From NCBI GenBank assembly GCA_015680905.1, contig CM027381.1, forward strand, positions 90,173,501-90,237,500: DNA of 64,000 nt. The letters run 5' to 3'. Below the pieces are notes generated by a model. It was not told the origin of the DNA. It saw only the letters and a program-made list of their open reading frames with translations, and searched no databases. Source of the stretch: Coptis chinensis (lineage: Eukaryota; Streptophyta; Magnoliopsida; Ranunculales; Ranunculaceae). Below are positions 1-64,000 of the stretch, piece after piece (the first letter of the stretch is position 1; each line of letters starts with the position of its first letter). The translations under genes and the position numbers were made by a program.

Positions 1-1302
1 CAACCAATTAATAGCTCTTTTGCCCTTAGGCAATGAAACAAATTCCCAGGTACAAAACTTGTCATGAGTCTCCACCATTTTCTGCATATCCACCGACCAA
101 TCTTTGCAATTCCCAATTATAACAACTTCCTTGAAGTTATTTGGCTCATCACCCTCGATATTCAGTGCGTATGCAACCGAGTCCGATCGACCATAATGCT
201 TCATTGGCTTATCATGTACATACTTCGTAACTTGTTTCAAACTTCTCTTTGGCTTTGATCTAACCAAAGCTTGTTACTAAGGTTGTTGTAGCTATACTTC
301 TTGTTGATCGAATAATTTTTTTTATTAATAACCTCTCTCTCTACAACATCCTCTGATGCTTCCATCTCAATCACTTGAGATTTTATAGAATCACCACTAT
401 CTCCAGCCTTTTCCGGCCTGCTAAAATGTAGCACCGAAGTTTCATCAAAGATAACCTCACGTACTACTGACTAGGAACTTGTGGTTCTCAAGACACCACA
501 ATTCATATCTTTTTCCTTCTTTTGCATATTCGAAGAATATAGCTTTCTTAGCTTTAGAATCAAGTTTATTATCCCTCATGTGGTAGTAAGCACTAGATTC
601 AAACACGTGCAAAGTATCATAATTAGCTGGCTCCCTTGTCCACACCTCATAAGGTGTCTTGCAGTTTATCGCCGGAACTGGTGATCTATTGTACAAGTAA
701 CACGTCATGGCCACTGCATCTGCCCATAACTCTTTTCCAAGATTGGCATTGGAAAGCAAACACCTAGCTTTCTCAAACAATGTGCGATTCATTCTTTTTG
801 CTAACTCATTATGCTACGGCGTGCCCCTTATTTTCCAGTGTCTAACAATACCTTGTTGCACACATAATTCCTTGAAATGACCATAGGTATACTCAGTACC
901 ATTATCATACCTCAAAGTTTTCACATTCAATTCCTTTCTGTGTGATTCTCAACCATTGTTTTCCACCACTTAAATGTCTTGAAAACTTCATCCTTGGACT
1001 TCAATATATATACCCACACATAGCGTGTATAGTCATCGATGAAAAAGACATAATATCGGTTAACTCCCTTAGAAGCCACTTTGGAGGATCCCCACACATC
1101 CGAATGCACATAATCCAAGATGTCTTTCGTCTTATGCTTGCTTGTACCGAACTTAACTCTGTATTGCTTGTCATAGACACAATGCTCACATAATTTCATA
1201 CTTGGTTTCTTCAAGTCTTTCAGTAGCCCTGGCTTACACAACTCAGACAATCCTTTTTGACTGGCGCATATGCCATAATTTTATACATTCAAAATTATCA
1301 CC
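1..1302 (-). pseudogene. Copia integrase and beginning of reverse transcriptase (broken)
   Basis: Three minus-strand pieces are readable. 1250-927 holds the CxxC of the integrase zinc domain (CEHC) and catalytic Asp contexts HSDVWG and FIDDYTR. 926-457 continues through the catalytic-Glu region to the integrase C-terminus (KELWADA, YLYNRSP). 230-1 holds the typical start of Copia reverse transcriptase, ending near LPKGKRAINW. In the region that normally reads A-E-R-M-N-R the sequence reads A-K-R-M-N-R, so the catalytic Glu is a Lys, and an in-frame stop lies just upstream near 815. The His pair of the zinc domain is also not recognisable. Frames differ between pieces. It would encode DNA integration and copying functions if intact, but it is clearly non-functional. 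Confidence 0.88.
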
Positions 1303-1887
1303 ATATGTGTAACACCCCCAAACCCACTATATCCTAGCTGACCAGCCCAAAATATAATGAGTTAGAGGACCCAGCTACTTAACCGTCTCAACAAATGCCA
1401 GAGCAGTTAAGCAACCGGTTTACAAAATGAAACAATTACAATAAGTCAAATACAGGTGCTAACTAACAAATATGAAAAAAAAACAAAGTGTTTAAGTTCT
1501 AACCCGAATAATATCCCAACTTCTCTCTCCACGTGATCAATAATCAAACACCTGCAAAATCTGTAAGGGCATAAAACCCGTGCCTAGCAAGTCAACTCTA
1601 CAAGCATGTCTAAAGAACTTTCAAGGGAGTAAGACCCCAAAAACAATAAATGCAACATCAAGTTAAACAACACATCATTTCCATCATTAAGGATGTTTAT
1701 GACCAATCATAAGAGTAACACGAGTACAAGACTTAACCACTAAAATATACAATATAAGTAAACACTAGCCTTCGTACTATATTTCTCTTCACAACTTCAT
1801 TACTAATCAGTATACAACCAATGGCCTATAAGAAGAACTTCTTGACATCAGTTCACACAGGCATACGATGGACTACTCATACACCAT

Positions 1888-4859
1888 TATAACACCCCGT
1901 GTTTTATTCTTTTATTTTTATCCTAATAATAATAATAATTAAACTAGATAAAATGAATAGATATAGATAACTATCAGATACGGATAAAAGCCCGTAGATA
2001 AATAGATAAGTGTTGTCCTTGTTTTTCGGGATGTTTTCTCATTAGAGTTTTGGGAAAAAAAAAAAAAAAAACACAAATGAGGGTTTTAGAAAAAAATGAG
2101 AGTTTTACTGAAGGAAGGAAAGGAAGGTTTTTCTTGGTAGCTGGTGGATAATCGGAGCGCGCTAAAGGTGAGTAGCTATTTTTGCTATTTCACAGAATTA
2201 TAGTTTTCCGTGTAAATCAAGATTATCTTTGTTATAAAGTTTTACGCTCATATTTTCGGTTCATTATTTGGTTATTAGCTTTCGTCCTGTTTTGAAACTC
2301 CTATCGTTCATACTTTGTTGAGACGATATTTTGTCCTGCTCATCTTGTTGAAAATTGGTTAAACTGTATTTTTGAAACTCTGTTGGGAGCTTGGGATAAC
2401 CGTTAATGGCGGCCTTTAAGAAAAAATCGAAATGATAAAAGTTAGGTGAATGGTGGTTGTTGTTTTTGTGTTGATTGAAGTTTGGGTAGTAAGGGGTTGA
2501 GGCGTGGGTATGAAATTTTGTCGAATGGGTCTTTGGGAAGCTCGGTGGAAGCTCTTAAGACTTGTTAATGGCATTACTTGCCATTCTTGTGATAATTGGA
2601 ACTTGGGGTTATCGCTTTTTTAAAATCGTTTGAAACTGCTTTTTGTTTGGATTTGATGTTTGTTTGATGTTGGAATGTGGATGGGGGCGGTTGAAAGGTT
2701 GGGGAAGCCATTAATGGCAACCGAGATTGTAGATCCAGTTGGGGAAGTGAGTGATGTGGAGTAAATCGAAGTTTTGGTTTTATGAAAGTGCTTTGGTTTT
2801 TCATAAGGAGTCGAACCGACTTGATGGAGAGGTGAGATGGTGGCGCGCGTGGAGTGGTTGGTGGTGGAGGTGTCTTTGGAGGAAGAAGATGACCTTTGTT
2901 CATCTTAGTTGGGCCTTTGTTGGGCCTTTGTTAGTTTAGATTGTTTTGGGCGGTTTAGATTGTTTTGTTTGGGCCCGGATTCTATTTTAAATTGTGGGCG
3001 AACCCATTTGTATTTTTGGATCAGTTTAATTAAGTTTAGTTTGGGCCCAGTTTAAGTTAAGTTTTGGGACAGTTTTCTTTGTTTGTTTTCGGGCCGAACT
3101 CAGTTGTGTTTTAGGCCCGTTTCTAATATTGCTTGGGGCCAGTCCATAGGACTTAAAATGGATCTATTTGGGTCTTCCAACTTTTAGACTTTCGGGTTCT
3201 AAGTTTTGGGCTTGGCCAGTTGGGTCCGAACCATTACCTTAGTCATGAGCCCTTGAGCCATGCACATTGACCTTAGCTATGAACCATGGCTATGACCCTG
3301 AACCTGTTGAACTTGGAAACGACAGTTTGACTTTGACAACGACAGTTTGACTTTGACCAGGGTTGACTGTTGACTAGGGTTGACTTTGACCAGTTGACCC
3401 AATTTGACCTTTTAACTCGGATTATGATTTGGGTTATTAAGGTAGGTCTAGGGCTATTAGCATGCTTGGCTTTAGGCTAAGACCTTTCTATATATAATGC
3501 GTGTATTAACCTGCTATGTGATTGTGCAAGATTTTATGATATACTGGCGTTATGACACTTAGACATCAATCTAATTAATAACGCGTAAACCAAAAATACA
3601 TGAATCAAGAAACTACGCCGTTCTCGGAAATAATACATGCAATCAAGTTCAATAACGCGTAAACAAAATTACCCCCCTTTTAGAACTCTCCACGCCCTAA
3701 AATTTCATAATTGAGTTTTATGATTTGTTGATGTCATATGTTAGGTGGGCATTTATTGAATGTGTCATAAATGGCCTGTTAGCTGTTATATAGGGTATTC
3801 ATTGAATGTGCCATGAATGACCGGGTATTCATTGAATGTGCCATGAATGACGTGATTGTTTGGACTACCCTAGAGAGGAACTAAGGTATTCGCCCTTGCG
3901 GGTTAGTTGTGTTCCTTGAGTGTACGGGAATGTAGGGTTGGGTATTCCTTGAATGTGGCAGGAATGACCTAAGGTACATAGATTGTGAAATATGTGTATA
4001 AGAAAAGTAATGGATTAATTAATAAGAGAAATTAAATTGATTGTGCGAGTGTGTTTGGGTTTACTTTTGAATGCCTAATATAATATCTACAAAGGTTATA
4101 TAGAAGTTCTAACTTTCTTTTGCAGGAGGGTAGGACTTAATAACATTTTGTGCAGGGACGCGGTCCTACCCTTATACAGCAGTGGATATCGGTAAGTGTT
4201 AATGCAATGATTTAGATATTAAAACGAGTGATTTGAATGAGTTAATATAATAGAAGTCTTGCTTGGGAAGAAGCTATGCCGGTTGAAATGACGGAACTAC
4301 CTGTCTTCCAAGCTGTGAATGATTAAGTTATGGGAAAATATAACGTGATTGTTTGGATAATTAAAGTATGATAATGTTATATGTGATTAGTCTACTCATA
4401 CCAGCAAATTCAATTTGCTGACCCATGTTTGCTTTGTTTTGGCAACGTGGGTGTGTTCTTGGGAACATAGGTGGAAGGCAGTGGAATCGCGGCGTGTGAT
4501 TGGGATTCTCGCCTGGAGCAGTCTGGGAGTTTAGTTTATTAGGTATGATCTTTTGGAAGGATGTAATAACGTAGGTTACATTTTCATATGACATGAAATA
4601 CAATGTTGAAAACCTGTTATTCTTAAAGTTGTTTATGTTTGTATTGGGATGGAAGAAAGTTTTTAATAAAGTGATAGTTGAGGAATTTGGAGACTTTTGT
4701 TGTTAAGATTCTTTATAATGTGGGTTTTAGGTTTTGACACGTGTTGTATCCACCCCGTCATAGCCTGGGTTTTTAGACAATTGAACCAAGTGATGTTTGA
4801 GATATTTATATTTCAAATATTCATTTTTTTTTAATTGTTTAGAAATTCGGGCTGTGACA
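1888..4859 (+). mobile_element. Inner 2.97-kb solo LTR nested in the outer LTR (TSD ACCAT)
   Basis: The insert begins TATAACACCCCG at 1888 and ends GGGCTGTGACA at 4859, with identical ACCAT duplications at 1883-1887 and 4860-4864. The second base of the start has drifted (TA instead of TG). It is related in inverted orientation to the solo LTR at 49371-52874: both hold the same stretch around a run of TTGAC motifs and the text near 3220-3250 (reverse complement near 51470-51520). It contains no credible gene; the short open frames inside it are incidental. Direct repeats of a roughly 30-bp unit with GTATTCATTGAATGTG occur near 3789-3850. The plus strand is chosen as sense because the TTGAC cluster and a TATA box precede the U5-like part. 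Confidence 0.88.
3325..3497 (+). promoter_or_regulatory. LTR promoter with TTGAC (W-box core) cluster and TATA box
   Basis: At least seven TTGAC cores, several as TTGACC or TTGACT, lie between 3325 and 3410. A TATATATAA box follows at 3489-3497. TTGAC is the core bound by plant WRKY factors. The related LTR has the same cluster in reverse complement at about 51355-51410, so the cluster belongs to the family. Promoter function is inferred. Confidence 0.5.
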
Positions 4860-5877
4860 ACCATAGTACAAAGCACAAATCGAATAATACATAGCAAACC
4901 CACATAAACACAACAATCAACGATATCAATATAACAACACAATGAAGGAGACATACTATTCATAAAAGAATCATCACGAACAATACGTTTCAAAGTAATA
5001 AACCATAGCAACAGATAGAGTTGAACGATTAACACACCAAAGTCGACATCATATAAAACCAAGTAAATAACAAAATCTACATATATGCATCACAGGTCAT
5101 ATATATATTCCAGCATGTATAACCAAAACTTAGACCTAAACTACACGTAATTCATCATTTAATCAACATAGGAACATAATGTTTCAAGCAATAAAAATTA
5201 TTCTTAATCATGGGAATACAACAAATCAATATGAAACATGAAAAATACCCAATTATTTACACAATCACAAGCACTACACCCAAGTAAGAAATAAGGCACA
5301 CAAGTAGAGAAGACTTGCCTTGGTTACCAGAAAATCAGAGTAAGAAAACGCCATGAAAAGGTCCCAACAAACTGATCAAAGGTTCCCACCAATCATCGTT
5401 GCTACTGAACTCTGTCATCAATTTCTGCCCATAAAAGATCTGAAAAACTGTAACGTCTCCCTCCAAATCACCTCATGAGTCATATATCATCGAAAAGCTC
5501 TTTCAATCTAGTTTCCAACGGTCCCAACGACGTCCAAACCTAATCCATATAAAGAAAGATACAACTGTTTTGGTGAAAGGTGTCAAATCGGCTCCAATAC
5601 CGATTTCCCTCTATTTCTTCTTCTTGGGTGTTGATATACAATAGATATTATAAGCAAACAACCATGAATTTAGGGTATTTGAGGTTCCCCTCATCTTCTC
5701 CATGTGTGAGTGGTGATTTTAAGCCAAAAAGAAAGAGACAAGGATGAGGAGATTTCGATAGTTGGTGCTGTTTTTCCCTGGTTTTATCTCGAACCGTGAA
5801 GTGGGCTTTCTTCATGGATCTAAACAAAATGGGTTGGCAAAGCCCAGGCCCAAAACAATATGGGGTTTTACAATATG

Positions 5878-6562
5878 TACCCACTGCTACATCACCTGTC
5901 ACTGTACTACCCAACAAAGTATACAAGTTTCCATTCCGTTCACTTTTCAGAATGACTAAAGAGCCATTAAAGATCTTTAGGACTCCACCATCTCCTACAA
6001 ACTTGTGGCATTTGGAATTCAAGGTACCAAGAGAAATGAGGTTCTTTTTTAATTCGGGAACATGCTTCACATCGGTTAAAGTCCTCACCACACCATCATG
6101 CATCTTGACCCGTATAGTTCCAATCCATACCGTTTTACAAGCAACGTCATTACATATCAAAACGGAACATCCACTCAAGTTCTCATAGGTCTTATTTGGA
6201 CACAATTAGTAGGAACACCTAGAATCAAGAATCCACTTATCAGTTATGTGGTCGCCTTGTGTAGTAGACACCAAAGACTTACATCATCTTCATCAAAGCC
6301 GAAGCAAGACTTGCTTCACTAACATTCTCATTCTCCAACTTACCACTATTCTTGTTACTTTTTTTTCGAACTAGGGCAATCACTTAGATAATGCCCCTTT
6401 TCCTTGCAATTGTAACATCATACATGTTTTAAAAGCTTCTTAGAACTACATTTCCACTTGCTTGTGGAAGTCTTCTCATTCAACCTCAGTCTTGTCGTCA
6501 ATTCTTGTGTTTATTTATCAAACTTTTCTTTTTCAAACTTCACACTAGACATCTTGGAAGCC
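5878..6562 (-). pseudogene. Copia Gag remnant, zinc knuckle and protease/pre-integrase (broken)
   Basis: From about 6562 the minus strand starts MASKMSSVKFEKEKFDK and stops. Near 6414-6366 another frame gives the CCHC knuckle CYNCKEKGHYLSDC. From 6205 the frame reads the protease-to-pre-integrase region (VKMHDGVVRTLTDVKHVPEL, NLISLG), ending where the outer LTR interrupts it. Almost all of Gag between the start Met and the zinc knuckle is missing, leaving about 150 bp, so this copy could not form particles alone. Confidence 0.8.
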
Positions 6563-6700
6563 ATTTCTAAAAGTCACACAAAGTAACTCACAAGAAAATT
6601 TTACTTAAGAATTTTATCAAACACTTTGTCTTCACAAATTTAAACACCCTAGGAATTAACCTGAAACTCAAATTCAACACTCCCTAGGTCTTAACCATGT

Positions 6701-6713
6701 AGCTATGATACCA
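6701..6713 (-). other. Copia tRNA primer-binding site
   Basis: The minus strand reads TGGTATCATAGCT two bases inside the LTR end. TGGTATCA followed by AGC is the usual Copia primer-binding site, complementary to the 3' end of initiator methionine tRNA. Confidence 0.85.
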
Positions 6714-6715
6714 AT

Positions 6716-7328
6716 TGTTGTGACTAAATATGGAAGTGTGTGACAACAACAAAATCAACCACAAAAGTGTGACCTTTAATCAAGACAAGTGTTCTAACAA
6801 TAACCAAAACACAATCCAAATATATATATCAACTAGCAAAACATAAAACAAGTAAAGAACACACCATACACAATGACACACAAGATTTAAGGTGGTTCGA
6901 CGAGATGCCTATGTCCACACACGGCGAGATCGATGGTTTCACTCAATGAACAAGAAGATTTATATTACAAGAGGAGCTCTCAACCACTCACAAAGAATGA
7001 ATCTCTCAACACTCACAAATCTCTCTTAAGTTCTTTCTCAAAGAAACCCTAGAAAAAGTTCTCTAACTCGATCTCTCACAAAGAAAAAGTTTCTTTTCAC
7101 TCTCTCTCAATAATCCCTTATATGGTGGGCACAACTTATGGATAGATATGACATTATAAATGCTATACTTAAATATTATATCACTTCTTACGACATACGT
7201 TTGCAGACTACTGGGCAAACTCAAAATCTTTTGTTTGGTGTCATAGAGACGAACAGTTCCATTTTTGCATATGTCACAATAAGTTATATATCTTTGGTGA
7301 TGATCTTGGTTGCCTCATGGTGAGGGAC
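6716..7328 (-). mobile_element. 5' LTR of the Copia element (right end uncertain)
   Basis: On the minus strand the LTR ends CACAACA at 6716, next to the primer-binding site, exactly as the solo LTR at 35183-35755 ends. Both share a block about a GCC-(T/A)-A-(T/C)-GTCCACA-type motif (here 6891-6930; there 35525-35560), and a TATA-like CATATAAGG sits near 7120. The outer end is not fixed: CA dinucleotides at 7278 and 7328 are both possible. Confidence 0.6.
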
Positions 7329-7879
7329 AACGCCAACATCGCCAACATTTTGGAACATGACTGGGTAATGATTCTTTAGAAGCTAACTTGTAATATGCAA
7401 TCTGTAGAGTTGTAGGTTATAAGGTGAGTGTGCTAGAACCTGGTGCACAAGGTATCTAGTGATCAATCTATAAAACTTGTCCTTTATCTACAAGCCACCT
7501 ACTATAGCTAGGAAACATATCCTAAATTCAATTCAAACATAATGGCGTAGGAAAATTGATACAATTAAAACACATTCTAAATTAATGCGTAGGATCGATA
7601 AAAGATGCACTAATTAAACACAAAATTGCAGACTTTGAAAGAAGCAAGACTCGGCATAATGATCCTTTAGAAGCTACCCGATCACCAGATACAGAAAGAA
7701 TAATACATAAATACTCGCATAAAAGCTTTAACAACCTGCATAAACGGCAAAATACTCGCAGTAATGTACAGAGAGAATCCTCTGTTTGAATAACTAGCTT
7801 CAACAATAGCATCTTCTTGCTTATCTAATTCTTCTTTTGTTCTTCTCCTCTTTATCTCCCATGTATCATTTGTCACAAA
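7329..7879 (-). other. 3' region of F-box pseudogene 1, duplicated at 19430-19990
   Basis: Several blocks match the region downstream of F-box pseudogene 2: the text around AGCTAGGAAACATA(T/G)CC (7507 and 19571), and the block containing AGAATCCTCTGTTTGAATAAC (7771 and 19880). One minus-strand frame (7891-7750) reads a charged helix-like segment DTWEIKRRRTKEELDKQEDA, possibly a small 3' exon. I do not recognise it as a domain. The two loci therefore descend from one duplicated segment that includes downstream sequence. Confidence 0.5.
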
Positions 7880-8434
7880 CCTTAGAATCATAAAAAGTAG
7901 TCCGTGAAGGTTTTTGTATGTTGTCTCTTTAAACCAACATGCATTTTGGTTTATCTTTGATGATGAGAGTATGTACAGTTTGGTAGTTTAGGTTTTACAA
8001 AATCAGTAGTTCGTCTTGGGGTTCGTGTACTATGCATACGCGTTTCACCGCGAGCAGGCATAATGATTTCATGGTGATCGGCTCTATGATGTTAAACAAC
8101 TTAGCCCAAGAGTCTTTCATACCATAATCTTTCATCACCCAGGCCACCGTACGGTTCTCATATCTAGAAAACATGCAAAGAAACCCCTCTAATGCTGAAA
8201 CTTGTTAATGTTAAAGCTAGCATCATGCAATTCTCTAATAGGGACGTTATGTTGGAGAAACGGTATAACATAACAGTTCACTAACTCCTTGATCTGGTGC
8301 ACCTAATTCTTTCTTCTTTTAGTATTTTTAAACCTTAGGTCGTAGATCTTATCTTCTTTTCCCTCCATTTCTTTCCTTATCAGGCTAGTCACCTCGAAAA
8401 GAAGACTGGTCTACTCTCTTAACTGCTCTAGGAT

Positions 8435-9588
8435 ATGACTTCGTCGTCCTCCTCGCCACAACCTTTTCTGTGGAGTTCTCTCTTTCAGAATACAAGTTCA
8501 ACTACAACGACTACTGCTCTTAACAGCTTCACTCCATAAATTGATGATGTGCTGTGGTGGTTCCTCAAGACCTCATTGATGAAGGTATTTCCTAATGGAA
8601 AGATGTGATGGGAGGCTATTTTCTTGATAAAAGAATGGTTTTTCCATATGTCAATGATGTGTTGGAAAGAATATGGAAGCTAAAAGGGTCCATGGAAATC
8701 ACAACTGATAGAGACTTATTCTTCATAAGATTTTCTGCTATTGAGGATAAGCAAATGGTTCTTGAAGGTGGTCCCATCTTTATTGCTGGTAAAATATTTG
8801 TTGTTCGGCCATGGTTATCGGAAGTTGAGAATCAGCGCAAAAATGTTATCTTGGTACCTATTTGGGAAAAACTTTCCAAAATCCCAAAAGAACTTTGGAC
8901 CAAAAATGGACTTTCTTTTCTCGCTAGTCTAATTGGTGAACCTTTTTGTATGGACGGTGCAACTTCTCAAAAGAAAAGACTCGACTTTGCCAAGGTTTGT
9001 GTTACTATCCCCCTCAATTTTGAGTTTCCAAAATCTGTCAAGCTAAAGCTTCATGGTAGACATGTTTTTGTTGATGTGGAATATCCATGGAAGCCTCCTT
9101 CATGCACGAGATGTTGTCATTTTGAGCATTCAACGGCAAAATGCCTGGATTCCCCACCTTCACGATCAATTTGGGTGCCAAGAACTACTAATGGCAATGT
9201 AAATAGGGTTGATACAGCAGCACAAGGAGCAAACACACGGATGGAAGGGCACACAACTACTAGTGGTGCTATTGTAAACATTTCTACTAGTCTGCCTAAT
9301 GGTGTTGCACAAGGAGTTACATCTCTGGACATTCAAGTTGAAAATCAGAATCATGTGAGGGGAGTTGAACAATCTACTGCCCAGGTAACGGTTCAACAAC
9401 TCAATACTAATCATAGTATTGTGGCAACTTCTCCTCCTGTAGTTAACAATGCTATAGTGGTTATTCCTGAGGCTGGAGAGCTTGTTATTGATAGTAATGT
9501 AAGGTATAAGCTAGTGGCTACTGGGGAAGCGGGGGTTAGCATGGTACAAAACAGTTCCAGTGGTGGTGGTACGGTGGTGGAGATATGA
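8435..9588 (+). pseudogene. LINE ORF1 (DUF4283 and CCHC-like zinc knuckle), N-terminus broken
   Basis: An ATG at 8435 opens MTSSSSSPQPFLWSSLFQ and runs into TAA at 8537-8539. A frameshift near 8545 and a further TAA at 8593-8595 separate it from the long frame beginning MMGGYFLDKRMVF at 8605. That frame has a DUF4283-type RNA-binding fold (FFIRFSAIEDKQMVLEGGP, ~residues 40-60) and a zinc-knuckle segment (CTRCCHFEHSTAKC, ~residues 167-180), then a Ser/Thr/Val-rich tail. Plant LINE ORF1 proteins are thought to bind element RNA. Only the downstream Met could still start translation. Confidence 0.82.
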
Positions 9589-10055
9589 CTACGCCTACCA
9601 GGTATCAGTTAAATGTTAGAGACAAGGAACTGAGGACAAGCCCAACAACTACTGTTGGAGCAAGAGACTTGGTAGCGAGAGAACATAGTATACCTACTAT
9701 ATTGGATCTACCAATACGAAAGCACCAGCAAAGAGTTACTCCTCTTAACCAACTCCCAAATAGTAGAGAAATAAATATGTATGAAGGATTAGTTGTTGGA
9801 AATGAGGATGTAGATGACGATCTCTCAGAGAGTGAATCTGAGTTGTTTGGGGATACGTATATAGGGGCTCCAACGCTTGCATTGCCTAAGAGCACATCAA
9901 AGTATGTAGCGCCTTCTGAGAATCAATGGACTACTATGAAGCCAAAAAAAAGCAAAAGGATCCAAGAGCGTTCTTCAGGAGAAATAGAGTCTACACTTGC
10001 AATGATGAAGAAGGTTAAGTCGTTACTAAAAAAACAAAACGATGAGACATCTTGA
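9585..10055 (+). CDS. Second LINE frame overlapping ORF1 by ATGA
   Basis: A 156-residue frame starts at an ATG whose last three bases, together with the next base, form the ORF1 stop (ATGA at 9585-9588). It is Thr-rich at the start, has an acidic stretch (NEDVDDDLSESESELFGDTY) and a basic C-terminus rich in Lys. No domain is recognised. It may be the natural C-terminus of ORF1 displaced by one frameshift, which I think more likely than a separate gene; the polar tail before the endonuclease ORF in LINEs often looks like this. Confidence 0.5.
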   Translation: MTTPTRYQLNVRDKELRTSPTTTVGARDLVAREHSIPTILDLPIRKHQQRVTPLNQLPNSREINMYEGLVVGNEDVDDDLSESESELFGDTYIGAPTLALPKSTSKYVAPSENQWTTMKPKKSKRIQERSSGEIESTLAMMKKVKSLLKKQNDETS

Positions 10056-10458
10056 GGACTACACAAAAGAGTTTTGGGATGACATTTTGGGACTCACTTA
10101 TGTGTGTCAGGCTTTAAGGTTTTTTTTTAACTATGAGAAAGCGCAGACTCATCTTAGGAAAGATTATCCTAAGATTGTAAAGGAAATCATGGCTAGAAAG
10201 TAGGATTCCAAACTCTACTTTCTTAGGGTTCGCTTTGTAGCATGTCTAGTGATCTTAGGTATGTTAGGCTTATAGTTTGTTGATTTGGCGCCTTTGTGTG
10301 CCTCCTTTTAATGATCTAACTTTTCGAGAGGCTTGTAAGGTTTACCCTTTTGCAATATAAACCGGTGGGGGTCTGCCTTAACCCCATAACTTTTTCAAAA
10401 AAAAAAAAAAAAAAAAACTAGCATCATAGTCAGGCAGTGGTACCTCTTGAATAGTTTA

Positions 10459-11190
10459 TGTAAGGTGCAAGAAGAGAATGATCATTAACAAAGTTTTTTC
10501 TTTATTCATTAATGGTGGTTTACAACTGTTCACTATTTCTCTTTCTATTTACATGTGAGAAACAGAAAAAGTAAAGTCGGAAAAATAAATCTGATCCTTT
10601 CTTTCTTTTGTCTCCACTCCTTTTATAGTTGCTCCACATATGTCCATCCAATAGCTTTTTGACATGTGTTCATCCTTGTCTCTTTCCTTTGTACCTGAAA
10701 TTTATAATAAATATATCGGCCCTCATGCCGATATTGTATTAGAACTTTATTGAAATAATGTCGAATATCGATATGTACGATATTTGGGCACCACAGACGG
10801 CGCCAATGTAGTTTAAAGAAGTTGTACTAAGATCAAAGACTCAAGAATCTAAACAAGAATAAGAGCAAAGATTGAAATGAAATATCTTTTATTGATTGAT
10901 CACAATGTTTACAATTTTTTCTCTTTCTCTCTCGCCTGGTTTTGTTGGTTTTTCTAATGAATTCAGAATGAATACTTCTTCCTCCTTCTAGTCTTTATAT
11001 AGTGTTCTGATCATAGCTTTATCCAATCATTAAATGCCACATGGGTCCATTCTCTTCTCCTTCTTCCTTTTCCCGCCTTAGACCTGCAACATACAAACTA
11101 AAGATTGAAATATCGACAGTCACATCGATATTTCTTATTAACAATGATATTTGGGCTGGAATATCGGGGTGACGATATTTGCCCACGACT
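10459..11190 (-). mobile_element. TRIM-like element: two diverged LTRs joined by a primer-binding site
   Basis: Two diverged direct repeats begin TGTAAGG at 10459 and TGTAGTTT at 10807. Their order of landmarks is the same: an A/T block with TTTACAA, CTCTTTCT, a TATA-like TATAG/TATATAG region on the minus strand, the (C/G)TCCAATAG/(C)CAATCA block, and a run of ATATCG words. Between them lies CCACAGACGGCGCCAA (10791-10806), whose reverse complement TTGGCGCCGTCTGTGG is a typical LTR-retrotransposon primer-binding site. The flanks are GTTTA (10454-10458) and GTTTC (11191-11195), one mismatch. Comparison with pseudogene 2 shows it sits in F-box coding sequence. Almost no internal region remains. 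Confidence 0.7.
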
Positions 11191-11882
11191 GTTTCACCTT
11201 CAATATCATAAGCAATGAGAACTTCTTGATGGCTATTTTCACAAGTTAATCGTCTAGCCAGCCAATGCAAAGCACCATGAACAAATATACCAGATCTGGC
11301 TTCCTCTGTTACTTCGTAATTGGCAATATATGTCTTCGATTATCTCCATGTCCCATGATTTCTCGCTTAGTGAGTATGTAAAAATGCGGTTTGGCGGTTC
11401 AATTAACGTGAACACATAATCATCAAGAGTTGCATTATAACCCAAGCCGCATCCTTTAATATGCAAGTGACGATTGTATATTTGTTGCATCTCCGTCTCC
11501 ATGCATTCGCTAGTAGATGGACTCCATATGCAATGTTTATCATATCTTTCCAAGGTGCATTGAAATTGATAATAGATAGCCAAAGAAGTCCGTTACAAGA
11601 ACCCAAAACAATATCTGTTTCGTGCTCTGGGATCTCAAACGGAGGATTAATCACTAAATCCTTATTCCGTGCTTCAAAATCTAATGTATGCATCCTTGTA
11701 GATTGGATAAGGACTCTATATTCTACATGCTTGTTGATGAAAATAGGATCTGAAAGTAAAGCATTCCATAATTTCAATACATACCTGAATCTTGTAAGAG
11801 ATTGGGCAGGTAGCCAAAATAGTATGTTTTCAATGATCTTTGGTGGGAGAAAGTTTGAGGGCATCACCTTATACCTGGTCAT

Positions 11883-12278
11883 TTATTGAAGTTGTGATTG
11901 TATGTGAAGAAAAGAATGTGGTACATATTAGAAGTTATTCTTTATGTCATAGTGCTGAGCGCGCCATGCACCTATTCAAAACATGATTAGAGCGTGCCCT
12001 GCACCTCGCGGCTTGACAAGAGTCCAGTAGATATAGCGCACCCTGCACTCAACCAAAGCTCAACCAGAGCACGCACGCCCACCAGCGTATTATTTAGATT
12101 TCCACCGCGACCGTTTTAGTTTTAGTTCCTATTTTAGAAACTTGTAAATCTCTATATAAACTTCTGTAATCTTCTTAGAAATTAATCAAGTAAATATTCT
12201 CTCCAATCAATCTCTTTCTCTCTAATTTATCAGTACAGCTTAACAAGGAAAGTAACAACGTTTTATAGTGTTTGTTGG
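11883..12278. other. Intergenic; possible LTR remnant with TATA box
   Basis: No gene is seen. CTCTATATAAAC at 12152-12163, followed by AATCAAGTAAATATTCTCTCC-like text, resembles the promoter/R region of an LTR, and repeated GCGC(A/G)CC(A/C)TGCAC words occur at 11959-12047. I found no matching terminal duplication, so the LTR reading is weak. Confidence 0.3.
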
Positions 12279-12688
12279 AATTTCTACAGTGCGCGGTTTC
12301 CAAATTCTAATTGAAAACATGCTGCCAATTGCCAAACGATAAACAATGTGGTTTAGGGTGGCCCATACCGTACTACTAGTGTACTGGTGCTACTTCCTTA
12401 TAATTATGGACTTAGAATTAGTACAACTTAGATAACTTCCAAACTTCTTATTCAGCTTCAATTTTTTATTTATACTACCGGTTAATTTCTACAGTGCGCA
12501 GTTTCCAAATTCTAATTGAAAACATGCTGCCAATTGACAAACGATAAACAATGTGGTTTAGGGCGGCCCATACCGTACTACTAGTGTACTGGTGCTACTT
12601 CCTTATAATTATGGACTTAGAATTAGTACAACTTAGATAACTTCCAAACTTCTTATTCAGCTTCAATTTTTTATTTATACTACCGGTT
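12279..12688. repeat. Tandem duplication, two 205-bp copies
   Basis: Copy 1 is 12279-12483 and copy 2 is 12484-12688, starting AATTTCTACAGTGCGC and ending ACTACCGGTT. I see only three differences (CGCGG/CGCAG, TTGCC/TTGAC, GGTGG/GGCGG), so the duplication is young. It is non-coding. Confidence 0.95.
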
Positions 12689-12822
12689 CTGCGTAACGGA
12701 AATAAGATGATTGGAAATTGGGATCTTCTCGCCTATTTCATAGACTATAGTCTTAATCACATAAAATTAATTCAGAGGTAAAAAAAAATGAGTCTTGTTA
12801 CTGCCAGACCCTGATTTGTGTT

Positions 12823-12854
12823 GGGCAGACCCCGAGTTGGGTCGGGGTCTGCCC
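12823..12854. repeat. 13-bp perfect hairpin just inside the MULE left end
   Basis: GGGCAGACCCCGA (12823-12835) and TCGGGGTCTGCCC (12842-12854) form a perfect stem with a 6-base loop. It is GC-rich in an AT-rich region and adjoins the terminal repeat. Confidence 0.85.
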
Positions 12855-13199
12855 ATTGTGTTGGGTGCAACTTCGAACCATACACCCCCCAACCAAAACA
12901 CGCAACAAATCGAGAAACAGGCAATAGTCAGTTACCACCCTTCGTCAAATTCACAAAAAATCGCAAAAAAACCTACCAAAACCAAAAACAAAAAATTGGC
13001 TCGTCGAATTCACAAAAAAACCTACCAAAAACCAAAAATTGCGCTTGTGTTCTCCCTCTCGACAGACCCCATCTTCCAGGTGAACTTCACAAGCTTCTTC
13101 TCGCACTTTCAAAGGTATTTTCTCTAAAAAATTAGTGTTTTTTTTTTATATTTTTGCTAGCATGTTATCAATCGCTCGTCTTCTTCACTTGCTAATTTA
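12855..13199 (+). other. MULE subterminal region, no supported gene
   Basis: This stretch has overlapping short open frames but no recognisable protein. It contains a diverged direct repeat (AATTCACAAAAAA...ACCTACCAAAA at about 12948-12985 and 13008-13040), and looks like a subterminal or 5' UTR region of the element. Confidence 0.35.
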
Positions 13200-14325
13200 A
13201 TGCAACCTAAAAAATACTTTCAAAGCTCTTGTATTTAGGTCTTCTTCAATGCAACCTATTTTAATCATCGCCATCTTCTTTACAATTTGTTCTAACAATT
13301 GCCTACCACGAATAATTTGGTTCGAGAGCATGATTTTTGCTCTCCTCTTTAATGGAGATGAATTTCTAAATGAAGTTGAACCTTGTTTCCAAGTTTTTGT
13401 TGGTCCATCAAATCCCACCACCCCACCTATTTTTTGAAATGGTGGGTGATAGAACTATAGAAGAGCTAAGATATGTTTTTATGACACTCACGGTTTGTTT
13501 GTTCCTAGTGATGATGTACAACAAAGAAGCAAAATGAATGACCACGATTAAAATAGTAGAGTGATCATATCTTCATAGAAATTAGTCAAATTACACATTT
13601 TAATCTGTCAAGGTTCAGGGAGGTGTTGAGACTATCTTTGTCACTTGCTACATTTAGATGTGCGCACAATGAAGTTTCATCAGTGTATTGCAGGAAGTGA
13701 GCCACGGGAAAAAAGGAAAAATAAGTTGGCCATCTTTGTCACAACTCCTAAAGTACAAATAAATGGAATATCTTGTCACCGATATTGTTTTAAACTCTTA
13801 ATTGTTGGACTTTCTTGTTCATATTTCTTGGTTACCACTTGCCAAGGTTTAATGGTCAAAGTGGTATCACAAAAAGAACAAGGAGACCGAAGTTGCACGA
13901 CTTGCACGGGTGGACTGTGGGACATAGAAAATGTGTGACCTCCGAGTCCGGCCTCTGCGAGGGTTTCAAGTGTTTCACTACAAGATGAATATGATTTTCT
14001 CTTGTGGTTTGTTTCCAATTTTCCATCCTAAAACATGCGAAAAAGTTGTGGTTAATATGATCGAGCCACATATCTAATGAGCTTCCAGTGTTTTCCAAGA
14101 AAGCAAGAAACTATTCATGGAAGAAGTAGTTGACCCATCAAATCCCACCACCCCACCGATTTTTTTCAAAGAATAAGCCAACCTTGGTCGAGACCTATGA
14201 TGGTGTTTTTGATGTCCATGTTCACTGCTAAGTTTTAGCTGTGACATTTCTTCTTTGAGACTTGCATGCCCAGTTTCTAAGTCATGGATCTTTTTCAATA
14301 ACTCCTCTGTTGGTGAGGCGTTCAT
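13200..14325 (-). pseudogene. Fragments of a PAS-domain Raf-like protein kinase gene captured in the MULE
   Basis: From 14325 the minus strand reads MNASPTEELLKKIHDLETGH, a short coiled-coil-like start ending in KKIGGVVGFDG near 14130. The same KKIGGVVGFDG recurs near 13435 and continues TKTWKQGSTSFRNSSPLKRR to about 13335. Joined in order these match the N-terminal region of plant PAS-domain Raf-like MAPKKKs, as I know that family (coiled-coil start, then a Gly-rich GFDG and SxSFRxSSPL segment before the PAS domain). Neither PAS nor kinase domain is present. The duplicated ~30-bp junction (13406-13436, 14134-14163) and ~700 bp between show rearrangement. Captured gene fragments are typical of Pack-MULEs. 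Confidence 0.6.
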
Positions 14326-14961
14326 GTTTTTGCATGAATTGAAAACCCAATGAAGGTTTTGTCCTAAAACTTAATGAACTATGATGGCCTAACCTTGTAT
14401 ATATGTTGTTTGTGAACTTTACAAATGTTTTATGATATTAATTTTTATTATTTCTTTGCTTCTTATCATTCATGGTCCCTGTTTTATGGTGATTATTTAA
14501 AGTGTATCAATTGTCTTCTTTATCTAAAAAAATATTGACAGTAGTTCATCTCATCTTGCAAGTTGACAGTAGGAGTTACCTCATTGCTTTCGTTGTTGCA
14601 CAAGTAAAACAATGTTGCATGTACAACTTGGTGCTCATGCAGACGCTCCTCTTGTCACACTTTAGAACCTAGTTACGTTCTGAGGAACAACTCATAGTGT
14701 GAATATGCATATGCCTTTTTACAGCCCTTTTAACTATATTACAGTGAACTAGTAAAGTGCTTTGTCTACTTGAAAATTTGATACTTATAGTTCTATGCTC
14801 TTATTGCCTTCTCTTGTTGTTTTTTTTACCGAGTTTCCTTAGTTCTGACTACTTTCCTGTTTAGGTTTGCTGTGAAGCTATTGTACATGTGCCAATGTGG
14901 ATTTTACGTTTACAGCATTGCCAATTTACTTATTATTCATTTATTTGGATATTTTGTAGCA
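14326..14961. other. Non-coding stretch upstream of the PMD gene
   Basis: AT-rich sequence with no credible gene. The last part (TATTTTGTAG before the ATG at 14962) could be a splice acceptor of a 5' UTR intron for the PMD gene. Confidence 0.35.
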
Positions 14962-17183
14962 ATGCCTCGAACAAAGAATGTGAAGAATGTAGCAAAAAGT
15001 GTTTTCACGGGTGCTAAGAAGTTGTTAGGTGGGGGGAGTAGTAGTTCGGGTCGCGGTGACCCGCCTGAGAAAAAGAGAGGAAGGGGAACAACCATCTCGG
15101 CATCAGTCCGTAGAGGGGATCGGAAAGTGGATGATCCCAGTAATGTAGTTGTAAGTGGTGTAGACTTAGGAAATCAAAAGAGAAGAAAGGAGACAGTTCC
15201 GAGTGATGTAGATGTAGATGTAGATTTAGATTTAGATATAGATGTAGATGACGATGACGTAAATATGGATAGTGGGAAGAGTGTAGTTGTAAGTCATGTT
15301 GATAGTAAAGAAGATGATAGTGAAGAAGATGATAGTGAAGAAGATGACGAAGAGGGTGTTGATGATGCAGAAGAGGAGAATGACGAGGAGGTGGAGGACG
15401 CGAAGGATGAGGAGGAGGAGGACGAGGACGAGGACGAGGAAGTCCTTGAAATCCCTGTACCTGTACCTCCAGTGAATATTGTGAGAAAGTCTAACAATGA
15501 CTTGGAGTTCTAGAGAGGTGTTTATGGAGGTGGCCCTCGTGTACCACATTTGTTGTATGACTATGCGGTGCACGTGGCTCGCGATGTTTGGGAGGGGCAG
15601 GTAATATTATCATATAGTGTCTATTAGTATTTAAATTTTGTATTACGAAACCTTGTGCATACATTAATACTGAGTTTTTGTTGTTTTAGGCGGAGCGAGG
15701 GGTGTTGAAGTGCCATGGGCACCTAAACAAGTTGGTATAATGGGATATCGTCGGAGAGTGTTCAGACTGTTCTAATTTTCACGTGGAGCTTCAAAGGACT
15801 GGCTTATGTGCTATGGTCTTAGGTGTATACAGGCATCAGGATCCTGTGTTGGTCTCTGCGTTTGTGGAGAGGTGGCATCCAGAGACCAACACGTTTCATA
15901 TATCGTGGGGTGAGATGGCAATCACGTGGGAAGATGTTTCCCAACTCTTAGGAGTTCCGATCAGAGGCAAAGCAATGACTGAGGACACTGATTTGACCCT
16001 GGAACAGACAAAAAGACTCGTCCACAAAGGTCTTGGCATACCCATGGACGAGATATATGCGGAGATGAAATCCAATAAGTTCACTTCCAAAGTTATGATG
16101 GATTTCTTGATGAAGCAGTTTGCTGGGAAGGTAACGGATGAAGATTTACGTGATGAAAATGGGGTTATTGTGAAGAAGGAGTCAACCCAAAAAGAGTTGC
16201 AGTTTGCTAGGAGAGTTTATATGTTATTTTTCTTTGGATGTATCGCCTTCACCGACACGTCTAGAACTGCAGTTCCCATTTGTTATCTGAGACTGCTTTT
16301 GAAATTTACCGAGATCAGAGACTACGCGTGGGGTGCAGCCTTATTAGCTTACTTGTATAGGGGTCTTGAGACTGCCACAAGTGCCAAGGTGAAGGGTGTT
16401 TTAGGCTATTTCACTCTCCTACAGGTATTAGTTTTTTTGTTTTTCTTTTCAATGTCAATTTTATCTATCTATTACAATATTAACTGGGTGTCTATATTAA
16501 TCTAGGTATGGATTTATGAGTACTTCCCGGTGTTCAGGCCATTCCCAAACTTGGCATATCAGTTGAGCATGTCGCGTGCTCATAGGTACTCAGTTACTCA
16601 GTCTGTTTATGCTAGCATAACAGCTGCATTGAAGCATACCCGAGCGGTGATTGATAATATGACTTGTACCGATGTAAGCATTTTTGTTTGTAAATAGTTT
16701 TATTTATTAATTGATATTATTAGTATGTGGTTAATGATTAATTTCCTCGATCATATGCTATTTGACAGGTTGAATGGTATCCCTATGCTGAAGTCCGAGC
16801 TACACACCCGGTAGATGAAATAGCATTTTTCGAGGGATTTATATGCTTTCTTGATGATGTCGAGCAATACAATGTTTCGAGGGTTGTGCGTCAGTTGGGT
16901 CATATGCAGTTTGTACCCTCAAATCCCCCAAGACCAAACGACGCAAACTACTTCCAGACGTGGGTACGATGTGAAATTTAATATTGCATCTTCCTACTGG
17001 AGTAAATGGCAAAATCACTTGATACAACTTGAACATCGAGGACCCATTACGTCTTATCCATGGGAGTGTGTGAGTAGATACATGAGTTGGTACAAAAACA
17101 ATAGTCATATTCGAATGATAAACCATGATCATCCTAATCACTACTCCCTACAAAGTCTTCCATATCATAATCTGGTGAGTTAA
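14962..17183 (+). pseudogene. Plant mobile domain (PMD/MAIL-type) gene, decayed
   Basis: Four exons can be proposed: 14962-15600, 15690-16424, 16506-16673 and 16769-~17180, all with GT-AG introns. Exon 1 gives a basic start (MPRTKNVKNVAKSVFTGAKK) and a long Asp/Glu-rich tract (15190-15450). Exons 2-4 give the PMD: FVERWHPETNTFHISWGEMA, WEDVSQLLGVPIRG, a Phe/Leu-rich core, YLYRGL, VWIYEYFP, VEWYPYAEVR. Proteins of this kind act in silencing and meristem maintenance or are transposon passengers. It is broken: TAG at 15511-15513, TAA at about 15736-15738, and a frameshift near 16970 after QTW, beyond which FNIASSYWSKWQNHL continues in another frame. Position inside a MULE favours the transposon-borne class. 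Confidence 0.8.
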
Positions 17184-18359
17184 TACCTTACAACTTTAGT
17201 TTTTGTTATTTTTTGTTACAGAGATGCTTGTGCGCGTCAAGAAACACAAGATCAGCGGCACTCATCAAGGCCAAGTCCTTGTCAGACACGATCACAAATG
17301 CCCTTTCTTCACCCAGTAAGTCGTTAAACTAATGCAAAGCCCACTCATAGTCTATCGCTGTTTCGGACTGAAGCAACACTTGACAGACCGTGAAAGACTT
17401 CCAGGTTGAAGTCACCCCCACAAACTGTATAAAAGGCCACTGATACTTATTGGTTTTGTAGGTGGCGTCTATGATGAAAACTTTTGGAAAAGTCCGAGCC
17501 ATTTTAACACCGTCCAGATGGGCCCATAACAATCCCGTTATCTCATCCGTATTCGTATCCTCCCTCACCTCCTCGAAATAATGGTTTTTTCGCTAACAAC
17601 TCACTTGAATTTCTGTATTTGCGAAATTTATCGTTCATATCCAATGTCCTCACCTTGCGAGGGCATTGTAGACTTGACATATGCTAGATAGGTTATCAAG
17701 AAACCTATGTCGATGGACTTCAAAACTTCTTTAGACTTAACTCTATTTTGAGTCATCTCTGACAAGAACTTGAATTGTGGAATGGTAAGTCGAGTAGCAA
17801 ATGCATGTCCTTCAAGGGTCTTCGCCAATGGATGGTTGTGAACACCATTAAGAACGACAATTTTCTAACTATCGACAGTGCCGCGTTGAAAAATACATCT
17901 TAACTTAAATGGGCATCCACGTTTCTTGGTTCCTGTATTTCTCTTATTAGCCTTCTCTACCTTTTTGTGTGAACGATATACGCCTGAACTCTCGCAAGCT
18001 AAATCCAGCCTTGGTACTCGGTTCCCGTTAGCATTCTGCGACTTCCCAATTACCACAACTATATAACATTGTTTTTCCCGAGTAGTTGCCCAACCAATTA
18101 CGTCATTACGTGTATGAAATACCTAAAGATATGAAAGAAAACAACAATCAATAAACTAATATAATTTCATTTAGAAAATAAAAAGAAGTGAAAACAATGC
18201 CTACTATGTACCTCTTCCGTAGTAAATATTTCTATTGTATCCATTGAAAGCGGTTGAACATCATCCACCTCATTCAAGTTTCCAGAGTTCTCGAAACACA
18301 CCGAAGGATACTAAATGAAGAACAGTTGTTAATTGATGTATTATGGACCCCGTAAAGAC

Positions 18360-18770
18360 ATAGCCACACTATTTGGCTTAAGTACCAAATGTCACAAACA
18401 CACCGTTTACCACTGTTTGTGTTTTTCTATGTTTAAATCCTAAAACGACATGGCCACACTGTTTGGAATAAGTCCCAAATGGTGTGGACACACCGGTAAA
18501 GAGGCCAAAAAACAGAACTCTATGTTTTTCCAAGTTCAAATCCCAAACGACTTTGCCACACTGGTCAAGAGGCCAAAAAACAGAACTTCATATTTTTTCA
18601 AAGTTCAAATCCCAAACGACTTGGCCACACCGTTTGGGACTTAGTCCAAACGATGTGACCACACCGGTAAATTTTTTTTTCTTCTAAGTCCAAATCCCAA
18701 ATGACATGGCCACATCGTTTTGGGCTCAGTCCAGACAGTGTGACCAGACCGTTTGGTGTGCAATACGAAT
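18360..18770. repeat. Degenerate minisatellite with palindromic unit in a transposase intron
   Basis: Variants of AAATCCCAAACGACTTGGCC / ACACCGTTTGGGACTAAGTC recur four to five times. The unit at 18622-18663 is itself a near palindrome: TGGCCACACCGTTTGGGACT (18622-18641) pairs with AGTCCAAACGATGTGACCAC (18643-18662). A second repeat, AAGAGGCCAAAAAACAGAAC, occurs twice (18498, 18568). Confidence 0.8.
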
Positions 18771-18948
18771 GACCTAGCCGAGTCGTTTAAGCCTCGGGTG
18801 TTCGAATTTTCTCTTTTAGTCCTATATATCACTGTACACATGCATAATTACTACATGCATAATTACTACATGCATAATTATGTTTAATTTAGATTTACCT
18901 TATTCTTATTAAATGCATCATCATCCATTCCTCTATTTTCTTCACTTT

Positions 18949-19083
18949 AACTTGTTCTACATTTTCTTCTTGAATGGGGTCACTTGGAACTTGTTCTACA
19001 TTTTTTTTCTTGAATGGGATCACTTATAACTTGTTCTACATTTTTTCTTGAATGGGGTCATTTGGAACTTGTTCTACATTTGG
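18949..19083 (-). repeat. In-frame coding repeat in the transposase N-terminus
   Basis: Three to four ~42-bp copies encode EQVPSDPIQEENV-like units on the minus strand. Expansion of the T-run in the middle copies shifts the frame and creates a stop, so slippage at the repeats contributed to decay. Confidence 0.75.
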
Positions 19084-19374
19084 AACATAATGCATTACAT
19101 TTTCTTCTTCATCTTCATGTTCTAAAATGGGGTTTGGCGCTTCCATTAGTGTTTAGTGTTAGTGTTAGTATATAGATTTCTTTAGGGTTTAAGGGTTTAA
19201 GTTTTTTTTATAGTGGAAGAGAAGAGAATAGAAGAGAAGGGCTGAAAAGATTACAACAAGTTAAATTCACATTGGTTTGGGAGGTGCCCAACACAAAACA
19301 ACTTTTAGGGCTAATGACATATTTGTAATAATCACAATATGGGGTCCGGTAGTAACGAATACCAAAAAAATTGA

Positions 19375-19989
19375 TTATGATAAGGAATTGAAGAATTTGA
19401 AAGAAGACTTGAATTGGTAAAAATTCGAAGCTACCTGATAAGAAGTAATCTTTAGAATTGTATGTAGGATTGTATTGTAGATGAAGGAGAGAGTGCTGTC
19501 AGGTATCTAAAAAATGTTTGTCCTCTGCCTAAAACTCTAAAATCTATCTGTTATGGCCTATATGCCCTATAGCTAGAAAACATAGCCTGAATTCAATTCG
19601 ATATTTTTCAGTGTCATAATTATCTGAAGATAACACAAACCAAAAGAGAGTCGTGAATGATCACTCAACGCTAACACACTATATTAACTAATTAGGAAGA
19701 CAAGGATTAGTAAAATTTAATTAAAATGTGAAACATCGAGAGAAATAAGAAATCTCTTTTGAATGCAATATGTAAATCCCCAACTATTGCAAATTTTACT
19801 AGCTGTCTAGCTAAAACCTCAACATGTGAAAAAATAATTACCAAAATATTGCCAACGCATGGTCTCACTCTAACAGAAAGAATCCTCTGTTTGAATAACT
19901 ATCTTCAATACCAGCTTCCTATTAACACAATCCTCTTCTTGCTCTAGTACCTGTCTCTTTTCGTCTATTTCTACCATGTATCGATCAGT
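19375..19989 (-). other. 3' region of F-box pseudogene 2
   Basis: This matches 7360-7880 downstream of pseudogene 1 in several blocks, as described there. No independent gene is seen. Confidence 0.5.
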
Positions 19990-21011
19990 TGTTCGATTTC
20001 AGATATATACCTTAGCATCAGAGAAAGCGGTCTCCATTGAAGGTTGTGGTCTGTTTGTTTCTTTAAACAAACAAGCATTTTGGCATATCTTTTGTGGGGA
20101 GAGTCTGTATAGTTTGGCAATTTACGTCGTACAAAATCAGCAGTTCATTCTGTGGTTCGTATACTATACATGTGCCATTTATCCCAGGCGGAGGTGATAG
20201 TGTCTTGGTTATTAGTGGGGGTATGATGCAGAACGACTTGGCCCAGGACACATTCAAACCATAATCTTTCATCACCCATGCCACAATGCCACAGGGATAT
20301 CTGCAAAACACGCAAAGAAATCCGTCCAATGCTGAAAGTATTGTACAGTCATAGCCACCAGCATAGTCAGGCGTTGGCACCTTTCGAATGTTTTCACCAG
20401 CCATATCAAGCTACGACATCTGTACTATAGTAAAGTCTCAGCCAATGCAGATATACCAGTTCCACCTATTCTAAAATCATCGTAATAGTCCTCATTTATT
20501 GTTTTGACTCTCCATGATTTCTTGCTCAGTGAGTATGTTTTGAATTTCTCAGATGCAAAAAGTACAATTTCATAATCATGAAGAGTTGCATTATAACCGA
20601 AGCCAGACCCTTTAATACTCGAATCATCAAGTATTCTTAAAGTCTCCTTGCATTCCATATGCATACACTACTCCAAAACTTATAGTTATAATTGATGGAT
20701 ATGCAAAGCAGACCGTTACAACAACCCAGAATATCAATACGATTTTGTTCTGCGTTTACCTTAAACGGTGGATGAATCACTAAATCCTTATTCATTGTAT
20801 ACGTCCTCGTGGATAAATTCAGGAGTCTATAATTTTTATGCTTGCTGATAAAAGTAGGACCTGAAATTAAAGCATACCATGATTTCGACACAAGCCTGAA
20901 TCTTGCAAGAGACGGCACTGGTAGCGATAACAGTATGATTTCAACGATCTCTGGTGGAAAAAAGTTAGACATCCTCTTCCACTTGGTCTTATAGTCAACT
21001 GGTAATGGCAA
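19990..21011 (-). pseudogene. F-box/FBA gene with frameshifts and an internal deletion (pseudogene 2)
   Basis: It starts MPLPVDYKTKWKRMSNFFPP at 21011 (the second Met, before SNFFPPEIVEII, is the likely start by comparison with pseudogene 1). It has a good F-box (PPEIVEIILLSLPVPSLARF), then GCCNGLLC, GFGYNATLHDYEIV and, after the breaks, FERCQR/KVPTPDYAGGYD and VAWVMKDYGLNVSWAKSF. The frame changes near 20650; a stop and loss of roughly 25-30 codons occur near 20405-20440, removing most of the usual 'NGALHWLA...' segment. Encoded family: SCF substrate receptors. No insertions are present, so it serves as the empty-site reference for pseudogene 1. Confidence 0.82.
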
Positions 21012-21272
21012 TGCAAAAAAAAAAAAAAAAAAAGTAAAAAGAGGAGTAACGTGGTACGCAACTTGTAAGATGGAGTCTTCTTTTCTAGGGTTATGGGGTA
21101 TATAAAAAAAAGGTTTTCCATCCTGCTATATATCACACGTGAATCACACACTTGACAACTCAAGTGACAAAACACACGTGTTTTAAACTTTGAATATAAA
21201 GTCAACCAGACAGCCACTAAAAATGAAAACTAGTTGGGAGCTTGAAAGACTTGGAACACCAGAAAACCAAAC
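21012..21272. promoter_or_regulatory. Divergent 261-bp spacer with two G-boxes and TATA box
   Basis: The spacer between the F-box pseudogene (minus) and TATA/Tha4 (plus) contains two perfect CACGTG G-boxes at 21136-21141 and 21175-21180. A TATAAAG sits at 21195-21201, about 75 bp before the TATA/Tha4 start codon. G-boxes are bound by bZIP and bHLH factors, including light-response factors, which would suit a thylakoid gene. Function is inferred. Confidence 0.55.
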
Positions 21273-24200
21273 ATGGAGATTTCTGCGACAACTAGATCTC
21301 TCCATTTAATCTCAAAAACATCATTACCAACATCTTTAGCTTCAGCCAACTCTCTTTACTTTAACAATGTGTCAAATGATCTGTTGAAGAAAAGCAAGAA
21401 GAATTGCTTGAGTTTAAAAAGAGCTAGAGCTGAAAGAAATGGATTTAACTGTAGATCCATGTTTGGTCTTGGTGTTCCGGAGATTGCTGTGATAGCTGGA
21501 GTTACTACTTTACTGTTTGGTCCAAAGATGGTACCTGAGCTTGGGAAAAGTATTGGTCAAACTGTTAAAAGCTTTCAACAGGTTTGTTAAAATAAGTTTC
21601 TTATATTCATTTATTTTATTATTTTATTTTTTTAGTTTCTAGTGTTTAGATCTTTGGCCAATAAGATTTTAGTTTGAAATGAATGGAAGTATCAAAATTT
21701 GATTGAATTGGAGTGAGTGGGGACTGGGGAGTATTAGAAATGGAATGTGAGTGGTGATGATGATTGAAGATTCAAACTTGAAACATTTAATTGATTCAAA
21801 TACTGAAAGACAATGATAAATCATTGATGGAGGGTGCGATTTTGGTGTGGAATAGAGTAAGGCCAGTTTGCAAACAATATGGGCATGAAATTTAGTTTTA
21901 CTATTTAGTTTAACTAGTAAATGGGCACGTGCGTTGCACGTCTTGTGAAGATGGTTAACTGTTTATTCTCTCTGGGAAGAATGATCTCTGTTAAAGAAAA
22001 AGAAAATTACTTTGTAGTCCAATACATTTTTTGAGTTGTAAGTATTATTTTTGTTTGCCAATAAATATGAATGCTGTAATAGAAAATATAGACAAAGCAA
22101 CTGATGTTATGAGGGACAAAATATAAGTACAGACAAAATTATTCAAAAGTACTACATGGCAATGTGAGTTTTATCCCTGGCCAACATAATTTTAGATTTT
22201 TCACGCTAACATTAAATACATTTGAAAAAGTACTCCACATCCTGTTTCCATTTAATGGAGGATTGCTAGTACATAAGTAAAGTGGCAGTAAACAACTAAT
22301 TAAGCAATAACAAATGGAAGCTCCAAAGAAGTACAACAATGAGACGAATTGAAGGTATTCAATATTGACCTTGATGCTCTTGGTTGTAACACTTGGCTTC
22401 TTCCCAATACTATACTATGATTGATTGATGTCTCATGAGGAACTGATGTCTCACTACACCAACAGCGTAGGTAAGGTCTGGTCTCGTAATAGTGAGGGTC
22501 TGAAAGAGGCGGCGCTTCCCACTATGATTGATTGATGTCTTTCCTTCTTCAGCTTTCTTCCTACACCTACAGTGAAAGAACTGATAAGATTTCGTGAAAG
22601 GAAGACTCAAACTATCACAAGCGAGACGGGGGGAGGGACAGCAGGGGAGGCTTCCACTTTTCAGAGGTCCACCCCGAACCGAAGGGGCGGAGGGCGTCCT
22701 ACCAATGAGGAGTGTGAAACGTCGGTTTCTCTGGCTCTAGGTCTTTTCTTCCATATAGCCAAAATTTCGAATTCTGAGAATTGCTAGGAGATCTATACTA
22801 TGCACCTTTGTTGATTTCTAATCCTAGGATCTTGAAACTTACCCGAGACGAGTCCTATCCGTGTCCCCTGCTTCATCAGAATTAGAAGCATCCCAACTTC
22901 CGCATTTCACACCTCTGATTTCACACAGAACAAGAATCAAATGAATAAATAGACTTTATTGAGTGAAAGTAAGGCGTTTATGTTACCTGAACATCTGCAG
23001 CGTAGATTAGAACGGAAGGCGAAACTAAGGATTCCATCTACAAAGAATGGCCATATAAAAGAAAGGAAGAAGACACCAGAACCATGTAGTTAACGTGCCT
23101 TCTTCAATGGCGACTTCTAATCCGGGATAATCGATAGCCAAGGATGAGTTGCCTCACCCCCGGGCACCAGAGACTGTAACAGCGCTTAGCTCTTCCATGC
23201 TCTTCCGGTCCAGCTAATGAGAAAACCTTTCCTCAAGTTGCGAACGAAGAGAGCCCTCTCCTCCCTCTTCTAACTCCGCCTCCTGGGGCCAGATATCCCA
23301 TGATGAATGGAAACAGAACTGCGCTTGCCTCTCCTACTGAGCATCATCTGACCTTGACGGAACGGAATTAAGCAACATTGTCTAGGCCTGAAAAATATAA
23401 TCAGTAACAAAACCACTGATATTCTAAACTGAAAAGATAATATCGGCACATTATAAACAAACAGATTTACGATGAAACTGTAGGTTACACCAAATTAAAG
23501 TTACAGTATATTAAACCAACATTATGCGATAGCTAAATGCATATGAAAAAGTTGACAATCAATTAACACATTCTACGAAGGCCAAAATATTAGGGATTCG
23601 CTTTACACTTAACACAATCCATGGTAAACACAATTTAGAATCCTTTCAAGCCTTGATTCTACTGAGATACTTTTGTTCCGATCCGTATCATCACACGTTA
23701 ATACTTGGCTTATATTCACTATACATAACTCATTGTGAGAAAAATATATCGAATAGCCCTATTCATTTGTTAGGAAGCAAATGGAAACAAAATCATAAAT
23801 ATCGGAGATGTTATGCAATCATTGTAAACCCTCATCATCGAATGCATAGCAAATAACATAAACATCACATAATCATTTCATAAATCAGTGCATGATAAAT
23901 AATGAAAAGGAAAAAAAAACCCTTAAGAAGCAAGAATTACGAATCTCCATATTCTGATTAGGAAATGTTATCAATGTTCAATTGGCCGTTGACTTATAAA
24001 AGTACCATTGTCATTGGAGCAATAATTTCTTCATAACATGTCATTTATGTGGATCAATAAAAAATGCATTGGATTAGAATATCCACAGCTGATAATAATA
24101 GTAAAAAATAAATAAAAGTGTGTCATATAATCAAGTAAAGGTTTTCAAATTTTAGCAATACATCCAGGGATGTGACGATTAGAAAGTTGGGAACCAAAAC

Positions 24201-27200
24201 AAATACTATATGTCCGATTTTTTTTATAAGGGCATAGAAGACCGTACCTTCTGATCTGAAAAGGAAAATTGGGAACGAAAACAATCCTAAAGTAATCGTT
24301 CCCACCATAAACTGCATGTAACAGAACACCTAGCACATCTATGAAACCCAGTGCTTTTCCTTGCTGCCCTTGTGCATCAAAGTGGTTTTCTTGCATGCAT
24401 GTTGAGATTGTGATTATCTGTAAATAGCACAATCAATCAATTAATGTAACAATGCATTAAAAACCAAGCCTAAATGCTTGTGAGAACTTGTAACCTAAAT
24501 TTATGTGATTGCCAGGCACATCTAAAACTCGATCGCTTGTGTTTATAGCCTAATGTTGAAATTTGGTAAAGTGCATATGCGTTTAATCTGTGAGCACGGG
24601 GATAATTTATTCAAGGATGATGATAATGCAAACAGTAAATGACACACGACACCAAGGCCCTGTTTTTCCACATGACATAAATCTTGGCCCCTGCACAGAA
24701 ATACAGACAAATCTTGTGTGGAAAATCACTAAAAAAGAAAAAGACGGACAAAAAGTTAAGCATGAATGTATACTATTAACCCTGTTTCTAGGAAACACTC
24801 AATTCATATGTTGCAAACAAATCCTAATGACTAAGTATCCTAAAATTAAGTGTAAACAAAATGAATGTGCGCTAGTGGTATATAATGAGTTATTGTAAGA
24901 GAGTGCGCAAACACAACAAATTTCAGTGTTGAGAAAATCATATAATAAGCCGGGTTCAGTCAACAAAACAATTATTGCCACTAAACAATTTGAACCTATA
25001 ATGTGCCTATATAATGAGAACTTCTATATATTTTCAGTTCTATTTAAGAAGATGAACCAAAAAACCGCATTTCCATTGGCTGCCATTTTTCGGAAAAAAC
25101 AAATAAATCACAACCTTGTGTAGGGAAACCAAGCACGACAGTATACTATATACAGTAAATTAGAGAACAATTTAGTGTGGACAATATATAAACTTAAAAG
25201 TGAAGGGCCATAAAGGAAGAAAAAGTTAAATAGGCTACGTATTAAAAGGTAAAGCCATTGGCTAGCGCCCGTCTACATACGAATAGAAAGGCAAGCTGTG
25301 CAACTTTACAATGACTGCTATCACTCTAGTACAATGACTAATACCATCAAACTAATGCACATGAGCGTGCCTTGATACTACATAAAATTTTGAAAGGGAA
25401 ATGTGAAAGGAAAATGCTATGTGGACTTTTATTAAACTACAAACTCTGTGAAATGGATTTCGGAGATGAGCGTTTGCAAATTTTGAACACCATTGTAATT
25501 AAACGTGCCTTCTACCAGTTTTTATTTCTTTATCTTATAAGACATTCTATGTAACAGAAAACTTGCGACATTTGTCAGTATAAATAACAACTAAGAGAAG
25601 AAAAAAGAAGACAGAGATATAGTAGTACTTACCAGGACATAGCAAAGACGAAGGTGAGGCAGAAGCAAAGAGTAAGAGGATCACATCATTACTTGCAAAT
25701 TTATGATCGACTGTCCAGAATCCCATTTTGAATGACACTATTGTAATTAAACAGTCCTAACAGCGACCTGTGTTTGACAAAGCCATTACACCCCAAAAAA
25801 AGCGAAGCAAAAATACGAAAGCCTCAAACCGATTTTGTGAAGCGCAAACTGATTGATACTAAACAATCTTGTTTTGTGAAGCCTCAAAACTCAATTGTAA
25901 CTAAACATAAAAGGGTGGACAAAAAGCTAACCATGACTGTCTACTATTAACCTTGTTTCTAGGAAACTCTCCCAAAATGAGTTCTTCTAAGAAGATGCAC
26001 AAACACAACAAATCATATAATAAGCCTGGTTTAGTCAACAAAAAAAACAGATTGGTGTCGAAACTATACAACATGTAAAATGGTATAATGTCTCCCCGTT
26101 TGGTATATCTAAAAAAATCACCAAAACTCACCATATGGTAGTGAGGGTTTCTAGATAAAAATACTTAAATGTTCAGAAACATACCTTGTTCAAAAAATTT
26201 GTAAGAAAAGAAGACAACTATTTTGTTCCTCTTCACACTTCAACTCGTGCGAAAAATTAAATAAAGATAAGGCATATCTTATATAAGAGGTAATTTATCA
26301 AACAATGAAATTTCCATGAACCAAAACGAAATGGAAAAACAGAAAATAGAGATGAGAAAATGATACGCTTCACTATCTAAACTATACTCTGTTGTTCTTC
26401 ACCAAGTTTGCTTCGCGCGCTCTAGGAGAATAGTTGAGTCCAATGATGGATACCGTAAAACTCAAAAAAAGATTCATTAAAGTACATAGTGTTGTTGTAT
26501 TTTTTTCTTCTTTTTTTTTTTTGGGAGAAGAAAAGGAACTTAACGGGTTTTAATTGGGAATATTGGCCAAACGGTGTGTCGGTTTCGCGAAATTTGGGTC
26601 CAAGAATTTAATTGACCGATTCTACTAAGTATCTCCCCATCAAACATCTTCTCAAAATCAACGAATTGAGATCCCAAAAATATCAAAAGGGGATAGAAGA
26701 ACGTACCTTAAAATTTTAAACGAAAAGAACTGAAACAATCCCCGAAGCAATTGTTCTAATTGTAGGAAAATTGCAGACTTAAATTTACAAAAAGATGATC
26801 AAATGAAAAAGATTATTAGAAAACGAAGAAGAAAGTCCTACCTTTGATTCTGAATATGGAAAACAGTGTTTGATTTATGTTCGTCGGGAGTTTTTGTAGA
26901 CAAGAACTTTCGGGTAACAAGGAACTTAATTGGGGAATATCGACGAAACGGTTTGTTTGTTTCGTGAAGATTATTTTTTTTTTTTTAAAATCTAAGAATA
27001 GACAATTAATGTCAAGAATGGAGAAGATCGGACATTTTTTTTTCTCATTTGGAAACCCCGAAACGGTGTCTCTGTTCGCTGAAGACATTGAATTTAATAG
27101 TCCTGGGAATACTTTAAATTACCTATTTACCCTTTCAAACCCTTTCAACGAAGAAAAAAAAAGTGGCTATCCAACTTTCCAGTACCGTTTGGATTAAAAA

Positions 27201-28426
27201 CTTTGGTTTAAAACCGGGAATACGGGAACTAATTGAAAAATCCAGTATCGGCTTTATATATAAGATATTCGATTGAGCGAGATAAATGTGCTAAGACTAT
27301 AGGAATACTGACACTAGTTTATTTGTATGAATGTATGATTGATCCAAGTTCTGACTATCAGATGAACCGATTTGCTGAACATTTAGCATAAACCAAGCCA
27401 ATTTGTTTTTGGTTCATGTATTGTAAAGTCGGTAAAACCTTTGGGTGATGATACCAAAGGTCTGGGGCTCGGACCCCGCCAGTATCAAAGAGTTACTGAT
27501 CACATTTAAAACAAGCTTACCAATAAAAATAAAATAAAATAAAAAATAAAAACTAGTTGTTTTGCCATTACTTTTGACATCTAAATCATGTACACTGACT
27601 AAGAAATAGCTTGGACAAGTTAATCTACCCTGATTTTGCAGAGCCTATGTAGTTTGCACTTTGAGCCTTTCCAATGCAATAAGCTGAAGACTCCAGATGA
27701 CATTTCTATGGACTAAGTAGTCATTGGTGTGTTATACTACTGTAATTTAAATACTGGTTCTCTTAGTGAGCAGTTTGGGGGCTAGGTTATTGTGGCACAG
27801 TAAATTGTTAAAAAATCAAATGTGTGGTATTTGCTTCTCAGTATAGCCTGTATAAACATAAAGGGTTTCCTAACAGTAAAGTACTCAAGTAGGAGTAATG
27901 TGATTTGTAGATTAACATCATTATTGCGTATTCCTACACAATCTTAAGCGCTTATTGGATTTACACTGGATCAGACTAATTACATCATGATGTGTTTGTT
28001 TTAGTTTCTTTTGAAGTTAATATTACGTGTTATGTGTTGTGTAATGCACATGACGTTATTGGTCTTAAAAATCTTGGTTCAATTGCTCTTTAGTTCTGCT
28101 TTTGTTCTTCTAGCTTTACATTGATTCTTTTCCCTCTACGGCTAACCCCACATTTTGTGATCGGTGATGTAATATCAATGGCAATTTAGGTACCTTCTAG
28201 TATAAATCTAAGTATCTTATCCTGTTATAACTAATATATGAATTTTAAAGATTGTAGTAGCTCCCTTCCAGGCTACAAGCTAAGAAACTGCTTAATAGTA
28301 GAACTGTTTATTGACACGCACGTGCAGGCAGCCAAAGAATTTGAGTCGGAACTGAAACGAGAATCCCAATCTGCAACGGAAACGCTCACAGAGGTGGTTG
28401 TAAGTGAAGAGCAACAGGATGCCTAG
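21273..28426 (+). CDS. TATA: Sec-independent protein translocase subunit TATA (Tha4), chloroplast
   Basis: Two exons, 21273-21581 and 28328-28426, joined in phase after SFQQ (donor CAG/GTTTGT, acceptor GTGCAG/GCAGCC), give 135 residues. Residues 1 to ~60 are a Ser/Thr/Lys/Arg-rich transit peptide. Next come the single membrane helix with the family's conserved Glu (GLGVPEIAVIAGVTTLLFGP), the hinge, the amphipathic helix (ELGKSIGQTVKSFQQAAKEF) and an acidic tail ending SEEQQDA. It is the pore-forming TatA-type subunit of the thylakoid delta-pH/Tat pathway, working with TatC and Hcf106. The Hcf106-specific sequence is not seen, so Tha4 is preferred. No defects. The intron is 6.75 kb and full of repeats. 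Confidence 0.9.
21582..22429. other. TATA intron, first part
   Basis: AT-rich intron sequence with no gene apart from the Helitron end listed separately. The short open frames here have no recognisable product. Confidence 0.5.
21914..21941 (-). mobile_element. Helitron 3' terminus (hairpin plus CTAG) in the TATA intron
   Basis: On the minus strand a perfect 6-bp stem ACGTGC-AAC-GCACGT (21941-21927) is followed by GCCCATTTACTAG and then T. A GC-rich hairpin about 10 bases before CTRR, with T next to it, is the canonical Helitron 3' end. The matching 5' TC end to the right was not identified, so the element's extent is unknown. Confidence 0.6.
22430..23385. other. Organelle-like (possible mitochondrial) insert in the TATA intron
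   Basis: This ~950-bp block is much richer in G and C than the flanks, with stretches such as GGTCCACCCCGAACCGAAGG and many short purine runs. The style is that of plant mitochondrial intergenic DNA. It carries no intact gene. The duplicated word CTATGATTGATTGATGTCT occurs at 22416 and 22520 near its left edge. Mitochondrial origin is inferred from composition only. Confidence 0.4.
23386..24744. other. TATA intron, AT-rich non-coding part
   Basis: No gene, RNA or well-defined element is seen. A minus-strand frame at 24432-24145 has no recognisable domain. Confidence 0.4.
24745..26050. repeat. Diverged direct duplication within the TATA intron
   Basis: A segment at 24745-24975 and one at 25915-26040 share the same order of blocks: GGACAAAAAG(T/C)TAA, TACTATTAACC(C/T)TGTTTCTAGGAAAC and AATCATATAATAAGCC(G/T)GGTT(C/T)AGTCAAC. 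The second copy is shorter by about 100 bp. Probably two copies of one old dispersed repeat. Confidence 0.6.
26051..27419. other. TATA intron, non-coding
   Basis: AT-rich sequence with homopolymer runs. GGAACTTAA(C/T)...TTGGGAATAT followed by (C/A)AAACGGT occurs twice (26535-26580 and 26919-26955), suggesting another diverged repeat. No gene is seen. Confidence 0.4.
27425..27552 (+). mobile_element. Candidate tRNA-derived SINE
   Basis: A tRNA-like head contains a stem (ACCTTTGG...CCAAAGGT) and GGGCTCGGACCCC, which approximates a Pol III B box. It is followed by about 50 bp and an A-rich tail of AAAAT repeats (27528-27552). I found no clear target duplication, so this is a candidate only. Confidence 0.45.
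27553..28327. other. TATA intron, last part
   Basis: Non-coding, no recognised element. The polypyrimidine region before the acceptor at 28327 is weak, but the GTGCAG acceptor joins in frame. Confidence 0.5.
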
Positions 28427-28947
28427 GTCTCAAGCACTGTGGATGCTATGTAATGAGACCATCAAAGTTTGATTGTTGTCAACTTTACACATACTCAGAC
28501 CCTAAATGTTGTACCAACTACAACAAGAGAGAGTAGTCCCTTCTTCCATTTCAAATCAGTGTTGTAAAACCTTAATAAGGAACTTGATCACTTCCACGAC
28601 TTATAATTGTAGTTTTAAAGCTTGGTTCATGACGGCATTCAGATTACTTGTTTCTGTAGCTGTAACGTGTCAGTTTTGAGCGGTTAATTCAGTATCCATT
28701 CCGTAGTGTACCAAAAGGCCTGACGTTGTTCACAACTGACATGTTTCTGTGCTATCATGTATTAACAGCTGCGTGCGGAATGCCTAGTAGTACTAGTTTG
28801 GTCACATCCATACTTGTGTATGTGTGACGCTCTCACGAAACTGAAAGATGTAACCCAATCACCTATCAAACTAGGAATCCCCACCAGATCTTTGAGAAAC
28901 ACTGTCCAATACTAGAGGATGATCACAAAACTTGGATTCTTGCAAGT

Positions 28948-29057
28948 CTTAAATGAACGACGATGGCTTATAGGTAATGCTCTATGTTTCTGTAAATTTA
29001 ATCTTAAATGAACGACGATGGCTTATAGGTAATGCTCCATGTTTCTGTAAATTTAAT
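28948..29057. repeat. 55-bp tandem duplication
   Basis: Copies at 28948-29002 and 29003-29057 begin CTTAAATGAACGACGATGG and differ at one base (TCTATG/TCCATG). Confidence 0.95.
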
Positions 29058-29492
29058 AACTAGTGTGTACAGGAAATTAGCAGGTCACCATTTTGAGGGG
29101 TTACAGTCAGGTTTTAACAAGTTACAAGGTTGTACTCATTACAATGGTTAAGAGTGCTGCAATATTCTGACCATAGACTAGGTGCATGCATTCACTATGA
29201 TTGTCACAAAATGAGAGGAAAACTGGAAACCTGCGTATTTCTAAATCACCAAGCTAGTCGATAGAGCGGACTGCAGATTCCTTATGGACTGGGTGTACAT
29301 GATAAGATTACCAATTGACTAGTTTTATGTTCATAATTGTTTAATACTGCCGAACTCTACTTATACGAATTCTAAAAGAACTCCACTATGAAAAAAATGA
29401 ATTAGAAGCTGATATTTGGTGGAGATGTTCTCCCCACAATATAGATTATTCTTAGAAAAGATCAATACATTTGAAGATGTTATCAAAATTTG

Positions 29493-29520
29493 TTTTGAGT
29501 TTTGAGTTTTGAGTTTTGAG
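29493..29520. repeat. Heptamer microsatellite (TTTTGAG)x4
   Basis: Four perfect heptamer copies. Confidence 0.95.
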
Positions 29521-29821
29521 TTGATAGTAATTGATAGAAGGCCTTACTAAAATCCATAGTGACCTCATATGCAAAACTATTTGAGGTTAAAAAAAGAGAA
29601 TACTTATTTTTCTCCTTTTTCCTCTTGTTTCTCCTCCTCATAAAATTTCCTAATAATCGGTCTTCCTTATCTGCGGATCTCAAATCCTAATAAACTATTT
29701 CTAAACCCCCTTCCTAGTTCCTAGGCTTGGGCTACTCCCGGGCCTTCGATAATTTATGGGAGGCTTGCCCTTAAATACTCTATCACAAATAAATCTTGAA
29801 AGAAAAGAGAAAGGAGAAAAG

Positions 29822-30910
29822 ATGTCATCCTCTATCAGGCAAAGCAAAAGAAGAAAAGGTGTCCTCCCACACGAAATTATTTTTGAAATACTCTCAAGAC
29901 TACCTGTAAGAACCCTTGGGCGATTCAAATGCGTATGCAAATCATGGTTCGATTTGATTAGGGATCCTTTTTTTGTTGATGTCCACATGAATCGTGCGAA
30001 GGAGAACAACGATAGTCTTAAATATATGGTTAGACTAAAAGGGAATAGACTATACTCAAACTCATCCCATCCTGATGATTACAGACTACAAGCAGTGAAT
30101 CATCCATTCAAGACTTCTCATAATGAAATCCAAGTTTGTAATTCTTGTAATGGACTGCTATGCCTCATATCCAATGCTGAAAAAGAAACCATATGTTTAT
30201 GGAATCCTGCTACAGGAGATTACAAAGTCTTGCCAAGTTCCCCAACTGTAGATCCTCCTGTTTGGGGTCGTCTTCACATAGAATATGGTTTTGGTTACTG
30301 TCATAGTACTAATAATTACGAGGTTGTAAAGGTTGTTAACTATTGCGATTTTGATCATTACTTAGTTGCTTATGTTTACTCACTAGCCAATGGTTTATGG
30401 AGAAGAATCCAAGGCGGCCCCTGTATAACTGGGGATGGAACATCAGGGGTTCTCGTTAATGAATCCCTTAATTGGATCGAGTCTCATTGTTCGTGCAATC
30501 CTAGAGTGGTAGCGTTCGACATTGGCGGTAAAGAGTTTAGAGTGGTGCCACAGCCTGGCTATGGTGACTGCAGTTTCCTGGAAATCGGAAAGTTAGGAGG
30601 AAAACTTGGTTTACTTCGTTATGACAAATGGACAGGAACATATCTAGAGGGATGGGTGATGCAGGATTATGGAGTAGGAGATTCCTGGACTAAGTTGTTC
30701 ATAGTGAACCAAGGTATTTATTACTTCACTGCATTATGTGATACTATGAATAATTTGATTAATGTGAGCACTGATGGCCGACATGTACTTTCATATGACC
30801 CTAAAAGAGGAATTATGAGTTACAGTGAATGCATAAGCTTTGCAGGTTTTAGTGACGCAAGAATGTACATTGAGAGCCTTGTTGGATTCAATAATCTACA
30901 GTTGCAATAG
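29822..30910 (+). CDS. F-box/FBA protein (SCF substrate receptor)
   Basis: A single-exon frame of 362 residues from MSSSIRQSKRRKGVLPHEII; an upstream in-frame ATG at 29756 would add 22 residues but lacks support from the paralogue. The F-box lies at ~13-55 (LPHEIIFEILSRLPVRTLGRF, CVCKSW). FBA-type repeats follow: CNSCNGLLCL, LWNPATGDYKVLP, GFGYCHSTNNYEVV, VYSLANGLWRRI, NESLNWIESH, VVAFDIGGKEFRVV, LEGWVMQDYGVGDSWTKLF, and a terminal YIESLVGF. The family links SKP1/cullin to targets through the FBA region. The target is unknown. It is clearly paralogous to the gene at 33591-34745 and the pseudogene between them. Intact, no introns. Confidence 0.9.
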   Translation: MSSSIRQSKRRKGVLPHEIIFEILSRLPVRTLGRFKCVCKSWFDLIRDPFFVDVHMNRAKENNDSLKYMVRLKGNRLYSNSSHPDDYRLQAVNHPFKTSHNEIQVCNSCNGLLCLISNAEKETICLWNPATGDYKVLPSSPTVDPPVWGRLHIEYGFGYCHSTNNYEVVKVVNYCDFDHYLVAYVYSLANGLWRRIQGGPCITGDGTSGVLVNESLNWIESHCSCNPRVVAFDIGGKEFRVVPQPGYGDCSFLEIGKLGGKLGLLRYDKWTGTYLEGWVMQDYGVGDSWTKLFIVNQGIYYFTALCDTMNNLINVSTDGRHVLSYDPKRGIMSYSECISFAGFSDARMYIESLVGFNNLQLQ

Positions 30911-31381
30911 GCATATATAACAGTACTTTTTTTAATGGACAGAACAGGTTTAAGGATTATAGCCGTTTTCTTTTCCAGCTTTTTCCTGTATCCTTCACTC
31001 ATCCATCTTAGTAGAAGTAACACAATGCCGAAGATATATGTGATTGTTGTTAAATTCAGTAACTGAGTCCATCACATTCAATGATGCAGTAGAGACAATA
31101 ACCCATATTGTTGTTGTGGAACTGTACTGCTGAATGTACCGTCAGGCTTCAGTCACCATATACATGTAATTGTGGAATTCATGGTACGACAGAGAGGAAC
31201 AGAACCAGGAACCTAGAGGTTTCTTAAATCTTCGGGTTGATCGCACCCCCTGGTTCAGTGGTTCCATCTTTTACTAGAAAATAGTTGACCAACAAATTAA
31301 ATATCCAGTTTCAATTAAAAACGTTAGTTTGTTTAGTTAAAAGTTAAAATAACCGAATTAGTCCATAGTATGTACGTGTGA
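30911..31381. other. Intergenic, 3' flank of F-box gene
   Basis: AT-rich, no gene seen; presumed 3' UTR at the start. Confidence 0.5.
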
Positions 31382-31400
31382 ATGGAACACAAGAGGACAT

Positions 31401-31736
31401 TTTTTTTTTTTGGTAAAATGCGTTCTATTTATTCACTTACCAAAAGGTACGAAAAGTACAAGTAGCAGCCGACTCATTTAACAAAAGACTATTTACAGAC
31501 TTAGGTGGCCTATCACACCAAATAGAGGTAACACCCAATTGTATATGTGAGTGTATTGGGTAAGTTTTCCCGATATGTCCAGTAGAGTTTAGAAGTGGAA
31601 TTTTCAGCAAGCAAATCTTGTATATCCAAAACAATGGCTTTGATGTCCATAGGAATTTGTTGTGATTCATTCTTCACAAGATTGTAGATAACCTGAAAAT
31701 CAGTTTCAAATTGAATATTGCACAATTCCAAATTGC
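31401..31736 (-). mobile_element. 5'-truncated LINE tail with RNase H-like end (TSD 19-20 bp)
   Basis: On the minus strand the fragment starts in a LINE RNase H-like domain (QFETDFQVIYNLVKN, DIKAIVLDIQDLLAENS), runs through a short 3' UTR and ends in an A-run (T-run 31401-31411 on plus). The flanks ATGGAACACAAGAGGACAT (31382-31400) and the same word with one extra A (31737-31756) are the target duplication. Only 336 bp were copied, a classic aborted LINE insertion. Confidence 0.88.
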
Positions 31737-31920
31737 ATGGAACACAAGAAGGACATAACGGGGTCCAAATGGCATGATACAAGTTAGGGTTCTCTGATAA
31801 TATCTAGATAAACAAATCTTACCTTGTCAAAAAGGACTCCTAAGGCATTGACTCTTTTGACAAACAGAAACCATCTATTGAACGTTCTCAATCATTGTTT
31901 TCAGTATCCTTCTTTCAATC

Positions 31921-33196
31921 ATGGCTTTTAACGCGGCCAAGCGGAAAACGGGACATGAAAAAGAAGAATTCAAGTCAGGTATATTGCCACGTGATATGAT
32001 GTTTGATATACTCTCAAGGCTACCCATCAAACCTCTGGCCCGATTCAGGTGCGTCCCGAAACAAAACAAAAATCTTAAAACTAAACTCATGCTTGGCCAC
32101 CTATACACATTAGACCTTGAAGAATCTGATGGTCACGTCATAGAGATCGATCATCCTCGATCTACTGAAGATTCAAGACACTATTTTGGGTTCTTGTAAT
32201 GGACTGTTATGCACCGAGCACCGTAACGATTTATACATTTGGAATCCATCAACAACGAAAACTCAACTTTCAGTTCTGTGGTCAGTGTTTATTCGCTAAG
32301 CAAGGATTCTTGGAGAAGAATCCCAGACATTCCATACATGATCTGTGGTGGCGCATTAGGGGAGCTTGTAAGAGCAAGTCCAATGGAGAGGTGTTAAATT
32401 GGGTTGCTAAAAGTGCCGCATAGGCCTTTTAGCTTGCCCAGCCAAATTTGCCTCCCCAAAATAAAAAAACCAATCCAATCGCATTTTATGTTTTGAAGTG
32501 CTAAATGATACGTACAGCATAGTTTGCTGTCCATCCATTATTTTTTGAAATTTTTTTGGACGAACGGCACAGTTTCTGCCGTTTATCGAAATTTAACACA
32601 CCGACGGTAGAAACTATGCCGTCCGCTAGCGAAGGTCTTAACTTTGGTTGGGTTTTTGGCTCCTTCCAAATTTAAGACCCTTTTAACAGCCCCATTGGAA
32701 TGACATTTTTGTGGTTGGGGTGCTATATTTGCCTTTAGCAGCCCATATAGCCCCCATTGGACTTGCTCTAAGTGGTTCTCTTCGCTGGGTAGCTGATAAA
32801 TATAACAATAACTGTAAGAGATGGTTAATGCTTGCATTTGACTTCCAGACAAGCATACGTGCCCCACTTCACACTGTTTAATGAAGATAACAGGATTTCA
32901 AGGGCAACTTTGTATGCTTCATGTACACACTAGTGCAAATGACGGCAAGGTATGGACCAGGAAGGACTGCGGAGGGAGGGAGGGAGTCATGGACCATGCT
33001 GCTCACTTTTAACAATAGTTATAGAGATTGGAAACCATTTTGCTCAACAGACACCCGTTTGCTTCTGTGGCAGTCTAGAGCAAGAAGATTATTTCTGTAT
33101 GATCCAGAAGAAAGAACTCGAAGTTATCCTAAGGTCCAAGGCATTGAGAACTCAACATGCATCGAGAGCCTGGTTAGACTGAGTGCTAGGAATTGA
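31921..33196 (+). pseudogene. F-box/FBA pseudogene 3, with deletion and MITE insertion
   Basis: It starts MAFNAAKRKTGHEKEEFKSG at 31921 with an F-box (LPRDMMFDILSRLPIKPLARF). The F-box's second half and following residues (C-KSWxxLIxDPxF) are deleted after RCV. The frame shifts near 32190 to LGSCNGLLC and YIWNPST. A MITE at 32372-32768 separates these from SGSLRWVADKY and later ARRLFLYDPEERTRSY and CIESLVRLSARN, which ends at 33196. All the pieces are in the order of the neighbouring intact paralogues, so this was a third member of the local array. Confidence 0.82.
32372..32768. mobile_element. PIF/Harbinger-type MITE (TSD TAA)
   Basis: Terminal inverted repeats GAGCAAGTCCAATGG (32372-32386) and CCATTGGACTTGCTC (32754-32768) are perfect over 15 bp. 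TAA lies on both sides (32369-32371, 32769-32771). A 3-bp TWA duplication with GAGC-type ends fits Harbinger/Tourist MITEs. It is 397 bp and non-coding. Confidence 0.88.
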
Positions 33197-33590
33197 AATC
33201 AACATAGCCACATAGGTCATCTTACATCTCTATCTATTTGTTGGCTGATTAGGAATTCTGGCGCACTCCAACTACAAGTATATATATTTCTCCGTTCTAT
33301 AGTTGATAGGGTTGATTTTCGCTCTTGACAATAATGTACATCTCCACTCAATTATGTTTATGTGTTATCAGTTTTTGAACAAGTTTGCCAATCAAAGTTA
33401 ACCTGATTATCTTCCTATCTTCAATCCTTATTTTCCGGTTTCCTAGTTTATCAAAATTCCTTGTAAGTTTTCTTTCGAGGGTCGGTTAAGTAGATCAAAT
33501 TAGTAGTTCAGAGTGTATAATTATTGTCTTAATATATGAAACTCTTAGTTAGTTTCCTAATTGAAATAAATTTATTATTAGTTCATAACT
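33197..33590. other. Intergenic region between F-box pseudogene 3 and the next F-box gene
   Basis: AT-rich, nothing recognised beyond presumed promoter sequence. Confidence 0.5.
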
Positions 33591-34745
33591 GTGCTTTTTA
33601 TGAGTGCTGTTAGTCCCTCTTGGTCATTCTTTATCAGGCGAAGCAAAAGAAGAAAAGAGAACGTAGAAAATATGTCAAACGTCCTCCCACACGAAATCTA
33701 TTTTGAAATATTCTCAAGACTAGAGGTAAGATCCCTCTTGCGACTCAAACAGGTTTGTAAATTATGGTGTAATTTAATAAGAGATCCAATTTTTGTTAAT
33801 ATCCACATGAATCGTGCGAAGGAGAATGAGAATTACGGAAACCTTAAATACATATACAGGCGTAAGGACAGTTCTCTATTCTCATTCTCATCTGACGATA
33901 ATGTAGATCGGTGGAGATGGATGGAGCATCCATTTGGGAGTTCTAGTAAGGAAATCCGAGTGTGTTACTCTTGTAATGGACTGCTATGCCTCACATGCAA
34001 TGATAAAAACAAGACCATATGCTTATGGAATCCTGTTACAAGAGATCACAAAGTCTTACCTAGTCCGCCCACTGAAGATCCTCCAATCTCTTTTTCGAGT
34101 CGTCCTCACTTGGAATACGGTTTTGGTTACTGTCGAAGTACTAATGATTATGAGGTGGTAAGAGTTGTTAGCTATTGTGATTACAATACTGTTCATTTTT
34201 CGGTTGCTTATGTCTACTCACTGGCTAAGGATTCATGGAGAAAGACCCAAGACGGTCCCTGTATAACTGGTATAACTGGCGATGGAGCATCAGGAGTACT
34301 CCTTAACGACTCCCTTCATTGGATCGAGTCTCATTGTTCGTGGAATCCTAGAGTGGTAGCATTTGACATTGGTGGTAAAGAGTTTAGAACGGTGGCACCA
34401 CCTGACTACAAAGACAGCAGTTTCCTAAAAATTGCAGAGTTGGGAGGAATGCTTGGTTTACTTCGTTATGACAGGTCCAAAGAAAGTTATCTGGAGGGAT
34501 GGGTGATGAAGGGGTATGGATTAAGAGAGTCATGGACCAAGCTGGTGATAGTTAAACAAAGAATTGCTTACTCTAAGTTGTGCAATTTTCTTCCTAAGAA
34601 CAGTTTGAGTAAAGTGAGCATAGATAACCACTATGAAGTTTTATATCACGCAAATAGTGGAACTATGTTTTATCTTGAAGTTACTACTTCTATGGGGGTC
34701 TGTATTGAACCAAGAACGTACATTGAGAGCCTTGTTGGATTCTAA
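33591..34745 (+). CDS. F-box/FBA protein, paralogue of 29822-30910
   Basis: A 384-residue frame beginning MLFMSAVSPSWSFFIRRSKR. A start at 33600 or at 33672 (MSNVLPHEIYFEIF) is possible. I keep the upstream one because IRRSKRRK matches IRQSKRRK at the start of the paralogue. The F-box is at ~30-72 (LPHEIYFEIFSRLEVRSLLRL, VCKLWCNLI). Then come CYSCNGLLCL, LWNPVTRDHKVLP, GFGYCRSTNDYEVV, VYSLAKDSWRK, LNDSLHWIESH, VVAFDIGGKEFRTV, LEGWVMKGYGLRESWTKL and YIESLVGF. Expected role: SCF substrate receptor, target unknown. A four-residue ITGI/ITGD duplication distinguishes it from its paralogue. Intact. Confidence 0.9.
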   Translation: MLFMSAVSPSWSFFIRRSKRRKENVENMSNVLPHEIYFEIFSRLEVRSLLRLKQVCKLWCNLIRDPIFVNIHMNRAKENENYGNLKYIYRRKDSSLFSFSSDDNVDRWRWMEHPFGSSSKEIRVCYSCNGLLCLTCNDKNKTICLWNPVTRDHKVLPSPPTEDPPISFSSRPHLEYGFGYCRSTNDYEVVRVVSYCDYNTVHFSVAYVYSLAKDSWRKTQDGPCITGITGDGASGVLLNDSLHWIESHCSWNPRVVAFDIGGKEFRTVAPPDYKDSSFLKIAELGGMLGLLRYDRSKESYLEGWVMKGYGLRESWTKLVIVKQRIAYSKLCNFLPKNSLSKVSIDNHYEVLYHANSGTMFYLEVTTSMGVCIEPRTYIESLVGF

Positions 34746-35177
34746 AATCTACATCTGAAATTGGCAGAATAGTGAGAAGTCTAAGGAGCTGTTTGTTTTT
34801 ATAAGCCTCTGAATGTGGAGGTCTGAATTTGCCTATCTCGGAAAGTCTCAGAATGCAGGGAATGCTGTAATCCCTCTTGTTTTGTTAGATGGACCTTTGA
34901 ATTAAAATAAATTTGTTAATTATACCATGAAGAGGCACTTAAGCTGTAAGAGGCTCCGTTGCCACTTATTTTGACCTGGTATATAGGGAGCATTGTTGGA
35001 GTGAGTAGTACTAGCAAATGTCATCCTCATATGATCTGCTTATTTGTTTGCTTATTGGATACACTCTGGTGTAATCCAAAATGCATATTAATCATGGTAG
35101 ATAATGTTTCTTTATTTCTTGAAATCCATGAGCTCTAATTACTTGTGCTAGTCACTTGGTAAGGTTTTTATGGTTTG
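34746..35177. other. Intergenic, 3' flank of F-box gene
   Basis: No gene or element recognised. Confidence 0.5.
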
Positions 35178-35182
35178 ATTCT

Positions 35183-35755
35183 TGTAGAGAAAAAGGATGT
35201 TTTTTCTCTTTGGTGTGAAGGGCGCGACCCGCGCTCGAATTATGCCTGGACAAGGCGAGACCCGCGCTCATGCTTTTGGCAATCACCAGGTCCTTAAGAG
35301 CGACCCGAGCTCCACCGTTTTTCAGTACGAATTTTGACTTTTTAGGAAATTTTCTGAAATAGTATAAATATAGGTTTTTTTTTGTAGAAACCTAACCTAA
35401 CCAAAAGATAGAAAGAGAGAAATTGTAAGAGAGAAATTCTTAGTGAGTTGAGTGTTCATTCTTAGTGAGTGAATTGAGAGCTCTTGTAATCTGTTACTCC
35501 GGACATCTAGTAAAGCTTGGATCTCGCCAGTGTGGACGTAGGCAAATTGCCGAACCACGATATATTCTTGTCTTGTGGTTGGTTCTTCTTTAGCATTAAT
35601 TGTTTTACTTTATATGCTTATTTTTTTGACATTGAGAAGTGTTGGGATTACTTTGGAGTGTGTTGAAGTCTTGTCTAGTGTGTAGGATCGATCTTTGTGT
35701 AGAATTGATCTATTTGTTGTGGTAACGTTGTTTCCGTATTGTCCTATTCACAACA
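35183..35755 (+). mobile_element. Copia solo LTR, 573 bp (TSD ATTCT)
   Basis: It begins TGTAGAGAAAAAGG and ends CACAACA, with identical ATTCT duplications at 35178-35182 and 35756-35760. A TATAAATA box sits at 35363-35370. The block GTGTGGACGTAGGCAAATTG near 35538 is a familiar Copia LTR motif, also present in reverse complement form in the LTR at 6716-7328. Perfect duplication and a single LTR show loss of the body by LTR-LTR recombination. Confidence 0.9.
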
Positions 35756-36036
35756 ATTCTGAATCCGTAGTTTGAAGTTCTACTGTACATTTTCGGTTTC
35801 TCACTGCGTCAAGTAAGATGGTCTGTTTGCAAGGACCTGTTCAAGGCCAGCGCTGCACGCTCTAGGATTTAGTCTTATACTCTAATCTCTTTGAAATTAG
35901 TTAGGGGTTAGGCAGAGTCAGACTGCATCCTTTGAACTCAATGTTAGATATATACTAGATTTTGGACCCGGGCATACGCTCGGGATCTATTAAATATTTT
36001 GTGTGCTTAAAAGGCTTTACAAAATGTCACATACAA

Positions 36037-36675
36037 ATTTTCGAATCAGAATATATTTTTATTGAAAATAAACCAAAATACGTTAATGAGCAGCGATTAT
36101 GGTGCATAAGTACTTGGGAACTAAGGGATCAAATTGAGATAGCCTCTTCACTTTGTGGTTTTGGATATTAATCCATAATTTTCAAATATAATTATCTCAA
36201 ACTTGATCTAGCTTGTATAATAGTTTTCTTAGATTTATGGTAATTTAGTGGCAAATTTTCGAATTAGAATAGATTTTTATTAAAAATAAACGAAATACGT
36301 TAATGAGCAGCGATTATAGTGCATAAGTACTTGGAAACTAAGGAATAGCCTTTTCACTTTGTGGCTTAGGATATTAATCCGTAATTTTCAAATAGAATTA
36401 TCTTAAACTCGATATAACTTGTATAATAGTTTTCTTAGATTTATAGTGAGTTAGCGGCAAATTTTCGAATCAGGATATATTTTTATTGAAAATAAGCCGA
36501 AATACGTAAATGAGCAGCGATTATGGTGTATAAGTACTTGGAAACTAAGGGATCAAATTGAGATAGCCTCTTCACTTTGTGGTTTAGGATATTAATCCGT
36601 AATTTTCAGATAAAATTATCTTAAACTCGATTTAGCTTGTATAATAGTTTTATTAGATTTATGGTGATTTAGCAG
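36037..36675. repeat. Three ~210-bp tandem repeats near Helitron A 3' end
   Basis: Units start near 36037, 36250 and 36457 with AAATTTTCGAAT(C/T)AG(A/G)AT and contain GTTAATGAGCAGCGATTAT. Diverged copies occur in Helitron B near 41575 and 41790, with a further partial copy near 41900. Confidence 0.85.
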
Positions 36676-37099
36676 TAAATCATCACCGCTCGGCTTACGT
36701 ACTAATGTGTACAAATCTCTAAAACAGATTGATTGTTTCCACATCCTCAAAGAATACACTACTCTCACTTGAAAAGATTTATCACATGAACGTGTCCTAC
36801 GAACGGGTGTCGTTATATTAAATTATTCTAAAAATTATATTAATTACTCATTTAAATTTCTTGCACCACTTTCTATAAAAATAAAGCATCAAACCTTGAT
36901 AAAATTCATCGACTTTTTTTTATTGCTAGGTTTAACAATAGAAGTTTTGTGAGAATATCCATTGTGGCGAAGATAATATTGAAGCTACTTGAATAGCAAG
37001 ACATTCCCAATCACAATAAAAGAATTAAGATAAACACTACTTAAAATGCAAAACTATATTTGTCGAGACATTTATTTCCCCTACATATAATATAAATAT

Positions 37100-39600
37100 G
37101 TTTTAGGGTTATTAGTTTAATACATTTGCATCAAGTTTTTTATTTTCCATTAATTATTCTTTGAGGTTAGTTTAATGTAATACGTTGCATCCAGTTTTCA
37201 ATTTCTCATTAATTATTATTTGAGGTTAATTCAATGCAGTTGCATCAAGTTTCCGATTTCCCGTTAATTATTATTTGAGGTTAGTTTAGTGCAATTGCAT
37301 CCACTTTATGATTTTTCGTTAGTTATTCATTAAAGTTAATTCAGTATAGTTGCATCCAGTTTTCAATGTTTCGTTAATTAGTATTTGAGATTAGTTCATT
37401 GCATTTGCATCCTGGTTCCAATCTCCCGTTAATTACTCTTTAAGGTTAGTTCAATACATCTGCATCCAGTTTCTGATTTCCTGTCAATTATTTTTCTAGG
37501 TTAGTTCGATAGTTTACAATTTCTATACAGTTTGCATACATGTAAGAGTCTATTTTTATAAACTCACATTCATTTTGGGTTCCTAATTACTCGTATTTAT
37601 GTTTTGAGGTCAGTGCGATGCAGTTACATCCGACTTCCGATTTCCAGTTAACTATTTTTTGAGGTTATTTCAATGCATTTGCATCCAATTTCTGATTTCC
37701 CATTAGTTAATCTCTGATTTTAGTTTAATGCAGTTGCATTCAGTTTTTGGTTTTCCGTTAATTATTTTTTGAGGTTAGTTCAATGCAATTTCATCCAATT
37801 TTTGATTTTATGTTAATTGTTCTTTGAGGTTAGTTCAATGTATTTACATCAAGTTTTCGATTTTCCGTTAATTATTTTTTGAGTTTAGTTCAATGCAGTT
37901 ACATCAAATTTATAATTTCTCGTTAATTATTCATTTAGGTTAGTTCAATGCAGTTTTATCCATTTTTCAATGTTTCGTTAATTAGTCTTTGAGATTAATT
38001 AGTTCATTGCATTTGGGTTTCCCATTAATAACCGATTTCCCATTAATAACTCTTTAAGGTTAGTTTAATACATCTGCATCTAGTTTATGATTATTTATGC
38101 TTTGAGGTTAGTTTGATGCAATTATATTTGGTTTCTGATTTCCCGCTAATTATTCTTTGAGATTATTTCAATGCATTTGCATTTAGTTTCCGATTTCCCA
38201 CCAATTATTCTATGAGGTTAGTTCAATGCAATTGCATTCGGTTTTTGATATTATGTTAATTATTTTTTGAGTTTAGTTCAATGCATTTGCATCCAGCTTT
38301 CGATTTCTCATTAATTATTATATGAGGTTTGTTTGATGTATTTGCATACCGTTTCCGATTTCCCGTTAGTTATATGACGTTAGTTTAATACAATTGCATC
38401 AAGTTTCCGATTTTTAGCTAATTACTTTTTGAGTTTAGTTTATTGCATTTGCATAAAGTTTTCGATTTTCCGTTAATTACTCTTTGAGCTCAGTTATGTA
38501 TTTGAATCTAGATTCCAATTTCATTTTAATTATTCAATGTGGTGTGTAATACCAACTTCTACTGATCTATTTGTAGTGCACAAACATGATATAAAAAGTA
38601 AATTATGCTTGATTTACTATGTGAGATCATCGAAGATTATCCAGTTCCTGATTTCCCATTAATTATTCTTTAAATTATGCATGACTCACTATGTGGAATC
38701 TTCAAAGATTATCTACGAACGGGTGTTGTTATATTAATTATTCTGAAAAAATATTTGCAAATATGCATAACTATTATATATTAATATTATATTGATCACT
38801 CAACCAAATTTCTTATAACGTGAAAACCTCACTCTCCATTAAAAAAAAAAGAACACACTTTTGATAAACCTTTCAACTTCATTTTATTGTTTATAATTAA
38901 TAAAATAAGTTTAATTGAAATTTTCTGAGATTGCCTAATAAGGTGAAATTTATATATATTGAAGCTACTTGAATAGCAAGGAGTTCTCAATCATACGGAA
39001 AGATATAAGATAAACATCATTTTAAATGCAAAACTATACTTATTGAAACATTCCCACAACATATAACCCAACTATGTTTTGAGGTTAGTTCAATGCATTT
39101 GCATCCAGTTTATTTTTTGAGATTAGTTCAGTGCAGTTGCATCCGGTTTCCGATTTCCTATTAATTATTTTTTAAGATTAGTCCCACGCATTTGTATCAT
39201 ATTTCCAATTTATAATTAATTTTTCTTTGAGGTTAGTTCAATTCAGTTGCATCTAGTTTCTGATTTTTCCGTTAATTTAATCTTTGAGGGTTAGCTCAAT
39301 GTATTTGCATCCAGTTTCCGATTTTTTGACAATTTTTTTTTTTTTTTTTTTTTTTTTATGTTAGTTTGATATATTTGCATCCAAGTTTTGATTTTCCTTT
39401 AATTATTATTTGAGGTTAGTTTAATGCAGTTGTATCCATATTCCAATTTCCTATTAATTACTTTTTAAGATTAGTTTAATGCTTGCATTTGCATCCAATT
39501 TCCAATTTCCCGTTAAATATTATTTGAGGTTAGTTCGATGCATTTACATCCAGTTTTCGGTTCCCCATTAATTGTTTTTTGACGTTAGTTTCATTCAGTA
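37100..39600. repeat. ~55-bp minisatellite arrays in Helitron A
   Basis: The unit is approximately GAGGTTAGTTCAATGCATTT then GCATCCAGTTTCCGATTTCC then CGTTAATTATTCTTT (52-56 bp). About 25 units run from 37100 to 38510, and about 10 more from 39060 to 39600, separated by ~500 bp of other sequence. Many carry ATTTGCAT or AGTTGCAT. Copies are 75-90% alike by eye. Confidence 0.88.
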
Positions 39601-39791
39601 TTATATATTTTTTTAAATATTTATATTTGTCATTATTGCGTTGTCGTTTTTTTTTTTTCATTTTCTATTATATATTTTGTGATGTTATTTTTTGTATAAT
39701 TGTTTTTAACTATGTTTTGAAGCTATGTTAAGGATATATTTGAAATAAGTTGTTGTTTTATCATAGACACTAAAATTGTATGATTTGTAAT

Positions 39792-41104
39792 CAAGAAATT
39801 GGGCTAGAGAGTCTCATTTAAAAAAAAAACAACTCTAAAGCCCTATCCATAATTTTTTTGGGTTTTAATACCCCTACATTGTTTTTATTCGCCATAAGTG
39901 TTTTTTTATAGAAAATCTTTAGAATCTAAGCTTTTGACTCGAGACTAGGTGCCACATGTTATTTTTTAATATAAATTATTCTCTTTTTCACCCTTCCAAA
40001 ATAACTACTTGTAGATAAGATAACTACCAGAATAAAGATTGAATAAGATAACTACTTTTAGATAAGATAACTACTTTTAGATAAGATAACTACTAGAACA
40101 AAAAGAGTAGATTTTGGGTTTGAATAGAATTTAGCAAAAAGTACGTGTATTGCTCCAAAAGTTAAATTTGACACTACTACCTGTTTTCATCCGAATGTGG
40201 ACGTTATAAACTTATACATTTTAAAATGCAGATGCACCATGTTATAAACTTATATATTTTAAAATGCAGATGCACCACGTTATAAACTTATATATTTTAA
40301 AATGCAGATGCACCACGTTATAAACCTATATATTTTAAAATGCATACACACCACGCATTTTAAAATACAGATACAAAATGCATTTGATTATTTATTTTGT
40401 GGGTTTGATTAACTACTATTAAATGAAACAGGTTGGTTTAGAGTTTATTGTTTATAAATTTAGAATATAGGGATTAGGGTTTAGTGTCTTAAGGTTTAGG
40501 GTTTAGGCTTAGGGTCTAGTTTATAGGGGTTAGGGTTTAGTGTCTTAAGGTTTAGGGTTTAGGCTTAGGGTCTAGTTTATAAAGATTTTGGGTTTAATGT
40601 CTAGTGGTTTAGAGTTTAGACTTAACGACTAGTGTCAAATGCCTCCACAAAATATTGGAGACATAATATTTTTAGTTTTTTCATTACCAAAAAAGCTAGT
40701 CAAGGGTGTACTTTCATTATAGCATATGGGCCACTCATATAGGCACAAGTATTGGTGTATTGCAACAAAGAAGTATTGTCCAAGGGCTCTCATTCCTGCG
40801 CACTCATACACTCTAGATGCCCTCTTTTCATTATATGCATTTTTAAATATGAAGGCAGGTAGTTATAAGTGAATTTTTTGTGTGAAATTTAATTTTTTAT
40901 TTTGTATCCCACTATATTACTCGGTAGATAGTCGGTTATGTTTGTTTCCAAGTGAGGATATTTTCGTCTATTCTTGGTAAAGTTGGATAACAGGTGGTTA
41001 GTTTCATATTCTGGTCAAATTGGGGTATTAAATTCTAAACAAATTTAAGAGGAGTCTTAGGACTACTAAATATTTATAACTAAGTCCTCTAGACTAATTT
41101 TCTG
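39792..41104. mobile_element. Non-autonomous MULE nested in Helitron A (TSD GATTTGTAAT)
   Basis: Identical GATTTGTAAT words at 39782-39791 and 41105-41114 flank the insert. Its ends, CAAGAAATTGGGCTAGAGAG and the reverse complement of the right end CAGAAAATTAGTCTAGAGGA, match at most positions. Helitron B has the uninterrupted site (GATTTGTAGTAAGGAATTAG near 45740). A 10-bp duplication with imperfect inverted ends fits a MULE. It has no gene and holds three tandem repeats. Confidence 0.75.
40017..40590. repeat. Tandem repeats inside the nested MULE
   Basis: AGATAAGATAACTACTTTT recurs at 40017-40095. A 39-bp unit with GTTATAAACTTATATATTTT and AAAATGCAGATGCACCAC recurs about four times at 40200-40355. 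A 54-bp unit containing TTAGGGTTTAGTGTCTTAAG occurs twice at about 40474-40590. Confidence 0.85.
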
Positions 41105-42549
41105 GATTTGTAATAGGGAATTAGTTTATACAAATCACATATTTTTTAGCAATTTTTTTATTTGATTAAATATATAAGAATTGGAGCACTAAAAATGTTT
41201 GATTCGTAATAGGAAATTAACTTTTACAAATCACCTATTTTTTAGCAATTTTTTTTATTTTATCAATTATATAAAAATTAAAAATACACTCAAACTCTCC
41301 AAATATAAGAATTAGAAATATACTCAAACTCTCAAAACTTCAAAGAGGTTCTATGTATGTGGGATTGTACACTATTAAAAAAGATTATCTTTCATATTAT
41401 AGTGCCATATAGGAGAGAGCAAAAAACTAACTCTCATATTAAAGTGCCATATAGGAGAGAGAAAATCTTCCATTAGAGGTCTGCTTTTAGTATATAGACT
41501 AGATTTTTTGGACGGGCATGGATCTATTAAATATTTTGTGTCTTTGAAAAGGCTTTTTATAAAATGTCTCACACAAATTTTTGAATCAGAATATATTTTT
41601 ATTGAAAATAAATCGAAATATGTTAATGAGCAATGATTATGGTGCATAAGTACTTATAAATTAAGAGATCAAATTGAGATAGCATATTCACTTTATGGTT
41701 TAGGATATTAATCCATAATTTTCAAATAAAATTATCTTAAACTCGATCTAGCTTGTATAATAGTTTTTTAGATTTATGGTGATTTAGCAAACAAATTTTG
41801 AATCAAAATATATTTTTATTGAAAATAAACCGAAATACGTTAATGATCAGCGATTATGGTGCATAAGTACTTGGAAACTAAGGGATCAAATTGAGATAGC
41901 CGAGTAGCAATTATGGTGTATAAATACTTGGAAACTAAGGGATCAAATTGAGATAGCCTCTTCACTTTGTGGTTTAGGATATTAATCCATAATTTTCAAA
42001 TAAAATTATCTTAAACTCGATCTAGCTTGTATAATAGTTTTATTAGATTTATGGTGATTTATCGGTAAATCATCACCGCTCAGCTTACGTACTAATGTGT
42101 ACAAATCACTAAAATAGATTGATTGTTTTCATATCCTCAAAGAATACACTACTCCCACTTGAAAAGATTTATCACATGAACGTGTCCTACGAACGGGTGT
42201 TGTTATATTAAATTATTCTAAAAAATATTAGCAACTATGCATAACTATGAGATATGAAAATTATATTAATTACTCAATTAAATTTCTTGCACCACTCTCT
42301 ATAAAAAGGAAGTATCAAACTTTGATAAAACTCATCGACTTCTTTTCATTGTTAGTTTTAACAATAGAAGTTTGATTGAAGTTTTTTGAGAATGTCCAAT
42401 TTAGTGAAGATAATATTGAAGCTACTTGAATAGCAAGGCATTCCCAATCACAATAAAAGAAGTATGATAAACATTACTTAAAATGCAAAGCTATATTTGT
42501 CGAGACATTTATTCCCCCTACATATAATACAAATATATTTTAGGGTTAT

Positions 42550-45530
42550 TAGTTGAATGCATTTGCATCAAGTTTATGATTTTTCATTAATTATTCTTTG
42601 AGGTTAGTTTAATGTAGTACGTTGCATCCAGTTTCCAAATTCCCATCAATTATTCTTTGAGGTTAGTTTAATGCAGTTGCATCAAGTTTCTGATTTCCCA
42701 TCAATTATTATTTAAGGCTAGTTCAGTGCAATTGCATCCATTTTATGATATCCCGTTACTTATTCATTAAGGTTAATTCAATCTGATTTGCATCCAGTTT
42801 TTTTATGTTTAGTTAATTAGTATTTGAGATTAGTTTATTGAATTTGCATCCGTGTTCTAATCTCTCGTTAATTACTCTTTGAGGTTAGTTCAATACATCC
42901 GCATCCAATTTCGATTTCTCATTAATTGTATTTCTAGGTTAGTTCGATAGTTTACAATTTTTATACGGTTTGCATACATGTAAGAGTCTGTTTTTTAAAC
43001 TCACTTTCATTTTGGGTTCCTAATTACTCGTAATTACTCATGTGAGAAGGCTAAAAACCGACATTTATGCTTTTGAGGTCGATCTATGATCAGATTACAT
43101 TCGACTTTCGATTTTTAGGTTAACTATGTTTTGAGGATATTTCAATGCATTTGCATCCAATTTCTGATTTCCCGTTAGTTAATATCTTATTTTAGTTTAA
43201 TGTAGTTGCATCTAGTTTTTGGTTTTTTGTTAATTATTCTTTGAGGTTAGTTCAATGCAGTTGCATCCAATTTCCGAATTTATGTTAATTGTTCTTTGAG
43301 GTTAGTTCAATGCATTTGCATCAAGTTTTCGATTTCTCGTTAATTATTTTTTGAGGTTAGTTCAATGCAGTTATACCACATTTATAATTTCTCGATAATT
43401 ATTCATTTAGGTTAGTTCAGTGTAGTTTCATCCATTTTTCAATGTTTCGTTAATTAGTCTTTGAGATTAGTTCATTGCATTTGGATCTAGTTTTCGATTT
43501 CCCATTAATAACTCTTTAAGGTTAGTTCAATACATCTGCATCTAGTCTCTGATTATTTATGCTTTGAGGTTAGTTCGATGCAATTATATCTGGTTTCTGA
43601 TTTCCCGTTAATTATTTTTTGAGATTATTTCAATGCATTTGCATTTAGTTTCCGATTTCCCACCAATTATTCGATGAGGTTAGTTTAATGCGGTTGCATT
43701 GATTTTTTATTTTATGTTAATTATTTTTTGAGTTTAGTTCAATGTATTTGCATCCAGTTTCGATTTTTGGCCTATTAATTATTATCCGAGGTTTGTTTGA
43801 TGTATTTGCATACCGTTTCGATTTCCCATTAAATATTTTTCAATGATTTGTATACAATTTCTAATTTCCCTTTAGTTATTATCCGACGTTAGTTTAATGC
43901 AATTGCACCCAGTTTTCAATTTCTAGTTAATTACTTTTTAGTTTAGTTTATTGCATTTGCATGAAGTTTCCAATTTCCGTTAATTACTCTTTGAGCTCGG
44001 TTATGCATTTGAATCAATTTCCGATTTCCTTTTAATTATCCAATGTGGTGTATAATACCAACTTCTATCGATCCATTCAGAAGTGTCCTTGCAAACATGA
44101 CATAAAAAGTAAATTATGTTTGATTTACTATGTGGGATCATTGAAGATTACCGGTTCGATTTCCTATTAATTATTCTTTAAATTATGCATGACTTACTAT
44201 GTAGAATCTTCAAAGATTATCTACTTAACGGTGTTGTTTATATTAATTATTTTGAAAAATATTTGTAAATATGCAAAACTTTTATATATTAATATTATAT
44301 TAATCACTCAACCAAATTTCTTATAGCGTGAAAACCTTATTTTCCATTAAAAAAAATAACTCATGTACCTTTAATAAAACCCTTCAACTTCATTTTGTTG
44401 TTTAATAATAGAAGTTTGATTGAAGTTTTGTGAGATTGCCTAATAAGGTGAAGTTCATATATATTGTAGCTACTTGAATAGCAAAGAGTTCCCAATCATA
44501 CTGGAAAGAGATAAGATAAACATCATTTTAAATGCAAAACTATACTTACCTGAGACATTCCCACAACATATAACCCAACTATGTTTTGAGGTTAGTTTAA
44601 TGTATTTGTATCCGGTTTTGATTTTTAAGTTATTTATATTTTGAGGTTAGTTCAATACTGATTTGCATCCAATTTCCAATTCCGTTATTTATTTTTTGAG
44701 ATCGGTTCAATCTGATTTGCATCCAGGTTTCTGATTTTTCGTTAATTATTCTTTTGATTAGTTCAATACATTTGCATCTAATTTCCAATTCCCATTAATT
44801 ATTCTTTGAGGTCAGTTTAATACATTTGCATCCGGTTTCGATTTCCCATTAATTATTTACGTGAGATTAGTTTAATGCATTTTGCATCCAGTTTATGATT
44901 TCTCGTTTATTATTTGATAAAGTTACATTTGCATCTAGTTTCGATTTCTCATTAATTATTGTTTGAGATTAGTTCAATGAATTTGCATCCAGTTTCCTAT
45001 TTACCATTAATTATTTTTGAGGTTAGTTCAATGCATTTGCATCCGGTTTATTTTTTGAGATTAGTTCAGTGCAGTTCCATCCGGTTTCCGATTTCCTATT
45101 AATTATTTTTTAATATTAGTTCCATGCATTTGCATCATGTTTCCAATTAATAATTAATTTTTCTTTGATGTTAATTCAATGCAATTGCATCCAGTTTCTG
45201 ATTTTCTATTAATTTAATCTTTGAGGGTTAGCTCAATGCATTTGCATCCAGTTTCCGATTTGCCGACAATTATTTTTTTTATGTTAGTTTGATGTATTTG
45301 CATCCAAGTTTTGATTTTCCGTTAATTATTCTTTGAGGTTAGTTTAATACAGTTGTATCCATATATATTCCAATTTTCTATTAATTACTTTTTAAGATTA
45401 GTTTAATGTTTGCATTTGCATCCAGTTTTTGATTTTCCGTTAAATATTATTTGAGGTTAGTTCGATACATTTGCATCCAGTTTTGGTTCCCCATTAATTG
45501 TTTTTTTCACGTTAGTTTCATTCAAGATTA
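42550..45530. repeat. ~55-bp minisatellite arrays in Helitron B
   Basis: Same unit as in Helitron A, roughly 27 copies from 42550 to 44030 and roughly 17 from 44590 to 45530. The second array is longer than in A, so array length has changed since the copies diverged. Confidence 0.88.
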
Positions 45531-45570
45531 TATATATATTTTAAAATATTTGTCATTATTTATTTGCTGC

Positions 45571-45571
<1 letters not shown>

Positions 45572-45618
<47 letters not shown>
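45572..45618. repeat. Poly(T) tract of 47 bases
   Basis: An uninterrupted T run in Helitron B; the same place in A (39641-39658) has a shorter, broken run. Confidence 0.95.
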
Positions 45619-45625
<7 letters not shown>

Positions 45626-46420
45626 CTATTATATATTTTGTGATGTTATTTTTTGTATAATTGTTTTTAACTATGTTTTGAGGCTATGTTAAGGATATAT
45701 TGAAATAAGTCGGTGTTTTATCATAGACACTAAAATTGTATGATTTGTAGTAAGGAATTAGTTTATACAAATTACATATTTTTAGCATTTTTTTATTTGA
45801 TCAAATATATAAGAATTGGAACACTAAAAGTGTTTGATTAAGTAATAGAAAATTACTTTTTACAAATCACCTATTTTTAGCAATTTTTAAAAATATTTGT
45901 CATTATTGCTTTCGTTTTTTTTTTTTTTTTTTTCTATTATATATTTTGTGATGTTATTTTTTGTATAATTGTTTTTAACTATGTTTTTGAGGTGTTAAGA
46001 ATATAGATAGGTGTTTTATCATAGACACTAAAATTGTATGATTTGTAATAAGGAATTCTACAAATTACTTTTTTTTTTTTTTTTTTTTTATTTGATCAAA
46101 TATATAATAATTGGAACACTAAAAGTGTTTGATTCATAATAGGAAATTACCTTTTACAAATCACCTATTTTTAGCAATTTTTTATTTGATCAAATATGTA
46201 AGAATTGGAAATACACTCAAACTCTCCAAATATAATAATTAGAAATACACTCAAACTCTCTAAGAGGTTTATGTATGTGAGATTGTAAATTTTATTAGAA
46301 AAGACTATCTTTCAGATTAGAGTGCCACATAGGAGAGAGAAAAAATTAACTCTCTCATATTAGAGTGCCACATAGGAAAGAGAAAATCCTCAATTAGAGG
46401 TCTCTGCTTTAGTATATAGA

Positions 46421-47617
46421 TAGTAGATAGTAGAAGTAGATTCTCAGAGTCACAGGAGTAATAAACACATAAACAAATCTTGCGACTGGTTGGGAAGCTT
46501 TGATAGGATAGTCTGCAGCTCTGTTACCTTAATTTTCGTTTTTCAATCTCTCACTTAAGGCTTTGCTCTTCATTGCTATAGATAATGATTGCCATGAAAT
46601 TGGTCCTCTCCTGGTCAAAATCTGCACTGGAGCTACCATTAGTTCCACATCGATAGAATTTAGCTCCTTTCATAGGATAGATCTCGTATTAGAGCTTCCT
46701 ATTCACTTGATAAACAAAAATTTATAGACAATTCAAGATGAAGTAATAACAGTAATTAGAACAATATTATGTTCCATGACCGTAGCTTGAAATATCCAAA
46801 TTTCTTGCAGCCTACGTAGAATCTTACCTTTCACAGATATGGTGCTTTTCGGAAAAACTAAGATTTGTAACGCTTGTTGCAACATTTCTACATCACAGTT
46901 CCTCTAGCAGCCAAACCAAAAAACAAACAGAGAATGGTCATAGCAGCATCCAAACCACTAAAAAATAAATACATAAGCAAATCGCTGCCCCGTTTATACA
47001 TTTTCTTTAATCAGATATTTCAACGGGTATTTGGACTTCAATTGTGCAAGGAGCTGCTCAAAGCACCAACTTCAATTCTTCTCTAACTACTTCACATGAT
47101 ATTAACATATTGATGAATACCCTGGAAATCCAAATGTTGCGTCACCTTCACTCAGGTACAATTGTTCTTGAACATGTATATCTTTGGTGTTGGCTTCATC
47201 ACGGTAATGTACTTGGAGGATAGCTGCAAATAGTTCCTAATTGTTTTCATTAACTTAATCATGGACACTAGCAATTGAACAATGTTTTTGCAATGCCCAT
47301 TTTCATTTTTCAAAATCTTCATACCTCTCTCTCTAGTCTCTACTGTCAATCTTCATTACTCTGGTTTGGCTCGAAAAAACCTTTCATGCATTGGACTCAT
47401 ATCAACCTCAAGTAGTAAAACCGACCCAGGGTACACCTAAAATGTGAAGCTCTATAAATAGTCTGTCCAATGTCTCCATCAATGTCGTTTCGGAGAGAAA
47501 GGATACTTGCGTCTCTCTTACAAGTCCCAATTCACAACAACCATTGTTGAGATCGTTTTCAAAAAAATCAGTCAATGAACTTCTAGTTGTTAATTATTTC
47601 ATTCTTTGTTCCTTATC
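46421..47617 (-). other. Intergenic; possible exon remnants of an unrecognised minus-strand gene
   Basis: Two minus-strand stretches look protein-like but are not recognised: 46680-46560 (ELNSID-type text, VQILTRRGPISW) and 47430-47150 (DMSPMHERFFRAKPE, a break, then TVETRERGMKILKNENGHCK, with a heptad-like charged pattern). They may be pieces of one decayed gene or chance. No complete gene can be drawn. Confidence 0.3.
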
Positions 47618-48240
47618 ATGGATCTTGTGGCTACCTTACCAATTAAAAGACCAAGAATAGAAATAAAAGAAGTGCTCTCAAGCATTCTCCCACGTGATAC
47701 AATGCTTGATAAACTATGAGGACTACCCGTCAAATCTCTGGTGCGATTCAGCTGGTGCGTATCCATGTCATGGGACAAGTTAATTGTAGATCCCTTTTTT
47801 GCTACGACGCATTTCAATCAACCAAAAGAAAACAAAAACTATAAACGTAAGGTCGTCATTAGAGACCAGTCACTTGTATATACATTAGACCATGATGAAT
47901 ATACTGAATATTCTTATATTTTGTAAAGATGGATCATCCCATAGCCAAGACGTGTTCTAGAATTTGGAATTCTTGTAACTGATTGTTGTGTACCACTTCA
48001 CCTTGTGGATCCAACTCTGATGAATTTTCGCTATACATATGGAATCCGTCCACAAGCGAATACAGGGAAGTTTGGGTACGCCTAATCCAATAATATACTC
48101 TTCAGTTGAATTGGAAGTTTGGAACCGAATAAAGGTTCCCTACTCCCCTGTCACTCACATACAAAATTCTTCCACCAACATCTAATTGGTGGAAATTGCT
48201 TCAAATGGTTTAATACTGAAACCCATGTTATAATATAAGG
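47618..48240 (+). pseudogene. F-box pseudogene 4
   Basis: An ATG at 47618 reads MDLVATLPIKRPRIEIKEVL, then LPRDTMLDKL, a TGA at about 47717, and in the same frame GLPVKSLVRFSWCVSMSWDK, DPFFATTHFNQPKENKNY up to a stop at 47924. Later sequence, frame-shifted, keeps TYGIRP-like and GGNCFKWFNTET remnants of the FBA region. The usual C-terminal half is lost where an inverted repeat and a MITE follow. It resembles the array at 29.8-34.7 kb and pseudogene 3. Confidence 0.75.
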
Positions 48241-48888
48241 TTTCTTCTGTATTGGATCAGAGGCACCTGTCAAATTAATTAATCAGTCTCACTGACGCAA
48301 ATCATGGATACTATGAACTTTTATTTCTTCGGACCATAGTACAAAATATCCCGATATATCACGATATTTGGGGATATCTATCCAGATTTCAGAGAAAGAT
48401 ATATAAATATCCGATATGTTGTAGATATATATGCACAGTTTGCTATATTTGTGATATTTGGGGATATTTTGCGATATTTGGAGATATTTTCCGAAATATA
48501 TAATAATTTTATTTAATATTTACCATTATATTTCAAATAAATATAAATAATGTATCATGATATATCAGAAATATCCACAAATCTATGATATTTTCGATAT
48601 TCTAGATATATCCACGATATTTGCATGTGAAACAATGTCAAATATCTCCAAAGAGAGGGATATATCCACGATACATATCTAGAAATTGAGTATCGATAAA
48701 TATCCATATCCTGATATTTTGTACTATGCTTCGGACAAACATTGAATGTTCTATCTAGGCTCCTAGCTGCACAGTGCACACACTTGTGCTCCCAAAAAAT
48801 TATTTTACTTTGGCTGTGCCCTATGCCCCTATCTAAGTTTGAACATGGGTTTCAGTATTAAACTATTTGAAGCAATTTCCACCAATTA
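48183..48888. repeat. 47-bp inverted repeat around the hAT MITE
   Basis: TAATTGGTGGAAATTGCTTC and the next 27 bases (48183-48229) recur inverted at 48842-48888 with one mismatch. The arm overlaps the last recognisable F-box remnant, so the right arm is an inverted copy of host sequence, not a transposon end. Confidence 0.88.
48335..48728. mobile_element. hAT-type MITE (TSD CTTCGGAC)
   Basis: Ends CATAGTACAAAATATC (48335-48350) and GATATTTTGTACTATG (48713-48728) are perfect inverted repeats. Identical 8-bp CTTCGGAC lies on both sides (48327-48334, 48729-48736). An 8-bp duplication is the hAT signature. The interior is rich in GATAT/ATATC words and could fold extensively. 394 bp, non-coding. 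Confidence 0.9.
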
Positions 48889-48904
48889 CTCACATGTCTC
48901 ACAT

Positions 48905-49347
48905 ATGGCTGTCAATGGTTCGGGACAAACCCGAAGTCCGATTGAATCCGAACCGATAAGATAAAGACTTAGACTTTAAATTTAGCCCGATAAGATTATT
49001 AGGCCAGGTCTGGACATACCTATGTCTGATCCGATAATGGCCCGGCCCGAAATCTATAATAGTTTATGTGTTTTATATTTAATATTATTAATATATCTAT
49101 TATATTTACTGAAAGTTGACATAGAAAATTGGAAGTCATATTGGTTAGTATTGTGTTTGCCACACAAGAGTTTTAATTAAATTTTAGACAAAAATAACAG
49201 TTCTCATGTATTGCTAACGGATCTAGGCCTGGCCGAATCCAAACTTGCCCAATAGGACCGAGGCCGGGTTTGGACTCAAAATATCAAATATGATTTGGGC
49301 CGGGCCTGGACCTAGGTGTGTCATATTCAGGTCCGGCCTGTTGACAC
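48905..49347. mobile_element. Probable second hAT-like MITE
   Basis: Left end GGCTGTCAATGGTTCGGGAC and right end GTCCGGCCTGTTGACAC are approximate inverted repeats. The flanks TCTCACAT (48897-48904) and TCTCACAC (49348-49355) would be an 8-bp duplication with one change. The interior has the Gly-rich-like CCGGCCCGA/CCGAACC words common in such repeats. Moderately supported. Confidence 0.55.
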
Positions 49348-49370
49348 TCTCACACCATCACAAGTAGGAC

Positions 49371-52300
49371 TGTCACACCCCGAATTTTGATAGAATTCGG
49401 AAAAACAATATTTGTTCTCGACTCTTCAATTTTCGAGGTGTGATGCACTCTCAACTTCCAAAAACCCATAAACAGTTTAAACATGCGGAAAATTTAAAAA
49501 CCAATAAAATTTTTAACTTAAACAAAAGTCCTCTTCATTACAAAAATTCACAAATAAGATTAGGTTACAAATCTTTTTCAATAACTCTTTATTTAAAATT
49601 ACAAATGAAAATACAAACAACATTATCTCAACTGAAAATCTATATCATCTCAAAGGAAAACAAAGTCTATCTTGAAATGCGACGCTAACGCAAACCACAA
49701 GCAGCAACCAACCTTCTTCAATACTAAACATGTTAAGACTTATCAACTATGTTCATTTAATGAACACACCCGATAAAGCAAACATGCAAATCGGTCGACA
49801 TTATAAACAATCTTTGGTGTGAGTAGCTCTAAAATACAATGGATACTTGTACATATACATACACAATCTATAAGGCAGTTAGTTCCTCCACCGAGGTGCC
49901 TTAACTTCCAACAACTAATACAACATCATTAAGCACAATAATTAAGGCAAATAGTTCCTCCATTCGAGGGCGCCTTTGACTTCCACTAACTAACCACACA
50001 ACAAACTATACGCATAATAAATAAGATCGACATGTAGTTCCTCCATCGAGGCTTTTTAGGTTCTAACTAAACAAATAACCAACCAAGCATATTATATCCG
50101 CATCGCATTTCATGCTCAATTCTGAGTGGGTCGCGTCGCGCCCAAGTAATTAGTTTGACCCACCCTTCTGCAAAGCCATATACAATCATATATTTAAAGA
50201 TATATAGTTAACCAACATATTACCATAATTATATTATTTAAGGCTTTCTTTGCGTGTCCCTAAAATCACGTCGTATCTATGTCTTACCTAGTTTCCCTAG
50301 CTACCACAATGGCTTCCCAACGCCGAACATGTACATCCACATGTCTCCTCTTACATAATGAACCACTCTGTGCGTAATTATCCTGAGCGGGATGCCGAAC
50401 ACCAGGTAACCCTCACACGAAAGCCATTATGTAAGTACTGCCACTATTCGGCATAAAATATCGCGCATCTCGTTCTAATTTTACGAACGGAATAATCAAG
50501 CCACTATTCGGCTACGCCAGAAGGGTCATTCAGATTCACTGAAATGCCAGATTGGCCAATCACATTACTTACGCCCGAAGGGCCATTCAGATTCACTGAA
50601 ACGCCAGAAGGGTCAATCATATCACATACGCCCATCACCAAGGCAAATCCCATGAGTTGTGGTAATTAGGTTCTAGGATTTTCATTACGTAATTTATTCA
50701 GGTGTCATACCTTTATATTTCATAATAATTCTTATTCTATCTCATGCCAGTATACTTAATTGTACTGAAGCTCAACGTTTCTCGTTATAATACAATCAAC
50801 ATTATCACGTGCCAATACTATTCATTGCACGATATCCAAGTATCTCTATATCAAATCTCGAAACTTATTATTTCACGTGCCAATAATATATTGCACTACA
50901 CCCTATGAAATATCTCAAGCCTTCATACATACTACAATTCATTTAAGTATCAACTCATAATAATAATCAATCATGAAATCTATTCGTTCAATATATTTAT
51001 GTGAACTCAAGTCACCCTCAAAGGCACGCATTATTTCCATTTGTGCACAATATAAATAGTATATAAATAATCAAAATATAAGTTCATTCCACCAAATATC
51101 AAAATGAAACAACTTTAAAAGAAAGAACAACTCAAGTCCAAATATTACATATAATTATTCGAGTCCAAATCACAAGTCTTATAAGAATTCCCCTTTTGTT
51201 ACATACCAATATTTATATGCTTTACACACTATTCACGTCAAATCTTAATTAGATAATGACAAACAAAGTTATATAATTTTTGACAATATTTTATTACTAC
51301 ATTTGTCCATATTCTTAAAGATGTGAAAATCTGAAAAAAATCAACATTCCACAGTCACCGGTCAAACAGTCAATGGTCAACAGTCAAAGTCAAAGTCAAA
51401 GTCAACACGTCATTTCCATGTTCAACAAGTTCATGGTCATAGCCATAGTTCATGGCTAAGGTCAAAGGTGCATGGCTCATGGGCTCATGACTAAGGTAAT
51501 GGTTCGGACCCAACTAGCCAAGGCCAAACCTTAGAACCCAAAAGTCTAAATGTCTAAAGACCCATTTGGATCTCTATTTTAAGTCCATGGATCCCAAACA
51601 AACAAAAAACTTAAAAAACCGCCCAAAATACAAATGGGTTCGGCCCAAAAATTGAACTGAAACCGGCCCAAAAATTTAAAACTGAACTGGCCTAAAACTA
51701 AATAATAGAATCTGGCCCAACCACTAACTCATGTTTAGGCCCAAAACAATAGGAATGAATCCGGCCCAACTAACAAAACCAAAAGGCTTTGGCCCAAAGC
51801 CCAAGCCCAGTCGGTCATCTCCCTCACCAGCTCTCTTCCTCCACCGCCAGCCACCACTAATTAGCCACCCTCAAAATTCCAAACCTAATCGAAATGAAGC
51901 GGGAAAACCCCAACCACTTTAACAAAAGCTTAAAACTTCAATTCTTAAATTCCCAATCTTCACCAAAACTAGATCCTGGGAAATTTCTGGTCGCCATTAA
52001 TGGCTTCTACAACCTCCGACAGCTCCATCCGACCCAGCATTCAATCACCCATCACTAACCAACCTCAAACCAACCAATTAAACATCACTACAACAACAAG
52101 AGTTCAAAATAAAACGGACAAAGGACGCCATTGATCTTTGGATTCCATTGCTTTGGTCGGGCAACGCCATTGACGACCTTCGTGAGCTTGAGCGGCCCCT
52201 AACAACCGATTCTAAACCCACATCACCCACCAAAACAATAAACATGATTTATGTCGGCAGACCGCTTCCTCCAACTGGATTTGTATCGGTGACCATTAAC

Positions 52301-52874
52301 AAGCATAAACAACACCCACTACAACTAAACTAATCATCCGTCACTCCAAACAATGACAACCATAACAGTATATATTCAAGTTTAATCTAATCTATCATCT
52401 GTCGTGCCGCCATTACCAAGTATAAAGCTTAAACAATTCATCACAGAGTTTCAACAGTTTAATAAAACTAAAATATATCAACAGAAATAACTAAGTAGAA
52501 AAACTGATCGGAAACACTCGACATTAAAAGTTTTTATTCGTAGACGTAAACCTTTAGTTTTGATAAAAAGAAAAAAACATAACTACTCACTTTAATTAAC
52601 AGCTCGACGAATCCCTCCTAGTCCGAATCGTCGCGCTCCAACGCTCTAGCCAACGAGCTTTTATCTTCGCCTATATTTTTATTTTATTTTATTATCAAAG
52701 AACCCTATTCTCCATAATAATATGAATATATACTTGGGTTTGAAACCTAAGCCCAACACAGACTCGGGCCCAGAAACCAGGCCCACACATTCCAAATCCA
52801 ATCCAGCGAATTTTAAATAAATAAATAAATAAATTAATAAATAAATAAATACGTATTTTAAATACGGCGTTACA
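49371..52874 (-). mobile_element. 3.5-kb solo LTR related to the LTR at 1888-4859 (TSD AGGAC)
   Basis: It begins TGTCACACCCCGAATTTTG at 49371 and ends GGCGTTACA at 52874. Identical AGGAC duplications are at 49366-49370 and 52875-52879. Its sequence matches the reverse complement of the 1888-4859 LTR in several blocks, including the TTGAC cluster (reverse complement, 51355-51410) and the adjoining CATGGCTCATGGGCTCATGA region. Orientation is given by analogy with that copy. Short frames such as 51731-51922 (Pro-rich) are incidental. The insertion cut into the end of another TGTCAATGG-type repeat. Confidence 0.88.
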
Positions 52875-53321
52875 AGGACTGTCAATGGATTGGTTTGGTC
52901 CGGTTATGAAAAATTAAAACCCAAACCAATAAGAAAGTTAGGAACTCAAAACCAAACCAAATTGAACCGATGAGAAAGTTGGGAACCCAAAACCGAATCG
53001 AACCAAAAAGATATATTACAAATCGAACTCAAACCCACCCAAAAACTATAAAATCAATTAAATGTTAAATTAAATCAATTAATTTCAACCACACAATTGA
53101 TAAATATATACAAAATTAATCATAAATATTATTAAAATGTTATTTTATTGGTTGGGTTTGGTTTGGCCCAGTGGTCTACTACTCACAAAAGCATAAGACG
53201 GAGGCATATTGAAAATCTTATCTGTACACGTGGCAAAAAAACTTTGTGGACTTCACCAACCGTTTAACCTAATAACAACATAAAAAGGTAGCAAGTACCA
53301 CACAGCCGTCATTTCCAGAAA
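52875..53321. other. Repeat remnant and promoter region of the next F-box gene
   Basis: The first ~200 bp (CTGTCAATGGATTGGTTTGG, then repeated AAACC(C/G)AA and GAACC words) look like the end of a hAT-like repeat cut by the solo LTR. A CACGTG G-box is at 53227-53232, about 95 bp upstream of the start codon. Confidence 0.45.
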
Positions 53322-54479
53322 ATGACAATACTTTCAACACAAAACAGAAGAATGAGTCTGAAGAGTTTACAAACAAAAAGCATGGAAAACTTACCTGCTG
53401 AAGTCATTCAAGAGATCTTTTCACGTTTACCGATCACATCACTTTTTGAAAACAGGTATGTTTGTCAAACATGGCATGGTTTAATCAATGATCGTCGTCT
53501 TTCTTTCATGCATTATGTGCAAGCATCTCGTCGAATCAATCCTACTACCAGTCTCATACTTTACAACGGACCAGGATTATATTACATACCTGATTTCAAT
53601 ACGTGTCAGAATGTCGTGGTGTTTAACAATCTTCCGTTTAAATCATGGCTTCCATATTTTAAAGTGGTTGCTTCACAAAACGGTTTCATTTGTGTTGCTG
53701 CTGATGGATGTTCTTATCGTAATATTTTTATATGTAATCCGGTTATAGGGGAGTGGTTTTTGGTACCAAGAAGTGAGACATTGTATGGGACTAATTATGG
53801 ATTTGGTTATGAGTTGGAGACAAATGAGTATAAGATTGTACGAATGAGGTTTTGTAAGGATGAAGATAATTATGACGTCGAGATACATAAATTAGGTACT
53901 AGTACTTGGAGGGACATTGGAAAGGTAAAGAGGATTATCGGGGATGATCCAGGAGCTTCAGGGGTTCTGGTTAGTGGATGTTTACATTGGTTGGGCATTG
54001 TTAATTCTACTAATAAACCATCCATTATTATTGTCAATTTAGCTGAGGAAAAGCTCTCTGATATACTTCCAGTTCCTATTGAAAGATGTCTTGGAAAGAT
54101 CGACCAGCACTTCCGTCTTGTAGATTTGGCAGGGCGTCTCGGTGTTGTTGATGATGGTCGTGATGGGCATGTCAATGTATGGGTCGTGAAGGAATATGGC
54201 ATTTGGGAGTCTTGGATTAAGCACTGTAACATTTCAGTGCCTCTCAATCTTCTACCACCCGATGATGTTCCTAAACGCTTTAGACCACTGTTGATACAGG
54301 AGAATGGTGAAATTCTAGTAGAAATTAACAATGGGGCATTGGTTTCTTATAACCAAAAAAGGAAATCATATAGAGAGATTATCATCAATGGGCTTCCTGG
54401 TTCGTTTAAAGCTGTACCTCATGTGGGGACCCTTCTTCCGCTCATGCATGCCATTCAAACTGTGGACTGTGGAAATTGA
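53322..54479 (+). CDS. F-box/FBA protein, divergent from the other copies
   Basis: An intact single-exon frame of 385 residues. In-frame Mets at residues 1, 11 and 21 are all possible starts; the F-box begins at ~22 (MENLPAEVIQEIFSRLPITS, then VCQTWHGLI). FBA landmarks follow: ASQNGFICV, ICNPVIGEWFLVP, NYGFGYELETNEYKIV, IHKLGTSTWRDIG, SGCLHWLG, IIIVNLAEEKLSDIL, VWVVKEYGIWESWIKH and an ENGEILVEI strand. Expected role: SCF substrate receptor, target unknown. It differs from the array genes in ending without the ESLV motif and having VDLAGRLGVVDDGRDGHVNV. It is a separate lineage of the family. Confidence 0.9.
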   Translation: MTILSTQNRRMSLKSLQTKSMENLPAEVIQEIFSRLPITSLFENRYVCQTWHGLINDRRLSFMHYVQASRRINPTTSLILYNGPGLYYIPDFNTCQNVVVFNNLPFKSWLPYFKVVASQNGFICVAADGCSYRNIFICNPVIGEWFLVPRSETLYGTNYGFGYELETNEYKIVRMRFCKDEDNYDVEIHKLGTSTWRDIGKVKRIIGDDPGASGVLVSGCLHWLGIVNSTNKPSIIIVNLAEEKLSDILPVPIERCLGKIDQHFRLVDLAGRLGVVDDGRDGHVNVWVVKEYGIWESWIKHCNISVPLNLLPPDDVPKRFRPLLIQENGEILVEINNGALVSYNQKRKSYREIIINGLPGSFKAVPHVGTLLPLMHAIQTVDCGN

Positions 54480-57077
54480 AAAGAAAAAGAGTAAGGTTTC
54501 ATTTATACAACCTCTGCATTTTATATACTTTGTAATGTACTTTTTATATTTGCTATGGCACCTGTTACTTGGGCCCATTTGTGTTTCATTCCAGTAAGAT
54601 GAAAGGATAATTAAATTTCTGGAAATAATACATTTTCTTTAATCTGTTCGGCCAACAGAAGGAAAATAAGAAAACAGTTGTTCTTGACATTGAGAATTTA
54701 TAACGGAAGACTTCTATTATATGTAGAGGTCCCATGCAGGGTTGCAGGGTTTTAGCGTTACTCTTTCTTTTTACCTGACATGAGTAGTAGCGATCAATAT
54801 ATTAGTTCATAAGCAGCAGTTCCAATCTAGGACACAGCTTGCTAAGAAACTGTTATGTTATTTTTACCACTTCTTGCGAACTTGATAAATGCAGTCCATA
54901 TATATAGTAATCAAACTAATTAAGGATATACAGGCTGCACAGATCATGTCACTTATATCACAGCGGACCACAAGTGCACCACTTATCTACTTTAGATTTT
55001 ACAATTTGAAGATGCGGCTAAAGGCAGGCAATTATTTATTTTCTGTGGTGAATGTAACAAGTAATAATGTAGGAAAATGAGATAGCTTTGTTGAGTTCTT
55101 ATGTGATTAAGATTGAGTTGTTATTTTAAATACATCCACTACCATTGCTGATTACCATGATTAAACCGTAAGGTATTGTTATCATTGGACATTGGAAAAG
55201 ACTTGTCCAACTCTGTATCTTGGGACAAATGGTAAGGTAAGGTCCACTTGAGAAGCCAATAGGTCAGGCAGGTTTATTGGTTTCCCTTGTATAATGAGTT
55301 GAAGAGACTGCCACAAGATCACTCATCAGGTATAATAAGTCTTGGACTATGTAAAAACACAGAGATATGCATCTTAGTTAGTGTTACAAACTATATTTTT
55401 AGTCATACAGGAAGCAAAAACATATGCTCTCTCTGTAGAGAGAGAGAGAGAGTAGCAACCATGATATCTACAGTTCACTTTTTGCTCAATCCATCAATTT
55501 TTTTTTTTCTCACAAATTATATGGTCGCTCAAGGGCAGACCTAGGAGATGACTATCCTTGACTAAAGCCAATTAAGCATTTTTCACCAAATTCAAATTAA
55601 AATGGCAATTCTACTTCATAAAATGACCAATTCAAACACATTAAGCAGCAACTTACATGTATAACTTGGATTCACTTCATTTTTCTTCTCTTGCATCTCT
55701 TCGTAACTTGGATTTTATTTCACTTGTTTTTTTATGTTGAAGTTCCAAAAAAAATTCTTGTATGTGTGAGATTACTGTCCCCCGCGTATCCCCCGCATGT
55801 CGGAAATTAAGAAATTAATTATAAAATCGGATACTCCAAATCGCGTGTCCGACACGTATCAGACGCGTATCGGGGCATGTCCGTGTTGGACACGTATCGG
55901 ATACGGGTACTTCACCCTTAGGGACGTATCGGTGCTTCATAGCCAAGCAGAGTCATAAATACAAACTTCATCGATTAATTACTATCGCAGAAGTCTGCAT
56001 GGAACCAATGTCTGCATAAAACATCTTCACAATGAAATGCAATCAACTGAAATATGTAAGTTGCTTGTAGCTGAAAATTAGTACTGAAAACAGTATTGCA
56101 ATGGGTCATTCCCTTGATCGTCCGGTTCGTCCTCATTTGGGATCCTCTTCTGTACTTCATTATTTGCTATTTTATTCCGTCAATTTTTCGCCACCCTTTA
56201 ATTTCTTGTATTTGTTTTGTTAAATTTTCTTTGAGTTGGCTTTTCATTGTGTCTTCCAGGTAGTTGTCTAGTCATTTGGAAATGAATGTAGCTGTTCTTG
56301 GGCATGCTAGATTAACTAAAGGACGAGGCCCTCTAAAATTCTCCATGGTAATGCTTTGTAAGCACCGACAGTAAGATTCTGCCATTTTATTACTTGTAAT
56401 AAAGGCATTCATGTGACACTGTCACAACCATTATTTCTTACAGCTACTATCACCTTTAGGTTGCAAGAGCAAATGCACACCATAGATTGTGCATTGCCGT
56501 ATACAGAAATTGTAGTACACCTATAGGATGGGACTGGTTGTGCATCTCATTGCAAGCTCACAAACTTAATTATTTGCCTAAATGGATGATGACAATATTT
56601 TTCCCCTTGCAAACTTCTTAATAAGAAAAGTAAATTTTGAGCGCTATTACGGAGAAATCATTGTAAGTCATAGGATTATTGTGAATCAGCCCAGCTCAAC
56701 ACGAATTGAGATGGCAAATTGACAATGCATAATTGAAAAATGACAGTGAATGTCAAGTTAGCATTTTTTTAGTATCTGTTTGTTTTGGTAAATGCAACGT
56801 GTTTGATTTCCTGTCCATATTTTGTACTTACCATAGCAAGAATCATACCTTTGTTTTTTATACGGTCATGCGGAAACTGATTTAGCGCATTCATTCCTTT
56901 ACCTCTTTATTTCCTGTCTCCAATACTACAAAACTTTCCATTGTTTGTATCGAAATAGGTATCTATGCTTCTCTGTCTCTCCCCTTTATTTTGAGCGCTA
57001 TAATGTATGAGATCTTTTGCTAAATTTCTTTTTGAGCAATAACACCAACTAACGTTTTCTGTTTATGAAAATCTGAT
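54480..57077. other. Intergenic region between two intact F-box genes
   Basis: It contains a GA microsatellite (55436-55452), the GTATC repeat listed next, and otherwise AT-rich sequence without a gene. The last part is the presumed 5' UTR intron of the next F-box gene, ending at acceptor TTTGCAG (57083). Confidence 0.5.
55775..55935. repeat. GC-rich repeat with multiple CGTATCGG/CACGTATC words
   Basis: Six or so ACACGTATCGG-like words within 160 bp stand out against the AT-rich flanks, ending GTATCGGTGCTTCATAG. Probably a degenerate transposon end; the family was not identified. Confidence 0.4.
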
Positions 57078-57149
57078 TTGCAGGCCAAGCAATTCTGCAA
57101 ATATTCACTGAGAAGGGCAGACATTTACCTGCAAACAAACAAAACGACA

Positions 57150-59121
57150 ATGTCGAGTCTTCCACAGGAAATAATTACCAGCATCCTTTCCAGACTCCCC
57201 GTGAAGTCTCTCTTAAAATTCAGGTGCGTATCTAAGCCTTGGTGCTCTTTAATTGACGATCCAAATTTTGTAAAGCTGCACCTCAATCAAGCTACAGAAA
57301 ACAACAACATAAGTCTGATGGTGTGTGATGATAATGAGGATCTCTACTCTGTAGACTACAGTACATCGTGCACTGAAGCTGTCGAGATTGATTATCCAGG
57401 CAAAGGTTCATTTAACGGAGTTGAAATTGTCGGTTCTTGTAATGGATTGTTATGTATACATACCGACTTTTTTGATGTCATTTGGAATCCTTGTACGAAT
57501 GAATACAAGAAACTACCAATAGCACCTGCGGTAGCTGAAAGTATAGAGGATTGGGAGTCACATATTACGTATGGTTTTGGCTATGATTCCACCGTAGATG
57601 ACTATAAGGTGGTTAAAGTTGCGTTCCTTCATAGTGGTTTTGATTATGAGGAACTTGATGATGATAAGAATAATGAAATCTTGGGTTCTGTAGTCGAGGT
57701 TTATTCACTAGGAACAAATTCATGGCATAGAATTGAAAACAGTCAATATTATATGTGTTCTAATTCTGCATTATGTGTGAATCAGAGACTCAATTGGCTT
57801 GCCACTAAAAAGGCATCGTCGGACGTACCAACATTAATAGTTTCTTTTGATTTTGTGGCGGAACAATTCCATGAGGTTCCACATCCTAAGTGTGTCTGTT
57901 CTATAATGGATGCTCGGGTCTTGGGAGGACAGCTTTGCATCCTCTATAGACCCAGTGGAGGTGGAGCTGATATGTGGGTGATGAAGGACTACGGTGTTAT
58001 CGACTCATGGAACTGTCTATTTACCATCCCACTGCTGACAGAAGTTGAACAACCAATGATGAGGATACTATCTTTCTCCAAGATTGGCAAACTTCTTTTA
58101 GAATACGATCACGAGGATCTAGTTTTATATTACCCAGAACTTGAACAGTATGAGGTTCTCCAAATTTGTGGTTTCCCAGAATGGTTTAAAGCTGAGGCAT
58201 ATGTGGGGAGCCTTGTATCACTTAAGTCGGGTACCTATGTGGAGCAAAAACAAGCAAAAAAGAATGCAATAAATGCTGGAGATGAGGTAACATTTATTTT
58301 GTTTTGTATCTTTAGATTTCCTTTGTAAAGGAACATTTGTTATAAGATTATCTCTACTTTGAATGATATATTGATTTCTTTCTTAGAAACATCAATTGTG
58401 GTTAAGGCGTGTGAGTATTTCATTGAGTTCAAGTGATCATGTTAGGCTTTCACAAACCCTATAAACGATTAGTTCCGATGATGCTATCAGATATGGCAAG
58501 GTCTGCCTGGAAAATAAGGGTACCAACAAAGGATGAATTACTGCAAGTTCATCCATATGAAACAGGGCAACCACTACTTCCATTTTCTTCTTCATGGGCT
58601 CTTCGACCACCACCATTTTCTTCTTCTGCTTCCATTCTCCCTTCGAACAAGAAAAGAAGAAGATGGTTGTGGTGGAGGGGTGCTGGCTTCATTTGATAAG
58701 AAGAGGATGTTGGTGGTGGTAGTGCATTACTAGGAAAGAAGAAAATGTTACCAATTTTTAAACGCGTACAGTATTTAACAGGATCCTAACTCACGTGATG
58801 ATTATTTCCTATCAGGAAAAACGTTCCTCTCTTCTGTACACAGTGAACGAAAAGCAGGAAAGCCCAGAAACAAAGAAACGGAGAGGTATAACATTTAACT
58901 GCCATGATTATTATCTGTTTCAGCCCTCTTTTTGATATATTTTGTGAAAATCTGTCAACATTGAACTTTCTGTATTGCTATTAAATTTGATTATCACCGA
59001 TAGAAGGTATAAAGCAGATTTCAATTTTCTTGTGAGTTTTTTTTTCATAAGCAAACTAGCATATATTAATGTGTATAACTATCTTCCTTGACTGTGATTT
59101 TTCTTCGTAGGTGTTATATGA
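57150..59121 (+). CDS. F-box/FBA protein with a spliced basic C-terminal tail
   Basis: Proposed exons 57150-58286, 58816-58885 and 59111-59121 give 405 residues. The start MSSLPQEIITSILSRLPVKS follows an acceptor at 57083, suggesting a 5' UTR intron. The F-box is at ~3-45; FBA landmarks are VGSCNGLLCI, VIWNPCTNEYKKLP, GFGYDSTVDDYKVV, VYSLGTNSWHRI, NQRLNWLA, VVSFD-like IVSFDFVAEQFHEVP, MWVMKDYGVIDSWNCLF, YVGSLVSLKSGTYVE. Exon 2 adds EKRSSLLYTVNEKQESPETK and KKRR, a possible nuclear signal. If exon 1 is read through, translation stops at 58326. The 70-nt exon 2 is conserved in length in the neighbouring pseudogene, which supports it. Role: SCF substrate receptor. Confidence 0.85.
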
Positions 59122-59761
59122 GAACTTTGAGCTGCGGATGGACTGAAAGCTTAACTTGGGAATACATAATTTGCTGAAATGTCTCTGAATATTTTGTTTG
59201 CGTGTTTTTTTCAGCATGAATTGCTATGGCAGTCTGAAATTGTTTATGACTATGGAGTCTGAAAGACAGAGTGTATGTTTTCTTCTTGTCATATTTAGTT
59301 ATTCATACAGGAAATGAATATGGTTATCAATAACAATCATTTTAGCATTTGATCGTATAGATATTTAAGAAATTCCTAAGTGACAGAATACAGTTAAAGC
59401 ATCATGTTATACATGAGACCGTAACTTTGTGAATCTAGTCAGGCCTCTGGGAAGTTGGGACTTAGGGCCTCTTGGATGAAATTCATAGCTTCACTTGAGG
59501 TGGGAAGCTAAAGTTACTCAAATCCAATACTGTCAATTTCTAATCTTTCAGCCATCTCAAACTTTCCCAAATTTGCTACGTTGCAGACTTGCAGTTGTTG
59601 ACAGAAATGTCCTTACACACGTGTTCTACTGTTCTTTCTGTAACTGCAAGCTCTCACTCCTTAGCTTTGCAAACTTAATTGCCGTTACCCACATGGTACA
59701 TCCCTCTCTCTCTGTCACACACACACACTGGACCATCAAATTTCCAAGACTTCGAATATTC
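59122..59761. other. Intergenic, between tandem F-box copies
   Basis: Presumed 3' UTR followed by the degenerate 5' end of the next copy. No other gene seen. Confidence 0.5.
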
Positions 59762-62700
59762 CACAAGAGGTAATAACAAACATCCTCTCAAGACTACCGG
59801 TCAAGTCTCTCTTAAAATTCAAGTCAGTTTGCAAGCCTTGATACACTTTAATTAGTGACCCAGATTTTATTAAAATGCACTTCCATGTTCCATCATGCTA
59901 AAGAAAACGACAATATCAACATCATGCTATATGACCAAGGAAAACGTATCTACTCTATAGATTACGATATGTCATATATAGAGATTTATTATCCAGGGAA
60001 ATGTGAATATAATGGAGTTAAACTCTTGGGTTACTGCAATGGTTTGGTTTATATAAGTACTGAGTGTTTCAATGCTATTTGGAATCCATGCACTAGATCG
60101 AGAATATCTGAAAATCCCAGTAACACGATTGTCTTTAGAAATGGAAACGTGTAGTACACAAGGTTTTGGCTATGATTCCATTATGGATAAATATAAGGTG
60201 GTTAATATTGTGAACCGTGATTATTATAATGATCTTGAGTACTTGGGTTCTTTAGTAGAGATTTATAGAATGGGAGAGAATTTATGGTGTAGGATTGAAG
60301 ACATTAGTTATTATATGTGCTCTGAGTCTGTTTCGTAAATGAAACTCTCAATTGGCTTGCCACTGAGGATTTTGAGGGAGACTCGATACTTCAACTTGTT
60401 TCTTTCAATTTTGTGGAGGAGAAGTTCCGTGAGGTGCCATATCCTACTTGTTTAACTTGTATTGATGATGTTGCGGTTTTGGGAGGACAGCTTTGCCTAG
60501 TTAATCACATTAGTAGTAGTCGGGTTGATGTATGGGTATTGGATGACGAAGGACTACAGTGTGAAGGATTCCTGGACTTGTCTATTTAGTATCCCACTGC
60601 TGGAAGAATTCAAGCACTATGGAATTGTTTGCATGAATATATTATGTTTATGCAACTTTGGCAATGTTCTTGTGCAAGCTAGGAACCGAAAACTTTGTTT
60701 GTATGACCCAAAACTTGAGGAGGTTGAGGTTCTCCAGATTCGTGGTATTCCAGAGGTGTTTACATCTGAGATATATGTGGGAGCCCCATATCACTTAAAT
60801 CGGGTACCTTTGTGGAGTAAAAACGAGCAAAAAGGATGGAACGCGATGCAATCAAAGTGGGAGATGAGGTAAAATTTTAGTTTATAATTTATATTTATAT
60901 TTTTGTAGAAGTAAATGTTAGATAGGAGTTCAGTTACATTGTTATAAGATCATTTTTGTTATCCATTGAATGTTGTTTCTTAGAGCTAAGAATCAAGTTC
61001 AATTGTAATTGAAATGTCTTTGTATTTGTTTGAGTTTAAGTTAATATGATTTGTATTTTATTTAGAATCTCTTTCAACGATTAGTTGGAATAATGCTATT
61101 GAAGATATGAAAAGGTACCAACAAATGATGAAATTCAAGCCATTTGTTTGCAAAAAGTATGCCAGTAATCTTCTACCTGCCTGTAATTCCACCACCTACA
61201 TCTTTTTCTTCTTCCATTTTCCATTCTTTCCCTAAATACAAACAAGAATAATGGACGCAACATGGCAATTTACTGCTGGCCGAAAAGTTTGATTTATGAA
61301 GCAGAGAGACATATGAGGAACTTTCTATGGAGCAGGGACCCTTATATCAGAAAAGTTGTGACAGTCAAATGGAAAGATGTTTGTGTGCCGACACAGGAAG
61401 GAGGCCTTGGAATTAAAAGTTTAGCATGAACAGAGCACTGCTTATGAAAATTGCATGGAACCTGAGAAGTGGAAGTGTTGATGGCTATCTACGCTGCTTC
61501 GGAAGAAGGACATGAACAATGATGGTGACGTCGTCAAGTATCACAGGCCCTCTTCCATCTGGCCTGGCATCAAAATGGCATTGAAAGAAGTCGACAAGAG
61601 AACACAATGGTTGATAGGTGAAGGCACTAAAGTGGATTTTTGGAGAGACAATTGGGTTAGGGGTGCTTCCATTAAAACCAAGTTCAAGTTAGACACAAAA
61701 GATCTTAAAGGATATGATGTAACTCTAAAGTCGCATCCATTGTTACACATGATGGTATTCGCTGCCCTCCAGCCTTGCTCTCGCTTATTGGTCATGCTGG
61801 ACTAAGTGTGGAAGAAATACAAAGATCAAACTCATGAACTTGTGTGGTGCTCTGATGTTCAGGGGGAATTCTCAGGTGCATCTGCCTTTAATGCAATTAG
61901 AAACAAACAGTTGAAGTTCCTTGGCGTTCACATATATGGAACTCTTTCCCTCACCCTAAATGTGCAGGAACAACTTGGAATTTGCTCAAGAACTGTGCAG
62001 CAACCGACTTTAAAGTTCAGGGTAAAGGAATCAACCTGGCTTCTAGATGTGTGGTATGCAAAATGAGCGGTGAGGACCTGCAACACCTCTTATGGGACTG
62101 CAGGCTTGCAATTGGATTCTGGTCTTGGTTTGCTGGTTAGTGTAAGAGTAAAATGAACTTCAGCAAGTTTACTGAAGCTATTTCTAAGATGAAGAATCGG
62201 AGTCCATTGGCGAAGCAAATATGGGGTGCGGCTGTTGTAGGAGGAATGGTAGCCTTATGGAGACATAGTAACCAAGTTGTTTATGAAGACAAACCTCCTA
62301 ACATCCAACACTGCAAGAACTATGTTAGAACCCAAATCAGGTACACGATTCAATTGTCTAAAGCAAAGTGTTACAGCTCTTCAGAAGATACTATTTTGTT
62401 TGCTGAATGGAATGCTTCCACATGATTTGGCAGAGCTCCTAAGACCACCAAATGTATTTGGCTGCCTCCAGCCCAAGATTAAGTTAAGATTATCATTGAT
62501 GGGGCAGCCATAGGCAACCCTGGTCCCTCAGGTTATGGCATAGCAGTAAGAAACCACCAAGGTGGATTTCTCAAAGTTATATGTAAGAATCTTGGCTGCA
62601 ACACTAACTATTAGGCTGAAAGCATCACACTAGTGGAAGCAATGGAGTTGGCTGCTGCGGAGCATTGGCATAATGTTTGGATAGAATCAGATGCAGTGGC

Positions 62701-63225
62701 AGTAGTCACAGCGGCTAAAGAAGGGTCTATGCACTGGAAGCGAAAAGGAAGATTTGAAAGAAGCAAGGAGAAGATAGCTATGCTCCACAATGAGGGAAGC
62801 AAATATCGCAGCTGATATTGCAGCTAAGCATGTGTCTAGGCTACAATCGTTCGAGAGTATTTCTTGTAATGAAAAGCCCCCATAGATCTATAAATGGGAG
62901 GCGCTGTATGGTGTCGACTTGAGATTGAGCTAGTGAAACTCGATGGAGTGTCCTTAGGCCATAAACATTGTAACCATCCTTATACCTTTTACTTTTAATA
63001 GAATTCTTAACTTATCGAGCAAAAAAAAAAGAGAGAACAAGAATGATGGATGTGATAAGAATATGTTGGTGGTGTATGTAGAGGAAAAGAAGAAAATGTT
63101 ACCCTTTTAAGGGGTAGTTAACAGGATCTAACTCACACATTGATTATTGCGTCAGGGAAAATGTTCGTCTAGTATGGTGGCAATGAACAAAACGCAAGAA
63201 AGTCAGAAGACGAAGAAGAGAAGAG
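59762..63225 (+). pseudogene. F-box/FBA pseudogene 5, tandem copy with a LINE in its intron
   Basis: The coding part (59762-60868) matches the gene at 57150-58286: PQEVITNILSRLPVKSLLKF, a stop in the Cys-Lys-Pro segment, YLGYCNGLVYISTE-type, GFGYDSIMDKYKVV, VEIYRMGENLWCRI, NWLAT, the KDYSVKDSWTCLF segment and SLKSGTFVE. There are at least four stops or frameshifts, and the start codon is lost. The donor GATGAG/GTAAAA at 60869 and a 70-nt second exon at 63156-63225 (EKRxx...QESQKTKKRR-like) are retained. The intron is enlarged by the LINE at 61258-63035. Confidence 0.85.
61258..63035 (+). mobile_element. 5'-truncated LINE with zf-RVT and RNase H domains (16-17-bp TSD)
   Basis: The fragment begins inside reverse transcriptase (FLWSRDPYIRKVVTVKWKD). 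It continues to the zf-RVT region (WNSFPHPKCAGTTWNLLKNC, CVVCKMSGEDLQHLLWDC) and an RNase H domain (IIIDGAAIGNPGPSGYGIAV, then ALVEAMELAAAEH, WIESDAVAVV). It ends in an A-run at 63021-63030. The flanks AACAAGAATAATGGACG (61241-61257) and AACAAGAATGATGGATG (63036-63052) are its duplication with two changes. Frames are broken by several stops and shifts, so it is dead. Confidence 0.86.
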
Positions 63226-63361
63226 GTAGAAACTCATCTTATCGATTATTATCTGTTTCAGACATCTGTTTTATATACTTAACACTGCACAGACTTGTTT
63301 CTTCAAATACTTTCTTGTGCCATAAAATTATATGGATTTGAAAGAATATAATTAGTGCAGG

Positions 63362-63727
63362 AGTGTTGGGAGGGTCTCTTTGCATATTCCAAATGGTTTC
63401 AAAGAGATTCGAGCTGATTTATGGGTGATGAAGGATTATGGTGTAAGGGAGTCTTGGAGTAAGTTATTTACTATCTCCCAGTCGTCAGTAGGTATATCAC
63501 TTGGAAGGTTGAGGTTACTTCGCTTTTCTGAGAATGGCGAAGTTCTTTTAGAGACGATATACTCCGAGGAGCCCAAGCTAGTTTTGTACGACCCAAAACT
63601 TGAAAAGGCAAACACTCTTGAGGTTCATGGTGTTACAGAATGGTATGGAGCAGAGGTATATGTGGGTAGTCTTGTATCACTGAAATCGGGTACGTATGTT
63701 GGGCAAGAACAAGAAATAGCAGATTGA
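63362..63727 (+). pseudogene. C-terminal fragment of an F-box/FBA gene (third tandem copy)
   Basis: From an acceptor-like GTGCAG the frame reads GVLGGSLCIFQMVSK, shifts by one near 63400, then continues IRADLWVMKDYGVRESWSKL, ENGEVLLETIYSEEPKLVLY, EKANTLEVHGVTEWYGAEVY, VGSLVSLKSGTYVGQEQEIA and stops at 63725-63727. This equals the last third of the 57150 gene. F-box and first FBA half are absent. A copy of the downstream exon may lie at 63965 (CAG/GGAGAGG) near the window edge. Confidence 0.8.
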
Positions 63728-64000
63728 AAAAGGAGAAGGCGTGTGCAAGGTACAATTTATTATTTGATTTTTCTTGCACAAGCATATGTGCAATTTAGTA
63801 ATGATACTCCAATGTCAAAAGTGTTCATGATGTCTGGATTAGTAAATCATCCCTTTGTTTTATATAGTTCAAGTGGTTAAAATTAGTTTTCTCACTACCC
63901 CTTTATGTGCTTAGTTCCATCATGTCATTCAGTTATTCAAGCGTGAACCATTGTTTCTGTCAGGGAGAGGACACTTTTACGGCGACAATGGTTTAAATAA
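63728..64000. other. 3' flank of the last F-box fragment
   Basis: Non-coding intron-like sequence up to the window edge; a possible acceptor at about 63964. Confidence 0.4.

Follow-up and report, generated by a model that had tools for sequence, protein, structure and literature searches.

A PMD gene, a Mutator-like element (MULE) transposase gene and fragments of a kinase gene lie side by side in the window (the whole 64,000-nucleotide stretch of Coptis chinensis DNA analysed), raising the question of whether they form one mobile element, as a preliminary description proposed, or are accidental neighbors. We consider it very probable (roughly 0.88) that the element in the window belongs to a two-gene MULE family with an exchangeable slot for host-gene cargo, and that this copy has decayed and lost internal sequence. 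The family is present in high copy number in the 936-Mb genome: the PMD stretch gave 1129 first-look candidates and the transposase stretch 755, with the 40 scored in each case (window included) being 91-100% identical.

The element spans 12790-19363, within 2 bp of the 12792-19363 first proposed, and is a single mobile unit with degenerate ends flanked by an 8-bp target duplication, AAAAAAAT. The features that delimit it are as follows.

12782-12789, no strand: left target-site duplication AAAAAAAT, the same 8-mer as at 19364-19371
12790-12830, + strand: left terminal repeat, degenerate; family boundary at 12779-12796 in 36/38 non-duplicate scored places
12790-12998, + strand: left end and subterminal region common to relatives, in most to about 12924-12960 and in L025 to 12998
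19325-19363, - strand: right terminal repeat, degenerate and partly deleted; the family right end
19364-19371, no strand: right target-site duplication AAAAAAAT, the same 8-mer as at 12782-12789

Forty matches to 12689-12960 were scored, one of them the window itself and one its segmental duplicate; in 36 of the 38 others homology starts at window positions 12779-12796 (in the other two at 12835-12836), and the left end is therefore not a chance feature. All seven copies in which both ends were located, out of nine tried, have their own target duplication of 7-9 bp (five of 8 bp, one of 9 bp and, in L019, one of 7 bp, where 8 bp is read by eye), while a duplication of at least 7 bp occurred in 3 of 42 mismatched end pairings used as a control. 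Terminal inverted repeats of 30-38 nt (87-89%) are present in four of the eight relatives examined, those of the window copy being degenerate. The marks of a MULE, namely a MULE transposase domain, terminal inverted repeats and a target duplication of 8-11 bp, are all found. In six relatives with located ends the element is 7.2-11.3 kb long, its ends being short and degenerate.

The two genes have the following parts.

14962-15600, + strand: PMD coding exon 1, encoding an N-terminus that has runs of acidic residues; interrupted by a stop codon at about 15511
15690-16424, + strand: PMD coding exon 2, encoding the PMD core (PF10536), with one stop close to the exon start
16506-16673, + strand: PMD coding exon 3; weak PF10536 match, E 0.041
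16769-17174, + strand: PMD coding exon 4, frameshifted; PF10536 E 0.00075
17215-17219, no strand: junction of a ~3-kb deletion in which PMD exon 5 and the C-terminal portion of the transposase were lost; also present in the segmental duplicate at C5:90083500-90084300
17217-18122, - strand: transposase main exon, truncated to about 1/3, with the DNA-binding domain and first half of the MULE domain
18212-18310, - strand: putative short upstream transposase exon, from splice-like sites
18413-18751, no strand: tandem repeats, presumably within a transposase intron; full copies have related repeats between their two genes
18942-19146, - strand: putative first coding exon of the transposase

The open reading frame at 15741-16502 (+ strand) matches Pfam PF10536 with an E value of 2.4e-36 and 126 bits against a curated cut-off of 34.9, and the PMD region of relatives is 87-94% identical to that of the window; no useful PDB match was found for the PMD core. 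On the opposite strand, the open reading frame at 17332-17592 (-) matches the MULE profile PF10551 (E 6.8e-11; 2.5e-22 in the relative L022). These profile matches, together with the located ends and the AAAAAAAT duplications, bear out the proposal that PMD and transposase remnants converge inside degenerate terminal repeats. The FAR1-type label attached to the transposase holds only in part: the DNA-binding domain of L022 exceeds the cut-off of the related PF08731 (29.6 bits against 21.6) but falls short of that of PF03101 (21.5 against 28.1), and the window fragment, at 18.4 with PF08731, lies under the cut-off (21.6). By eye, the family's transposase also has a SWIM-like finger, a linker rich in proline and, at its C-terminus, a domain resembling an OTU protease. 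The OTU identity, which would call for a Cys/His motif, gained no profile support, there being no convincing Pfam, NCBIfam or PDB match for this domain; its fold model (pLDDT 35.5) was of no use. No stop-free transposase was found among the 18 rows sampled, each of which has at least two stops, and it is from the architecture only that we infer the family to be autonomous.

At 17217 homology with the relatives breaks on both sides, the deletion having taken PMD's final exon together with most of the transposase. The genes are indeed convergent and close together, but the spacing of ~40 bp originally remarked upon is secondary, a product of this ~3-kb loss. The nearest copy, ~106.5 kb away, carries the same junction. 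Transposition of the deleted form was considered as an explanation and rejected: both flanks match too, which makes this copy a segmental duplicate.

A pairwise dN/dS of ~0.60 in both genes gave the appearance of purifying selection, which is gone once substitution types and methylation contexts are controlled. With these controls no selection on PMD or transposase was detected in the sampled copies (ratios 0.86-1.20, all |z| ≤ 1.7), nor is the proportion of replacements significantly lower among shared variants than among singletons. We read the value of ~0.60 as an artefact of C-to-T decay; the sampled copies decay neutrally. The suggestion in the preliminary description that PMD might help the element evade or use silencing thus gains no support from these copies. 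The tests covered codons readable in at least 10 copies and left aside PMD exon 3, since in L022, the reference copy, this exon is out of frame. Across the PMD codons tested (exons 1, 2, 4 and 5) the majority sequence is free of stops, and the gene was therefore open when the family amplified.

These data bear on whether PMD is a functionless passenger, captured once by the founder of the family and carried much as the kinase is. We regard this two-step history as unlikely, though a serious contender. It accords with the capture of host genes by MULEs, with the capture of PMD by MULEs inferred in passages of Ikeda et al. 2017 (PMC5418596), and with the undetectable selection in the sampled copies, but PMD accompanies each of the three upstream classes as the cargo changes (in a sample drawn with a PMD query and so biased), and the stop-free majority sequence also speaks against it. 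In the two-gene MULE that we favor, the PMD gene reads inward from the left end and the transposase gene, with its DNA-binding and MULE catalytic domains, inward from the right, both probably driven from the element ends as in MuDR, and PMD may have served the element while it was active, for example against silencing.

The segment from the left end to the PMD gene is the variable slot, which in the window is filled as follows.

12999-14949, no strand: variable cargo slot as filled in the window copy; outer margins excepted, unshared with the 13 other arms compared
13329-13435, - strand: piece A of the captured kinase sequence, from the 5' end of a PAS/Raf-like gene and holding the 3' portion of the exon taken up; 93.5% to the L046 donor exon
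13436-14120, no strand: later ~0.7-kb insert within the captured exon; absent from three cargo relatives
14121-14580, - strand: captured kinase piece B (5' flank, start codon and first ~70 codons); 92% to L046
14578-14949, + strand: subfamily-specific region upstream of the PMD gene; stops just before the splice-acceptor-like TTTTGTAG

The 14 arms compared sort into nine cargo groups; of the 182 ordered arm pairs, 118 have nothing in common in the slot. The cargoes comprise a kinase, histone H2A, a ketoacyl-CoA synthase (FAE1/KCS) and DUF538, plus unidentified DNA, and three cargo types recur at many sites, with the same cargo beside family ends at several loci. The slot ORF of L022 matched no family; its peptide, which may resemble a receptor-kinase 5' end, gave no useful PDB match, nor did the kinase peptide. 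The host donor of the kinase cargo was located as a PAS/Raf-like gene (L046, 92-94% identical). The kinase N-terminal fragments reported at the left are thus a captured kinase 5' end, but a single exon split by the ~0.7-kb insert, which is surrounded by a 37-nt direct repeat (13399-13435 and 14129-14165) and whose sequence occurs alone at C3:105841422-105842101. As part of the composite the kinase does lie within the MULE ends, but it is specific to a subfamily, other copies carrying other cargo there.

Unrelated transposons nested in the slot, together with deletions, would be an alternative to host-gene capture as the source of its variability, but a very unlikely one. Five of the ten slot ORFs scanned matched no family (those of L021, L033, L025 and L034 and one of L031) and the ~0.7-kb insert came into the kinase cargo secondarily, as such a history would have it, but four cargoes are host gene families, and the limits of the kinase cargo fall within a few bases of where similarity to the donor starts and stops, in a donor without element flanks.

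At its PMD side, 2 nt ahead of the start codon, the slot terminates in a site resembling a splice acceptor, and for this reason it may be a 5'-UTR intron. The acceptor-like AG is retained in 17 of 18 readable copies; near the left end, a donor-like GTAAGT can be clearly recognized in just six of the seven arms belonging to one 5' class. In the kinase and DUF538 cargoes the upstream side of the host 5' gene ends faces the PMD gene, but the H2A and ketoacyl-CoA synthase cargoes are oppositely oriented, so orientation is no rule. The 5' slot classes require five changes, against a minimum of two, on the PMD tree (a count this low occurs in 0.008 of shuffles) and likewise on the transposase tree (in 0.03); the classes seem to follow these weakly resolved trees only partly, with inheritance and exchange mixed. 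The slot has repeatedly taken up host gene pieces, possibly by MULE transduplication or gap repair, and the cargo then moved with the element; as part of an intron it would be spliced out. That a 5'-UTR intron evolved here into a cassette, its content repeatedly swapped so that fresh promoters or host-like sequence let PMD escape silencing while host pieces spread, is a speculation to which we give low odds.

All or part of a MULE transposase lies convergent to the PMD gene in 17 of 20 relatives sampled by PMD similarity, a sample that covers PMD-bearing copies, with transposase-only copies outside it. L026 and L034 retain the transposase only in part, and among the 20 fetched copies none was found in the ~3.7 kb read downstream of PMD in L028, L036 and L037. 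A downstream transposase place is listed for 11 of the 40 listed PMD places (window included), and the wrong order for none. Gene pair, shared ends and target duplications recur in the PMD-drawn relatives, as the proposal of one composite element would have it; in this sample the genes were not found apart with their own ends, nor the ends missing elsewhere. An accidental meeting of part of a PMD gene, the remnant of a MULE and pieces of kinase pseudogene would suit the broken state of both genes in the window copy and a nearest junction-sharing copy that is merely a segmental duplicate ~106.5 kb off, but its probability is negligible because the arrangement recurs, with identical order and orientation at other sites in those 17 of 20 copies and own target duplications in all seven copies with both ends located.

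The second gene of maize MuDR is mudrB, whose place is here occupied by PMD. Both elements have two convergent genes between their ends, one encoding a MURA-type transposase (passages of PMC3310237), whereas the ends here are short and degenerate (~30-40 bp) against the 100-500 bp given as typical in the same passages. In grasses and Amborella, PMD-C proteins are carried by MULEs, for which an anti-silencing role of PMD has been speculated (passages of Ikeda et al. 2017, PMC5418596); these share with our family a PMD gene mobilised by a MULE, but are described there as fusion proteins with transposase, whereas here PMD is a separate gene, convergent to the transposase. KI-MULE and VANDAL elements with ULP or VANC genes likewise carry an additional gene, captured in part, which in KI-MULEs runs opposite to the transposase as here, and VANC acts against silencing (excerpts of PMC2528002 and PMC13317346); those are non-TIR MULEs with another protein family. 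Pack-MULEs resemble our elements in having host gene fragments between MULE ends, but are non-autonomous and without a transposase gene in the passages of PMC3310237, whereas the cargo here sits in elements that also carry one (17 of 20 relatives). Grapevine Pifvine-3 and Hatvine-6 have a variable captured region beside a shared transposase, but belong to the PIF and hAT superfamilies, and PMD is unmentioned in the passages of PMC2528002 concerned.

In this high-copy family a PMD gene related to silencing proteins moves through one genome together with a transposase and captured host genes, which allows one to ask whether element-borne PMD proteins act on silencing. A single slot with many different junctions, in elements that are otherwise alike, offers a way to study how MULEs capture host DNA. 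The family also allows one to ask whether elements that retain their own transposase gene can carry cargo.

The window holds one decayed copy of a two-gene MULE, 6574 bp long and flanked on either side by AAAAAAAT, its target duplication. Its features are as follows.

12790, element left end, starting GAGTCTTGTTACTGCC
14962-15600, 15690-16424, 16506-16673 and 16769-17174, + strand, PMD exons, placed by splice-like sites and by relatives
15741-16502, + strand, PMD core (PF10536, E 2.4e-36)
17332-17592, - strand, transposase fragment (PF10551 MULE, E 6.8e-11)
19363, element right end, reverse complement starting GGTATTCGTTACTACC

Within the exons tested, the PMD gene of this copy has two stops as well as frame breaks; its final exon is absent, and the PF10551 match of the transposase fragment stops at profile position 49 of 99. 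Since full copies have a fifth PMD exon and a transposase that continues, the junction at 17217 marks a ~3-kb deletion. The MULE domain of the full-copy transposase (E 2.5e-22 in the relative L022) is followed by a SWIM-like finger, a proline-rich linker and a domain that looks like OTU, all three recognized by eye and the last without profile support. Tandem repeats of a related kind occur within the presumed intron of the transposase (18413-18751) and, in full copies, between the two genes (e.g. L022:6500-6970).

The genome searched comprises 935.6 Mb in 116 contigs, nine of them chromosome-sized, and the window occupies C5:90173501-90237500 in it. The PMD stretch 15680-17200 gave 1129 first-look candidates, the best 40 of which, window included, scored 91-100% identity. 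We fetched 10-kb stretches round 20 copies picked by similarity to the window PMD, so that every one has the PMD gene by choice; the transposase gene is retained downstream on the opposite strand in 17 of these 20, counting L026 and L034, where it is only partial, and was not found in L028, L036 and L037 (~3.7 kb read). Among the best 40 of 1129 PMD and the best 40 of 755 transposase matches, a transposase place lies downstream of 11 of the 40 PMD places, window included, with no case of the wrong gene order. The genome has at least 139 PMD matches; further PMD families in it (L002-L006, L008) show ~27-35% identity in the core.

The right side was additionally fetched for six copies, and both ends were located in 7 of 9 copies examined. 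All seven have target duplications of 7-9 bp, compared with duplications of at least 7 bp in 3 of 42 mismatched end pairings. Element lengths in relatives are 9073, 9983, 9067, 11331, 7198 and 8561 bp. Of the best 40 places matching 12689-12960, 38 remain besides the window and its segmental duplicate; the family's left boundary falls at window 12779-12796 in 36 of these, and the other two start at 12835-12836.

The PMD region of the relatives is 87-94% identical to that of the window, and in the same relatives nothing aligns from ~150-200 bp inside the left end up to the PMD start. We compared this slot across the fourteen arms whose left end is defined (the window's and those of 13 among the 20 relatives), grouping slots when more than 40% of each aligned. 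The arms fall into nine groups, 118 of 182 ordered pairs having nothing in common and 14 sharing more than half. Decay is ruled out as the cause by a mean PMD intron divergence of only 0.045, and the non-alignment is thus replacement. Ten slot ORFs were chosen by eye from 119 (at least 55 aa, 14 fetched copies), making the share of host genes among the cargoes a biased estimate; five of the ten have no Pfam match, and the named cargoes are these.

L038, histone H2A C-terminus (Pfam, 7.7e-19)
L023, FAE1/KCS (Pfam, 3.6e-16 and 4.8e-37)
L029 and L031, DUF538 (Pfam, 2e-24 and 1e-12)

Counting its own place in each case, the H2A slot recurs nearly entire at six places (93-100%), with 69 kb separating two of these on contig C7, and the DUF538 slot at 15 (87-100%). 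Some recurring slots are directly followed by a listed PMD place, for example C2:77247232 by C2:77249589.

The window's own cargo is the 5' end of a kinase gene, captured antisense relative to the PMD gene as ~250 bp of 5' flank and ~95 codons. A 537-bp stretch of the donor locus L046 (C2:60369600-60370800) matches it, at 92% over 14121-14580 and 94% over 13329-13435; the remainder of the 1.2-kb locus has no match within 13000-15000. The first exon of L046, which we take to be that of a PAS/Raf-like kinase and which no profile names, is open (MNASPTEELLKKIHDLE) and leads to a PAS-like start and a GTGAGT donor. In the window this exon is split by a ~0.7-kb insert (about 13436-14120) bordered by a 37-nt direct repeat; the insert is absent from three other cargo copies (C5:87885018, C2:107135324 and C4:60926802) and its sequence is found alone at C3:105841422-105842101. 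Five further element-like places carry the kinase cargo, not counting a segmental duplicate. Among the matches listed, family left ends adjoin four of the five, and right ends lie ~9-10 kb off at two (C5:87893761 and C4:70102919). The cargo was therefore spread within the element.

The nearest copy, C5:90079724-90086361, matches the window in its cargo (96%), deletion junction (93%, 801-bp query) and right flank (98%). Both flanks are common to the two copies, which rules out a transposition product; the nearest copy is a duplicate, the locus belonging to a segmental duplication (offset ~106.5 kb), and so transposition of the deleted form does not follow from it. By eye, F-box-like gene pieces flank the element (11403-11882 and 20637-21125, both - strand), and an ORF at 21246-21590 (+) looks like exon 1 of a TatA-like chloroplast protein (GLGVPEIAVIAGV). 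Directly left of the element (12279-12688) is a tandem pair of 205-bp copies with 99% identity, and the block 36000-46000 is AT-rich (25-29% GC) and contains many ~55-bp tandem repeats that have diverged (TTAGTTCAATGCATTTGCATCCAG).

Three upstream sequence classes join common sequence at the point between TATTTTGTAG and CAATG. Of the 18 copies readable at this boundary, the window among them, 17 keep the AG (L020, L027 and L032 being unreadable there), and a GTAAGT near the left end is kept in 6 of 7 arms of one 5' class. From these conserved motifs we infer that the slot may be a 5'-UTR intron. The terminal repeats of MuDR drive transcription of its two convergent genes (PMC3310237); on this model, the genes of the present element would be transcribed from its ends.

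Comparison systems were drawn from PMC8616336, PMC13317346, PMC3310237, PMC2528002 and PMC3903597. Ikeda 2017 (PMC5418596) reports PMD-C members that are fused to MULE transposases in Amborella and several grasses, were captured twice, and perhaps serve in anti-silencing. Whereas PMD-C as described there is fused to the transposase, the window family has a free-standing PMD gene convergent to it. Among the matches listed, searched by titles and abstract beginnings and mostly outside the subscription literature, we found no MULE in which a variable cargo slot accompanies a transposase and a separate, convergent PMD gene.

Neither the PMD gene nor the transposase departs from neutrality in the sampled copies. 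In the majority sequence the transposase carries one stop, and the PMD codons tested carry none. Tree shape is star-like and the terminal branches measure ~0.02-0.055, as after a burst.
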